Assembly (NCBI GenBank): GCA_003671025.1
Contig: QWPW01000002.1
Coordinates: 1-46,295, forward strand
DNA length: 46,295 bases
Origin: Planctomycetota bacterium
Lineage (GTDB): Bacteria; Planctomycetota; Phycisphaerae; Phycisphaerales; SM1A02
Reading direction: 5' to 3'
The position numbers were made by a program, and so were the translations under genes. Position 1 is the first letter of the stretch. Each line of letters starts with the position of its first letter. Shown in pieces: positions 1 to 46,295 of this stretch. The notes under the pieces were generated by a model. It was not told the DNA's origin and did not search any database. It was given only the letters and a program-made list of their open reading frames with translations.

Positions 1-42
1 CAACTAAGCGCGCAGTGAACGACCGTCGCGCGCGCGATCACA

Positions 43-1005
43 TCAACGCAAGAACTCGCGCATGCGCTGCGCGACTTCGTTGGGTTTGTCGTAGAGCAAC
101 ACGTGTCCCGCGCCGTGGAACACTTCGCCACGCATGTCGCGCAAACCCAAGCGCCACGCCGAAAGCATCGATGGATCGGTGAGTTGATCGAGTTCGCCAT
201 AGAGCACGAGCGTTGGCGCTTTGATGTCGACGAGCAGCGGCTCGCATCCGTTGATGAGAAACGGGCGCAGATCTTCGACGATGCGCAAGAACGCGTCGCG
301 TCGCTCCACCGCGCGCGCGACAAACTCGGCGCGAATAGGCTCGGGCATTGGCGGCGGCGAAGGGAAATTCAAGGCCAAGACTTCGGCGAAGCTCGCATCG
401 TCGTGAATGTCCAGAGGAATCTCGCCGGCGATGACGCGCGTCATGAACGGATTCACGTGCGGCGGCGTGACCCCCGCAGGCGAGAGCAACACGATGCGAT
501 GCACACTCGCGGGATAGGTCGCTGCATACGCCGCCGCGAACGCGCCGCCCATCGAAGTACCGACCACATCGACCACGCCGAGTTGTTGCGCGACACGAAA
601 GCGTTCGATCTCTTCCACATAGAAGCGCCAGTCATGCGCCATCCCGCCGTGCACGGGATGCTCGCCAAAACCAGGCAGATCAGGAATCACCACGCGATGC
701 GTGTCACTAAGGATCGGTGCAATGCGCATCATCGCTTCCGCCGATGTGCCGAGGCCGTGCAGCACCAGCGCCGTGCGTTGATGTTGCGTCTGGGATGGAA
801 GCGCGTCAGGCTCGCTGTCGAGCATGCGCCACGCGCGATCATCGATGTCGACGGTGCGCTCGGTGAGTCCTGCGTTGGCGTGACCCGCGGCCATTGCCAA
901 GGCGAAGGCGCGCGCGGGATCGTTCCACAACCACACCGCTGCCGCGACCGTGGTCAGCAGCAGCAAGGCAAACACCGCAAGAATCCAACGAAACGCACGC
1001 TTCAT
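43..1005 (-). CDS. Membrane-anchored or exported alpha/beta hydrolase
   Basis: The 320-residue product begins with a basic MKRAFRW stretch and one hydrophobic segment (about residues 6-27), so it is probably anchored in the inner membrane or exported. The rest is an alpha/beta hydrolase: an oxyanion loop HGLG (about 83-86), a nucleophile elbow GTSMGG with Ser151, a likely acid Asp273 in GELDQL and a catalytic His301 in GAGHVLL. The full Ser-Asp-His triad is therefore present. The family includes esterases, lipases and C-C hydrolases, and the substrate cannot be read from sequence. A start nine codons upstream is possible, but the chosen one gives a normal signal/anchor. It is transcribed divergently from the MoxR gene, with about 115 bp between the two start codons. 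Confidence 0.85.
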   Translation of the reverse strand: MKRAFRWILAVFALLLLTTVAAAVWLWNDPARAFALAMAAGHANAGLTERTVDIDDRAWRMLDSEPDALPSQTQHQRTALVLHGLGTSAEAMMRIAPILSDTHRVVIPDLPGFGEHPVHGGMAHDWRFYVEEIERFRVAQQLGVVDVVGTSMGGAFAAAYAATYPASVHRIVLLSPAGVTPPHVNPFMTRVIAGEIPLDIHDDASFAEVLALNFPSPPPMPEPIRAEFVARAVERRDAFLRIVEDLRPFLINGCEPLLVDIKAPTLVLYGELDQLTDPSMLSAWRLGLRDMRGEVFHGAGHVLLYDKPNEVAQRMREFLR

Positions 1006-1119
1006 AGGCGCAAGAGTACGCGCTCGACTCAAATGCTCGCATGTAATTTTGTTGGTGTGCGCTGATGAGTGATGCGCCTCACCACTCGCGTTGTCGCCAC
1101 GCTTCGTACTATGCGCCGC

Positions 1120-2130
1120 ATGGCTACAGATGTCGCAATAAACGGATCACTCGACGCACAAGCGCAAGCGTTCCGCGAAACCTTTGAGCGCACGCGCGCC
1201 GAGATAGCCAAGGTGATCGTTGGTCACGAAGAGATCGTCGAAGGCGTGTTGGTTTGCCTCTTCGCGGGCGGTCACTGTTTGCTTGAAGGCGTGCCCGGGT
1301 TAGGCAAGACGTTGCTCATTCGCTCGCTCTCTGAAGCGTTGCATCTGAAATTTAGCCGCGTGCAGTTCACGCCCGATCTCATGCCCGCTGATGTCACCGG
1401 CACCACCATCGTGGTGGAGACGGAACACGGCCGCGACTTTCAGTTTCGTAAGGGACCGATCTTCGCGCAGATCGTGCTCGCCGACGAAATCAATCGTGCG
1501 ACGCCCAAGACGCAGTCGTCGCTGCTCGAAGCAATGCAAGAGCGCAGCGTCACCGTCGGTGGAACGACGCACGAACTCGAGCGTCCATTCTTTGTGATGG
1601 CCACGCAGAATCCCATCGAGCAAGAGGGAACCTATCCGCTGCCCGAAGCGCAGCTCGATCGCTTCTTCTTTAAGTTGATCGTGGGCTATTCGACGCGCGA
1701 AGAACTCGCGCTCATCTTGGATCGCACGACGACAGGCGAAACCCCAAAGATCACGCGCGTGCTTGATTCTGCAGGAATTCTCGCAGCGCAGCGCTTAGTT
1801 CGCAGCGTGGCCATCGCGCCACATGTTCAGGATTACGCAGTGCGCATGGTGTTGGCCTCGCATCCGGGCGGACAGTTTGCCACGCCGATGACCAATCAGT
1901 TCTTGCGCTTTGGTGCTTCTCCGCGCGCGGCGCAAACATTGGTGCTCGCGGCGAAAGTGAAAGCGTTGCTAGGCAGTCGCAGCGCGGTGTCATTTGATGA
2001 CATCAAGTCGGTGGCGCTCGCGGCCATGCGTCATCGCGTGTTGCTCAACTTCGAAGCAGAGGCCGAAGGACGCACTGCCGATGACATCGTGCAGAACATC
2101 ATCGACACGTTGGTTCTTGACGCGCGCTAA
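1120..2130 (+). CDS. MoxR-family AAA+ ATPase
   Basis: The 336-residue protein has the MoxR AAA+ set: Walker A GVPGLGKT at 57-64, Walker B IVLADE at 118-123, the ATQNPIEQEG sensor region at 161-170 and the LDRFFF segment with arginine finger Arg181. MoxR ATPases are cytoplasmic hexameric chaperones that usually act with von Willebrand A (MIDAS) partners to mature or insert metal-dependent or membrane complexes. Such partners (DUF58, VWA proteins) normally follow directly in the operon, but here the next gene is an outer-membrane barrel and no VWA gene is in view. The start at 1120 leaves out a 17-residue Arg/Thr-rich extension that does not look like MoxR. Confidence 0.93.
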   Translation: MATDVAINGSLDAQAQAFRETFERTRAEIAKVIVGHEEIVEGVLVCLFAGGHCLLEGVPGLGKTLLIRSLSEALHLKFSRVQFTPDLMPADVTGTTIVVETEHGRDFQFRKGPIFAQIVLADEINRATPKTQSSLLEAMQERSVTVGGTTHELERPFFVMATQNPIEQEGTYPLPEAQLDRFFFKLIVGYSTREELALILDRTTTGETPKITRVLDSAGILAAQRLVRSVAIAPHVQDYAVRMVLASHPGGQFATPMTNQFLRFGASPRAAQTLVLAAKVKALLGSRSAVSFDDIKSVALAAMRHRVLLNFEAEAEGRTADDIVQNIIDTLVLDAR

Positions 2131-2169
2131 CGCACGTCGTCGCGAGTGATCGTCTCGCGCAATTCATTC

Positions 2170-2229
2170 ATTCCTCCATCTATTCCTCCATCTATTCCTC
2201 CATCTATTCCTCCATCTATTCCTCCATCT
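2170..2229 (+). repeat. Five perfect tandem copies of a 12-bp unit
   Basis: The unit ATTCCTCCATCT is repeated five times without mismatch, starting 39 bp after the MoxR stop and ending 39 bp before the barrel-protein ATG. Each unit carries CCTCC, the complement of a Shine-Dalgarno core. The unit is four codons long, so an in-frame GTG at 2146 could in theory translate it as IPPS repeats fused to the barrel protein, but the signal peptide at 2269 argues against that. Copy number in such arrays commonly varies by slippage. Confidence 0.95.
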
Positions 2230-2268
2230 ATTCTCGACGCACGCATGTGCGCGTTTCGAAAGCACACT

Positions 2269-3306
2269 ATGAACACCAAGACCGCAATCTCGTTGACCGT
2301 TTCTCTCGCGACCGCGCTGACACTCAACGCGCATGTTGTGGCGCAAGATGGAACGCTTGTCGAGAACACGCCCGTAATCGCACCACCTATGACGGCTGAT
2401 GCGACGGCTGATGCGACGCCTTCACCAGAGGCTGCGAAAAGTATGGAGGCCGCGAAGAGCGACATCAAGTACGTGGTTGCCGGCGGATTCATGCACTTCT
2501 TCGACGCTGACTTTGACACGGGCGGCGGCGCGGTCGCGGTCGATCGCGGCTTCGGTTCGGTGTCGCTCAGCGGCAAGCCAAGCGACAACTACCGCTGGGG
2601 TCTCTCCATCAATTGGGAGGGCTCTTGGTACTCGTTCGCCGATGGAGGCGAGCTCGTCACCGCCGCAATGGGCAAGCCGTGGAGCGCGGTGCAGTCGTTG
2701 TTGATCGCGCCTGGTGCGACATTCAAACTCGATGAACGCTGGAACCTCAAAACCACGTTGCTGGTTCAGTTCGCAGGCGAGAACGATGCCGACGTCGGCG
2801 ACAGCGCAACGTTCGGTGGAATCGTCGCCGCGTCGTATTCATTCGACAAGGATTTCCTGCTCGGCGCGGGTGCGCTCGTGATGTCGCGATTGGAACATGA
2901 CGCGCTCATCGTTCCGCAAATCTTGATTGATTGGAAGCCGTGCAAAGAGTTCCGTGTCACTAATTTCGCGGGCCCCGAAGCGTTTCCTGGCGGCGCTGGG
3001 CTCGAAGGAATCTGGGTGCTCTCGGAAAACTACGAACTCGCATTTGGCGGCCGCTTCACCTATCGACGCTTTCGCTTGGATGACTCGGGCTCATCGACGC
3101 GCGCCAATGGAGTGGGCACCGATCAAGGTCTGCCCATTTGGTTGCGCGCGACCATGCGCGCTGATTGCGGTGCGCGCATCGATCTCGTCGGCGGAATCCA
3201 AGTCGCTAGCGAAATGAGACTCGACGATTCCGCGGGCAACGAATTGACGCGCGTTGACGTCGAACCGAATCCGTTTCTCGGCATCTTCATGAGCTACCGG
3301 TACTGA
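2269..3306 (+). CDS. Predicted outer-membrane beta-barrel protein
   Basis: The 345-residue product starts with a clear signal peptide (MNTKTA, then a hydrophobic run, ending near VVAQ). The mature part alternates short hydrophobic and polar strands rich in Gly, Trp and Tyr, and ends in SYRY. A terminal aromatic residue is typical of barrels recognised by BamA. Length and style fit the planctomycete-type uncharacterised barrel proteins (DUF6268 is one candidate family, not verified). The chosen start follows the 12-bp repeat array and directly precedes the signal peptide. No strong ribosome binding site is visible (only GAAAG). The SDR gene starts 4 bp after its stop, so the two are probably co-transcribed. 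Confidence 0.7.
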   Translation: MNTKTAISLTVSLATALTLNAHVVAQDGTLVENTPVIAPPMTADATADATPSPEAAKSMEAAKSDIKYVVAGGFMHFFDADFDTGGGAVAVDRGFGSVSLSGKPSDNYRWGLSINWEGSWYSFADGGELVTAAMGKPWSAVQSLLIAPGATFKLDERWNLKTTLLVQFAGENDADVGDSATFGGIVAASYSFDKDFLLGAGALVMSRLEHDALIVPQILIDWKPCKEFRVTNFAGPEAFPGGAGLEGIWVLSENYELAFGGRFTYRRFRLDDSGSSTRANGVGTDQGLPIWLRATMRADCGARIDLVGGIQVASEMRLDDSAGNELTRVDVEPNPFLGIFMSYRY

Positions 3307-3310
3307 TTCG

Positions 3311-4246
3311 ATGCACAAGCCCAAGACGAAGAATTCAAGTTCGACCAAGGCGCCCTACGACGCGAGGCTCGCGCTCGCCGCGCAAGGCAACACGCGCGCA
3401 CGGACACAGAGCAAGAGCGATGCGAAGTCTGATGCTTCCGCCGATCGCCCGCGCCCCGTCGCGTTGGTGACTGGCGCTTCCGCAGGATTAGGTCGCGCGT
3501 TTTCCTTGGCTCTCGCAGAGCGCGGCTATGACCTGGTCATCACCGCGCGCCGTGAAGATCGATTGTTGACACTCAAAAAAGAAGTGAGTGAACGCTTCGG
3601 CGCGCGCGCGATGGTCATCGCCGAAGATCTCGCGTTACCCTCGGCGCCGCGCACGATTTGCGAAATCATTCGCTCGTCGGAACTCGAAATCGAAATGCTG
3701 GTCAACAACGCGGGCTATGGAGTGCGCGGACGATTTCTCGATGTCGAGTGGTCGACCCACGCAGACTTTCTGCAAGTGATGACGATCTCGTGGTTGCAGC
3801 TCACGCACACGCTGCTTCCGGGAATGATCGCGCGCAAGCGTGGTCGCATTCTCAACGTGTCGAGCTTGGCCGCGCTCGGACCAGAGCCGCCGGGAAGCCT
3901 GTATTCGCCGGCGAAATACCTGATGGCCAGCGCGAGCCGCGCGTTGCGACTGAACCTCATGGGTACGGGCGTGCACTGCACCGCGCTTTGCCCCGGCTTC
4001 ACCCACACCGAGTTTCATGATGTGCTCGGATGTCGCGCAGGCATGAACACGCTGCCGCGTTTCATGTGGCAGCAGGCACCCGCGGTGGTCGAAGCGGGTC
4101 TGCGCGGAGTCGAACGCAATCGCGCGGTGGTGGTGCCGGGACTCTTCAACACCACCGCCGCGTTCATGTGCAAGATCTTGCCGTATGCGCTGACCAGTCG
4201 CTTGATTCCGAAGGCCGTGCTCGAAGAACATTCCGTCGCGCATTGA
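3311..4246 (+). CDS. Short-chain dehydrogenase/reductase
   Basis: The 311-residue protein is a classical SDR: the nucleotide-binding motif TGASAGLG at 54-61, NNAG at 132-135, Ser184/185 and the catalytic YSPAK (Tyr198, Lys202). The C-terminal region (PGFTHTEFH, then a hydrophobic helix) is like SDRs acting on acyl or steroid-like substrates, but the substrate cannot be told. The first 48 residues are a basic, Ser/Lys/Ala-rich extension unlike the family and probably disordered. A later start is possible but no better methionine occurs before the domain. The gene follows the barrel gene with a 4-bp gap. Confidence 0.88.
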   Translation: MHKPKTKNSSSTKAPYDARLALAAQGNTRARTQSKSDAKSDASADRPRPVALVTGASAGLGRAFSLALAERGYDLVITARREDRLLTLKKEVSERFGARAMVIAEDLALPSAPRTICEIIRSSELEIEMLVNNAGYGVRGRFLDVEWSTHADFLQVMTISWLQLTHTLLPGMIARKRGRILNVSSLAALGPEPPGSLYSPAKYLMASASRALRLNLMGTGVHCTALCPGFTHTEFHDVLGCRAGMNTLPRFMWQQAPAVVEAGLRGVERNRAVVVPGLFNTTAAFMCKILPYALTSRLIPKAVLEEHSVAH

Positions 4247-4318
4247 GTGCGACTCGTTCGTCGTACTCGCCTCTCTCACCGCGCGGATCTGCGCGCTTCC
4301 TTGACTCACTCATTCCTT

Positions 4319-5917
4319 ATGTCGCTCATCTGTTGTCCCATCGCCGTTGAGGATCCTGCCGAAATTCCGTTGGCGCTTGATCGCGCCGCGCGCGCGCGAG
4401 TGCTCGGCGCACGCATGATCGAATGGCGTTGTGATGGACTTGCGTCGCATGACAACGCGCTCGCCGCCATCGCGCGATTGGTGCGTGAATGTCCGCTCGC
4501 ATCGTTGGTGACAATTCGCTCAAACGAAGAAGGCGGCACCTGCGCGTTAGCCGAGCATCAACGATTGGCGTTGCTCGGACGCATCATGCGCAGCGCCGAT
4601 GCGCCGCGACTTGTCGACATCGAACACGCATCGCTCTCCTCTGACTTGGCACGCACGCTGTTCTTGTCCACGATGACTCCGCGCGAAGGCGCCGTCGAGA
4701 ATGACGATGCGCCGATGACGCGCATCGTCGGCAGCACGCATGATTTCCTCAGTCGTCCCGTAGACCTCATGCGTCGCGTCGCGGCCATGCAAGAGGATCC
4801 GTTGATCAGCGTGGTCAAAGTGGTGTGGATGGCGCGCAGTGTGCGCGACAACCTCGAGGCGTTCGACATTTTGGCGGCGCGTGCCAAGCCCACCATCGCG
4901 CTGTTGATGGGCGAGTACGGATTGATGAGTCGCGTGCTTGCGCCGAAATTCGGCGGGTTTCTCACTTTCGCCAGCGATGCGGAAGGCACAGGCACCGCGC
5001 CAGGACAACCCACTGCGCGTGAACTGCGCGACCTCTATCGCTTCAACGACGTCGCGCCGGCCACGCGCGTGTTTGGTGTGATCGGTTGGCCGATCGCGCA
5101 CTCGCGCTCACCGGCGTTTCACAACGCGCGCTTTGCACAGGCGCAGTACGACGGCGTGTTCCTGCCCATTCTCGTACCGCCGGAGTGGGAGCACTTCAAG
5201 GCGACGCTCGGTGCGCTCATTGATCATGATCGACTTGATTTCGCGGGCGCGAGTGTGACCATTCCGCACAAGGAGCACCTGATTCGCTTCGTGCAAGAAC
5301 GCGGTGGAACTATCGATGATGGTGCGCTGTGGATCGGCGCGGCGAACACGCTCGTCGTTGCTGCGGGCGGAAAGTTGCGCGCGAGCAACACCGATATGCC
5401 TGCCGCAGTTGAGGTGCTCACCGCTGCGTTGGCCACGCGCGGACATGCGCCCGCCGCAACGCGCATCGCGGTGATCGGTGCGGGCGGCGTCGCGCGCGCA
5501 GTCGCCGGTGGACTTGCCGCACAAGGCGCGATTGTGGTGGTCTTCAATCGCAATCATGAGCGCGCGGAGCAACTCGCCGCGTCACTTTCTGGTCGCGAGG
5601 TTCAGCGTGCCGACGGATGTGTGGTCACCACCCGCGTGGTCGCGGGACGCTCCGAATCGCTTGGATGCGGCTGTTTTCATGCGTTTGTCAACTGCACGCC
5701 CATCGGAATGCAGGGCGGACCCGACCCCACAGGATCCCCGCTGCCCGACGACGTGCATCTCGATGACAGCGTCGTGGTCATGGACACCGTGTACACGCCG
5801 CGCGAGACGCCGCTGGTGCGCGAAGCGCGTGCGCGCGGCGCGATCGTCGTCGATGGCGAGGCGATGTTCGAACGACAAGCACAACTGCAAAGCGAACTCT
5901 TCCTCACCCGTTGGTGA
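4319..5917 (+). CDS. aroDE: Bifunctional 3-dehydroquinate dehydratase (type I)/shikimate dehydrogenase
   Basis: The 532-residue fusion carries out two consecutive shikimate-pathway steps, 3-dehydroquinate to 3-dehydroshikimate to shikimate. Residues 1-240 are a type I dehydroquinate dehydratase with TIRSNEEGG (Glu70/71), His141 in GSTHDF, the Schiff-base Lys167 in VVKVVWM and the APGQP loop at 227-231. Residues 250-532 are shikimate dehydrogenase: VIGWPIAHSRSP at 254-265, catalytic Lys318 in TIPHKE, Asp359 in SNTD, the NADP loop GAGGVARA at 387-394 and NCTPIGM at 458-464. Both active sites look intact. The same fusion is known from plants, chlamydiae and planctomycetes. The start at 4319 gives a domain-length N-terminus; an upstream in-frame extension is Arg-rich and unlikely. 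The next gene follows after 17 bp. Confidence 0.95.
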   Translation: MSLICCPIAVEDPAEIPLALDRAARARVLGARMIEWRCDGLASHDNALAAIARLVRECPLASLVTIRSNEEGGTCALAEHQRLALLGRIMRSADAPRLVDIEHASLSSDLARTLFLSTMTPREGAVENDDAPMTRIVGSTHDFLSRPVDLMRRVAAMQEDPLISVVKVVWMARSVRDNLEAFDILAARAKPTIALLMGEYGLMSRVLAPKFGGFLTFASDAEGTGTAPGQPTARELRDLYRFNDVAPATRVFGVIGWPIAHSRSPAFHNARFAQAQYDGVFLPILVPPEWEHFKATLGALIDHDRLDFAGASVTIPHKEHLIRFVQERGGTIDDGALWIGAANTLVVAAGGKLRASNTDMPAAVEVLTAALATRGHAPAATRIAVIGAGGVARAVAGGLAAQGAIVVVFNRNHERAEQLAASLSGREVQRADGCVVTTRVVAGRSESLGCGCFHAFVNCTPIGMQGGPDPTGSPLPDDVHLDDSVVVMDTVYTPRETPLVREARARGAIVVDGEAMFERQAQLQSELFLTRW

Positions 5918-5934
5918 CGCGTTACCCTTCCTCA

Positions 5935-6591
5935 ATGCCTGAAGTAAGTGCACCGGTCATCGAAGCGCGCGAATTCTTACGCGCTCATCTCAGCGGGTCG
6001 ATTGGCTTCGATGGCGACTTTGTTCCACTCAAAATCGTGGTCGCTCCCGATGGTGCGTTGATCGCGCCGGTGATGGTGGCGATGTTGCGCTCGTTCGACA
6101 TCACGTTGTTCTTGCCTGACGAAGGCGAAGACTCGATGCAACTGCAAGTCACCATCGAAGAGATCTTCGACAAGGGTGAAACCGCGGCGCTGTGCGATCG
6201 CTGGCGCATCTATCACGGCGAACCTGAAGATGTGCGTTGGGCGCGCTTCACGATTGACGCGGCGAAATTTCGCGGCCGCATGTTTGACGGCGCCGTGTTC
6301 ATGGTGGCCAATCCGCTCGCCGATTGCGAAGCGAAGATCTGTCGCGAGATCAACGCACAGCGGCGCGACACGCTCAAAGCCGTCGCGGCTTCCGTCGCCG
6401 GCCTCGAGATCGAAGACCCGCGTCTCGTAGGTGTTGATCCAATGGGTTTCGATGTACGCGGACGCTTCGATGTCGTGCGACTTCCCGCCGATCCACCGAT
6501 CGCCGATGAAGAGGACGCGTTCGCGGCACTCGATGATCTCGCAGGTGATGCCGATGAAGGCGATGCCGAGACCGACGCCGCAGAAAATTGA
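5935..6591 (+). CDS. HugZ/pyridoxamine-phosphate-oxidase-like protein with DUF2470-type end
   Basis: The 218-residue cytoplasmic protein has a split-barrel-like N-terminal half and a segment WRIYHGEPEDVRWARF that resembles the GDP.DF.lyR part of heme-utilisation (HugZ/HutZ) proteins. It is followed by a helical region and DPRLVGVDPMGFDVRG, which matches the end of DUF2470 domains (VDxxGFDL..). The usual HN.DHA histidines of DUF2470 are not visible (INAQRRDTL instead), so heme or flavin binding is uncertain. The last 30 residues are strongly acidic (Asp/Glu/Ala). The gene sits 17 bp after aroDE on the same strand and is likely co-transcribed. The assignment is by motif resemblance only. Confidence 0.5.
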   Translation: MPEVSAPVIEAREFLRAHLSGSIGFDGDFVPLKIVVAPDGALIAPVMVAMLRSFDITLFLPDEGEDSMQLQVTIEEIFDKGETAALCDRWRIYHGEPEDVRWARFTIDAAKFRGRMFDGAVFMVANPLADCEAKICREINAQRRDTLKAVAASVAGLEIEDPRLVGVDPMGFDVRGRFDVVRLPADPPIADEEDAFAALDDLAGDADEGDAETDAAEN

Positions 6592-6761
6592 GTCTTCTGC
6601 AAAACGCGCGCATTCCGCAGCAATTCGTCGCTGAATCTCTCCAACTCGTCACATGATGAAGCTGCGACTCAGATGCTTCCTCTCACCAATGCTGTGGCTT
6701 GCGCGACAGACTCATGGTTAGAATCAGAGCCGCTGCTTGTGCGGCAGAAATGAGAAAACGC

Positions 6762-7646
6762 ATGGCTCTCACCGAAGGCGACAAGAAATACGCTGGCAGT
6801 CTCAACAGCGCGATGATCGACGGACCGGAAGGTCGCGCGGCGCAGGAATACGCCAATCACTTCGGCGAAGCAGGCTTTGCGGACATCACCAAGGTCTACA
6901 TCGAGCAGCACTACCAAGGCTATAGCGAAGAGAACCAAACCAGTTGGCGCACGCTCTATGACCAGCAGATGGCGTATCTCACCACGCACGCATCGAGCGT
7001 GTATCTCAGCGGAGCGCGCTCGATCAATCTCGTGCGCGATCACATCCCCTATCTCCAAGGGCCGCAGAGCGTCAATCACTTCTTGCAGAAACTCACCGGT
7101 TGGCAGAGTCGCGCAGTGCCGGGATACCTTCCGGCCAAGACGTTTTTCGCGTGTCTAGCACGACGTGAATTCCCCACCACAGTGGTCATTCGTCCCAAAG
7201 AGTCGCTGCACTATCTGCCTGAGCCCGACATCTTTCACGACATCTTCGGACACGTGCCGCTGCATGCGGATCCAGTGTTTGCGGATTTCTTGCAGACCTA
7301 CGGCAGAGCCGCGTTGCTCACCAACGACCCCTATCACACCGAGCGTCTCGCGCGCCTCTTCTGGTTCACCGTGGAATTTGGGCTCATTCGCGAAGAGGGT
7401 CAAATCAAACTCTATGGCTCGGGACTCATTTCCAGTCCCGGCGAATCGGTGCATGCACTCAACAGCAGTGAAGTCGAGCGGCGACCGTTTGATCTCGACA
7501 CGGTGTGCAACACCAGCTTTGAGATCGACCACTATCAACCGATTCTCTACGTGCTCGAGAGCTTCCAGCAGTTGCGTGATGCGATGAACAGTTACGCGAA
7601 CCGACTCATCGAAGAAGCTGAACGCGCCCCCGCCGCTTCACGCTGA
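6762..7646 (+). CDS. phhA: Phenylalanine 4-hydroxylase (pterin-dependent)
   Basis: The 294-residue enzyme converts phenylalanine to tyrosine using O2, non-heme Fe(II) and a tetrahydropterin. The family core is clear: LPEPDIFHDIFGHVPLH with iron ligands His159 and His164, the third ligand Glu205 in WFTVEFGL, and YGSGLISSPGE at 218-228. Length matches monomeric bacterial enzymes without a regulatory ACT domain. The start at 6762 is preceded by GAGAAAA. Another ATG at 6750 would add four residues. It is the last gene of the aroDE direction, 170 bp after the HugZ-like gene, so it may have its own promoter. Co-location with aroDE suggests a route from shikimate through Phe to Tyr in this locus. 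Confidence 0.94.
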   Translation: MALTEGDKKYAGSLNSAMIDGPEGRAAQEYANHFGEAGFADITKVYIEQHYQGYSEENQTSWRTLYDQQMAYLTTHASSVYLSGARSINLVRDHIPYLQGPQSVNHFLQKLTGWQSRAVPGYLPAKTFFACLARREFPTTVVIRPKESLHYLPEPDIFHDIFGHVPLHADPVFADFLQTYGRAALLTNDPYHTERLARLFWFTVEFGLIREEGQIKLYGSGLISSPGESVHALNSSEVERRPFDLDTVCNTSFEIDHYQPILYVLESFQQLRDAMNSYANRLIEEAERAPAASR

Positions 7647-7768
7647 GCGATGCAGCACAATTGATTTGCACGCGCGCGCTGCGACCACCCATGTCGTGCG
7701 CGCGCGTTGCGTTGGTGGCTGACTCCGCGCCACAACGTTCATCCTTCGCAAAGCATCGACGCAAAAAC

Positions 7769-7802
7769 ACCGCGCGCCGACGGTGTTCCATCGGCGCGCG
7801 GT
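7769..7802 (+). repeat. Perfect 12-bp inverted repeat (hairpin)
   Basis: The arms ACCGCGCGCCGA and TCGGCGCGCGGT are fully complementary with a 10-nt loop. It lies 120 bp after the phenylalanine hydroxylase stop. The following bases AAGAGAGG are not U-rich, so it is a strong stem but not a standard intrinsic terminator. Confidence 0.8.
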
Positions 7803-8047
7803 AAGAGAGGAGAGATGAAGAGCCTGTCCTGTCCTGTCGTCTTCTTCCGCGGTCGCCGTCCCGAGCAGCCGCGGTGTTCTCGTCACAATTGAAAACGCAA
7901 GCCATCGCGTATCTGTTCACCGCCTTTCGCGAATTCTCGAAAATTGTTTCGCATCACGAGGCTGGAGTAAACCCTGCGTCCCAAGCTGCGTATCAACGGC
8001 AGGCGCGGTTTGTTCGCGCGCCTGCTTGACCCCCACACCCCCTTCCT

Positions 8048-8086
8048 ACAGGCTCTGCGAGTAGTTCGCGGAGCCTGTTCCTTTTG
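8048..8086 (+). terminator. Intrinsic terminator-like hairpin
   Basis: Arms at 8048-8060 and 8066-8078 pair over 13 bp with one G-U, enclose a 5-nt loop (GTAGT) and are followed by TCCTTTTG. It would end transcripts coming from the left, either the phenylalanine hydroxylase message or a small RNA in 7.8-8.05 kb. Confidence 0.65.
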
Positions 8087-8102
8087 ATCGTGTCGGCGGT
8101 CG

Positions 8103-8235
8103 CACTCCAAAAAACGAACAACCCGCGGCATCCTGCCACGGGTTTGCTCGATTTCCGGCGGCGACTGAAGGACTCAGTTACGCGCGCGCAGACAGGATTC
8201 CACTGCTCACTTGACGGCCGAAGTTCGCGGGATTG
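8103..8235. repeat. Direct repeat, left copy (133 bp identical to 12418-12550)
   Basis: This stretch is base-for-base identical to 12418-12550 (offset 4315). It contains the terminator and the last coding bases, stop included, of the EF-hand gene found in full at 12493-13380. Beyond 8235 the two copies diverge abruptly and realign only after a 59-bp gap. Confidence 0.95.
8107..8145 (-). terminator. Intrinsic terminator, duplicated copy
   Basis: This is the exact copy of the EF-hand gene terminator at 12422-12460: a 10-bp stem with one G-U, a 5-nt loop and a T-rich tail on the minus strand. Here it follows only the gene remnant. Confidence 0.8.
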
Positions 8236-8330
8236 GCCAGCATGTGCAGTGATCCGCGCGGACACGCCGAGCAACGGTTGAGGAAACTGATCGCGAAAGT
8301 GGTCGAAGTCGACCATGAGCACCTTTGGTC
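8178..8330 (-). pseudogene. Remnant of the EF-hand gene 3' end
   Basis: Read on the minus strand, this piece starts like residues 228-241 of the intact EF-hand protein (a LMVDFDHFRDQFP segment). It then lacks 59 bp, which breaks the frame, and ends with the same last residues (HML.NPANFGRQVSSGILSARA, one substitution) and the same stop. The part nearest the stop is identical to the intact gene, while the part further upstream has several substitutions. Nothing resembling the five EF-hand loops is present upstream. It is a dead duplicate. Confidence 0.85.
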
Positions 8331-8434
8331 GCGCGTGCTCCTTCGAGCAAACTGAACTCCGCCGATCGGCCCTATCCGCTGCGTGCGGCAATTGCCGATT
8401 GCGCGGTGCAATTTGTTGATGTAGACTCAAACGC

Positions 8435-9808
8435 ATGAGCGTTACGTATCGCCTCGCACTTTGGATCGGCGCGCTCGGAACGCCTAACGCAAGCGGGATC
8501 CTCACTTACCCGATCCTCACCAACCAACACACGGCCCCACTCCGCGCCGTCGCTGAGGAAGAGAATCCCGTCACCTACTACCGCATGGTTGTTCCGCGCG
8601 TCTTACAAGACGATTGGCTGCGGGCGGCGGAAGCACTCGGAGCAAGCGCGCCCAAAACCGAAGACGTCATCAAGGCCGTGAACGAGTACGACCAAGCACT
8701 GGAGAAAATCTCCAGCGATATCGGGCAGTTCTGTGCGGAGCGACGACTCAAGGAGCAATTGGCAGAGATCGCGGCGGGCGGCGGCGCTCCTATCGCGGCT
8801 GTCTCAATTGCTCGCGATTGTTTTGACCGACTCAAGAGTCGGAGTTGGCCCGAAGCTGACAACGCGATCGAAGAGACGTGGCGTCGGCTCACCGCCAATA
8901 TCGATCCGCAAGACGCCATCGCCGTTGCTCGCGCCGACCGCGCGCAAGCGACATTTCTTCGTGGGGTCTATCTACGCCAGGTCGCGAACCCCGATGGTTG
9001 GAGTAACACCGGAGAAGGAGTGGATCTTCGGGACCTTCTTGTGAACCGGGTTGCTCGGCACGCGGTGTCAAAGGAGTTCGCCGGTGTCGCCGCGCTGCTC
9101 GCTGGAACGGCGTCGCCTTCGGAAGATCCCCGCGTCGCTGCGGGCGCGGCGGAAGTTGAACGGATCGTCGCCGAGTATGAAGCACATTCGTTCAATCTCG
9201 TCAGAGATTACTTTCGTGCCTACAGGGCGAATGCTGCAAAGCTACCCACCCAAAAGGAAGATCCGCGAGCGTTTTCTGAATCAAGACACAAACGGAGCAT
9301 CGACGCCGCTCGACTGGTGAGTGGTCATCTGTTCGAGGCGATTGATCAAGTCTCCACTGCGCTGGCTCAACATGTAGGGATCGAGGCGCAGGGTGATTGG
9401 GAAGACGTAGCGTGGGCCGCTGTGTTTCCGATGCTGGTCCAGCCCGAGCTTCCGACGCGCGCATTCGGTTGGATCGAGTCCAGCCAACCCCCCGCCGATA
9501 CTCTGGTCGCGTGCCGCAACATCTACAGCCGCTATTTAGAGAGCCGCGTCCCGCTGCGCAAGCAAATGATCGAGGCACTGATCGAGGCCAAACGGACAAG
9601 CGCGATTCCTCTCGGCGCTGAGTCGAGGAAATCGCAAGAACTCGAAACTCGCATGGCGAGTCTCTTGGCGAGTCGTCAAGCGCTGTCGACCGCCGCCGTC
9701 GATGAGCTGCGGGCGACCCTTGATGCCAAGACCAGTGCCGAGCTTGAGAAGTTCCTCAGCGCCGTTTCACGGCAATGGGATCCCGCGCGAAAGTGGAAAA
9801 ATCTTTAA
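8435..9808 (+). CDS. Uncharacterised helical protein, first gene of the island
   Basis: The 457-residue product is not recognised. Residues 7-15 (LALWIGALG) are hydrophobic and followed by a Thr/Pro/Asn stretch, so a weak signal peptide is possible. The rest is predicted to be mostly alpha-helical, rich in Ala, Glu and Arg, with few cysteines and no nucleotide-binding or metal motif that can be seen. A Trp-containing stretch near 345-365 (GDWEDVAWAAVFP, then AFGWIESSQ) may mark a conserved core. The stop is followed after 13 bp by the next start, which has its own GAGGT, so the genes form one transcription unit. Confidence 0.75.
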   Translation: MSVTYRLALWIGALGTPNASGILTYPILTNQHTAPLRAVAEEENPVTYYRMVVPRVLQDDWLRAAEALGASAPKTEDVIKAVNEYDQALEKISSDIGQFCAERRLKEQLAEIAAGGGAPIAAVSIARDCFDRLKSRSWPEADNAIEETWRRLTANIDPQDAIAVARADRAQATFLRGVYLRQVANPDGWSNTGEGVDLRDLLVNRVARHAVSKEFAGVAALLAGTASPSEDPRVAAGAAEVERIVAEYEAHSFNLVRDYFRAYRANAAKLPTQKEDPRAFSESRHKRSIDAARLVSGHLFEAIDQVSTALAQHVGIEAQGDWEDVAWAAVFPMLVQPELPTRAFGWIESSQPPADTLVACRNIYSRYLESRVPLRKQMIEALIEAKRTSAIPLGAESRKSQELETRMASLLASRQALSTAAVDELRATLDAKTSAELEKFLSAVSRQWDPARKWKNL

Positions 9809-9821
9809 CCGAGGTCATTGC

Positions 9822-10217
9822 ATGAATCGCATCAGTCGCATGTTGTCCGCTGGAGCCAAGACATCCGTCCCTGTTGGCGTCGCCGCCTTGACTATGTTCG
9901 CGGAACGACCGTCGGGAGGCCAGGTGGTGTATGACTGGCGGCCGTATCACGACTGCGTCGTGTCTGGCAAGTGCTTGGCCTCGAACACGGTTTGCGCAGG
10001 GCCTGCAGTTGCGGGCAAACCGTGCCGCTTTTGCGGCAACCCGCTGACTATCTACGAATGCGAGTTCTCGATCTTCCAGAACTGCTACGAGCTTGTGTTG
10101 ACTCCGTCGAGCTTCGACTGCGGTCAAATGTACGTAGGAGTGTGCAGCCCCACGGGAATGTTTTGTGTCTCAGGGGTGGCCAACGGCCGCACCTGTCCGC
10201 GCCCGGACTGTTACTGA
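9822..10217 (+). CDS. Small exported cysteine-rich protein
   Basis: The 131-residue product starts with MNRISRMLSAGAK and a hydrophobic run to about residue 26, consistent with a signal peptide. The remaining roughly 100 residues contain 12 cysteines in spaced pairs (DC/KC, VC, PC..C, EC, NC, DC, VC, FC, TC, DC), as in a disulfide-stabilised extracellular or periplasmic protein, and end in PRPDCY. No enzyme motif is seen. The start is fixed by GAGGT six bases upstream of ATG 9822. Its partner genes on either side are the helical protein and the DUF1573-like membrane protein, which suggests a joint role at the cell surface. Family unknown. Confidence 0.75.
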   Translation: MNRISRMLSAGAKTSVPVGVAALTMFAERPSGGQVVYDWRPYHDCVVSGKCLASNTVCAGPAVAGKPCRFCGNPLTIYECEFSIFQNCYELVLTPSSFDCGQMYVGVCSPTGMFCVSGVANGRTCPRPDCY

Positions 10218-10300
10218 ACCCAGGTTGGGTCGTTGAAACAGAATGGGTTGGGAGTCGTGCGCCTACACCTCAAGTGAGAGCTTGCAATCGGAGTCCTCAA

Positions 10301-12271
10301 ATGCGCAGCGCGATGTTTCTCAGGTTTATGACGAACCTGCCCCTCATGTTGGTCGCGAACCTGCCCCTCATGTTGGTCGCGACCCTGCCCCCCGCAGTGT
10401 GCGCAAGCGCTCCGCCAATGCTTCCAGCGACCGAGGCACAGCGGGAGCGGCTCTGCCACTCGCTTCAAGAGGCCATGGCGCGCGTCGACCTCGACGCAAC
10501 TTGGTCGATCAGACTTGAGTTTGGCGAGACCGCACGCACAGCGCTTCAACAGGAAGCGCAAACGGGCACGGTTCGAATCGTCGCGCTTGGCGACCGCATG
10601 TGGGCCTCGGTCCACTGGGATCGGCTTGGATCAATGCCGGGATCGGACAAAGAGATGGTGGTGCGCGGCGACGATCTGCCAATTCTCACGCGCGATGGTT
10701 CAAACGGCGCGTTCTCCACCAGCATCGCGGACTTTCCCAATCTTGGAATTGTGGGCGAGGATCTGCCCATCCTTGCGCAATGGTTCCGACGCAGCCCCTC
10801 AGTTGCGTTCGAGACCCTGCCCCAAGCCATTCTTGCCTACCCATCGGAGGCCGTGGAGTTCCAGGTCAACGGCCAGGTGCTGCTCCGTGTGCTCTCGCTT
10901 GTCGGAGCGGCATCCGATTTTGATTCGGTGCTGGTACTCGAGGGGGAGCCAACCTTGAGACTTGCCGCCATGCGTTTGCTTCCGAGTCAACCCGGCAAAC
11001 CCGCTGGCGAAGATGCTGTGGCCAATGGCGGTGAGGCGCAGGTTTCGTCTTGGGTTCGAATCGGCGAGAGCAACGTTCCAGCGCGCCTTGAGCGCACCAA
11101 CTATGCGTGGTTCCCACACCAAGAGAAACAAGATATCCAGAGGACGATTTATGAGCTGGTGTCAAGCGGTCCTGCGAGTTCGGATCCGATTCGACTCGCC
11201 GATCTTGCGGAGTGGACTGCAACCAACTCCACGGTGGCCGACGACCGAGTTGGTGTCGTGAGTCGCATCGGCGATGACACATTGAGTCTCGGCGGAACGA
11301 GGCATCGACTGAGGCGCCCCCTCCGCTCCGAGGATGTGCTCGGCAAGGAGCTGCTCACCTCGCTTTGTGTGGGCGAGGAGATCGCGCCGACCCCAATCAG
11401 AATCACCGATGCCGCGTCTCAAGCCGTCGCGGAAGGCGAATCAGATGTGGCAGAAGCGCCGTGGCGGATGAAAACCAGTTGGATTGCGCCGATTGTCGGT
11501 GTCCTGCTCTGGAGCGGCGCGCTTCTCGTCTTGCGTCGTCGTCGGACCGATTCAACCAAGAGAAACTCTGTGGTGCCACGCCTCGCGGCTGCGGCTGGTC
11601 TCGCGCTCATCGTTGGTAGCGCGGCGTATTCCATTTGGCAGCGGGATGCTGCGCTCGAATCGGGGCGGCTCTACGACTTGGGAACCGTCGTCATCGCGGA
11701 GGGAACCGGCCTCGCAGACGGGGCCGTCGAGTTCACTGCGCACGCGGACCACGAGCGAAACGTCGTGGCGTTGCAGCCTTCCTGTGCGTGCCTGAAGGCT
11801 CAACTGTCGAGGACGCGCATTGCGAAAGGCGAGCGACTTGTGGTGCCGGTCAGTCTCAGCCTCTCCTCAAGCGGTGAGAAGCAAGCCTTCCTGACCGCAG
11901 TCTTCGACGACGGCGAGCATGAGGTCGTACATGTGCGCGCCACCGGAGTCATAGGAGCGAGTGACCGCAGACCGCGCGTGAGTTCGATGCTGACGTTTCT
12001 CCCCAACCACTCGGAGGCGTCGATCACCGTGTTGCTTCCATATCCGAGAATGCCGGCGCCCGCGATTGATTGGCGACTGCCGCCCGAGGTGACTGTCAGC
12101 ACCCTGCGTACGCGATACCTCGTTCCCCTGCAAGAAAGAGACGAGGGTCAGTGGGAAGTGACGACCACCTTTGCTCGTGATGATGCTCAGAGCCGTGCGC
12201 TGATTGGTACCGCGGTGATGGAGGTGGACGGTGCGCAGGTCGCCGCTGCCATGATGGTTGGCATTCGTTGA
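10301..12271 (+). CDS. Membrane protein with exported N-terminal domain and DUF1573-like C-terminal domain
   Basis: The 656-residue product has a signal sequence (to about residue 38, ending AVCASA), a roughly 350-residue exported domain rich in beta-type sequence (possibly LolA-like, weak), two membrane segments (about 394-414 and 426-446, separated by RRRR), and a C-terminal domain from about 457. The last part reads YDLGTVV, then QPSCACLK, then a beta-rich stretch, the pattern of DUF1573 (DFG.v, sCGC) with CAC in place of CGC. Both large domains would face the periplasm. The signal peptide contains a perfect 24-bp tandem duplication. ATG 10301 was chosen because everything upstream in frame overlaps the Cys-rich gene; ATG 10313 is an alternative. 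Confidence 0.7.
   Translation: MRSAMFLRFMTNLPLMLVANLPLMLVATLPPAVCASAPPMLPATEAQRERLCHSLQEAMARVDLDATWSIRLEFGETARTALQQEAQTGTVRIVALGDRMWASVHWDRLGSMPGSDKEMVVRGDDLPILTRDGSNGAFSTSIADFPNLGIVGEDLPILAQWFRRSPSVAFETLPQAILAYPSEAVEFQVNGQVLLRVLSLVGAASDFDSVLVLEGEPTLRLAAMRLLPSQPGKPAGEDAVANGGEAQVSSWVRIGESNVPARLERTNYAWFPHQEKQDIQRTIYELVSSGPASSDPIRLADLAEWTATNSTVADDRVGVVSRIGDDTLSLGGTRHRLRRPLRSEDVLGKELLTSLCVGEEIAPTPIRITDAASQAVAEGESDVAEAPWRMKTSWIAPIVGVLLWSGALLVLRRRRTDSTKRNSVVPRLAAAAGLALIVGSAAYSIWQRDAALESGRLYDLGTVVIAEGTGLADGAVEFTAHADHERNVVALQPSCACLKAQLSRTRIAKGERLVVPVSLSLSSSGEKQAFLTAVFDDGEHEVVHVRATGVIGASDRRPRVSSMLTFLPNHSEASITVLLPYPRMPAPAIDWRLPPEVTVSTLRTRYLVPLQERDEGQWEVTTTFARDDAQSRALIGTAVMEVDGAQVAAAMMVGIR
10334..10381 (+). 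repeat. 24-bp tandem duplication inside a signal peptide
   Basis: Two perfect adjacent copies encode NLPLMLVA twice in the hydrophobic core of the signal sequence. The length is a multiple of three, so the frame is kept and the core is simply lengthened. Confidence 0.95.
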
Positions 12272-12417
12272 GTGCAGACGGGCAGAGCGGCGAGACGAGA
12301 AGCAATTGAGGAGCGCGGCTTTTCCCTCTTGGCGCGCCGCGCCTGCTTTCGCGTAGACGCGTGGACTTCGCCGCGTGGATCTGCGCGGCATCAAAGAGCC
12401 GCATGCGCTAACGCCAT

Positions 12418-12550
12418 CACTCCAAAAAACGAACAACCCGCGGCATCCTGCCACGGGTTTGCTCGATTTCCGGCGGCGACTGAAGGACTCAGTTACGCGC
12501 GCGCAGACAGGATTCCACTGCTCACTTGACGGCCGAAGTTCGCGGGATTG
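12418..12550. repeat. Direct repeat, right copy (133 bp identical to 8103-8235)
   Basis: This copy belongs to the intact EF-hand gene: it holds the final codons and stop (12493) plus the terminator at 12422-12460. It begins 146 bp after the stop of the DUF1573-like gene; that 146-bp gap holds one 7-bp GC hairpin (12313-12342) and nothing else recognisable. Confidence 0.95.
12422..12460 (-). terminator. Intrinsic terminator of the EF-hand gene
   Basis: On the minus strand a 10-bp stem (AACCCGTGGC with GCCGCGGGTT, one G-U pair) encloses AGGAT and is followed by GTTCGTTTTTTG. It lies 33 bp after the EF-hand gene stop. Confidence 0.9.
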
Positions 12551-13380
12551 CTCAGCATGTGCTGGATGCGCGCGAAGGCTGCGGTGTCTGGCGTCGGTCG
12601 CATTCCCGAGAACGCGTCGCCCCATCGGCGCGCGAACGCGCTGGGCGATGCTTCAGGAAACTGATCGCGAAAGTGATTGAAGTCGACCATGAGCGCTTTG
12701 GTCATCTCTTCGCGGCCAACCTTGCCGCTGCCATCGAGATCGAGTCGCTCGAAGATCTTGCTGCCGTGATGGAAGTCAGATGCGATCACTGATCCATCTT
12801 GATCGGCATCGCGTGAAGCGAAGGCTGATTCGACGAGTCCTTCCACCAACTTTAGCGGTGAAGGAGTCGCGCCGCCCGCAGGGAGTGACTGTCCGTTCAG
12901 CATCGTGGCGAGATCTTGCGCGTTGACCGAACCGTTGCCGTCTTGATCGCCGCCGGTCGCATTCGACCACGCAGCGTTAGCGGCGGCATCGCCCTGACCG
13001 CTAAGTGCTTGCGCGAGATCTTGCGCGTCAATCGTGCCATCTCCGTTGAGGTCAGAAGCACCGCCCTGTCCCCAATTTCCGAGGACCGATCCCGTGCCCG
13101 AGTTCTGTTGACTTGAGGCCAGCGAAAGATCAGAGGCATCGACGATGCCGTCGACGTTGAGGTCGGCGAGAGGATTCGACGTTCCCCAATGCGCGAGCAC
13201 CGTCGCAACATCGACTTGCTGCTGCGCGGGTCCGCCGAGGATTCCGCTTGCTTGCGATGTCGTCTCGGACGGGGTGGTGGCGGTTGCAGGCGCGAAGGGA
13301 AGTTGTGCGTTCGCCGCCGGCTGAGGATGTTTGATCGCGCGCATGGGCGCGGCGTGAAGAGATGAACCGTTGATTTGCAT
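12493..13380 (-). CDS. Protein with five EF-hand calcium-binding loops
   Basis: The 295-residue protein has five canonical 12-residue loops: 73-84 (DLNVDGIVDASD), 110-121, 145-156, 191-202 and 214-225 (DLDGSGKVGREE). The first three are spaced like dockerin-type repeats (VLAHWG and VLGNWG precede loops 1 and 2); the last two form an EF-hand pair. The C-terminal 60 residues (FNHFRDQFP to ILSARA) are of unknown function. Residues 1-50 are Pro/Ala/Thr-rich, with no signal peptide or membrane segment. The start is fixed by AAAGGAG at 13388-13394, seven bases upstream. Calcium binding is likely, but the partner is unknown. Its 3' end is duplicated at 8.1-8.33 kb. Confidence 0.9.
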   Translation of the reverse strand: MQINGSSLHAAPMRAIKHPQPAANAQLPFAPATATTPSETTSQASGILGGPAQQQVDVATVLAHWGTSNPLADLNVDGIVDASDLSLASSQQNSGTGSVLGNWGQGGASDLNGDGTIDAQDLAQALSGQGDAAANAAWSNATGGDQDGNGSVNAQDLATMLNGQSLPAGGATPSPLKLVEGLVESAFASRDADQDGSVIASDFHHGSKIFERLDLDGSGKVGREEMTKALMVDFNHFRDQFPEASPSAFARRWGDAFSGMRPTPDTAAFARIQHMLSNPANFGRQVSSGILSARA

Positions 13381-13387
13381 GAGAGAG

Positions 13388-13394
13388 CTCCTTT
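13388..13394 (-). promoter_or_regulatory. Strong ribosome binding site deciding the EF-hand start
   Basis: AAAGGAG on the minus strand lies 7 bases before ATG 13380. It rules out a start 15 codons upstream at 13425. Confidence 0.85.
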
Positions 13395-13687
13395 GGGCAA
13401 ACGGGCACGGATTGCGGCACACCATGCCGCGTGCTCACCTCATGCAATGGGTGTGCCTCTCGATGTGACTTCGTTGCAGCGGTCGCGTGCGTGATTTACG
13501 CGGCCTTATTGATGCGTTGCACAGCGCCGTGATCAACACGGTGTTCAGCGCGGTGTTCAGCGCATGCACCGAGGCAAACGCAAACGCGCGGCAATGACGC
13601 GTGGGGCGCGAGAATTGCGCCATCGCGTTTTGACGGGGGATTCACGCAGCGATTGTCTCGGTGGCGCGCGCGTCAGCCCCGACGCAT
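13395..13687. other. Gap between the EF-hand gene and rlmE
   Basis: About 290 bp without a credible gene. It should hold the promoter of the EF-hand gene, but no confident -35/-10 pair is seen. A 12-bp unit (CGGTGTTCAGCG) occurs twice in tandem at 13539-13562. Confidence 0.6.
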
Positions 13688-13729
13688 CAGTCCCAACCCT
13701 TCAGTCCCAACCCTTCAGTCCCAACCTTT
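13688..13729. repeat. Three tandem 14-bp units spanning the rlmE stop codon
   Basis: Units at 13688-13701, 13702-13715 and 13716-13729 (the third has one change). On the minus strand each contains GGTTGGGACTGA, so the last three codons and the stop of rlmE (Gly-Trp-Asp-stop) are present three times, linked by AG. The first one read ends the protein. Confidence 0.93.
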
Positions 13730-14365
13730 GGAACGCTTGCGCTTAGGCAACAACGCATCCTCGACCGTTTGCGCGCGTCCGTCGTTGCCGCGAAAACCGT
13801 GGCAAATCACGAACATCTCGACACTCTCGGCACGCGACGCGCGCGGCTTGTAGCCCTTCGCTTCGTCGAACATGCGCGTCGAGCGCTTGAGCACCTCGGG
13901 GTATTCGGCGCCTTCGAAGATCTTCATGACGAGGTTGCCGCCGACACGCAGCCACAACGCGGCGCGATCGAGCAATTCGTGACACAAGCGCGCGGAACGA
14001 AACCCATCGCCCATCGGGTCACCCGTGGTGTCGGGAGCCATGTCCGAAAGAATGACATCGAAAGGATGTCCGCCCAATTCGTTCAACTCAAGATCACGCA
14101 GATCCGCTTGCAACAAGTGCACGTTGGGCGGATAGCCGCCAGGGTTGATGAGTTTGAGATCGACGGCGACGACTTCGCCCTTGGGTCCCACGCGCGTGGC
14201 CGCAACCTGCGACCAACTGCCGGGCGCTGCACCCGCATCAAGCACTCGATTTCCTCGACGAATCACGCGACTGCGATCATCGATGTGAATCAGCTTGTAG
14301 GCCGCGCGTGAGCGATAGCCCTCTTCTTTGGCGAGACGAAACCAGTGGTCTTGAACTTCCTTCAC
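13715..14365 (-). CDS. rlmE: 23S rRNA (uridine-2'-O-)-methyltransferase, RlmE/FtsJ family
   Basis: The 216-residue enzyme transfers a methyl group from S-adenosylmethionine to a uridine ribose in the peptidyl-transferase region of 23S rRNA. The SAM site is DAGAAPGSWSQ (43-53). The catalytic set is Lys24 (RSRAAYKL), Asp108 (SDMAP), Lys148 (VMKIFEG) and probably Glu183 (SRAESVEMF). Length matches E. coli RlmE (209). The start is GTG at 14365, where the family N-terminus (WF.lAKeeGYRSRAAYKL) begins. The C-terminal KRKRSKGWD tail ends in the 14-bp repeat array. The 87 bp to the next gene upstream show no feature. Confidence 0.94.
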   Translation of the reverse strand: MKEVQDHWFRLAKEEGYRSRAAYKLIHIDDRSRVIRRGNRVLDAGAAPGSWSQVAATRVGPKGEVVAVDLKLINPGGYPPNVHLLQADLRDLELNELGGHPFDVILSDMAPDTTGDPMGDGFRSARLCHELLDRAALWLRVGGNLVMKIFEGAEYPEVLKRSTRMFDEAKGYKPRASRAESVEMFVICHGFRGNDGRAQTVEDALLPKRKRSKGWD

Positions 14366-14452
14366 GACGAGACTGTACCGCGCGCGCGCGTCTGAGGATC
14401 CGTTGCCAACGTCATCGCGTCATAGGTTGCGCATGAGGACATCGTGATCAAC

Positions 14453-15343
14453 TCACGGATCGACAATCACAAATCCAACGTCGGTGGGATTGGGCACGAT
14501 GGCGACGCGGATACGTTTTTCGCTTGTGCGCAGGATGACGGGATTCGTGCCTTGATTGAGCACGGCGACGAAATGATCGTGATCGTTGGTGGGGTCAAGC
14601 GCAAGCCAGTGGCCGAATTCGCAGCGTTGACGGACTTCGCCGCCGAAAGACTCGCAATCAAACGCGCCCTTCGATTCACCGCGCACGCGATAGTCAATCG
14701 TGCCATCGCTGGTGACAATCGTCATCGCATCGATCATCGGCCACGGCGTCATCATGCGCACATCGCCGCGACTGGTCTCGATGTCGACCGCGCCTTGGTT
14801 TTCGATCACGGTGACATCGCCCTTGGTGGTGCGCACCTTCACTGTGTCGAGTGCGGGCGTGACCACCAGGATTTCCATGTGATGAAAGTACTCTTCAGAG
14901 TTCGGTGTATCCGTGCGAATCACCAGCGTTTCGCCGCCGCCCGCGCGTGGTTGCAACGACGCGGTCCACTGCGCATCGTCGAGTGCTTCGCGCGATTCGG
15001 CCCAACGACCCAATCCATGCGTCGAGACGCGACGAACTTCAACCACCGTGCGTTCCACTTTGCGATCAGCGCGCACCACGACATCGCCGGCGAAGTTGTC
15101 GATGTCCACCGCAACTGATCCCGTGGTCGTGAGCTCGAGTGGCTCGTCGGTGGTGAACGTGTGCGCCATCGCCGCGTCGGTCACCGCTTCTGTCGTGGAG
15201 AGAATTTGGTCCTCGAGATTGCGGTGCGGTGAGCACGCACTCATCGTCAGGAGCGCGCTCGCGGCAAGACCCACCGCGACAGTCGCGGGCGCAAGCAAAC
15301 GTGCGGAAGAAGGGATGGGGGTATGAGGGCAGTGATTCGTCAT
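14453..15343 (-). CDS. DUF4097-like lipoprotein
   Basis: The 296-residue product has a lipoprotein signal: hydrophobic residues 18-33, then MSAC with Cys37. The mature part starts helical, then shows repeating short beta strands (VDIDNFAGDVVV, VKVRTTKGDVTV, VDIETSRGDVRM, MTIVTSDGTIDY), the pattern of DUF4097-type beta-helical putative adhesins. It is probably an envelope protein attached by lipid; the function is not known. The start at 15343 (ATG) was preferred over one 22 codons upstream because it places the lipobox normally. It is transcribed divergently from the esterase gene, leaving about 150 bp for both promoters. Confidence 0.75.
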   Translation of the reverse strand: MTNHCPHTPIPSSARLLAPATVAVGLAASALLTMSACSPHRNLEDQILSTTEAVTDAAMAHTFTTDEPLELTTTGSVAVDIDNFAGDVVVRADRKVERTVVEVRRVSTHGLGRWAESREALDDAQWTASLQPRAGGGETLVIRTDTPNSEEYFHHMEILVVTPALDTVKVRTTKGDVTVIENQGAVDIETSRGDVRMMTPWPMIDAMTIVTSDGTIDYRVRGESKGAFDCESFGGEVRQRCEFGHWLALDPTNDHDHFVAVLNQGTNPVILRTSEKRIRVAIVPNPTDVGFVIVDP

Positions 15344-15492
15344 GTGTGTGAGCTCCAACGCGATCGATGAATGCGTGCATCGAATCGGCGCGCCGCCATG
15401 TATCGGCACGCGTAGCGGGTATCAATCACCACATGGCGCGACGACTTGACCAACTCTGGCCTCGTGGCACCCCTCAGCGCTGGCCAGGCGCG

Positions 15493-17352
15493 ATGGGGCG
15501 AGGAGTTTCGTGGGGATTGAGGGCGGTGTCGACGATTTCGGCGGTAGCGACATTCATCGTTTCTCCACCGGTGAATGCGCAGACGCCGTCGCAAACAACC
15601 GGGGAGTTCCTCCTCACGCCGACCGTCGCCAAGCGCGACCGATATTCGATTCGCATCGGCGCAAGTCCCGTTGCCGCGGCGGTTGAGGCGGCGAAGTCCG
15701 ACGACGCGTCCGCGCCCGCAACTGAACCCGCGCCGATCGACGCTCCGCAGCAACGCGGCCGCATGCTGTTGTTCTTTCTCCCCGACACGGCGCGCTGGGC
15801 GGATGTCGATCCCGTGGATGGGCCGTTCTTCGAGAAGCTCCAGCCGATCGCGTCGGTGGCCGTCGAGGGCGCGACGCACGCAACCGTGATCACGCTCGAC
15901 GATGGCAGCGCGCGCGTCTTCGGTGGACCGCTCGATGAACTCGAAGGCGCTTGGCGCGTGCAAGCGGTGTTCGACAGCGACTTCACGCAGCGCGGTCATT
16001 ACGGCCCGGGCAATCTCATCTCCGAAGTGATGCGCGTCGAACTCTCGCGCGACGTCAGCGATGAACCGATCCTCGAAGTCGTGCATGCCGTTGCCAACGC
16101 GAGCATCGCCGACGGAACCACGCAGATTCGCGATCTCGAATGGATCACGCGCAAGAGTGCGCTGCTCTCCAACGCATTGCACAGCGAAGTCACCATGCGC
16201 GCCGCTGTCGTGCTTCCCTACGGCTATCACGACCTCGACTTTCCACGACGACATTGGCCAACGATTTATGTCGTGCCCGATTCTGGCGGCACGTATCTCG
16301 ATGCGGCTCGCGCGGCACCAGCATTGCAGTCACGCCAAGCACAGGCCGCGGTGCCGCAAGCAGTGTGGGTCTTTCTCGACGCAGACACGCCGTGGGGACA
16401 TCATGGATTTTGCGACTCCGCGAGCAACGGTCCAGTCGCGCGTGCGCTCGTCGAGGAGTTCATTCCATTTCTCGAAGAACGATTTCGACTCATCGCGTCG
16501 CCACCAGCGCGCGTGCTCATGGGTCACTCAAGCGGTGGTTGGAGCGCGGTGCATTTGGCGATCACGTATCCAGATGTGTTTGGCAGCGCGTTCGCAAGTG
16601 CGCCGGATCCCCTTGATTTCAGCGCATTTCAACGAACCAACCTCTATCGCGATCCGAATCTTTTCGTCGCGCGTGATGGCAGTGAGACTCCGAGCTTTCG
16701 CGGACCGCTTGGTCCCAATGACGATCGCGTGTTCATGTCGGTGCGCGATGAGATCGCGTGCGAGCGCGTGATTGATCCCGATGGCCGCAGCGGTGAGCAA
16801 TGGGCAACATGGGACGCGCGTTGGAGTCCGTTTGATCCAACGCGCAACGCGCCGCGCAGTTTGATCGATGCGGACACGGGCGAGATCGATGTGATCACCG
16901 CAGACGCGTGGTCCAAACATGACATCGCGCGTCGCGTCGAAAGCGACTTCGCAACCTACGCCCCGCTGTTTGCCGCGCGCATTCGCATTCTGTGTGGCGC
17001 TCGCGATTCGTACTACTTCAACGAAGCGGTGACGCGGCTCAAGTCCAAGCTTGAGGCGTGGAGTGGGAAGCATCCACTTGTCGCGAGCGCGACGAGTGAG
17101 CAGCACGGCTTCATCGAGATCGTTCCTGGCCTGACTCACGACGGCATGTATCCCGTGGCGCAGGTGCGCTTTCATCAAGAGATTCAAGAGCATCTGCGTC
17201 GCCACGGACTTGCGGAAGCCGCGCCAGTGACGCATCGTGAGACGACGACGCAAGAGTTGTTGCGCGCAACGCCGCGTTCCTCGCAAGGACCAGTCGCGAA
17301 TGATCCCAATGCGCCCAACCGCGACAGCGCGCCCGCTGTTCGTCCGCGCTGA
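15493..17352 (+). CDS. Exported putative esterase (esterase D/PF00756-like)
   Basis: The 619-residue product starts with a signal peptide (MGRGVSWGLRA, hydrophobic core, ending PPVNAQ). Residues about 25-230 form an N-terminal region with a beta-rich part, and about 230-570 an esterase D-like alpha/beta hydrolase: a core strand TIYVVPDSGGTY, the nucleophile elbow GHSSGGW with Ser346, and a late GLTHDGMY that may supply the His. The last 45 residues are low-complexity. The family includes siderophore esterases and feruloyl/acetyl-xylan esterases; the substrate is not clear. ATGs at 15367 and 15433 would add Arg-rich residues before the signal peptide, so 15493 is preferred, though no clear ribosome site decides it. 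Confidence 0.8.
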   Translation: MGRGVSWGLRAVSTISAVATFIVSPPVNAQTPSQTTGEFLLTPTVAKRDRYSIRIGASPVAAAVEAAKSDDASAPATEPAPIDAPQQRGRMLLFFLPDTARWADVDPVDGPFFEKLQPIASVAVEGATHATVITLDDGSARVFGGPLDELEGAWRVQAVFDSDFTQRGHYGPGNLISEVMRVELSRDVSDEPILEVVHAVANASIADGTTQIRDLEWITRKSALLSNALHSEVTMRAAVVLPYGYHDLDFPRRHWPTIYVVPDSGGTYLDAARAAPALQSRQAQAAVPQAVWVFLDADTPWGHHGFCDSASNGPVARALVEEFIPFLEERFRLIASPPARVLMGHSSGGWSAVHLAITYPDVFGSAFASAPDPLDFSAFQRTNLYRDPNLFVARDGSETPSFRGPLGPNDDRVFMSVRDEIACERVIDPDGRSGEQWATWDARWSPFDPTRNAPRSLIDADTGEIDVITADAWSKHDIARRVESDFATYAPLFAARIRILCGARDSYYFNEAVTRLKSKLEAWSGKHPLVASATSEQHGFIEIVPGLTHDGMYPVAQVRFHQEIQEHLRRHGLAEAAPVTHRETTTQELLRATPRSSQGPVANDPNAPNRDSAPAVRPR

Positions 17353-17372
17353 AAAATGCTGCAAAACAAGGT

Positions 17373-17416
17373 CTAAAAACCCAAGCGGCAGCCGCGCCTA
17401 AGGCGACTGCCGCTGA
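17373..17416 (-). terminator. Terminator between convergent genes
   Basis: A stem of AGCGGCA with TGCCGCT (17384-17414), extended inside by CGCC/GGCG pairing. On the minus strand it is followed by TGGGTTTTTAGACC, so it best serves the transketolase-like gene, 24 bp after its stop. The plus-strand tail (GATGTATTT) is weaker. Confidence 0.75.
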
Positions 17417-17437
17417 TGTATTTCGTGCGCGCTGGGC

Positions 17438-19534
17438 TCAGCTCTTCTTGACGCCAATCATGCGCTTGGCGCGATCGACGATGTCGCTCGCGGAAAGTTT
17501 GGTCGCAGACAACGCTTGCGCGAAGGTGCGCGCCGATGTCGGTGCTGCTTGCACACTCATCGATTCGATGGTGAACGCATCACCCGCCGATGCGCACGCC
17601 TGCGCCACGGCACCTGCGATCGCGCCGCCGAAGTTGTCTTCGATGACGAGGATGCGACCTTCGTTGCGATTGGCCAAATCAAGCAGCGCATCTTCGTCAA
17701 ACGGAATCGAATAGAGATCAATCACCGTTGCATCGATGCCCGCCTTATCGAGATCATCAAGCGCACGATTGACTTCGTGCACCATCGCGCCAGCAGTCAC
17801 GATGAGCAGATCGGTTCCTTCGACCAACACCTCGAATTTGCCGAGGTTGAAGATGGTTTCGCCGTTGTAGAGAAACTCTTGCTCGCCGGCGGGAAGACGC
17901 AGCATCGAGAGGCCGTCATGATCAGCGGCCGCGAGCGTGAGCGCGTACGCGGCAAACGCATCGCATGGTTGCAGAAGATACGCCGCAGGATTTCCTGAAG
18001 CGTCGCGCGCGCTGGTGAGTGCGCGCATCCATGTCACATCGGCAAGGCTGGTCGATGCCGCGCCTTCATGCGCTGCACCGAGTCCTGCGTTGGTCGCCAC
18101 CAGCGTGAGGCTCACGCCTGACTGCACGGCAACTTCGATCGACTCATGTGCACGGACGAATCCGCGTGCGCTCGACGCGGCAAACACTGGATGACCCAGC
18201 GATGACATCGCACAAGCGGCGCCGATCATGTGCGATTGTGCGCCGCGAAACTCGATGAATCGCGAGCTCAGCGCGCGATCGGCGGCGAAGAGTTCGCTCA
18301 CCGCGTTGCTGCGTGCATCGCACTCGAGCAGCATCACACCCGCATGCGCGCGACCGAGTGCGCGCATCGCCAATGCCAACGCGCGTCGTGGTGCGAGTCG
18401 ACCACTCTGATAGACCGCGAGCATGTCTGCTTCACGCATCGCGCGCGCGAAGTCGGGCACTGCGTCAAGAGCCGCGTGCATGGAAGTCACAGGCGTCGCA
18501 GCGGCTTTCGCGCGCGCGCTCGGCGCGGCGAGATCGGTGCCCATCGAACTGGTCAAGCCGACACGCGCGCCGCGCAATTCTTCGAGCGCGACCTTGAGTC
18601 GATCACCAGTTGGAATGTGGCCGTTCCACGCGCCGCCTTGCAAACTCTTCGCGCCCCAACCTTTGGTGCAACGGGCGATGATCGCCGTCGGCTGGTTGGT
18701 GCGTGCCTTCGCGGTGATGGTTTCGACTGCTTCACGAATCTGCGCTGGCGCGTGGCCGTCGATCGTTGCCGCATGAAATCCAAGTGCAGTCAAGCGACGC
18801 GCGAGCGCTTCAGGCGAATCCACTGCAGCGGCGCGATCGGTGCTCGCCAACGGAGTCACGACAAACACGGGCACCACTGAAGTCAATCGCTCTTCAACGA
18901 TGTGCGTGAGCGCTTGCCAAAGTTGACCTTCGCGCAGCTCAGCATCGGAGATCACGCAGAACGCGCGGCGCGGTGACGCATCAATGCGCGCAACGAGTGC
19001 GTCGCCCACTGCAGTCGAAAGTCCAGCACCGAGCGCGCCGGTTTGATGGGCCATGAGTGCGACTGTCGCTGGCGCAGGCGTCGTCGGAAGAAATCCATCC
19101 GCGCTGCCGAATCCAACGAGATCATCTTTCGTGAGCGCGCGCCAGCCACCGTCAACAAGCGCAGGAACGCCCAGATCCGCGCACATCGCGTAAACCAACG
19201 GCGAGTACACGGAGTCCGAAAAGAGAATGCGATCACACGAAGCGTCGCGCGGCGCACTCGGCGTCCACTGCATCGACTGGTAGCACAGCGTGGTCACGAG
19301 ATGAACCGCGGCCAACGCGACAGTGGGATTGCCCACGCTCGCATTAGCGCAAGTCTCGAGAGTCATCGTCGCGAGTTGAATCGCTTTCGCATGCGCTGCG
19401 GAATCGAGATTCGCGTTCGCGGCGGGATTGTTCGCCCCTGTTGCGCCAACCGGACGCGGGACGAACTGCGTGGTCGATGGTGTCGTTACTGGATGCGCGG
19501 AAGGACGGGCGAAACGGCTCTCAAACTGACTCAT
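17438..19534 (-). CDS. Transketolase-like protein, probably catalytically inactive
   Basis: The 698-residue protein has the full transketolase architecture (N-terminal PP, Pyr and C-terminal domains) and alignable blocks, such as MAHQTGALGAGL for TTGPLGQG, SDAELREGQLWQA for GDGELQEGQ, and RFIEFRGAQSHMIGA for RF.EFGIAEQNMVG. Nearly every key residue differs: the ThDP motif GDG is SDA (196-198), the matching Asn region reads VVTPLAST, the catalytic Glu of AEQ is Gln (AQS, about 432-434), the substrate His of GHGS is replaced (SVYS, about 108-111), and DGPTHQ is EGAAST (490-495). It may be a pseudoenzyme, perhaps regulatory. ATG 19534 has AGAGGAG upstream. It is a single gene on this strand. Confidence 0.8.
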   Translation of the reverse strand: MSQFESRFARPSAHPVTTPSTTQFVPRPVGATGANNPAANANLDSAAHAKAIQLATMTLETCANASVGNPTVALAAVHLVTTLCYQSMQWTPSAPRDASCDRILFSDSVYSPLVYAMCADLGVPALVDGGWRALTKDDLVGFGSADGFLPTTPAPATVALMAHQTGALGAGLSTAVGDALVARIDASPRRAFCVISDAELREGQLWQALTHIVEERLTSVVPVFVVTPLASTDRAAAVDSPEALARRLTALGFHAATIDGHAPAQIREAVETITAKARTNQPTAIIARCTKGWGAKSLQGGAWNGHIPTGDRLKVALEELRGARVGLTSSMGTDLAAPSARAKAAATPVTSMHAALDAVPDFARAMREADMLAVYQSGRLAPRRALALAMRALGRAHAGVMLLECDARSNAVSELFAADRALSSRFIEFRGAQSHMIGAACAMSSLGHPVFAASSARGFVRAHESIEVAVQSGVSLTLVATNAGLGAAHEGAASTSLADVTWMRALTSARDASGNPAAYLLQPCDAFAAYALTLAAADHDGLSMLRLPAGEQEFLYNGETIFNLGKFEVLVEGTDLLIVTAGAMVHEVNRALDDLDKAGIDATVIDLYSIPFDEDALLDLANRNEGRILVIEDNFGGAIAGAVAQACASAGDAFTIESMSVQAAPTSARTFAQALSATKLSASDIVDRAKRMIGVKKS

Positions 19535-19885
19535 CAACTCACTCCTCTTTGCCGCGTCTTGGCGGCAAACTCATTTGTTCAGTGCAACTGTTGGTTGCAC
19601 ACGTGTTTGTTGGAGCGCCTGCGTTGAGCGGGCGCGAGATGCACGACACGCTTGCGCGTGGTCGGCGACACAATTTTTCGACTGAATTCGCAACTCGAGC
19701 CCGTCGCATCGACTCGATATGCATGGCTGGAAGCGGTCTCCACAGCCGAGCTGAGCAGTATCGCGAGACCTCGATGATGAGGCAAGGGCGAGCATCGCTG
19801 AGCCTGCATTTTCCCGCGAGAAATTGCGGCAATTGCTCCGATTACCTCGACGGACACTCCTCGCAAAGCTCATCATGGGGTCACC
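19535..19885. promoter_or_regulatory. Divergent intergenic region with a small inverted repeat
   Basis: About 350 bp separate the transketolase-like gene (minus) from the large exported protein gene (plus). An inverted repeat GTGCAAC-N5-GTTGCAC at 19582-19600 lies about 50-65 bp before the transketolase-like start and could be an operator or a leader hairpin. Nothing else is recognisable. Confidence 0.35.
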
Positions 19886-22627
19886 ATGCTGCACACGCTC
19901 ACCACTGCACTTCGTCCCATCGCGTCGTTCACCGCGTCCTTCACTGTTGGCGCCATGCTCCCCCTCTCTGCGCCACTCGTGCTCGCCGTTGTGACTGCGA
20001 TACCGATGCTGTGCGCGAGCAACGCCTCCGCGCAGTCCAATCAAATGCCAACGCCGGCCACTGCGGCGCAACTCGAGGAGTTGCTCAAAGCGGTCGGACT
20101 CACAGGTAGCGCGCGCGATTCGGCGCTGCGTCTTCACGAAGAATATTTCGCGTCGTTCCGCGAGTTCGAAGAGCGCGAAGTCGCGCAAGCGCTTGAGTCA
20201 ATGAAGAAGGGCGACTTCGACATCGGAATCACCTCCGATGAAGCGGACCGCGACACCGGCATCAGGCGTCGACTCTTGCAACGCGCCGCACAGATCGATT
20301 CGCAGTATGTCGACTCGCTCATCGGAACACTCAACAGCGACGACGCGTTGCGCGCAGAGAAACTACGCAGTGCGCTTTCGCGTCGACGCAGCGGCGCGTT
20401 CTTGCGCAACTTTGGACTAGGCGGCCGCTCGTCGCAGTTTGATTTGCGCGCGGCTCCGATCTTCGCTTCGCTCGAGGCGTCAAACCAAACACTCATCGCG
20501 CCAACCTTTGATTCCTACGACGCAGAACTCACGCGTCTATGGGAGCGCTTCGCCGAAGCGTCGCTCGCGCGTGCCGCGAAAGTGGCTCGACTGCGCGAAG
20601 AAGCGGGCATTGGCGCAACTCCCATCAGCGACGCGGAAGCGGCCGTTGCGGAAGGAGCCGCGGCCGAGGGCGTGCTCCCTGCCGTGGATGAATGGTTCGC
20701 CAAAATGAGCGCGATTCGCAGCGAAGCGGGCAAGGATTCCGCCGAAGCCACCAAGCGTATTCGCCGACTGCACCGCGACACGCTGATGCAAATCGAGCCA
20801 TTGCTCAGCGCCGATGTTGCGGCTGGAGTGCGCAGCTATCTCGTGAACACGCTCTATCCCACGCTGTTTACCAAAAGCGATTTCAACGCGACGCTCGAGA
20901 TCGCGCAGCGCAAACGCGATGCGAAAGAAATCGATGACTCGACGTGGAGTGCCGTCGAAGGAATCATCGAGGCGCATCGCTCCTCCGCGCGCGGGCTCAT
21001 CGAGTCGGTGATGGACGCGGCGGACGCATTGAAGAGCGCGGCGCCCGCGGAAGACAACATGATCTTCTTTTCGGGCAGTGATGATTCCAACCAGCCTGAT
21101 TCCAGCGTGCAAGATGCGCGTCTCGAGGAGTGGCGCATGGTCGACACGCGCGACGCCGATGCGTTGCGTGCTGCGATCGGCATGGGTGTGCGAGAAATCG
21201 CGCCACAAACTGCAAGCGCATTGAGCGGACGCGGACTGCCCGAGGGCATGGATGTTCAGATCGGCGAAGCCATCGGCGGACTGATGGGCGAGGCGATGGG
21301 TGAAGCCATGGGCGGCGCCAGCATGGTGGTGATGGGCAGTAACGGTGAAGCAACGCTGATCTCAGGGGAAGACCTCGCGGATTCGGGAATGATGTTTTTT
21401 GGCGGCCCAAACTCGGCATCGCGCTTGCCTCGTCCGATGGATCGCGATGCCCTCGAGTACCTCGCGCAATGCGCGAATGTCGACGCCGATGCGCGTGCCG
21501 CGTTTGACGCAATCGTCGGCGAATGCACGGACGCGCGCGCGAAGGCGGCGGAACTCGTCCCATCGCCGCAGCAAGAAATCACCAGTTCCGACGGCTCGTT
21601 TTCGATCTCAATTTCGTTGGACGGAGAGAACCCTGAGCCTGCCATCTCGGACGATGTTGCTCGCGCGACCGAGATGATCGCGACCGCTGAAGATGTGATG
21701 TTCGATTCGATCAAGGCGCTCGCCGATACCTCGCATGCCGAGTGCGTCGAGGGCGCGCGACGCGTGCGTGCGCGCGAACGATTGACCAACGGTGAGCGCG
21801 GAGCATCGACGGTTGACTTGGTGGTCATCGCGCGCAACGCCGCACTCTCGGCGCAAACGCGATTGGCTATCGCTTCCGATCTCGACGCGTGGGATCTCGC
21901 CTCGGTGAATGCCCTGCGATCGATGCGCGCAGAGATCAACGCGGGCTCCAACGAGCGCGCTGCGATCCTCAAGCAAGCGACCAAGCACACTGATGTCAGC
22001 GGCGATGGCACGAACGTGAGCCACTCCACATCGATCGAAATGGGTGACGACCTCAGCCGACGCATGATGGCCGCCGACCGCCGCATCGAGAAGGCGCGCG
22101 AAGCAGTGGCCACGGTCAACAAGTCTGCCGCGAAACAATTGGTCGAGAGCGCTGCCATCGATCCGCACTCGCAAACCGTGTTGCGCCGCGCGATCAATCG
22201 CGCGCTCTTCACCACGATCTATGCCGCCAAGCCCACGCTTGACGGCGTGTTCACCAAGGCGAAGACGATCCTCGCGGAGGACGCGGCGATGACTGAGGTC
22301 CTCGCGGCGCTGCAAGCGGAGTGGACTGAATCACGCGAAGTGCGCTGCGACCTCGCCGTCGAAGAAAGCATCGCTGCGCAGATCGCGCGTGATGCGCAAG
22401 CAAAGCCAGCCGACGATCAACCGTTCGCCGGAATGGGCGGCATGCAAGAGCGCACGCGCGAACGCAAGCAAATTCGTGGCGATCTCGATCAGATCGACGC
22501 GACCATGTTCCATCGCGTGGTCGATCTGGTCACCGGTGCTGTGGGCGCCGAGAAAGCCAAGGAATTAGGCGAGCTGCCCACGGCGAAGAAGTCGCGCGCG
22601 CCGATGACGATTCAACTTGGTGGCTAG
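19886..22627 (+). CDS. Large exported, mostly helical protein of unknown function
   Basis: The 913-residue product starts with a long signal peptide (to about residue 49, ending SNASAQ). The mature protein is predicted to be largely alpha-helical, rich in Ala, Glu, Arg and Asp, with many charged repeats and probable coiled-coil stretches (about 60-400 and 590-880). A Gly/Met-rich segment lies in the middle (GGLMGEAMGEAMGG, about 471-484). It has no transmembrane segment after the signal and no recognised enzyme motif. It stands alone on the plus strand, and its TAG stop is the first codon of a 28-bp tandem repeat array. Confidence 0.75.
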   Translation: MLHTLTTALRPIASFTASFTVGAMLPLSAPLVLAVVTAIPMLCASNASAQSNQMPTPATAAQLEELLKAVGLTGSARDSALRLHEEYFASFREFEEREVAQALESMKKGDFDIGITSDEADRDTGIRRRLLQRAAQIDSQYVDSLIGTLNSDDALRAEKLRSALSRRRSGAFLRNFGLGGRSSQFDLRAAPIFASLEASNQTLIAPTFDSYDAELTRLWERFAEASLARAAKVARLREEAGIGATPISDAEAAVAEGAAAEGVLPAVDEWFAKMSAIRSEAGKDSAEATKRIRRLHRDTLMQIEPLLSADVAAGVRSYLVNTLYPTLFTKSDFNATLEIAQRKRDAKEIDDSTWSAVEGIIEAHRSSARGLIESVMDAADALKSAAPAEDNMIFFSGSDDSNQPDSSVQDARLEEWRMVDTRDADALRAAIGMGVREIAPQTASALSGRGLPEGMDVQIGEAIGGLMGEAMGEAMGGASMVVMGSNGEATLISGEDLADSGMMFFGGPNSASRLPRPMDRDALEYLAQCANVDADARAAFDAIVGECTDARAKAAELVPSPQQEITSSDGSFSISISLDGENPEPAISDDVARATEMIATAEDVMFDSIKALADTSHAECVEGARRVRARERLTNGERGASTVDLVVIARNAALSAQTRLAIASDLDAWDLASVNALRSMRAEINAGSNERAAILKQATKHTDVSGDGTNVSHSTSIEMGDDLSRRMMAADRRIEKAREAVATVNKSAAKQLVESAAIDPHSQTVLRRAINRALFTTIYAAKPTLDGVFTKAKTILAEDAAMTEVLAALQAEWTESREVRCDLAVEESIAAQIARDAQAKPADDQPFAGMGGMQERTRERKQIRGDLDQIDATMFHRVVDLVTGAVGAEKAKELGELPTAKKSRAPMTIQLGG

Positions 22628-22708
22628 CGAGCGAGCGAGCGGCTTAATTTTTGAGCGAGCGAGCGAGCGGCTTGGTTTTTGAGCGAGCGAGCGAGCGGCT
22701 TAATTTTT
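22625..22708 (+). repeat. Three tandem 28-bp units starting at a stop codon
   Basis: Units at 22625-22652, 22653-22680 and 22681-22708, then a partial fourth. Each is a run of GAGC tetramers followed by GGCTTAATTTTT (GGCTTGGTTTTT in the second). The first unit begins with the TAG of the preceding gene. The T tracts follow no self-complementary arm, so these are not normal terminators. There are no spacers, so this is not CRISPR. Confidence 0.95.
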
Positions 22709-22724
22709 GAGCGAGCAGACAAAA

Positions 22725-23117
22725 TCAAGCATCAAGCTTGGTCACCCAACACGCCGGCACATCGCCTGCGGTCGCGATGATCTTGGAACGAATTCCGCCG
22801 CGACCTTTCCAATCGGTGATGACTTGGATCCATGTTGGACTCATCGCGTGCGCGAGATCATCGCGCATGCGATTGGTCACCGCTTCGTAGAAGATTCCCG
22901 CGTTGCGAAAGCTCTGGTAGTACATCTTGAGACTCTTGAGTTCGACGCACACGGCCGCGGGTTGATAGCGCAAGATCACGCGACCAAAATCGGGATGCCC
23001 AGTCTTGGGACAAACCGAGGTGAACTCATCGCTCACATGTTCGATGACAAACGGCGAGTCGCTGGGCGAATCAAAAAATTCCAGCAGCGATGGATCAACG
23101 AGTCGTGCGTCAGGCAT
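22725..23117 (-). CDS. queF: NADPH-dependent 7-cyano-7-deazaguanine reductase
   Basis: The 130-residue enzyme reduces preQ0 to preQ1 in queuosine biosynthesis. It shows the QueF core: EFTSVCPKTGHPDFG with the thioimide-forming Cys36 and Asp43, and CVELKSLKMYYQSFRN with Glu59 of the substrate pocket and the QueF signature. The length fits the short, unimodular form. No other queuosine gene lies nearby, and no preQ1 riboswitch could be recognised in the 114 bp upstream. It shares its direction with the TPR lipoprotein gene upstream. Confidence 0.95.
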   Translation of the reverse strand: MPDARLVDPSLLEFFDSPSDSPFVIEHVSDEFTSVCPKTGHPDFGRVILRYQPAAVCVELKSLKMYYQSFRNAGIFYEAVTNRMRDDLAHAMSPTWIQVITDWKGRGGIRSKIIATAGDVPACWVTKLDA

Positions 23118-23231
23118 GGCGCGAAATAGTACGGCAAACGCCGCTAATCAAGATGATGCGCAACAAGACGCGGTCGCGTCGCGCGCTCAGTGCACTCGTG
23201 ATTCAACGCATGCAAGATCGCCGACGCTTGG

Positions 23232-24338
23232 TTACAGGCGATATTTCAGCAGCAATCCGCCCACTTTGGGCTGATCGGGATTGGCCTTGAGCGAGCGCTG
23301 CAAGAGCCAGCGCGCTTCATTGCGCAGTGGATCATCTGCAAGCTTGCCGTTCTTGATCCATTGATTGAGCGCGTTGACACCGGCGCCGTTGAGCGCGGGC
23401 CAATACAGCCCGTCGATCTCGATGGCCTTGCGATACGCGACATCCGAGGGAACAAACTCGTTGAGGCGAAAGAGCGCCCAACCGAGTCGTTCATACGCGC
23501 CGGCGCTGGGCGTCGTGCGTGTGAGTGCTTCGGCGGCGTTGGCTGCTTCGCGAAAACGTTTTTCGATGGCGTAGGCGTTGATGAGCGCGAGCATCACTTC
23601 TTCGGGCGGATTGACGAGTTCGCACGCTGTCTCGAATTCGCGAATCGCTTCGGGTCCGCGACCAGCCTTGGCATACGCACGAGCCAACGCGAGATGAGCC
23701 ATGCCGCTTTCCGGGTCGACACGAATCGCGCGCTCAGCAAATGCGACGGCAGAATCTTGCTGACCGCTTGCGAGCAACAACCGCGACATGGCAATGTTCG
23801 CTCGCAAATCGCGGGGACGAATCGTGAGCGCGCGCTGCAACGCGCGCATCGCATCCTTGGCGCGACCGAGCGCTTCGAGCACGCGACCGTGACCCGAGAG
23901 CGCGCTGAAATCTTGCGCATCAAGTGCGACTGCGCGCGCATACGCGGGCTCAGCCAAATCAAGTTCGCCTTTGGCTTCGAGCACTTCGCCCATTCCGGTG
24001 TAGGCGTCGGCGAGGGTGGGATTCTCTTGCAACAAGTCGCGGAAGATGCGCAGCGCGGTGTCGTAATCTTCAGTGGCCGCGGCTGCTTGCGCGCCCGCGA
24101 GGAGCGCGGACTCATCGTTGTTGGGTTCGATGCGCAGCACGAGAGGCGACGTGGCTTGCGGCGGCGCGACGGGCGCGCGGGTACGGCTCACGCAACCACC
24201 ACTCATCAGGACGCATGCGGTCAACGCCACCACCACACCACCGGAAAGCGAATTGCCGAGCGAAACCCGAGTGCGCGGGTTCGGGGCGTTCGACGAGAGG
24301 TCAATGCAGCGAAGAGCTGGGGGCCGGAAAGCAGTCAT
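23232..24338 (-). CDS. Lipoprotein with tetratricopeptide repeats
   Basis: The 368-residue product has a lipoprotein signal (hydrophobic 34-44, LMSGGC with Cys49), a short Pro-rich linker and then about eight TPR units over residues 80-355, each with the typical small/large residue pattern (A..Y..A..l.P). TPR lipoproteins act as scaffolds for envelope complexes; no specific partner is shown. ATG 24338 is preferred because GGAAGAC stands just upstream. An ATG at 24362 would add eight residues. It lies 93 bp after the nfo stop and may belong to the end of that operon. Confidence 0.88.
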   Translation of the reverse strand: MTAFRPPALRCIDLSSNAPNPRTRVSLGNSLSGGVVVALTACVLMSGGCVSRTRAPVAPPQATSPLVLRIEPNNDESALLAGAQAAAATEDYDTALRIFRDLLQENPTLADAYTGMGEVLEAKGELDLAEPAYARAVALDAQDFSALSGHGRVLEALGRAKDAMRALQRALTIRPRDLRANIAMSRLLLASGQQDSAVAFAERAIRVDPESGMAHLALARAYAKAGRGPEAIREFETACELVNPPEEVMLALINAYAIEKRFREAANAAEALTRTTPSAGAYERLGWALFRLNEFVPSDVAYRKAIEIDGLYWPALNGAGVNALNQWIKNGKLADDPLRNEARWLLQRSLKANPDQPKVGGLLLKYRL

Positions 24339-24431
24339 ATGGAGTCTTCCATCGGGATTCACGGGCGTGTTCCTGTAATTCGAAGTCGAGACTGCGCGAA
24401 TTGTTACGCGATCCGTCGAACCTGCGCGTCT

Positions 24432-25433
24432 TCACTTCACTTGGACACTGGCCCATTGCGCGAGTTGCGCACTATTCACGACATCCCACGCGCGGCCGTC
24501 GGGCGCGAGGCCCTTTTCAGTCTCGAGCACCTTCGCGATCGGCGCAAATGCGGGATGGCGGAGCACGGCGCGGAGCCACGCCTCACCGCACAGCCCAAGG
24601 CCAATGTGTGCGTGACGATCTTTGCGCGAGGCAAACGGCGCCTCCGAGTCATTCACGTGAATCGCCACGACATGCGCGAGACCGGCTTCCGCGTCGAAGC
24701 GCTGCAACACCGCCCCCGCGTTGGCCGCGGTCGAGCAGTCGTACCCCGCCGCAAACACATGACAAGTGTCGATGCAGAACGCCAGGCGTTCCGGCTCTTT
24801 GACCATGTCACGAATGCGACCGAGATGATGAAACGCGTAGCCGAGGTTGGTTCCGCTTCCCGTGGTGGTCTCGAGTGCGATGCGCACCTTGTAGCCAGCG
24901 AGATCGCGATGAATCGTGTCGATGCTCTGGGCGATGCGTTTGAGTCCATCGAGTTCATCTGCGGAGGGCTCGCAGTCGAGGTCGTTGGGATCTTTTGGTT
25001 TGCGTGCGACACCGGTGGTGCCTGCGAGATGCGCGCCAGGATGCGAGACCGAAGTCATCACGCCGAGCAACTCGCAGCGTTCAAGCTCCGCGCGTTCGCA
25101 TGCGATTGACTTCGCGCGATTGTCGGCGTCGGGCGACGCGAGATTCACCAGATAGCTGTTGTGACTGACGATGCGCGTGCCATCTTCAAACAACGTGCCG
25201 CGACGCGCCGCGGCGAACTCCGACAACTCCTCGTGCGTGAGTGGCTTGGCATTCCACTGCCGTTGATTGCGCGTGAACAGTTGCACCGCGCCCAAACGGA
25301 GAGAGACCGCTTCATCGATGGCGGCGCGCAACGCGCCGGATGTCGAGAGATGAGAACCGATGCGGTAGTGCTCGCATGGCGTCACGTCTTGCTTTGAATC
25401 CATCGTGGTAGTTTTTTGAGAGCGTGTCGTCAT
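24432..25433 (-). CDS. nfo: Endonuclease IV (AP endonuclease, Nfo family)
   Basis: The 333-residue enzyme incises DNA at abasic sites in base excision repair, using three zinc ions. Family blocks are present in order: SHNSYLVNLASPD, ALETTTGSGTNLG (LENTAGqG in most members), CIDTCHVFAAGYD, HVNDS, RHAHIGLG and KVLETEKG, which together carry the His/Asp/Glu metal ligands. The N-terminus is about 20 residues longer than E. coli Nfo; ATG 25403 is an alternative. The chosen ATG overlaps the stop of the FAD-protein gene (ATGA), which implies translational coupling. Confidence 0.93.
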   Translation of the reverse strand: MTTRSQKTTTMDSKQDVTPCEHYRIGSHLSTSGALRAAIDEAVSLRLGAVQLFTRNQRQWNAKPLTHEELSEFAAARRGTLFEDGTRIVSHNSYLVNLASPDADNRAKSIACERAELERCELLGVMTSVSHPGAHLAGTTGVARKPKDPNDLDCEPSADELDGLKRIAQSIDTIHRDLAGYKVRIALETTTGSGTNLGYAFHHLGRIRDMVKEPERLAFCIDTCHVFAAGYDCSTAANAGAVLQRFDAEAGLAHVVAIHVNDSEAPFASRKDRHAHIGLGLCGEAWLRAVLRHPAFAPIAKVLETEKGLAPDGRAWDVVNSAQLAQWASVQVK

Positions 25434-26968
25434 GCCTTGTTTTCTCGATCAATACGCAATTCACTCGCGAGTGACTGCGTCGCAGTGGCGACTTGCACGC
25501 GCAGCTCCGGCACCGCGGTGGATTCCCACACCGAGCCGCGCAAGAGCCCTCCCACGACACGCACGCGAGGCAACAGTGTGTTGTGCGCGGTGATCGGTTG
25601 ACCCGCGCTGTCGACGCGAAGTCCTAAACCGAGTTTGTCGACACTAGCCATGCCGCGACGCAACAGTGCTGCGAGAAGAGTTCGGCTGTTCGCATCATGA
25701 TCGTGGTCGTGCGCGGCATCGTCCGTCTGTGCGAGGTTCATCATCGGCCCTGTGCAGTTGATGACGCGCGCCGCATGAATGGTGCGGGTGGCCGCTGCCT
25801 TTGTGTTCACGGTGAGCGCGACCAACTCGTTGCTCACTGCGCGCATCGACTCGACGGTTCCCGCGAGCAACTCGATGGAGCCTTGCGCGCATTCACGCTC
25901 GATCGACTCGATCAATTCACGCGGCGCGCGATGGCGATGGATTTCCCACATGCTGCGCAATCGATGCATGAAGTACGCGCGGTCGCTCTCGCTCCACGCT
26001 TGCCATGCGGCAATGGTGTGCGGACGCGCGCTGTCGATGGCTGCTTGCCAATCATGTCCTGCACGCAGCAACGCGCGCGCAGCTTCTCGCAACGCGCGAA
26101 AGGCGTGCTGAGGGCTGCGTCGCGATTCTTCTGCGGAAATCACGCTCAATCGCGCACGTGATGCCTCGTCGCTTACCGCGTCTTGCGCACCACGCGCCGA
26201 TGCGTGCGGCAACGGCAACCGACCATGACGCGAGAGCATGAACACCTTTCCGCGATGTCCCCGTCTACGCAACGAACTCACCATGTCCATCGCGGTCAAG
26301 CCGCTGCCCACGAGGACGACCGTGGCATCGGGCGCAATGTCATCGAGCGCGCTCGACGACCACGCATCGGCCGCGAGAACTCGCGGCGCGATGGCCGCAA
26401 CTGCGCGCGCATCAGCGGCGCACCACGGCGGCGATGCTTGCGGGATACCTACTGCGACTATCACACCGTTGGCGCGCACGACGCGTCCCGAAGCGAGCGT
26501 GAGTTTGTAGTGATCACTCGCTGCGCTGAGATCGATGACAGCGTCGCTGACGAACTGCGTTGTCGTGTGCGTGGTTACCCGCGTTGAGTGCGACGCGCTC
26601 TGCGTTGACTCACGCACCGTGTCGACGAGATAGCGTCCATAGAGCGCACGCGGCACGAATGCATCAGGCGCGAATCGCTGGGGAAATGCACGCTGGAGCC
26701 ACTCGTAAAATTCGACGGGTCGCTCGGCATACGCGCCCATGCGCGCCGCCGGAACGTTGAGTAACTGATGATCGTCACACGCGCCATACGCCACACCGAG
26801 CGCCGAGCACGCCGATCGCTCGAACAGACAACACGATCCAATCGCATGACGCGAACACAAATGCGCCAGCGACATCAGTCCGCAAAAACCTCCACCAATC
26901 ACGGCAATTTCGCACTGCGCAGGCGCGGTGTCGTGAAACGCAAAGGGGTCGGTGGATGCGGAGTTCAT
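25430..26968 (-). CDS. FAD/NAD(P)-binding oxidoreductase, YdhS-like
   Basis: The 512-residue protein has an N-terminal dinucleotide-binding motif IAVIGGGFCGLMS (21-33), the segment GVAYGACDDHQLLNVPAARM typical of the NAD_binding_9 family (COG4529, E. coli YdhS), a second GSGLTAMDM motif for NAD(P), and a C-terminal RVINCTGP and RVRVVGGLLRGSVWESTAVPELR. The physiological reaction of this family is not known. The start at 26968 leaves out 45 Arg/Cys-rich residues that lack family similarity. Its stop overlaps the nfo start by 4 nt, and it follows the Gfo/Idh gene after 61 bp in the purL operon direction. Confidence 0.85.
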   Translation of the reverse strand: MNSASTDPFAFHDTAPAQCEIAVIGGGFCGLMSLAHLCSRHAIGSCCLFERSACSALGVAYGACDDHQLLNVPAARMGAYAERPVEFYEWLQRAFPQRFAPDAFVPRALYGRYLVDTVRESTQSASHSTRVTTHTTTQFVSDAVIDLSAASDHYKLTLASGRVVRANGVIVAVGIPQASPPWCAADARAVAAIAPRVLAADAWSSSALDDIAPDATVVLVGSGLTAMDMVSSLRRRGHRGKVFMLSRHGRLPLPHASARGAQDAVSDEASRARLSVISAEESRRSPQHAFRALREAARALLRAGHDWQAAIDSARPHTIAAWQAWSESDRAYFMHRLRSMWEIHRHRAPRELIESIERECAQGSIELLAGTVESMRAVSNELVALTVNTKAAATRTIHAARVINCTGPMMNLAQTDDAAHDHDHDANSRTLLAALLRRGMASVDKLGLGLRVDSAGQPITAHNTLLPRVRVVGGLLRGSVWESTAVPELRVQVATATQSLASELRIDRENKA

Positions 26969-27029
26969 CTCGAACACAATCGCGCAAAGTGATCGAGGCA
27001 TCGCGCCGCGCGCGTGCAACTCACGCAAC

Positions 27030-28109
27030 TCACACCATGCGCGAGCCCGCTGCTTTCGCAGTCGCCACGATGCGCTCTGCGGTACGCACGGCCGCGAATC
27101 CATCTTCGGCGTTCACCAGCGGACGACGATTGCAGCGCACCGCGTCAAGGAAGTCGAGCAGTTGCAACTTGAGCGGCTCGCCCGAACCGACGGCGAGCGG
27201 TTCCATCGCGATCATCTCGAGATAGTTCACGCTCGAAAGATCTTCGCCCTTGATGAGGCGCGCGCGCACATTGGCCAGCTGACTTGCGTTGGCGGTCTTG
27301 CGCACGACCGTGCCCTTTTTCTCCACGAAATCCGCAGAGATGTACGCGTCCTCGCTGATGAGTCGGATCTTGCGTTCAGTCTTGAGCGCCAAGCGACTCG
27401 CGGTCACATTCGCGGTGCAACGCAGTCCATCAGGACCCGCAGGAAACACCAGACGCGCGTTGCACACATCTTCGGCTTCGCCCACCACGCACACGGCATT
27501 GGCGTGAATCTCTTCGGGCTCAGCACCCATGAGCATGAGCAGCACATCGAGATCGTGAATCATCATGTCGAGGACGACACCAACATCGGTGGAACGAAAC
27601 GTCATCGGACTCACGCGATCGATTTCGATGAAGCGCGGACGAATCGTGCCCTTCGCGAGCAACTCGCGTATCGCCACCATCACGGGGTCGTAGCGCACGA
27701 TGTGTCCAACTTGCAACAGCGAACCGGTGCGCTTGGCGGTGTCGGCAATCGCGCGCGCGTCGGCGACATCGGCGGCGAGCGGTTTCTCCACCAGGCACGC
27801 GATGCCTGCTTCAAGCAGCGGTTCAACGATGGCGCGATGTGTGATCGTGGGCGTCGCGACGGTGACTGCATCCACTCCGTGCGCGATGAGTTCTTGCACC
27901 GTGGTGAAGGCGTGGCCGCCCCACTCTTCAACCATCTTGTGCGCGCGATCGGCATTGCCATCGACGACGCCGACGAGATCGCATCCTTCGGTTTGCGCGT
28001 AGAGCCGCGCGTGATGGCGGCCCATCTTGCCCACGCCAATGGTGGCGCAGCGCAGCACTTTCGGCGCGCTCACAGGAGCAATTGACGGCGTCGTGACAGC
28101 ATGGCTCAT
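27030..28109 (-). CDS. Gfo/Idh/MocA-family oxidoreductase
   Basis: The 359-residue enzyme has the Rossmann motif ATIGVGKMG (22-30), the family lysine in VEKPLA (Lys109) and GHIVRYDP (135-142), followed by the two-layer C-terminal domain with HDLD. The VGH..R.nP block is shared with the GnnA-type UDP-GlcNAc 3-dehydrogenases of lipid A biosynthesis and related sugar dehydrogenases, so a nucleotide-sugar substrate is plausible but not proven. The start has a strong GGAGGT (28115-28120) five bases upstream, inside the end of purQ, and overlaps the purQ stop (ATGA). Confidence 0.88.
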   Translation of the reverse strand: MSHAVTTPSIAPVSAPKVLRCATIGVGKMGRHHARLYAQTEGCDLVGVVDGNADRAHKMVEEWGGHAFTTVQELIAHGVDAVTVATPTITHRAIVEPLLEAGIACLVEKPLAADVADARAIADTAKRTGSLLQVGHIVRYDPVMVAIRELLAKGTIRPRFIEIDRVSPMTFRSTDVGVVLDMMIHDLDVLLMLMGAEPEEIHANAVCVVGEAEDVCNARLVFPAGPDGLRCTANVTASRLALKTERKIRLISEDAYISADFVEKKGTVVRKTANASQLANVRARLIKGEDLSSVNYLEMIAMEPLAVGSGEPLKLQLLDFLDAVRCNRRPLVNAEDGFAAVRTAERIVATAKAAGSRMV

Positions 28110-28954
28110 CGCATACCTCCTGCGGTTTCACGCGTGCGCGCGGCGTGCGCGACGGCGTGTTGGAACATTTGCAATCCTGGCGTGGTGCCGCTGCGCTGTG
28201 CTGCGGTGAGACGCGTCCAACGCGGATGCTGCGTCCAATGGAGATAGCGCTCCGGATGCGGCATCAATCCGAACACCAATCCTGAGGCATCGCAGATTCC
28301 CGCGATGCGATTGACCGAGCCGTTGAAGTGATCGCGCGCGCCGTAACGCACCGCGATTTGACCGTTGCCTTCGAGCGCGAGAATCGTCTCTTCATCGGCG
28401 AAGAATCGTCCCTCGCCGTGTGCGCAAGGCATGAGCGCGGTGTCGGCGTCCATCACCAGATTGCGCGTCCACACGCAGCGCGTCCCCGTGGGAATCTCCA
28501 TCGTGGTCCAAATGTCGTTGAAGCGCGCGCCCGCGTTTTGTCCGAGCGCGACAGTCGGTTCGGTGGGCGTTGCACTCCACGACTCGCCCGCGACGGGGCC
28601 GGGCAGCAATCCCGCTTGCACCGCGATTTGAAATCCGTTGCAGGGAGTCATCATGGGCACGCCGCGCGCGATGGCCGCAGCGAGCGCAGGATAAATCGAT
28701 TGGCGAATGAGTGCGGCCATGATGCGTCCCGCAGCAATGTCGTCGCCGTAACTGAATCCGCCGGGAAGTCCGATGAGGTCGTACTCATCGATCGACGAGG
28801 GGGCGCGCGAGAGTCGCGTGAGCAACTCGCTGGTGACATCACATCCCGCGAGCGTGAACGCTTCGCATAGTTCGAGATCGCAGTTGATGCCTGGCGCGGT
28901 GATGACCAACGCTTTGAGCGCGCAACGATTGGTGTGCGAAGAAGAATGGCTCAC
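28106..28954 (-). CDS. purQ: Phosphoribosylformylglycinamidine synthase, glutaminase subunit
   Basis: The 282-residue class I glutamine amidotransferase supplies ammonia to PurL in step four of purine synthesis. It has GLPGGFSYGDDIAAGRI (62-78), the nucleophile Cys105 in TPCNGFQ (most PurQ have GICNGFQ) and the catalytic MPHPER. It is longer than the usual roughly 230 residues, like the PurQ C-terminal module of large PurL proteins. The start is GTG, whose bases overlap the purL stop (GTGA), so translation is coupled to purL. Confidence 0.95.
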   Translation of the reverse strand: MSHSSSHTNRCALKALVITAPGINCDLELCEAFTLAGCDVTSELLTRLSRAPSSIDEYDLIGLPGGFSYGDDIAAGRIMAALIRQSIYPALAAAIARGVPMMTPCNGFQIAVQAGLLPGPVAGESWSATPTEPTVALGQNAGARFNDIWTTMEIPTGTRCVWTRNLVMDADTALMPCAHGEGRFFADEETILALEGNGQIAVRYGARDHFNGSVNRIAGICDASGLVFGLMPHPERYLHWTQHPRWTRLTAAQRSGTTPGLQMFQHAVAHAARTRETAGGMR

Positions 28955-31900
28955 GCGAAACCTCCGCTGGACATTCCGTTACTCCATGCTTCGCCAAGCT
29001 GTGAAACTTTGCAACGCGCGACCGTGCCTGCATGCGCGAGCGTCAGTTCGCCGCTGTTGTCGAACACTCCAATGCGCGCGTGTGGCACATCGCAGAGCGC
29101 CAACGCCAACGTAGGAATGTCTGCTTCGTCGACTTCAAGCAAGTAGCGCGACGAGTCTTCCGCGAAGCAGCGCGCGAGAAATGGAACGTCACCTTCTGCA
29201 GACGTTGCTGTGGGAATGGCCGCAATATCAAGCGATAATCCCAGTCCGCCAGAGAACGCCATCTCCGCCGCGGCAAGGAGCAGGCCACCTTCGCTGCAAT
29301 CATGCGCGGCGCGCACGACTCCGCTGGCGATCGCGCGTGCGACTGCGTGAGCATGCGCGGGACCAGCCGTGAGGCATGGCGTCGGCAAGCGACTCGATGA
29401 AGGCGTGGAACCCGCGAGCATCGTGAAGTGCGAACCGCCCAAACGATTGCTGGTCGTGCCCACAAGAATCAACACCGAACCCGCGCGCTTGCCATCCATC
29501 GACACTGCGCTGGTGTCCTTCACCACTGGCGCGAATCCCGAGATCAACAGCGTCGGTGGAATCTGAATCGTGCGTCCATCTTGGGTCACGAATTGGTTGT
29601 TGAGCGAATCCTTGCCCGAGATGAACGGCGCGCGAAACGCTTTCGCTCCGTCGTAGCACCCTTCGCATGCGCGCACCAACGAACCCATGTTGCGCGGATC
29701 CTTGCAGCTCGGCCAACAGAAGTTGTCGAGGATCGCGATGCGTGTGGGATCAGCGCCGACACACACGAGATTGCGCACGCACTCATCGATTGCGGCCAAC
29801 GCCATCGCGTATGGATCCGCACCCAATCCTGTGGCCAGCCCATTGGCGATGGCCAACGCGCGATCAGAATTTTTCTTCGGACGAATCACCGCCGCGTCGC
29901 CAGGGCCACCGCTCGATGTTCCCACTGCAACGCCAACGAGTGGCTTGAGCACGCTCGAGCCTTGCACTTCGTGGTCGTACTGGCGAATGATCCACGCCTT
30001 GCTGGCAATGTTGGGATGCGCCAACAATGATTCGAGCACGCGTAACGCATCTGCTGGAGTTTGCGCGAGGTCGCGCGAAAATTTCGGGGCACGTTTGGGC
30101 GCGCGTTGTTGCGCCGCCCACGATGCGTCCCACACCGCATCACGCACGGGCATGGGAATCGCACCGTGCAAAAACGTGCAGGAAAGACTGCCCACCAGCG
30201 TGCCGTGCCAGTGCAGATTGATTTCGCCGTTGTCGGAACCGAACGTTCCGAGGTTGCACCACTCGACGCCGTGATCCGCGCAAATCACTGCGAGTTCAGC
30301 GAGGTGTTCATGCGCGACCGCGAGCACGAGTCGCTCTTGCGCTTCGCTGATCCACACTTCGGTTGGCGAAAGTCCGTCGTACTTCGTGGGCGCGCGATCG
30401 AGATGCACGGTCGCGCCGATCTCGCTTGCCATCTCACCAACCGCGCTAGAAAATCCGCCCGCGCCGCAATCGGTGAGGCCACCGAAGAGCGGACCTTGCG
30501 CGCGATCGCGCATCGCGAGAATCGCGTCGAGCACTTTCTTCTCAGTGATCGCGTTGCCGATTTGCACTGCGTGACTGAACTCATCCGCATGTGTGTCGGT
30601 GAGTTCGGCGCTGGAAAAAGTCGCGCCATGAATTCCATCACGACCAGTGCGACCACCCACCGCGATGATCGCATCGCCCGCCTTAGTCACGCCCTTCACG
30701 CACGAGCGCGGCATGATGCCGATGCAGCCGCAGTACACCAACGGGTTGCCCACGTAGTTGTCATCGAAATACACCGCGCCGTTGAGCGTGGGAATTCCCA
30801 TGCGATTTCCGTAGTCGCGCACACCAGCGACGACTTGCGTGAGCACGCGCTTGGGATCGAGACAACCTTGCGGAATCTCCGCAACGTCGGGATACGCGAC
30901 GCAAAACACATCGGTGGCTGCGATCGGTTTCGCGCCCAGTCCCGTGCCCATGATGTCGCGAATGCATCCGCCGATGCCCGTAGCCGCGCCGCCGTAAGGC
31001 TCGATCGCGCTGGGGCGATTGTGGGTTTCACACTTGAAACAAATCGCGTCGTCATCATCGAAGGCCACAACCCCCGAGTTGTCGACAAACACCGAGAGAC
31101 ACCAATCGATTCCGTCGGCGATCAACTCGTGCGTCGCCGCGGCGACGGTGGACTTGAGGAGATTGCGCACGGTCACGGTGCCGTCAGCGCTCACTTCATG
31201 ATTGGGCCGCTTCGCCGCGTCGTCCACCAACGACCACTGACCTTCAAACGCGGGATCACTCGACAGTTCGCGGTAACGCACCGACGACTTGAGCGTCTTG
31301 TGCACGCAGTGTTCGCTCCACGTTTGCGCCAGCGTTTCCATTTCAATCTCGCGCGGCTCGCGGCCGAGACGGCGATATTCGGCTTGAATTGCCTTCATTT
31401 CGTCGAGTGACAGAAAGTAATGTCCCTCGCGCGACAGGCGCTCGAGCTCGGCATCCTTCAGTTTGGTGAGCGCGACATCGCGCACGACCAACTTGTATGG
31501 CTTGCCCACGGCGAACGCGTTGGGGAAGTACGGCTCGGTGTGAATCGCGTGAATGACGGGGTTCGCCAGCAAGCGTTCGCCCACCGTTTTCGCAACGACG
31601 CGATCGACTCCATGGAGGTCGTAGCGGTCGCCGGTGCGCACTTCGACAGAGCGTCCTGTGAGCAACAAGATCGCCGCCTGCACACTCTCCGCTGCGGCAT
31701 CGGTCACGCCCGCAAGCGGATGAACTTCGACCACTGCCGAACCAGGCGCGACAGAGGGACGACTCGCGCGCGTCGAACAATGAATCTCCGCACTCTGCGT
31801 GACGCAGTCGGCGAGCAACTCGTTGGCGATGCGATCGACCTCGCTTCCCGTGAGCGCGCCTTGAATGAGATAGACCGCAGTGTGCTCGACGCGTTTGGGC

Positions 31901-32043
31901 GAACGAGAGAGTCCCAGTGTCTCGATGGCCTTGGCCACGGCGCCACCACGAGGATCCGGTTGCCCGCGCCGCGGTCGAACCTCGATGCGATGAATGACGA
32001 GTTGGGTCGACACGGACGGTGGTGCAGCGGGTGCGATGGGCAT
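28951..32043 (-). CDS. purL: Phosphoribosylformylglycinamidine synthase with fused PurS-like domains
   Basis: The 1030-residue protein makes FGAM from FGAR, ATP and glutamine-derived ammonia. Residues about 15-95 (VIHRIEVRPRRG..D) and 105-175 (VVEVHPLAGVTD.A) look like two successive PurS modules. They are followed by the PurL synthetase with TWSEHCVHKT near 241-250, FKCETHNRPSA, GGLTDCGAGGFSS and the second AIRS-like half ending in HDCSEGGLL. So PurS is built in while PurQ stays separate. ATG 32043 was chosen because the upstream 38 residues from ATG 32157 look unrelated to the family. Neither site has a clear ribosome site. It is the first gene of the five-gene operon. Confidence 0.93.
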   Translation of the reverse strand: MPIAPAAPPSVSTQLVIHRIEVRPRRGQPDPRGGAVAKAIETLGLSRSPKRVEHTAVYLIQGALTGSEVDRIANELLADCVTQSAEIHCSTRASRPSVAPGSAVVEVHPLAGVTDAAAESVQAAILLLTGRSVEVRTGDRYDLHGVDRVVAKTVGERLLANPVIHAIHTEPYFPNAFAVGKPYKLVVRDVALTKLKDAELERLSREGHYFLSLDEMKAIQAEYRRLGREPREIEMETLAQTWSEHCVHKTLKSSVRYRELSSDPAFEGQWSLVDDAAKRPNHEVSADGTVTVRNLLKSTVAAATHELIADGIDWCLSVFVDNSGVVAFDDDDAICFKCETHNRPSAIEPYGGAATGIGGCIRDIMGTGLGAKPIAATDVFCVAYPDVAEIPQGCLDPKRVLTQVVAGVRDYGNRMGIPTLNGAVYFDDNYVGNPLVYCGCIGIMPRSCVKGVTKAGDAIIAVGGRTGRDGIHGATFSSAELTDTHADEFSHAVQIGNAITEKKVLDAILAMRDRAQGPLFGGLTDCGAGGFSSAVGEMASEIGATVHLDRAPTKYDGLSPTEVWISEAQERLVLAVAHEHLAELAVICADHGVEWCNLGTFGSDNGEINLHWHGTLVGSLSCTFLHGAIPMPVRDAVWDASWAAQQRAPKRAPKFSRDLAQTPADALRVLESLLAHPNIASKAWIIRQYDHEVQGSSVLKPLVGVAVGTSSGGPGDAAVIRPKKNSDRALAIANGLATGLGADPYAMALAAIDECVRNLVCVGADPTRIAILDNFCWPSCKDPRNMGSLVRACEGCYDGAKAFRAPFISGKDSLNNQFVTQDGRTIQIPPTLLISGFAPVVKDTSAVSMDGKRAGSVLILVGTTSNRLGGSHFTMLAGSTPSSSRLPTPCLTAGPAHAHAVARAIASGVVRAAHDCSEGGLLLAAAEMAFSGGLGLSLDIAAIPTATSAEGDVPFLARCFAEDSSRYLLEVDEADIPTLALALCDVPHARIGVFDNSGELTLAHAGTVARCKVSQLGEAWSNGMSSGGFA

Positions 32044-32216
32044 GGAATTGGCAACGCGAGGGGAAACGCTGAGTGTAGGAAAACCCCACGGTTTCCGCTG
32101 CAAAACAGACGCATCGTCTTCGTGTCCGCGTCGCTCAACCGAGATCAATTCACTCATGCGAACCAAGCGCCAATTCCCGTCAACGCATAATTGATGGAGC
32201 GATTCGATAGCGCGAT

Positions 32217-32256
32217 GAAAGAAAATCCCCGCGCCTGAGGGAAGTCAGGCGCGGGG
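32217..32256 (-). terminator. Intrinsic terminator of the first porin gene
   Basis: A perfect 12-bp stem (CCCCGCGCCTGA with TCAGGCGCGGGG, 32227-32256) with a 6-nt loop is followed on the minus strand by ATTTTCTTTC. It lies 65 bp after the porin stop and shields purL. Confidence 0.92.
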
Positions 32257-32320
32257 CGATGAGGGTCGTTGTTGAATCAGTCGTGGGTTTGATTGATCGT
32301 GAAGCGTCGCGATGCGCGCG

Positions 32321-33913
32321 TCAGAACATCAACTGCAATTGCGTGCGGAAGACAAGCTCGCCTCCCTCACCCGAGGGACGCCAACCGTTAGCGGTGTTGT
32401 CCCACACGCCATCGAACGAATCGAACGCGATGCCGAAGTCGCAGCTCCACTTGAGGTCTTCGCCATCGATGTACGAATTCACGCCGATGGTCATGATCGA
32501 GAGAAGGTTTCCGTTACTCAACTCCGCCGCTGCCGGAATGCGCGCGATGTTAGGGATGTTTACGTCACCGATTTCGTAACGTGCAAACAGCTCCCATTTC
32601 GGTGCGCAATAGAACGAGCCTTGGATCACGCCGCCCCACACACTGTTGCCGCCGATGTTCGTCGGTGAGGTCGCGAATGGACCTTGGATGTACGCCTGTC
32701 CCGATTCGAGATGCATGTAGGTGAAGCTCGCGAAAAGCGTTCCGCCGCCATACATCGCACTCGCGTCGATCGTCGCGCCGAACCACTCATTCGGTGGGCC
32801 CGAAGGGCTGACCGAGCCAAGATCGGGATCACCAGATTGCCAGTTGACCGCGGTGCCGATCATGAGCGCGTACTCATCGCCGGGAGGACTAGTCATCGTT
32901 TCAAACTGATGCCACTGCCCTGCGATTTTCCACTCATTGCGCAACGTGAGCGCGTAGTCCACTCCATCGCTTTCCCACGGAGAACCAAGCGGTTCCGATC
33001 CTGCAGCCTTGAGCAAGCCGTAAACATTGTCACTGCCACCGTTGGAGGCGGCGAACATCGAGCGAATGTCATCGCTGACCCACGCGAGTTCGATGCCTTG
33101 CGAACGACCGATGCCTAAGTGTTCGACGATGGTCGAACGCGCGACGGCAAGGAGATGCTGTCGATCAACGAGTTGCTCGCGCGCGAAAGGCAGCTTGAAT
33201 TGCCCCATGCGCAGAGCGAAACCTTCACCGAGCTCAGTGCGAATGTAAGCGTCGAGCAAACGAAACGACGAACCTTGATCACCGAGATTGGTCACGGGAT
33301 CTTCGCCAATCGGAATGTCGCCGATGTTGGTGAACTCGCCTTTGAGTTTGTACTGGAACTCGCGACCGAGGACGTGTCCGCTGAGTTCGAGGATCGTGCC
33401 GGGCAACTCGAAGCCCGAGATATTTTCGCGCGTGTCCGAAAGTGCGGCGGGCGCGCTCGGGCCAGTGCCCGCGTTACCGTTGGGCACGTAGCCGTAGATG
33501 AATCGCGTCTGCACGGTCCCGCTCACGTCTAAGCGAAAGCGGCCATCGGCACTCTCGAGAAAGAATCCGTTGTTCCATCCCGCGGTCATTCCCGAGGACT
33601 GCAACGAATTGCGTGACTCGCTGTCGGCGAGCACATCGGAAACGATGGAGCGAATTTCGTTCGCACGCGCTTCGGTGAGCCAGCCGTCACCTTCCGCCTT
33701 GCGCAACGTGACCACTTCGCCCGCAAGCTCGCGGTTGGAAGTTTCCAACGCCTCGATGCGTTTGACGAGATCATCGACTGAGGGCGACGCGTCTTGCGCG
33801 CGTGCGACTCCAGCCAAGCCGAGCGCCGCCAACATGAGTGGCGTGAGCAGCGGTCGCGGAATTCGGTAAAGGCGACGGAGGGTCGCGCACGTCCTGTGCT
33901 GTTTCGTTGGCAT
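32321..33913 (-). CDS. Outer-membrane porin, phosphate-selective porin O/P-like
   Basis: The 530-residue protein has a signal peptide (ending GVARAQ, about residue 40), a short coiled coil (SVDDLVKRIEALETSNREL, 43-61), a conserved linker GDGWLTEARANEIR and DVLADSESRNSLQ, and a beta barrel with the porin O/P hallmark RMGQFKLPFAREQ and a C-terminal LMF. Terminal Phe fits Bam recognition. The coiled coil may bind the cell wall, as SLH-type leaders do in other porins (inference). AAGGAGAAGG fixes the start at 33913. It is a paralog of the next gene upstream; both have a terminator of their own, so they are expressed separately. Confidence 0.88.
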   Translation of the reverse strand: MPTKQHRTCATLRRLYRIPRPLLTPLMLAALGLAGVARAQDASPSVDDLVKRIEALETSNRELAGEVVTLRKAEGDGWLTEARANEIRSIVSDVLADSESRNSLQSSGMTAGWNNGFFLESADGRFRLDVSGTVQTRFIYGYVPNGNAGTGPSAPAALSDTRENISGFELPGTILELSGHVLGREFQYKLKGEFTNIGDIPIGEDPVTNLGDQGSSFRLLDAYIRTELGEGFALRMGQFKLPFAREQLVDRQHLLAVARSTIVEHLGIGRSQGIELAWVSDDIRSMFAASNGGSDNVYGLLKAAGSEPLGSPWESDGVDYALTLRNEWKIAGQWHQFETMTSPPGDEYALMIGTAVNWQSGDPDLGSVSPSGPPNEWFGATIDASAMYGGGTLFASFTYMHLESGQAYIQGPFATSPTNIGGNSVWGGVIQGSFYCAPKWELFARYEIGDVNIPNIARIPAAAELSNGNLLSIMTIGVNSYIDGEDLKWSCDFGIAFDSFDGVWDNTANGWRPSGEGGELVFRTQLQLMF

Positions 33914-34069
33914 CCTGCCTTCTCCTTCGAAGTCGGTGCGACGCACCGTGTGCAGAATTATCGACAAGCACGCGGCGGTCTCTCCACAATCAACTCGACG
34001 GTGATGGTCGCGCACACGCATCGCAACGTGCGTGACACGCATCGCGCGAGCGCGCACATCGACTCACGC

Positions 34070-34108
34070 GCAAAAACAAAAGCGGCCGCCCCGTTAGAGG
34101 GCGGCCGC
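34070..34108 (-). terminator. Intrinsic terminator of the second porin gene
   Basis: A perfect 10-bp stem (GCGGCCGCCC with GGGCGGCCGC, 34082-34108), loop CGTTAGA, followed on the minus strand by TTTTGTTTTTG. It lies about 90 bp after the porin stop. Confidence 0.92.
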
Positions 34109-34199
34109 CTGAGCCGATTCTGCGTTCACTCGAAAGTGTTCGCAAAGAAGGGTGGATTGCTCGCTGAGTCAGGCGAACCTGCTCAAGGAACAAGTCAAA

Positions 34200-35555
34200 T
34201 CAGAAGCTAAACGAGAGCTGAGCTTGGATGAGCCACTGGCCATCTTCGCCGTTAGCGTCTTGGAGCAAATTGTTGCCCGAAGCCGCGCCAGCCCATGCGC
34301 CGGAGACACCGTCAAAGGCGTAGCCGAAGTTCACGCCGAGCTTGGCCTGATTCTTCGCCACGTACCAGTTCGCACCCAGCGTCAACGCTGAGAAGTCGCT
34401 GCCACTGCCGACGGTGTCAAGATCGCCGTACTCGTAGCGGCCGATGATTTCGACGTCGTCAGAGACAAACACGCCGCCCTGAGCAGTGAAACCAAATGGG
34501 TTGCTGGTGCCAGCGTCAGAGTCAACATTGTCCCAGTAGAACGCGCCCATCACGCTGGCGCCACCGAAGTCCATCGTGACATCCGCGGTCGCACCGAACA
34601 ATTGCGCATCATCGTTAAAGACGTTGTTGGTGCTGTTGGCGTTCTCCCAGTTCGCACCGATTCCGACGAGGACGCCGAATTCGTCGCCCTTGAAGGACTG
34701 AGCGTCGTTGAACTGCTCCCAAGTACCAGAAGCCTTGATCTCTGCACGAGCAGTGAACGCGTATTCCGCTGCAGGCGAATTCTCGTCGAATTCGCTATTG
34801 ACCTCGCTGATCACGTTGACGTAGGCCGCGTTGATGCGGAAGCCGTCGCTCGCGTAGCCGATCATGACACCTTGGCCGTAGTTCGCGGCGAAAAGGTTGC
34901 TGATGGTGGAGTAGTCGTTGAACTGGAGGTTGCCAGCGTCAACGCCGTACTCGCCCGAGAAGGGCAGCTTGAACTGACCAACGGTGAGGGTGAGGCCGTC
35001 GCCGAGATCCTTGGCGACGTAGGCGTCAGCAAGAACTGGGCTCTCGCCGTTGAATTCAACGTCGTTCGAATACGCGAAGTAGTAGGACAGCTTGTAGGTC
35101 CAAGTCGAGTCAACCATGTTGCCACCGAAAGACAGGCGCGAACGCTTGTTCTCGAAGCCCCAGTTGTTGTTGTTGCCTAAGCCGTTCTCTGAGGCACCCG
35201 TGCGATCATTGAACGTCCAGCGCATTTGCTGAAGGACGTTGATCTTCATCGAGTAGTTGCCGTCGGCGGAAGCGAGGAAGAAGCCCCCGTTGTAGCCGGC
35301 GCCAGCGCCACTGCCCTGAAGGCTCGAGCGCGTCTCGGAGTCGGCGAGGACGTCCGTGACGATGCCGCGAATTTCAGTCGCGCGCTGCTCTGTGAGCCAC
35401 TGGTCGCCCTGTTGCGCGGTCCTGAGCGAGGCGATTTCAGCCTTGAGCTCAGCGATCTGCGAAAGGGCATCATTGTTCTGCTCGGCGCCGAAGGCCACGC
35501 CACTAATGGCAAGGGTCGTGCCGGCGAAGAAGCCGACGGTCTTGGTGAGACTCAT
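34200..35555 (-). CDS. Outer-membrane porin, paralog of the 32.3-kb porin
   Basis: The 451-residue protein has a signal peptide (ending VAFGAEQ), a short coiled coil (ALSQIAELKAEIASLR), the same linker GDQWLTEQRATEIR and DVLADSETRSSLQ, then a barrel rich in Asn, Gly and Phe with TVGQFKLPFSGEYG and the end QLSFSF. The N-terminal 100 residues are close to those of the neighbouring porin while the barrels have diverged, so pore selectivity likely differs. Codon use is unusually even (AAG, GGC, AACGTC), suggesting high expression. GGAGAG stands before ATG 35555. Confidence 0.88.
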   Translation of the reverse strand: MSLTKTVGFFAGTTLAISGVAFGAEQNNDALSQIAELKAEIASLRTAQQGDQWLTEQRATEIRGIVTDVLADSETRSSLQGSGAGAGYNGGFFLASADGNYSMKINVLQQMRWTFNDRTGASENGLGNNNNWGFENKRSRLSFGGNMVDSTWTYKLSYYFAYSNDVEFNGESPVLADAYVAKDLGDGLTLTVGQFKLPFSGEYGVDAGNLQFNDYSTISNLFAANYGQGVMIGYASDGFRINAAYVNVISEVNSEFDENSPAAEYAFTARAEIKASGTWEQFNDAQSFKGDEFGVLVGIGANWENANSTNNVFNDDAQLFGATADVTMDFGGASVMGAFYWDNVDSDAGTSNPFGFTAQGGVFVSDDVEIIGRYEYGDLDTVGSGSDFSALTLGANWYVAKNQAKLGVNFGYAFDGVSGAWAGAASGNNLLQDANGEDGQWLIQAQLSFSF

Positions 35556-36048
35556 GAAAACTCTCCGTAAATTGATGACCTGCGAATGCAGGCCTGCGAG
35601 ATCCACCCGTCCGACAAGTGCTGGACCCACTAAAGAGGCCAGCCGAACGGTCTTTCATCATCGGCCGACTCTGGCCAGAATGATGAGCGGGAAACCTAAC
35701 CGATCATGTTGAACTCGTCTAGTCGAGGGCCGCTCGTCGAGCGAGACTCATCGTTCATCGCGCGAATGACAGAAACCTAAGTTGTGTTTTCAGCAAGGCT
35801 TGCGGGCTCGAACGCGCGCGAGATTCTTGTGAAGATTTCGTGCGCCGACCCGCTCAAAGTCGCGAAAAGAAATTGCGCGAAGTGTCATGCATCGCGCACG
35901 TGGCAACGTTGGCGCGTCGCTGCCTCGTCAATCGTTTGCCGATAAGCGAGGCCGATACGTACTCATCAGTGTCTCACCAGTACCTCAGCAGTGCCTCAGC
36001 AGTGCGCTGCAATCGTGCGTTGCCCGTGGTCGATTTCACAATATCTCA
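35556..36048. promoter_or_regulatory. Long upstream region of the second porin with repeats
   Basis: About 490 bp hold no gene. A 9-mer GAAACCTAA occurs twice (35691-35699 and 35772-35780), in the part expected to hold the porin promoter and leader. Further out lies the 11-bp repeat array at 35963-36006. No certain -35/-10 pair is seen. Confidence 0.4.
35963..36006. repeat. Four tandem 11-bp units, helically phased
   Basis: TCATCAGTGTC, TCACCAGTACC, TCAGCAGTGCC and TCAGCAGTGCG follow each other without gap. The 11-bp period is about one helical turn, so the CAGT cores face the same side of the DNA. Confidence 0.85.
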
Positions 36049-36300
36049 CGATCGAAACTGAGCGCGCGCAGCGACCTCGTGCGATGCGCTCATCACGAAT
36101 TCGTTCGCGTCGCCGCGTGAGAATTTCGCGGCATCGTGTTGTTTACCTGCGCATCAAACTCAACCGTGCGCGTCCGATCGACACTGAGCGCGCGCAGCGA
36201 CCTCGTGCGATGCGCTCATCACGAATTCGTTCGCGTCGCCGCGTGAGAATTTCGGGGCATCGTGTTGTTTACCGGCGCATCAAACTCAACCGTGCGCGTC
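36049..36300. repeat. Two tandem 126-bp units covering the radA 3' end
   Basis: 36049-36174 and 36175-36300 are adjacent direct copies with three mismatches. The right copy contains the last 27 codons of radA and its stop; the left copy holds a nearly identical extra tail plus stop in the downstream region. The unit is 42 codons, a multiple of three. Confidence 0.95.
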
Positions 36301-37826
36301 GACCCTGCACTGCGCGTTGAGTGATCGCCGCGCGGCGACTCGCTCGTCAACATCTCGTGCGTGAGAGGGCGCTGCGTAGGTGCGAGTAACTCCAACGCCC
36401 GAGAAATGGTGCCAATCCGCACGATTTGCGCATCTTCCGCGCACTCTCCGCGCACGGGACGCGCGCTGTCGCCGATGCGCGCCGACGCAGGAACCAACAC
36501 ACTGCGTGCACCGCGACGCAGCGATTCATGCACGCGTTGTTCGATGTGCGGCACGGTGCGCAATTCGCCAGTCAAACCAATCTCACCGATGGCCACGGTT
36601 CCTTGCGGCAATGTGCGATGCAAGAACGCGCCCGCAATCGCTAGCGCAACAGCGAGATCCGCGGCAGGCTCCGCGATCTTTAGTCCACCAAGTGACTGCG
36701 CGAAAACATCTTGATCCGCAAGGCGGAGACCTCCGTGTTTTTCCAACACGGCGATGAGCATCGCCAGACGCGATGAATCCAAACCACTCGAGCGACGCTT
36801 CGCGCTTCCCAAAAATCCTGTGGCGACCAACGCGTGAATTTCCCCGAGCAAACATCGCGTGCCCGCCATCGTGGCCACGAACGAACAACCCGGCGCGGTC
36901 GGTCCACCCGTGAGCGGCACTCGCACCGACTCCACTTCGGCGAGACCGTCGCCCTGCATTTCGAAGAGCCCGATCTCTTGCGTTGAACCAAACCGATTCT
37001 TCACACCGCGCACCACGCGAATCGATGAGTGGCGATCGCCCTCGAATCCGAGCACAACGTCAACGAGATGCTCCAGCAACTTGGGACCCGCAAGCGTTCC
37101 CTCCTTAGTCACGTGTCCCACGATAATCACACTGCAGCCGCTGGATTTCGCGAGTCCCACGAGATCAAGACAACATCGACGCAGCTGCGCGATGGATCCC
37201 GGCGCCGCGGAAATGTCGGTGCGATGAATCAGTTGCACCGAATCCACCACGACGAGCGTCGCCTTAGCACGCCGCGCCTGTTCGACGATGCGCGCGACGT
37301 TGGTTTCGCCCAGGACGAGAAGGCGTTCACCTAGCGCTGATGCCCCGCCCGCGCGCACGACTGCATCGAGGCGTTCCGCGCGCAGACGCACTTGCTGTGG
37401 ACTTTCTTCGCTCGATGCGTACAGCGCAGTTCCGCCGCGTGCGGCAATCGACGCGGCCGCTTGCATCATCAGCGTGCTCTTGCCAATTCCAGGATCGCCG
37501 CCGATGAGCATCACTGAGCCCGGAACAATTCCGCCGCCGAGCACACGATCAAACTCGCTGATGCCGGTGGGAATGCGCGGCACCACCGCTTCGGGCACAC
37601 GACCGAGCGGCACCGCGCGGCCGATCCCTCCACGCGCGAGTGCGTCGATTTCGGTGGGGTCCGTGGGCGCGCCCCAAATCGGCGCGCTGCTTGATTTGCT
37701 CGCCTCGACTTCGACGGCGAACTTCTCGAGGCTGTCCCAAACACCGCAATCTGGGCACTTTCCCAGCCATTTGGGGTGATTCGCGCCGCATTCACGGCAG
37801 AGATATTCGGTGCGCATCTTGGCCAT
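36219..37826 (-). CDS. radA: DNA repair ATPase RadA
   Basis: The 535-residue protein processes recombination intermediates (branch migration at D-loops). It has the C4 zinc finger CREC and CPDC (Cys10, 13, 24, 27), a RecA-like core with Walker A GGDPGIGKST (109-118), VVVDSVQ as Walker B, the RadA motif KNRFG (276-280) and a C-terminal Lon-protease-like domain (about 290-465). The usual length is near 450-460; here a 70-residue polar tail follows, and its final part lies in the 126-bp tandem duplication. ATG 37826 starts directly before the zinc finger. It lies downstream of the small gene and nuoH on the same strand. Confidence 0.95.
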   Translation of the reverse strand: MAKMRTEYLCRECGANHPKWLGKCPDCGVWDSLEKFAVEVEASKSSSAPIWGAPTDPTEIDALARGGIGRAVPLGRVPEAVVPRIPTGISEFDRVLGGGIVPGSVMLIGGDPGIGKSTLMMQAAASIAARGGTALYASSEESPQQVRLRAERLDAVVRAGGASALGERLLVLGETNVARIVEQARRAKATLVVVDSVQLIHRTDISAAPGSIAQLRRCCLDLVGLAKSSGCSVIIVGHVTKEGTLAGPKLLEHLVDVVLGFEGDRHSSIRVVRGVKNRFGSTQEIGLFEMQGDGLAEVESVRVPLTGGPTAPGCSFVATMAGTRCLLGEIHALVATGFLGSAKRRSSGLDSSRLAMLIAVLEKHGGLRLADQDVFAQSLGGLKIAEPAADLAVALAIAGAFLHRTLPQGTVAIGEIGLTGELRTVPHIEQRVHESLRRGARSVLVPASARIGDSARPVRGECAEDAQIVRIGTISRALELLAPTQRPLTHEMLTSESPRGDHSTRSAGSTRTVEFDAPVNNTMPRNSHAATRTNS

Positions 37827-37933
37827 GGCGCGAATCTAACCGCCAACCGAGCGCAACTTCGGATGTTCGGCAGAAGTTCGGAAAAAGTTCTGAAGAAGTT
37901 TGGTATCGGCGCCGAGGCTTCGCGCAACGAGCG

Positions 37934-38128
37934 TCAGCGCGTGAAGCGGCGCATGCGCCACGCCCATCGCGCGTACTCGAACATCGCATGTCGTCGCGCT
38001 CGTGCCGTGGGCCATGTCGATCGATCGCTGCCAAACGCGGTCTCTTCGCGCCACGACCAGTACGCGCCGCCCACGCGAAAGCGTGTCGAGAGTCCGAGTC
38101 GAAAGAGTCCGAGCAACGACTGAATCAT
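37934..38128 (-). CDS. Small conserved-looking protein, 64 residues
   Basis: The product is short and basic, with aromatic clusters: SLLGLFRLGL, then GGAYWSWREETAFGS and a C-terminal MFEYARWAWRMRR. The YW.WR.ETAFG block resembles small uncharacterised proteins of planctomycetes as far as memory allows; this is not verified. It lies 25 bp after the nuoH stop in the same direction and 107 bp before radA, which supports it as a real gene. No strong ribosome site is seen before ATG 38128. It may associate with the membrane through its amphipathic N-terminus. Confidence 0.5.
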   Translation of the reverse strand: MIQSLLGLFRLGLSTRFRVGGAYWSWREETAFGSDRSTWPTARARRHAMFEYARWAWRMRRFTR

Positions 38129-38153
38129 CGGTGAGTTCGCTGCAACCCGCGCG

Positions 38154-39476
38154 TCAATGCGAAGAGATCATCCCTTGGCGCGGATCGGGAATCGCACTGT
38201 CATCAAGTGCAACGCTCGGTCGATTCGCGAGCGTCGAGTCGCTATCCGTGAGCGGACTGAAGCGACTTCCAATCATGCGCACGCGCTGGTTCGCTTCAAG
38301 ATGCCCCGCCAACACCGGCTTGAGGAAATAGATCACCACCATCGCGCCGAGCGAACCGAGCCAGAGATACGACACAACATCGAAGTAGACGAAGAACGAA
38401 ACCGTGAGCAACAACAGCAGCGAGATCGGGATGAGCCCTTCCCACGACAGGCGCATCAGTTGATCGAAGCGAAAGCGCGGCACGGTCCAACGAACCGCCA
38501 TGGTGAGCGACACCATGAGCGCGACCTTGGTAAAGACAATCACGAATTGCGCCAGCATGAGCAACGGTCCGCCGACGACGGGAAGATCGTGATGGGTGAA
38601 TGGATTGATCGACCAGCCGCCGAGGAAGATCACCACGAAGAATGCTGATCCCGTGATGATGTGGAAGTACTCGCCGAGGAAGAACATCGCAAACTTCATC
38701 GAGGAATATTCGGTGTGGAATCCGCCGATCAATTCGCTTTCAGCTTCGGCAAGATCAAACGGCGCGCGATTGCTTTCCGCGAGCAAACAGGTGTAAAAGA
38801 TGATTGCGGCCAGCGGCTGCTGCAGTAGATTCCACTGTCCCGAGAGTTGCTGTTCGACGAGTCCGTAGGGCGAAACCGTTCCCGCTGCGAGCACCACGCA
38901 CAACAGCGTCAGTCCCATCGGAATCTCGTACGAGATCATCTGCGCACTCGCGCGCAGACCACCTAAGAAGGACCACTTGTTGTTGCTCGCCCAACCGCCG
39001 AGCGAAACTCCGTACACGCCCATTGCCGCGGTGGCAATCAGATAGATGACACCGATGTTGATGTCTGCGCCGATGAAACGCACGGGATACGCGGTGTTGG
39101 CCACGCCCACGCCGAGCCAATTGATCAGTGGAGTGATGTCGAGTTCGCCCGCCCACGGCAGCACTACGAAACCCATGAGCGCGGGGATGATGATGAATGT
39201 GGGCGCGAGGATGAACAACCACTTATCCACGCCCACAGGGTTGTAGTCTTCCTTCATCAAGAACTTGAGGCCGTCCGCGATCGGCTGCAGCAAGCCCATG
39301 GGACCAACGCGATTGGGACCGAGTCGGTCTTGCATCCACGCGCTGAGTTTGCGCTCGAGCATGATCGCGTAGGCGCACGCGCCAAGAAGAACATGCAACA
39401 TCGCCGCGATGAGCGCAACGCTCACAAGAATCTGGACTGTCTGTGGCGAGAGCTGGAGATTGAGAGCGCTACCCAT
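38154..39476 (-). CDS. nuoH: NADH-quinone oxidoreductase subunit H
   Basis: The 440-residue, eight-helix-type membrane subunit links the quinone site of complex I to the proton channels. Family blocks are clear: ERKLSAWMQDRLGPNRVGP, LQPIADGLKFLMKED, NRAPFDLAEAESELIGGFHTEYSS and FRFDQLMRLSWE. It is longer than E. coli NuoH (325), with an insertion near the middle (SPYGLVEQQLSGQW) and a C-terminal polar tail. ATG 39476 starts just before the first helix; an in-frame extension upstream is Arg-rich. No other nuo gene is near: its neighbours are carB and radA. Confidence 0.95.
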   Translation of the reverse strand: MGSALNLQLSPQTVQILVSVALIAAMLHVLLGACAYAIMLERKLSAWMQDRLGPNRVGPMGLLQPIADGLKFLMKEDYNPVGVDKWLFILAPTFIIIPALMGFVVLPWAGELDITPLINWLGVGVANTAYPVRFIGADINIGVIYLIATAAMGVYGVSLGGWASNNKWSFLGGLRASAQMISYEIPMGLTLLCVVLAAGTVSPYGLVEQQLSGQWNLLQQPLAAIIFYTCLLAESNRAPFDLAEAESELIGGFHTEYSSMKFAMFFLGEYFHIITGSAFFVVIFLGGWSINPFTHHDLPVVGGPLLMLAQFVIVFTKVALMVSLTMAVRWTVPRFRFDQLMRLSWEGLIPISLLLLLTVSFFVYFDVVSYLWLGSLGAMVVIYFLKPVLAGHLEANQRVRMIGSRFSPLTDSDSTLANRPSVALDDSAIPDPRQGMISSH

Positions 39477-39614
39477 AGGGCGCGAAGTGTACACACCGAT
39501 GCTTCGTGCCAACACGCGCGCGGATGTTGGGTTGCTCGCGAGGTTTCTCCGCGGTGACGATCGCCAAGCGGCGCGCTGATCGACGTCACCTTTATGTCTG
39601 ATCACGCGTGCTCA

Positions 39615-39637
39615 TTGATTGATCGGTGATCAATCAA
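39615..39637. promoter_or_regulatory. Perfect 10-bp inverted repeat between carB and nuoH
   Basis: TTGATTGATC-GGT-GATCAATCAA lies 6 bp beyond the carB stop and about 140 bp before nuoH. There is no T tract, and the AT-rich palindrome looks more like a regulator-binding site for nuoH than a terminator. Confidence 0.5.
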
Positions 39638-39643
39638 CGAAAG

Positions 39644-42600
39644 TCATGCCCCGACGAGTTCAGACTTTCCCGGCGCAGATTTTCCCGCCGATGAACTGGC
39701 GACAGTCGTGCCGCGCGGCGGTGCCTTCGCGCGTGCGAGATGCGGAAAGTAATCCTGCGTTGCGGTCACGGTCCATGCGCCTGCGCGCAACGCGGCGATC
39801 GCTTCGACCGTCGCCTTTGCCGCGGAAATCGTGGTAATCATGGGGATTCCCGCACGAACCGCGGTCGCACGAATGCGGCCTTCGTCGGTCTGCGCGCCCT
39901 TGCGCGTGGGCGTGTTGATGATGAGGTGCACATCGCCGTTCGCAATCAAGTCGAGCACGGTCGGACGCGCGCCTTCACTCAGTTTGTGCACCGACTTGGT
40001 CTCGACCGAAAAGCTCTTGAGATACGCCGCGGTCCCGCGCGAGGTGTACACATCAAATCCCATGGAACGGAGGTCGCGCGCAATCGCAATCGCACCCAGC
40101 TTGTCGTCATCACGCACCGAGAGAAAGACATTGCCCTTGGTGGGAAGATGCACGCCCGCGGCCATTTGCGCTTTGGCAAATGCAATGGGCAGCGAACGAT
40201 CCGCGCCCATGACTTCGCCGGTCGAACGCATCTCAGGCCCGAGCACAACATCGACGCCATGAAACTTCGCGAAAGGGAAAACACTTTCTTTGACCGCGTG
40301 AAAGCCAGTGTTGAAAATCTCTTTGGTGCCGAGTGCTTTGAGCGAGCGGCCCATCATCACTTGTGCGGCGATGAAGGGAAACGCGACGCCTTTCGCTTTG
40401 CCCACAAACGGCGAAGTGCGCGACGCGCGCGGATTCACTTCGATGATGTAGACCTCGTCGTTCTTCACCGCGAACTGCACGTTCATCAATCCACGCACAC
40501 GCAAGCGCTGCGCCAATTTGCGGGCGGTGACGCGGATTTCTTCGACAATCGCAGGGGGCAAGGAGAACGGCGGCACGATGCACGTCGAGTCGCCCGAGTG
40601 AATTCCCGCTTCCTCGATGTGCTCCATCACGCCACAGATGATCGCTTGCGGCGCGTCACTGTCGTGCGCAATCATGCGCGCGCGCGTGCCTTCGCTAGGC
40701 TCGAAATCGGCGACCACATCGACATCGACTTCGGTGGCATCGCTCAAGAAACTATCGATGAGCACGGGCGCATTCGCGAGATCGCTCACGTTGACCGCAG
40801 TGGTCATGTAGGTGCGCAACGCGGTTTCGTCGGGACAAATCTCCATGCCGCGGCCACCGAGCACATAGCTCGGACGCACCAACACGGGGTAGCCCACGCG
40901 CGCGGCGCTCTCGACTGCTTGCTCGAGTGAACGCGCGATTCCGCTGGGCGGTTGCTTCAGCCCGAGTTCGTCGAGCAGCGCTTTGAAGCGATCACGATCT
41001 TCGGCGAGATCGATGGAATCCAATCCGGTTCCCACCAACGGCACTCCCGCTTGCGCCAAGCCATGCGCGAGATTGAGTGGTGTTTGCCCGCCAAATTGCA
41101 CGATTGCGCCCACGACTTTGCCCGAACGATCACTGCGCTGCGTGTCACCGCCGTTGAGTCGCTCGATGACGTTGAGCACATCTTCCAACGTAAGCGGCTC
41201 GAAGAACAGGAGATCACTGGTGTCGTAATCCGTCGACACTGTCTCGGGGTTCGAGTTGATCATCACACTCTCAAAGCCCATGCTTTCGCAGGCGAACGCC
41301 GCTTGGCAGCAGCAGTAATCGAACTCGATTCCTTGTCCGATGCGATTGGGTCCGCCGCCAAGAATCACAATCTTCTCGCGCGGCGTGACGCGAATTTCAT
41401 CGTCAAGCACAAACGCGCCATCGACGGTGTAAGGCGCTTCGTAGGTCGAGTAGTAGTACGGCGTGACCGCTTCAAACTCGGCGGCGCAGGTGTCGACGAG
41501 TTTGTAGACCGGCTCGATGCCAAGTTGTTTGCGATGCGCGCGCACCGCGAGAATCGTCTCCGGCGAAATCGAGCCGAGATACAAGTTGGCCAACTGCGCG
41601 TCGGAATATCCCATGCGCTTGGCTTCGAACAAATCCTCGCGCGGCAAGTCTTGCAGACGCTTGTGCGCGCACAGCGTGTCTTCAAACGCGACCAGTTGGC
41701 GGAACTCTTCGAGGAACCACGGATCGATCTTGGACAGCGCGTGAATGCGCTCGAGACTCCAACCCATCTTCAGTGCGTAGCGCACGAAATACAGTCGTCC
41801 TTGCGAAGGCACCGCGAGTTTGCGCGTGACCGTGTCTTCAGGAATCGGCCACACCACTTGCGAGCGATCCGCGGCTTGCAACCCTTTGGCGATTTCGTCA
41901 GCACTCGCGCGTTGCGCGCTCAGCCACTTGTCGTTGCGGTCGAGACCGAAGCCAAATCTTTTGACTTCCATCGATCGAATTGCCTTTTGGAAGGCTTCCT
42001 TGAAGGTGCGACCAATCGACATCGCCTCGCCCACTGACTTCATTTGGGTGGTCAGCGTTTCGTCTGCTTCAGGGAATTTCTCGAAGGTCCAACGAGGGAT
42101 CTTGACCACCACGTAATCGATCGACGGCTCGAAACAGGCGCTGGTCGAACCGGTAATGTCGTTGCCCAACTCATCGAGCGTGTACCCGACCGCGAGCTTG
42201 GCCGCGATCTTGGCGATGGGGAATCCCGTGGCCTTGGAAGCCAGCGCAGAACTGCGCGAAACACGGGGATTCATCTCGATCACCACCATCTCGCCCGTCT
42301 TGGGATCGATGCCAAACTGCACATTGGATCCGCCGCAATTCACGCCCACCGCGCGCATGATCGCAAACGCGGCATCGCGCATGCGCTGGTATTCCTTATC
42401 GCTCAAGGTCATGATCGGCGCGACGGTCACCGAGTCGCCAGTGTGCACGCCCATGGGGTCGATGTTCTCGATGCCGCACACGATGATGCAGTTGTCGCGC
42501 GTGTCACGCACGACTTCGAGTTCGTACTCTTTCCATCCCAATACTGACTGATCAATCAGCACTTGACCGATCATGCTCGCGGCTAAACCGCGACGGATGA

Positions 42601-43186
42601 TGTCGTCAAACTCTTCGCGGTTGTAGGCGATGCCCCCACCGGTGCCGCCGAGGGTGAACGCTGGTCGGATGATTGCGGGAAGCCCGATCTCAGCGAGAAA
42701 CTCGCGCGCATCTTCCAGAGTGGTGACCGTTTTGGCATGGGGTTGTCGCAGCCCCAAACGCTGCACGATCTGGCGGAACTCCTCGCGATCTTCGGCGCGA
42801 TGGATGACCTTTCGATCCGCGCCAATCATCTCGACGCCATGCTTCTGCAAGATTCCCTTGTCAAACAACGCGCATGCGCAGTTGAGCGCGGTCTGTCCGC
42901 CGAGTGTCGGCAGCAACGCGTCGATGGGAGTCCCCAGCGCCTTCTCTTTTTCGATGATCTTCTCCACCGCTTCGACGGTGATCGGCTCGATGTAGGTGCG
43001 ATCACTGAACGCGGGATCGGTCATGATCGTCGCGGGATTGGAGTTCACCAACACCACGCGATAGCCCTCTTCGCGCAGACTCTTGCACGCTTGCGTGCCC
43101 GAGTAATCGAACTCGCAACCCTGTCCAATGACGATGGGACCAGAGCCGATGATGAGGATGGTGTGGATGTCGTCGCGGCGAGGCAT
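39644..43186 (-). CDS. carB: Carbamoyl-phosphate synthase large subunit
   Basis: The 1180-residue enzyme makes carbamoyl phosphate from bicarbonate, ammonia and two ATP for pyrimidines and arginine. It has two homologous halves: [20 protein letters not shown] at the start and [17 protein letters not shown] near 613-629, each with an ATP-grasp domain ([20 protein letters not shown] and [20 protein letters not shown]). The end has an MGS-like allosteric domain (from about 1010: [12 protein letters not shown], then INTPTRK). It is some 100 residues longer than E. coli CarB, with insertions and a Ser/Ala/Lys tail. carA is not in the window. Confidence 0.97.
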
Positions 43187-43528
43187 GAGCGTCGTCGGTC
43201 GTTGAAGACCGTCCTGTGGAAAGACCTGCTAGTCAACGTTCGCATCTGTGAGCAACCGAATCAAGTGATTCGATTCCGATGACGGGCTGCGTGCAAATCG
43301 CGATATGTCGTGGGCGCCCCTAACTCCATTGGCGTGGTCGGGGCAAAATCCGCAGCACTCTAGCGGAATCCACTGCAGACACGCGCATGAGCAGGTGTTT
43401 GCGATCGATTTCCGCGAGGCAGTGATTAAGCACTGAAGGGCGACTCGCGTCGCTCTCGTGCGGTCGCTGTCAAACATCTATCAACGCGCTGGTTGACAGG
43501 TTCTAAACGCGCGGCGATTGTGCGGCAG
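43187..43528. promoter_or_regulatory. Divergent region between carB and the acyltransferase gene
   Basis: About 340 bp hold no further gene. A palindrome CGAATCA-AG-TGATTCG at 43257-43272 lies about 70 bp before the carB start and could bind a regulator. Promoters for both directions are expected here but none is certain. Confidence 0.4.
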
Positions 43529-44389
43529 ATGGATGGATCTTTCGCTGCTCTTACGCGCTCTGCACTTCTGTCCGCCTTCGACGCGGGCGGGATGACCGCG
43601 GCCGAAATCGGCCCCGCAACCACTGCATTCATGCTGTTGGGCGTGCTCGTCGTCCTCATCCCTGCGCTCATGCTCGGCGTGTATGGGTTGGGAAATTGGT
43701 TCTATCGCGGCCAACCAATCATCGGATGGATGCGCATCTTCACGATCCCGTATCTGCGCTACTTCCAATGCGTTCGTGTCGAGGGTCGGACCTATATCCC
43801 GCGAACGATCGGACCCGAAGGACTCATCGTGGTTTCCACCCACGGCGCGGGGCTCGATCCCATCGCGCTCACTGCGACCATTGCCCATCCGATTCGCTGG
43901 TTGATGTCGGTGGAAATGATGGCGCCGCATTTAGGTTGGATGTGGCGGCGCATGCAAGTCATTCCGATTGCATTTGATGCGCGCGACGCGACCGCGCTCA
44001 AGACGGCGATTGCGCACATCAACAGCGGACAAGCGTTAGGCATCTTTCCCGAAGGCGGCATCGAGCGACCTTCGCGCATGCTTCGCCCATTTGCTGGCGG
44101 ATTGCGGCTGATTTTGACACGAACCAAAGCACCCGTCCTCGTTGCGATGATCGATCCTGGTCGTCAAGCGAGTTCGGCGTGGGGTTCGTACTTCATGCGC
44201 ACCCGCGCGACGATTCGTTTTGTCGCACTGGTGCAACCAGGAGTAGAAGGCCACAGTCGCGGCACGTCCGATGCAATCTTCGCGTTGCTGCAGAAGGAAA
44301 CAGGATGGCCGACGAATTTTGAACCGATGGATCCACCCGATCCTGAGACGGTCGAAACAAATCTGCGTGCGTACTCGCGACAGGAGTGA
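43529..44389 (+). CDS. 1-acyl-sn-glycerol-3-phosphate acyltransferase-like protein (PlsC family)
   Basis: The 286-residue protein has a membrane helix (about 33-52) and a PlsC domain: the HX4D catalytic motif STHGAGLD (His105, Asp110), FPEGG (173-177) and a later AMIDPG segment. It probably transfers an acyl chain to a lysophospholipid or similar acceptor at the inner membrane. ATG 43529 was chosen; a TTG 36 bp upstream and ATG 43592 are alternatives, and no ribosome site decides among them. ruvA follows after 33 bp on the same strand. Confidence 0.87.
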   Translation: MDGSFAALTRSALLSAFDAGGMTAAEIGPATTAFMLLGVLVVLIPALMLGVYGLGNWFYRGQPIIGWMRIFTIPYLRYFQCVRVEGRTYIPRTIGPEGLIVVSTHGAGLDPIALTATIAHPIRWLMSVEMMAPHLGWMWRRMQVIPIAFDARDATALKTAIAHINSGQALGIFPEGGIERPSRMLRPFAGGLRLILTRTKAPVLVAMIDPGRQASSAWGSYFMRTRATIRFVALVQPGVEGHSRGTSDAIFALLQKETGWPTNFEPMDPPDPETVETNLRAYSRQE

Positions 44390-44422
44390 CGGCCACGCGC
44401 GCCGTCGTAGGATGCGTCGCGC

Positions 44423-45073
44423 ATGATCTCACGCATCGAAGGAACTCTTGTAGATGTGAGCGACGGCGTCGCCGAGGTACGCGTCTCTGCGGGACTGATC
44501 TACGAAGTGCTGGTTCCTTCGTGCGACGCGGGCGCGCTGTTGATGATGACTGGTCGCGAAGTCGCGTTCCACACGTTGCATTACTTCGAATCGCAAGGAC
44601 AGGGCTCGCACTTTGTTCCGCGCTTGATCGGGTTTTCCTCGCGGCAACAGCGCGCGTTTTTTGAATTGCTCACCACCGTGAAGGGCATCGGCAATCGCAA
44701 GGCATTACGCGCGATGCAAGTTTCGCACGAGCGCATGGCCGAAGCGATTGCCGCGGGCGATGCACGTTTTTTGTCGACGTTGCCTGAGATCGGCAAACGC
44801 ACTGCCGAGAGCACGATCGTTGAACTCAAGGGGAAGCTCGATTCGTTCTTGCGTGATCCGCTTGCTGCGCGCCGTGCCACGGCGATGGTGAGTGCTTCGA
44901 TTCCGTTGCCCGTTGGCCCCGCGGCCGATGCTGAAGACATTCTGGTCGCGCTCGGTGAAGTACGCGCGCAGGCGCGAGCGCTCATCGAACGCGCCCTCGC
45001 AGGCAGCGACGACGGCACGCTCGGGGCCCAAGAAATTGTGACGCGCGCATTGCGTAGTCGTGGCGTGGGATGA
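44423..45073 (+). CDS. ruvA: Holliday junction branch migration protein RuvA
   Basis: The 216-residue DNA-binding subunit clamps Holliday junctions for the RuvB motor. The N-terminal OB fold starts MISRIEGTLVDV; two helix-hairpin-helix motifs follow (TVKGIGNRKAL, about 85-95, and LPEIGKRTAESTIVELKGKL, about 120-139); and the C-terminal domain III that contacts RuvB is present (EDILVALGEV). ruvB and ruvC are not in the window. It lies 33 bp after the acyltransferase gene. Confidence 0.95.
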   Translation: MISRIEGTLVDVSDGVAEVRVSAGLIYEVLVPSCDAGALLMMTGREVAFHTLHYFESQGQGSHFVPRLIGFSSRQQRAFFELLTTVKGIGNRKALRAMQVSHERMAEAIAAGDARFLSTLPEIGKRTAESTIVELKGKLDSFLRDPLAARRATAMVSASIPLPVGPAADAEDILVALGEVRAQARALIERALAGSDDGTLGAQEIVTRALRSRGVG

Positions 45074-45120
45074 CGCGACGCAACGACATCGAATGAACGG
45101 TGCGTCGAAGTGAACGAGTC

Positions 45121-45146
45121 GAGAGCAACGGTTGAGAGCAACGAGT
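45121..45146 (+). repeat. Imperfect 13-bp tandem pair before the guanylyltransferase gene
   Basis: GAGAGCAACGGTT is followed by GAGAGCAACGAGT in the 80-bp gap between ruvA and the next ATG. It is a small example of the tandem duplications seen across the window. Confidence 0.7.
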
Positions 45147-45153
45147 CAAGAAC

Positions 45154-46251
45154 ATGAGCAACGCCGCAGAGCACCGATATTCAAGCGTCATCGCAGGAGG
45201 TTCAGGCACGCGCTTGTGGCCCTACTCACGCAAAGCGCGGCCGAAGCAACTGCTTCCCGTTGCTGGCGGCATGTCGCTTCTCGAACACGCGTGGCATCGC
45301 GTCGACACAGTCGTCCCAGTCGAGCGCCGAATCATCTGCAGCGCCGAACCATTTCGTAGCGTGATCAGCAGCGCGTTGACGGGTTTGAGCGACGACAACT
45401 TTCTCGGCGAACCAATCGGTCGCGACACGCTCAACGCGGTGGGCTTGATCGCATTCGTATTAGCGTCACGCGATCCGCACGCGGTGTTCTGCGTGCTCAC
45501 TGCGGATCATCTCATCGAGCCTGCCGAAGCATTTCGCGCGCGCTTGATCGAAGGATTTCGCGTGGTCGAAGCGGACCGCTCGCGTCTGGTGACCTTTGGC
45601 ATCACGCCTACGCACGCGGCCACGGGCTACGGCTACGTCGAGCGCGGCGAGGCGATTCATGGATTTGACCGTGTGTTCCGCGCGCAACGCTTTGTCGAAA
45701 AGCCCGATCGCGTCCGTGCCGAGGAATATCTCGCGCGTGGCACATTTGGCTGGAATTCGGGCATGTTTGTCTTCGCCGCGCAAACGATGTGCGATGCGAT
45801 CACGCGCTTCAAACCGGAATGCGCCGACGGACTCGCACAAATCGCGGCCGCGTATGACACGCCCGCGCGCGACGAGGTGCTCGCGCGCATTTACCCAACG
45901 CTGCCCAAAGTTTCCATCGACTACGGCGTGATGGAACCCGCTGGTCACGACCCGGCGTTCACGGTGTGCACGTTGCCCATGGAACTCTCGTGGCTTGATG
46001 TTGGCAGTTGGTCGAGCTACGCCGAAACCGTCGCGCTCGATGACGAAGGCAATCGTTGCAACGGACATTGGTGCGACAAGGACTCGCGCAACATGCTGAT
46101 CATTTCTGATGATCCCACGCATGTGATCGCCACTATTGGCTGTCGCGATCTGGTCATCGTGCACACCAAAGATGCGACGCTGGTTTGTCCACGCGACGCC
46201 ACCGAGCGCGTCAAAGAAATCGCCGAACAAGTTCCACACGCGTGGCGCTGA
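45154..46251 (+). CDS. manC: Mannose-1-phosphate guanylyltransferase
   Basis: The 365-residue enzyme makes GDP-mannose from mannose-1-phosphate and GTP for surface polysaccharides and glycans. The nucleotidyltransferase signature AGGSGTRLWPYSRKARPKQ lies at 14-32, the metal-site segment is LTADHLIEP, and FVEKPD and GTFGWNSGMFVF follow as in the family. The length shows a single-domain form; the C-terminal mannose-6-phosphate isomerase cupin of E. coli-type ManC is absent. The gene is complete and ends 44 bp before the window edge. Confidence 0.93.
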   Translation: MSNAAEHRYSSVIAGGSGTRLWPYSRKARPKQLLPVAGGMSLLEHAWHRVDTVVPVERRIICSAEPFRSVISSALTGLSDDNFLGEPIGRDTLNAVGLIAFVLASRDPHAVFCVLTADHLIEPAEAFRARLIEGFRVVEADRSRLVTFGITPTHAATGYGYVERGEAIHGFDRVFRAQRFVEKPDRVRAEEYLARGTFGWNSGMFVFAAQTMCDAITRFKPECADGLAQIAAAYDTPARDEVLARIYPTLPKVSIDYGVMEPAGHDPAFTVCTLPMELSWLDVGSWSSYAETVALDDEGNRCNGHWCDKDSRNMLIISDDPTHVIATIGCRDLVIVHTKDATLVCPRDATERVKEIAEQVPHAWR

Positions 46252-46257
46252 CGATGC

Positions 46258-46295
46258 GTGAGCCGCTTCGCAAAAAGTGAGCCGCTGCGCTGACA
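46258..46295 (+). repeat. Near-tandem 19-bp repeat after the manC stop
   Basis: GTGAGCCGCTTCGCAAAAA is followed by GTGAGCCGCTGCGCTGACA, matching at the first 10 bases and in most of the next few. The window ends inside this pattern, so more copies may follow. Confidence 0.65.

Follow-up and report, generated by a model that had tools for sequence, protein, structure and literature searches.

In a 46,295-nucleotide stretch of DNA from an uncultured Planctomycetota bacterium (hereafter, the window), three co-directional genes stand between the intact 3′ end of an EF-hand/dockerin-type gene and a second, displaced copy of the same gene end. The explanation that we favor, and judge moderately probable, is that an acquired cassette was inserted through recombination, with about 290 bp of its target becoming duplicated, after which the left copy of the target decayed and 133 bp of it were homogenized. 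The features on which this reading draws are the following:

6699-7646, plus strand: aromatic amino acid hydroxylase gene (Biopterin_H), the last of the left conserved block (Pfam, synteny)
7759-7918, minus strand: conserved intergenic element with a terminator hairpin at 7803-7768, the ancestral downstream flank (nhmmer, DNA match)
8103-8235, no strand assigned: left copy of the 133-bp repeat, a displaced EF-hand gene end and terminator
8236-8336, minus strand: what is left, after decay and the loss of 59 bases, of the adjoining stretch of the EF-hand gene
8435-9808, plus strand: gene 1, 457 aa, all-helical in its model and, by eye, perhaps exported
9822-10217, plus strand: gene 2, 131 aa, cysteine-rich, with 12 cysteines invariant in four homologues
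10301-12271, plus strand: gene 3, 656 aa, predicted to contain two long helices, its C-terminal region resembling DUF1573
12272-12417, no strand assigned: spacer from gene 3 to the right copy, matching only its own-place loci among 183 loci
12418-12550, no strand assigned: right copy of the 133-bp repeat, the true gene end and terminator, with a hairpin at 12459-12435
12493-13425, minus strand: intact EF-hand/dockerin-type gene (Pfam, orthologues in relatives)
13715-14365, minus strand: FtsJ-like methyltransferase gene, the anchor of the right conserved block (synteny)

The borders of the block are formed by a direct repeat whose two copies, 8103-8235 and 12418-12550, agree in 133 of 133 bases, the preceding base being different (G/T). 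The right copy carries the final 18 codons, the stop codon and the terminator of the EF-hand gene, and the same 18 codons recur unchanged in the left copy. Past the 133 bp, 8236-8336 resembles 12551-12705 (including a 71-nt stretch at 83% identity), and the spacing of the copies shifts from 4315 to 4374, corresponding to a loss of 59 bases from the left copy, such that the duplicated target amounts to about 290 bp in total, of which 133 are identical. The alignment of the left and right flanks scores 289, whereas 200 shuffles in two-base blocks reach at most 33. Outside the identical core, 15 of 96 aligned bases are substituted and small gaps occur; the substitutions in the left remnant fall on codon positions 1, 2 and 3 in the numbers 5, 8 and 2, a pattern that does not look like protein-level selection. 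At the divergence of the adjoining stretch (12 of 71), zero differences over 133 bases have a probability of about 2e-11, and the step in identity at 8235 is thus real. An earlier note, made from the letters of the window alone, had described an exact 133-bp repeat around three co-directional genes, with the true EF-hand 3′ end and terminator on the right, a deleted and diverged version of it on the left, and a boundary of recombination or gene conversion at 8235: All four descriptions hold, the last as a probable boundary of homogenization.

Because the identical core abuts a decayed remnant, the repeat seems to combine two ages, an old duplication and what would be a recent homogenization. 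Another way to obtain a damaged edge beside an intact one is error-prone repair in a single recent event. In the 449 kb that were searched of the window's own genome (G000, a 3.25-Mb draft in 68 contigs), this is the only direct repeat of at least 50 bases whose copies lie more than 1 kb apart at more than 90% identity; one further pair in the sample reaches 83% identity. That such repeats are a general habit of this genome was rejected, as none were seen in the 449-kb sample, and a dispersed-repeat origin of the terminator hairpin was rejected as well, because its pattern in G000 is confined to the two copies. In this hairpin (8144-8120 and 12459-12435, minus strand), the stem and most of the loop, which is of the CCCGYGGCAGGATGCCGCGGG type, are kept in relatives, and the hairpin is apparently better conserved than the DNA surrounding it.

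Elsewhere in the window, 36049-36300 contains a 126-base tandem duplication at 98% identity, and 22626-22716 consists of tandem 28-base units with AGCGAGCGAGCG, with a 35-base match in three copies.

The comparison with 15 genomes of the same genus shows which DNA is ancestral at this locus. A clear EF-hand orthologue is present in 12 of them (E 4.1e-25 or better), the matches in the other three (G007, G010 and G015) being weak, at 6.8e-7 to 4e-6. As it does in the window, the EF-hand gene adjoins the FtsJ-type gene in 11 of the 12, and the contig of the twelfth begins within the EF-hand gene itself. On its 3′ side, relatives have a terminator of the same kind, followed by an intergenic element that ends in a hairpin, beyond which lies, in G013, a convergent aminotransferase gene. 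A first motif picked out this downstream element in eight of the 12 relatives but hit wrongly in G013, and a looser pattern was found in 11 of 12, including rows for G005 and G013 that look misplaced but were kept; G006 is absent from the looser pattern, yet its element is visible by eye. A profile built from this looser pattern, with relatives only, has a sole match in the window, at 7918-7759 on the minus strand (nhmmer E 5.9e-11), and no second match in the 449-kb genome sample. In addition, the stretch 3′ of the EF-hand gene in G001 matches the left flank in the window directly (88%, E 2e-10).

Since this ancestral downstream element adjoins its left side, the left copy is the original gene end, now displaced, and the new DNA is therefore that from about 8336 to 12418. 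Neither gene 1 nor gene 2 occurs in any of the 15 same-genus relatives, and no cassette gene has a match in 19 stretches around their EF-hand and hydroxylase genes; gene 3 matches weakly in G013 and has a distant homologue elsewhere in G008, in a stretch that shows no gene 1 and no gene 2. These results agree with the earlier note in placing an insertion where the EF-hand gene ends and in treating the left copy as a gene end that was moved away and is decaying, and this copy does sit beside the ancestral flank at 7759-7918; a situation in which all relatives carry the same genes at this place, with no second gene end, did not occur among the 12 EF-hand-bearing genomes. A second, separate break in synteny lies at 7646-7759, because the hydroxylase belongs to another conserved block: The hydroxylase and EF-hand blocks are on separate contigs in relatives, and the two genes were not seen side by side in the relatives' stretches examined.

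The intergenic element at 7918-7759 (minus strand) combines a strong terminator hairpin with both a GGGACGGC motif and a CTCTCCTCTCT stretch, and it is possibly a small RNA. Rfam returned no match at the element, and one match, far under its cut-off, over 6500-14500.

Outside the genus, the cassette recurs. Gene 2 is present in seven of 181 genomes of the family, and a profile search recovered gene 1 in 19 of 400 genomes of the order (own genome included in both counts), 18 of the 19 belonging to the same family and most matches being partial. Four genomes of the family, G000, G063, G066 and G047, have the complete set with its gene order kept, with identities to the window for genes 1, 2 and 3 of 46, 56 and 46% in G063, 36, 42 and 31% in G066, and 27, 29 and 28% in G047. 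Around the latter three cassettes, the neighboring genes of the window have two weak matches in all. There are 17 further gene 1 matches, and among the 11 whose neighbors were checked, G114 has gene 1 with gene 3, one locus in G108 has gene 1 with weak versions of genes 2 and 3, and nine have gene 1 alone, some of them on short contigs that possibly cut off its neighbors. The three genes are a real module that is scattered unevenly among genomes. Of the 25 genes in the window, the two whose codon scores are most atypical are genes 1 and 3; the codon score of gene 2 is ordinary, as is the G+C content of the block (0.608 vs. 0.606). The patchy distribution of the cassette, together with the atypical codon scores, favors horizontal gain, and we infer that the cassette was acquired in this manner. 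The phage, plasmid and viral searches that were run found no donor.

A likely second insertion comes from G047, a draft of about 100 contigs. There, the cassette and a remnant of an ISL3 transposase lie between a putative DUF1501 gene (contig C48) and a putative DUF418 gene (contig C4), and in three sister genomes from its genus (G062, G063 and G064) these two genes adjoin with no insert, forming an empty site. Contig C4 opens with 127 bases equal to its own 5672-5798, the start of the DUF418 gene, and C48 closes with 137 bases equal to 5489-5625 of C4, the end of the DUF1501 gene. The repeat is thus read from contig ends, the left copy not being assembled in one piece, and the overlaps of 127 and 137 bases are close to a typical assembler k-mer length; the simplest reading is a single 310-bp duplicated target stretch around the insert that collapsed in assembly. 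Flanking repeats occur at two of the six cassette loci compared (G000 and G047, not G063, G066, G114 or G108), with one cassette side in G066 offering only 838 bases, beyond which a repeat would be missed. Two loci of six are suggestive of a shared mechanism, short of proof. Next to the right-hand edge of the cassette in G047, 5250-5420 of locus L082 (G047:C4) contains locally repeated sequence, and the adjoining DNA has short matches on further contigs of this genome.

The earlier note had reported no visible integrase, and this is borne out: Pfam and NCBIfam detected neither a recombinase family among the three ORFs nor a transposase in the block. Eight weak inverted pairs of at least 14 bases occur in 8300-12450, none of which links the ends, and transposition with a short target duplication was rejected given the lack of terminal inverted repeats and a duplication of about 290 bp. 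End joining by Ku was rejected because neither G000 nor G047 yielded a Ku gene, both being drafts in which a gene can be missed; among the seven genomes searched, only G114 has it, and the control search matched one of 14 genomes, Bacillus subtilis. Because the block has no recombinase, no inverted repeats link its ends and Ku was not found, homologous or homology-assisted recombination is the likeliest mechanism.

Under the favored explanation, three genes for envelope or exported proteins would have been acquired horizontally as a cassette and joined to the EF-hand gene at its 3′ end. In the recombination, about 290 bp of target DNA, comprising gene end and terminator, would have become doubled: The intact gene would have kept one copy on the right, and the other, displaced, would have remained on the left next to the ancestral downstream flank. 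Decay of this left copy would have followed, by the deletion and by substitutions that mostly change amino acids; recently, RecA-type gene conversion would probably have restored its identity with the functional gene end over 133 bp. A single crossover or homology-assisted illegitimate recombination would be the likely route: If the incoming DNA held the cassette and about 290 bp of gene-end-like sequence, one crossover would yield the observed order.

Several known processes offer partial parallels. Homology-facilitated illegitimate recombination adds foreign DNA by means of one-sided homology and could, by analogy, have added the cassette. Integrase-type islands insert at the 3′ ends of genes, keep the gene intact and have direct repeats at their borders, and an att-type core is expected to stop sharply on both sides. 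Like such islands, the window has an intact EF-hand gene at one border and a displaced end at the other; unlike them, its block has no integrase, and the repeat grades into decayed homology up to about 8336. Two papers (PMC3967940, PMC3848433) describe orphan gene ends at rhs and tpsA/tpsC loci, where a truncated end beyond other ORFs is homologous to its intact neighbor, can recombine with the main gene, and carries a different C-terminal domain and an immunity gene. Set against these loci, the window is similar in that 8103-8336 is a truncated end homologous to the neighboring full gene (12418-12705), but its final 18 codons are identical and the gene is of the EF-hand/dockerin type. Pfam, NCBIfam and padloc searches of the block yielded no family of toxins or immunity proteins. 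For the flexible genomic islands of aquatic bacteria, one paper (PMC4033161) proposes exchange by homologous recombination, with islands swapping for one another between common flanks; unlike those islands, the cassette in the window was added and its target duplicated. The literature searched contains no description of the three-gene cassette, leaving these systems as analogies alone.

An alternative order of events, which we regard as unlikely though credible, is that the EF-hand gene or its end was first duplicated in tandem, that one copy decayed, and that the cassette later landed in this decaying copy or took its place, making its arrival and the repeat separate events. The resulting anatomy would be identical, and the 5/8/2 substitutions in the remnant outside the 133 bp resemble unconstrained decay. 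However, the loci of the 12 relatives have no second EF-hand copy at this place, and the similar borders in G047 would need a coincidence.

It is distinctly doubtful that the arrangement reflects an assembly effect or a mixed population, in which a chromosome without the insert (running from left flank through repeat to EF-hand gene) coexists with a 4,315-bp circle or tandem array carrying the remnant, the three genes and one repeat. Both sides of the block are on a single 149-kb contig, the left copy is no simple duplicated read path since it differs from the right copy past 133 bp, no plasmid or viral contig matched, and the complete cassettes of G063 and G066 stand among other genes without such a repeat. 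In favor of such an effect are the draft state of G000, with its 68 contigs, a repeat length near the limits of short reads, and the fact that the repeat edges in G047 fall at contig ends; in graph form, the assembly data are also compatible with an empty chromosome plus the circle. A related idea, which is more speculative still and which we hold to be improbable, is that the cassette represents an integrase-free mobile class that duplicates a target of about 300 bp and is excisable as a circle via the repeats; if true, such a class would explain the repeat-cassette-repeat topology shared by drafts from two genera. Finally, site-specific integration of an element that supplies a replacement gene end, its integrase being lost or acting in trans, would account for insertion at a gene 3′ end, a restored gene and a direct repeat at both borders, but this route, one form of the gene-end integration that the earlier note had offered, is very improbable and not supported, because the block has no integrase or other recombinase ORF and similarity runs past the core on the gene side, unlike in an attL/attR pair, and because the target in G047 is a different gene pair. 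Taken as a whole, the observation in the earlier note is confirmed and its interpretation is supported in part.

The insertion favored here would have brought in three proteins whose features hint at the cell envelope, with export signals judged by eye alone, and with starts of genes 2 and 3 that are our choice (the ORF list begins at earlier start codons). The window's gene 1 protein belongs to no Pfam or NCBIfam family, and its homologues give Pfam matches at chance level. It is modeled as all-helical (mean pLDDT 71), and its last ~110 residues have CnrX, a metal sensor, as their nearest fold (Z 11.1, rmsd 2.2, 110 aligned); six CnrX entries head the fold list and the next row has Z 8.6, at scores where, for helical bundles below Z 13, likeness can be coincidence. 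Foldseek gives only E 2.8 for CnrX. In the model, the C-terminal part of gene 1 appears CnrX-like. Gene 3 is modeled with low confidence (pLDDT 54) as having two long helices, which may cross the membrane. Its match to DUF1573 in Pfam scores 18.6 bits against a cut-off of 26.1; the G047 homologue, at 27.3, lies above the cut-off, and the G063 homologue has no match. A sequence search of the PDB with gene 3 returned nothing at E up to 1. The DNA encoding its N-terminal, signal-peptide-like part (10329-10390) shows, by eye, a tandem 24-base unit. From folds and sequence features, our guess would be that the three proteins form a periplasmic sensing unit or a chaperone-like or folding unit. A defense system was rejected, padloc yielding a single weak match to BrxC (E 0.017).

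Many environmental genomes gain small gene blocks that have no visible mobility gene. Here, the insertion scar can be read in order, from ancestral flank to displaced gene end, insert and intact gene, and a related cassette was likely inserted a second time at another place; a readable scar and a likely second case make this mode of gain testable. Cumulatively, the analysis brings to light a recurring three-gene cassette.
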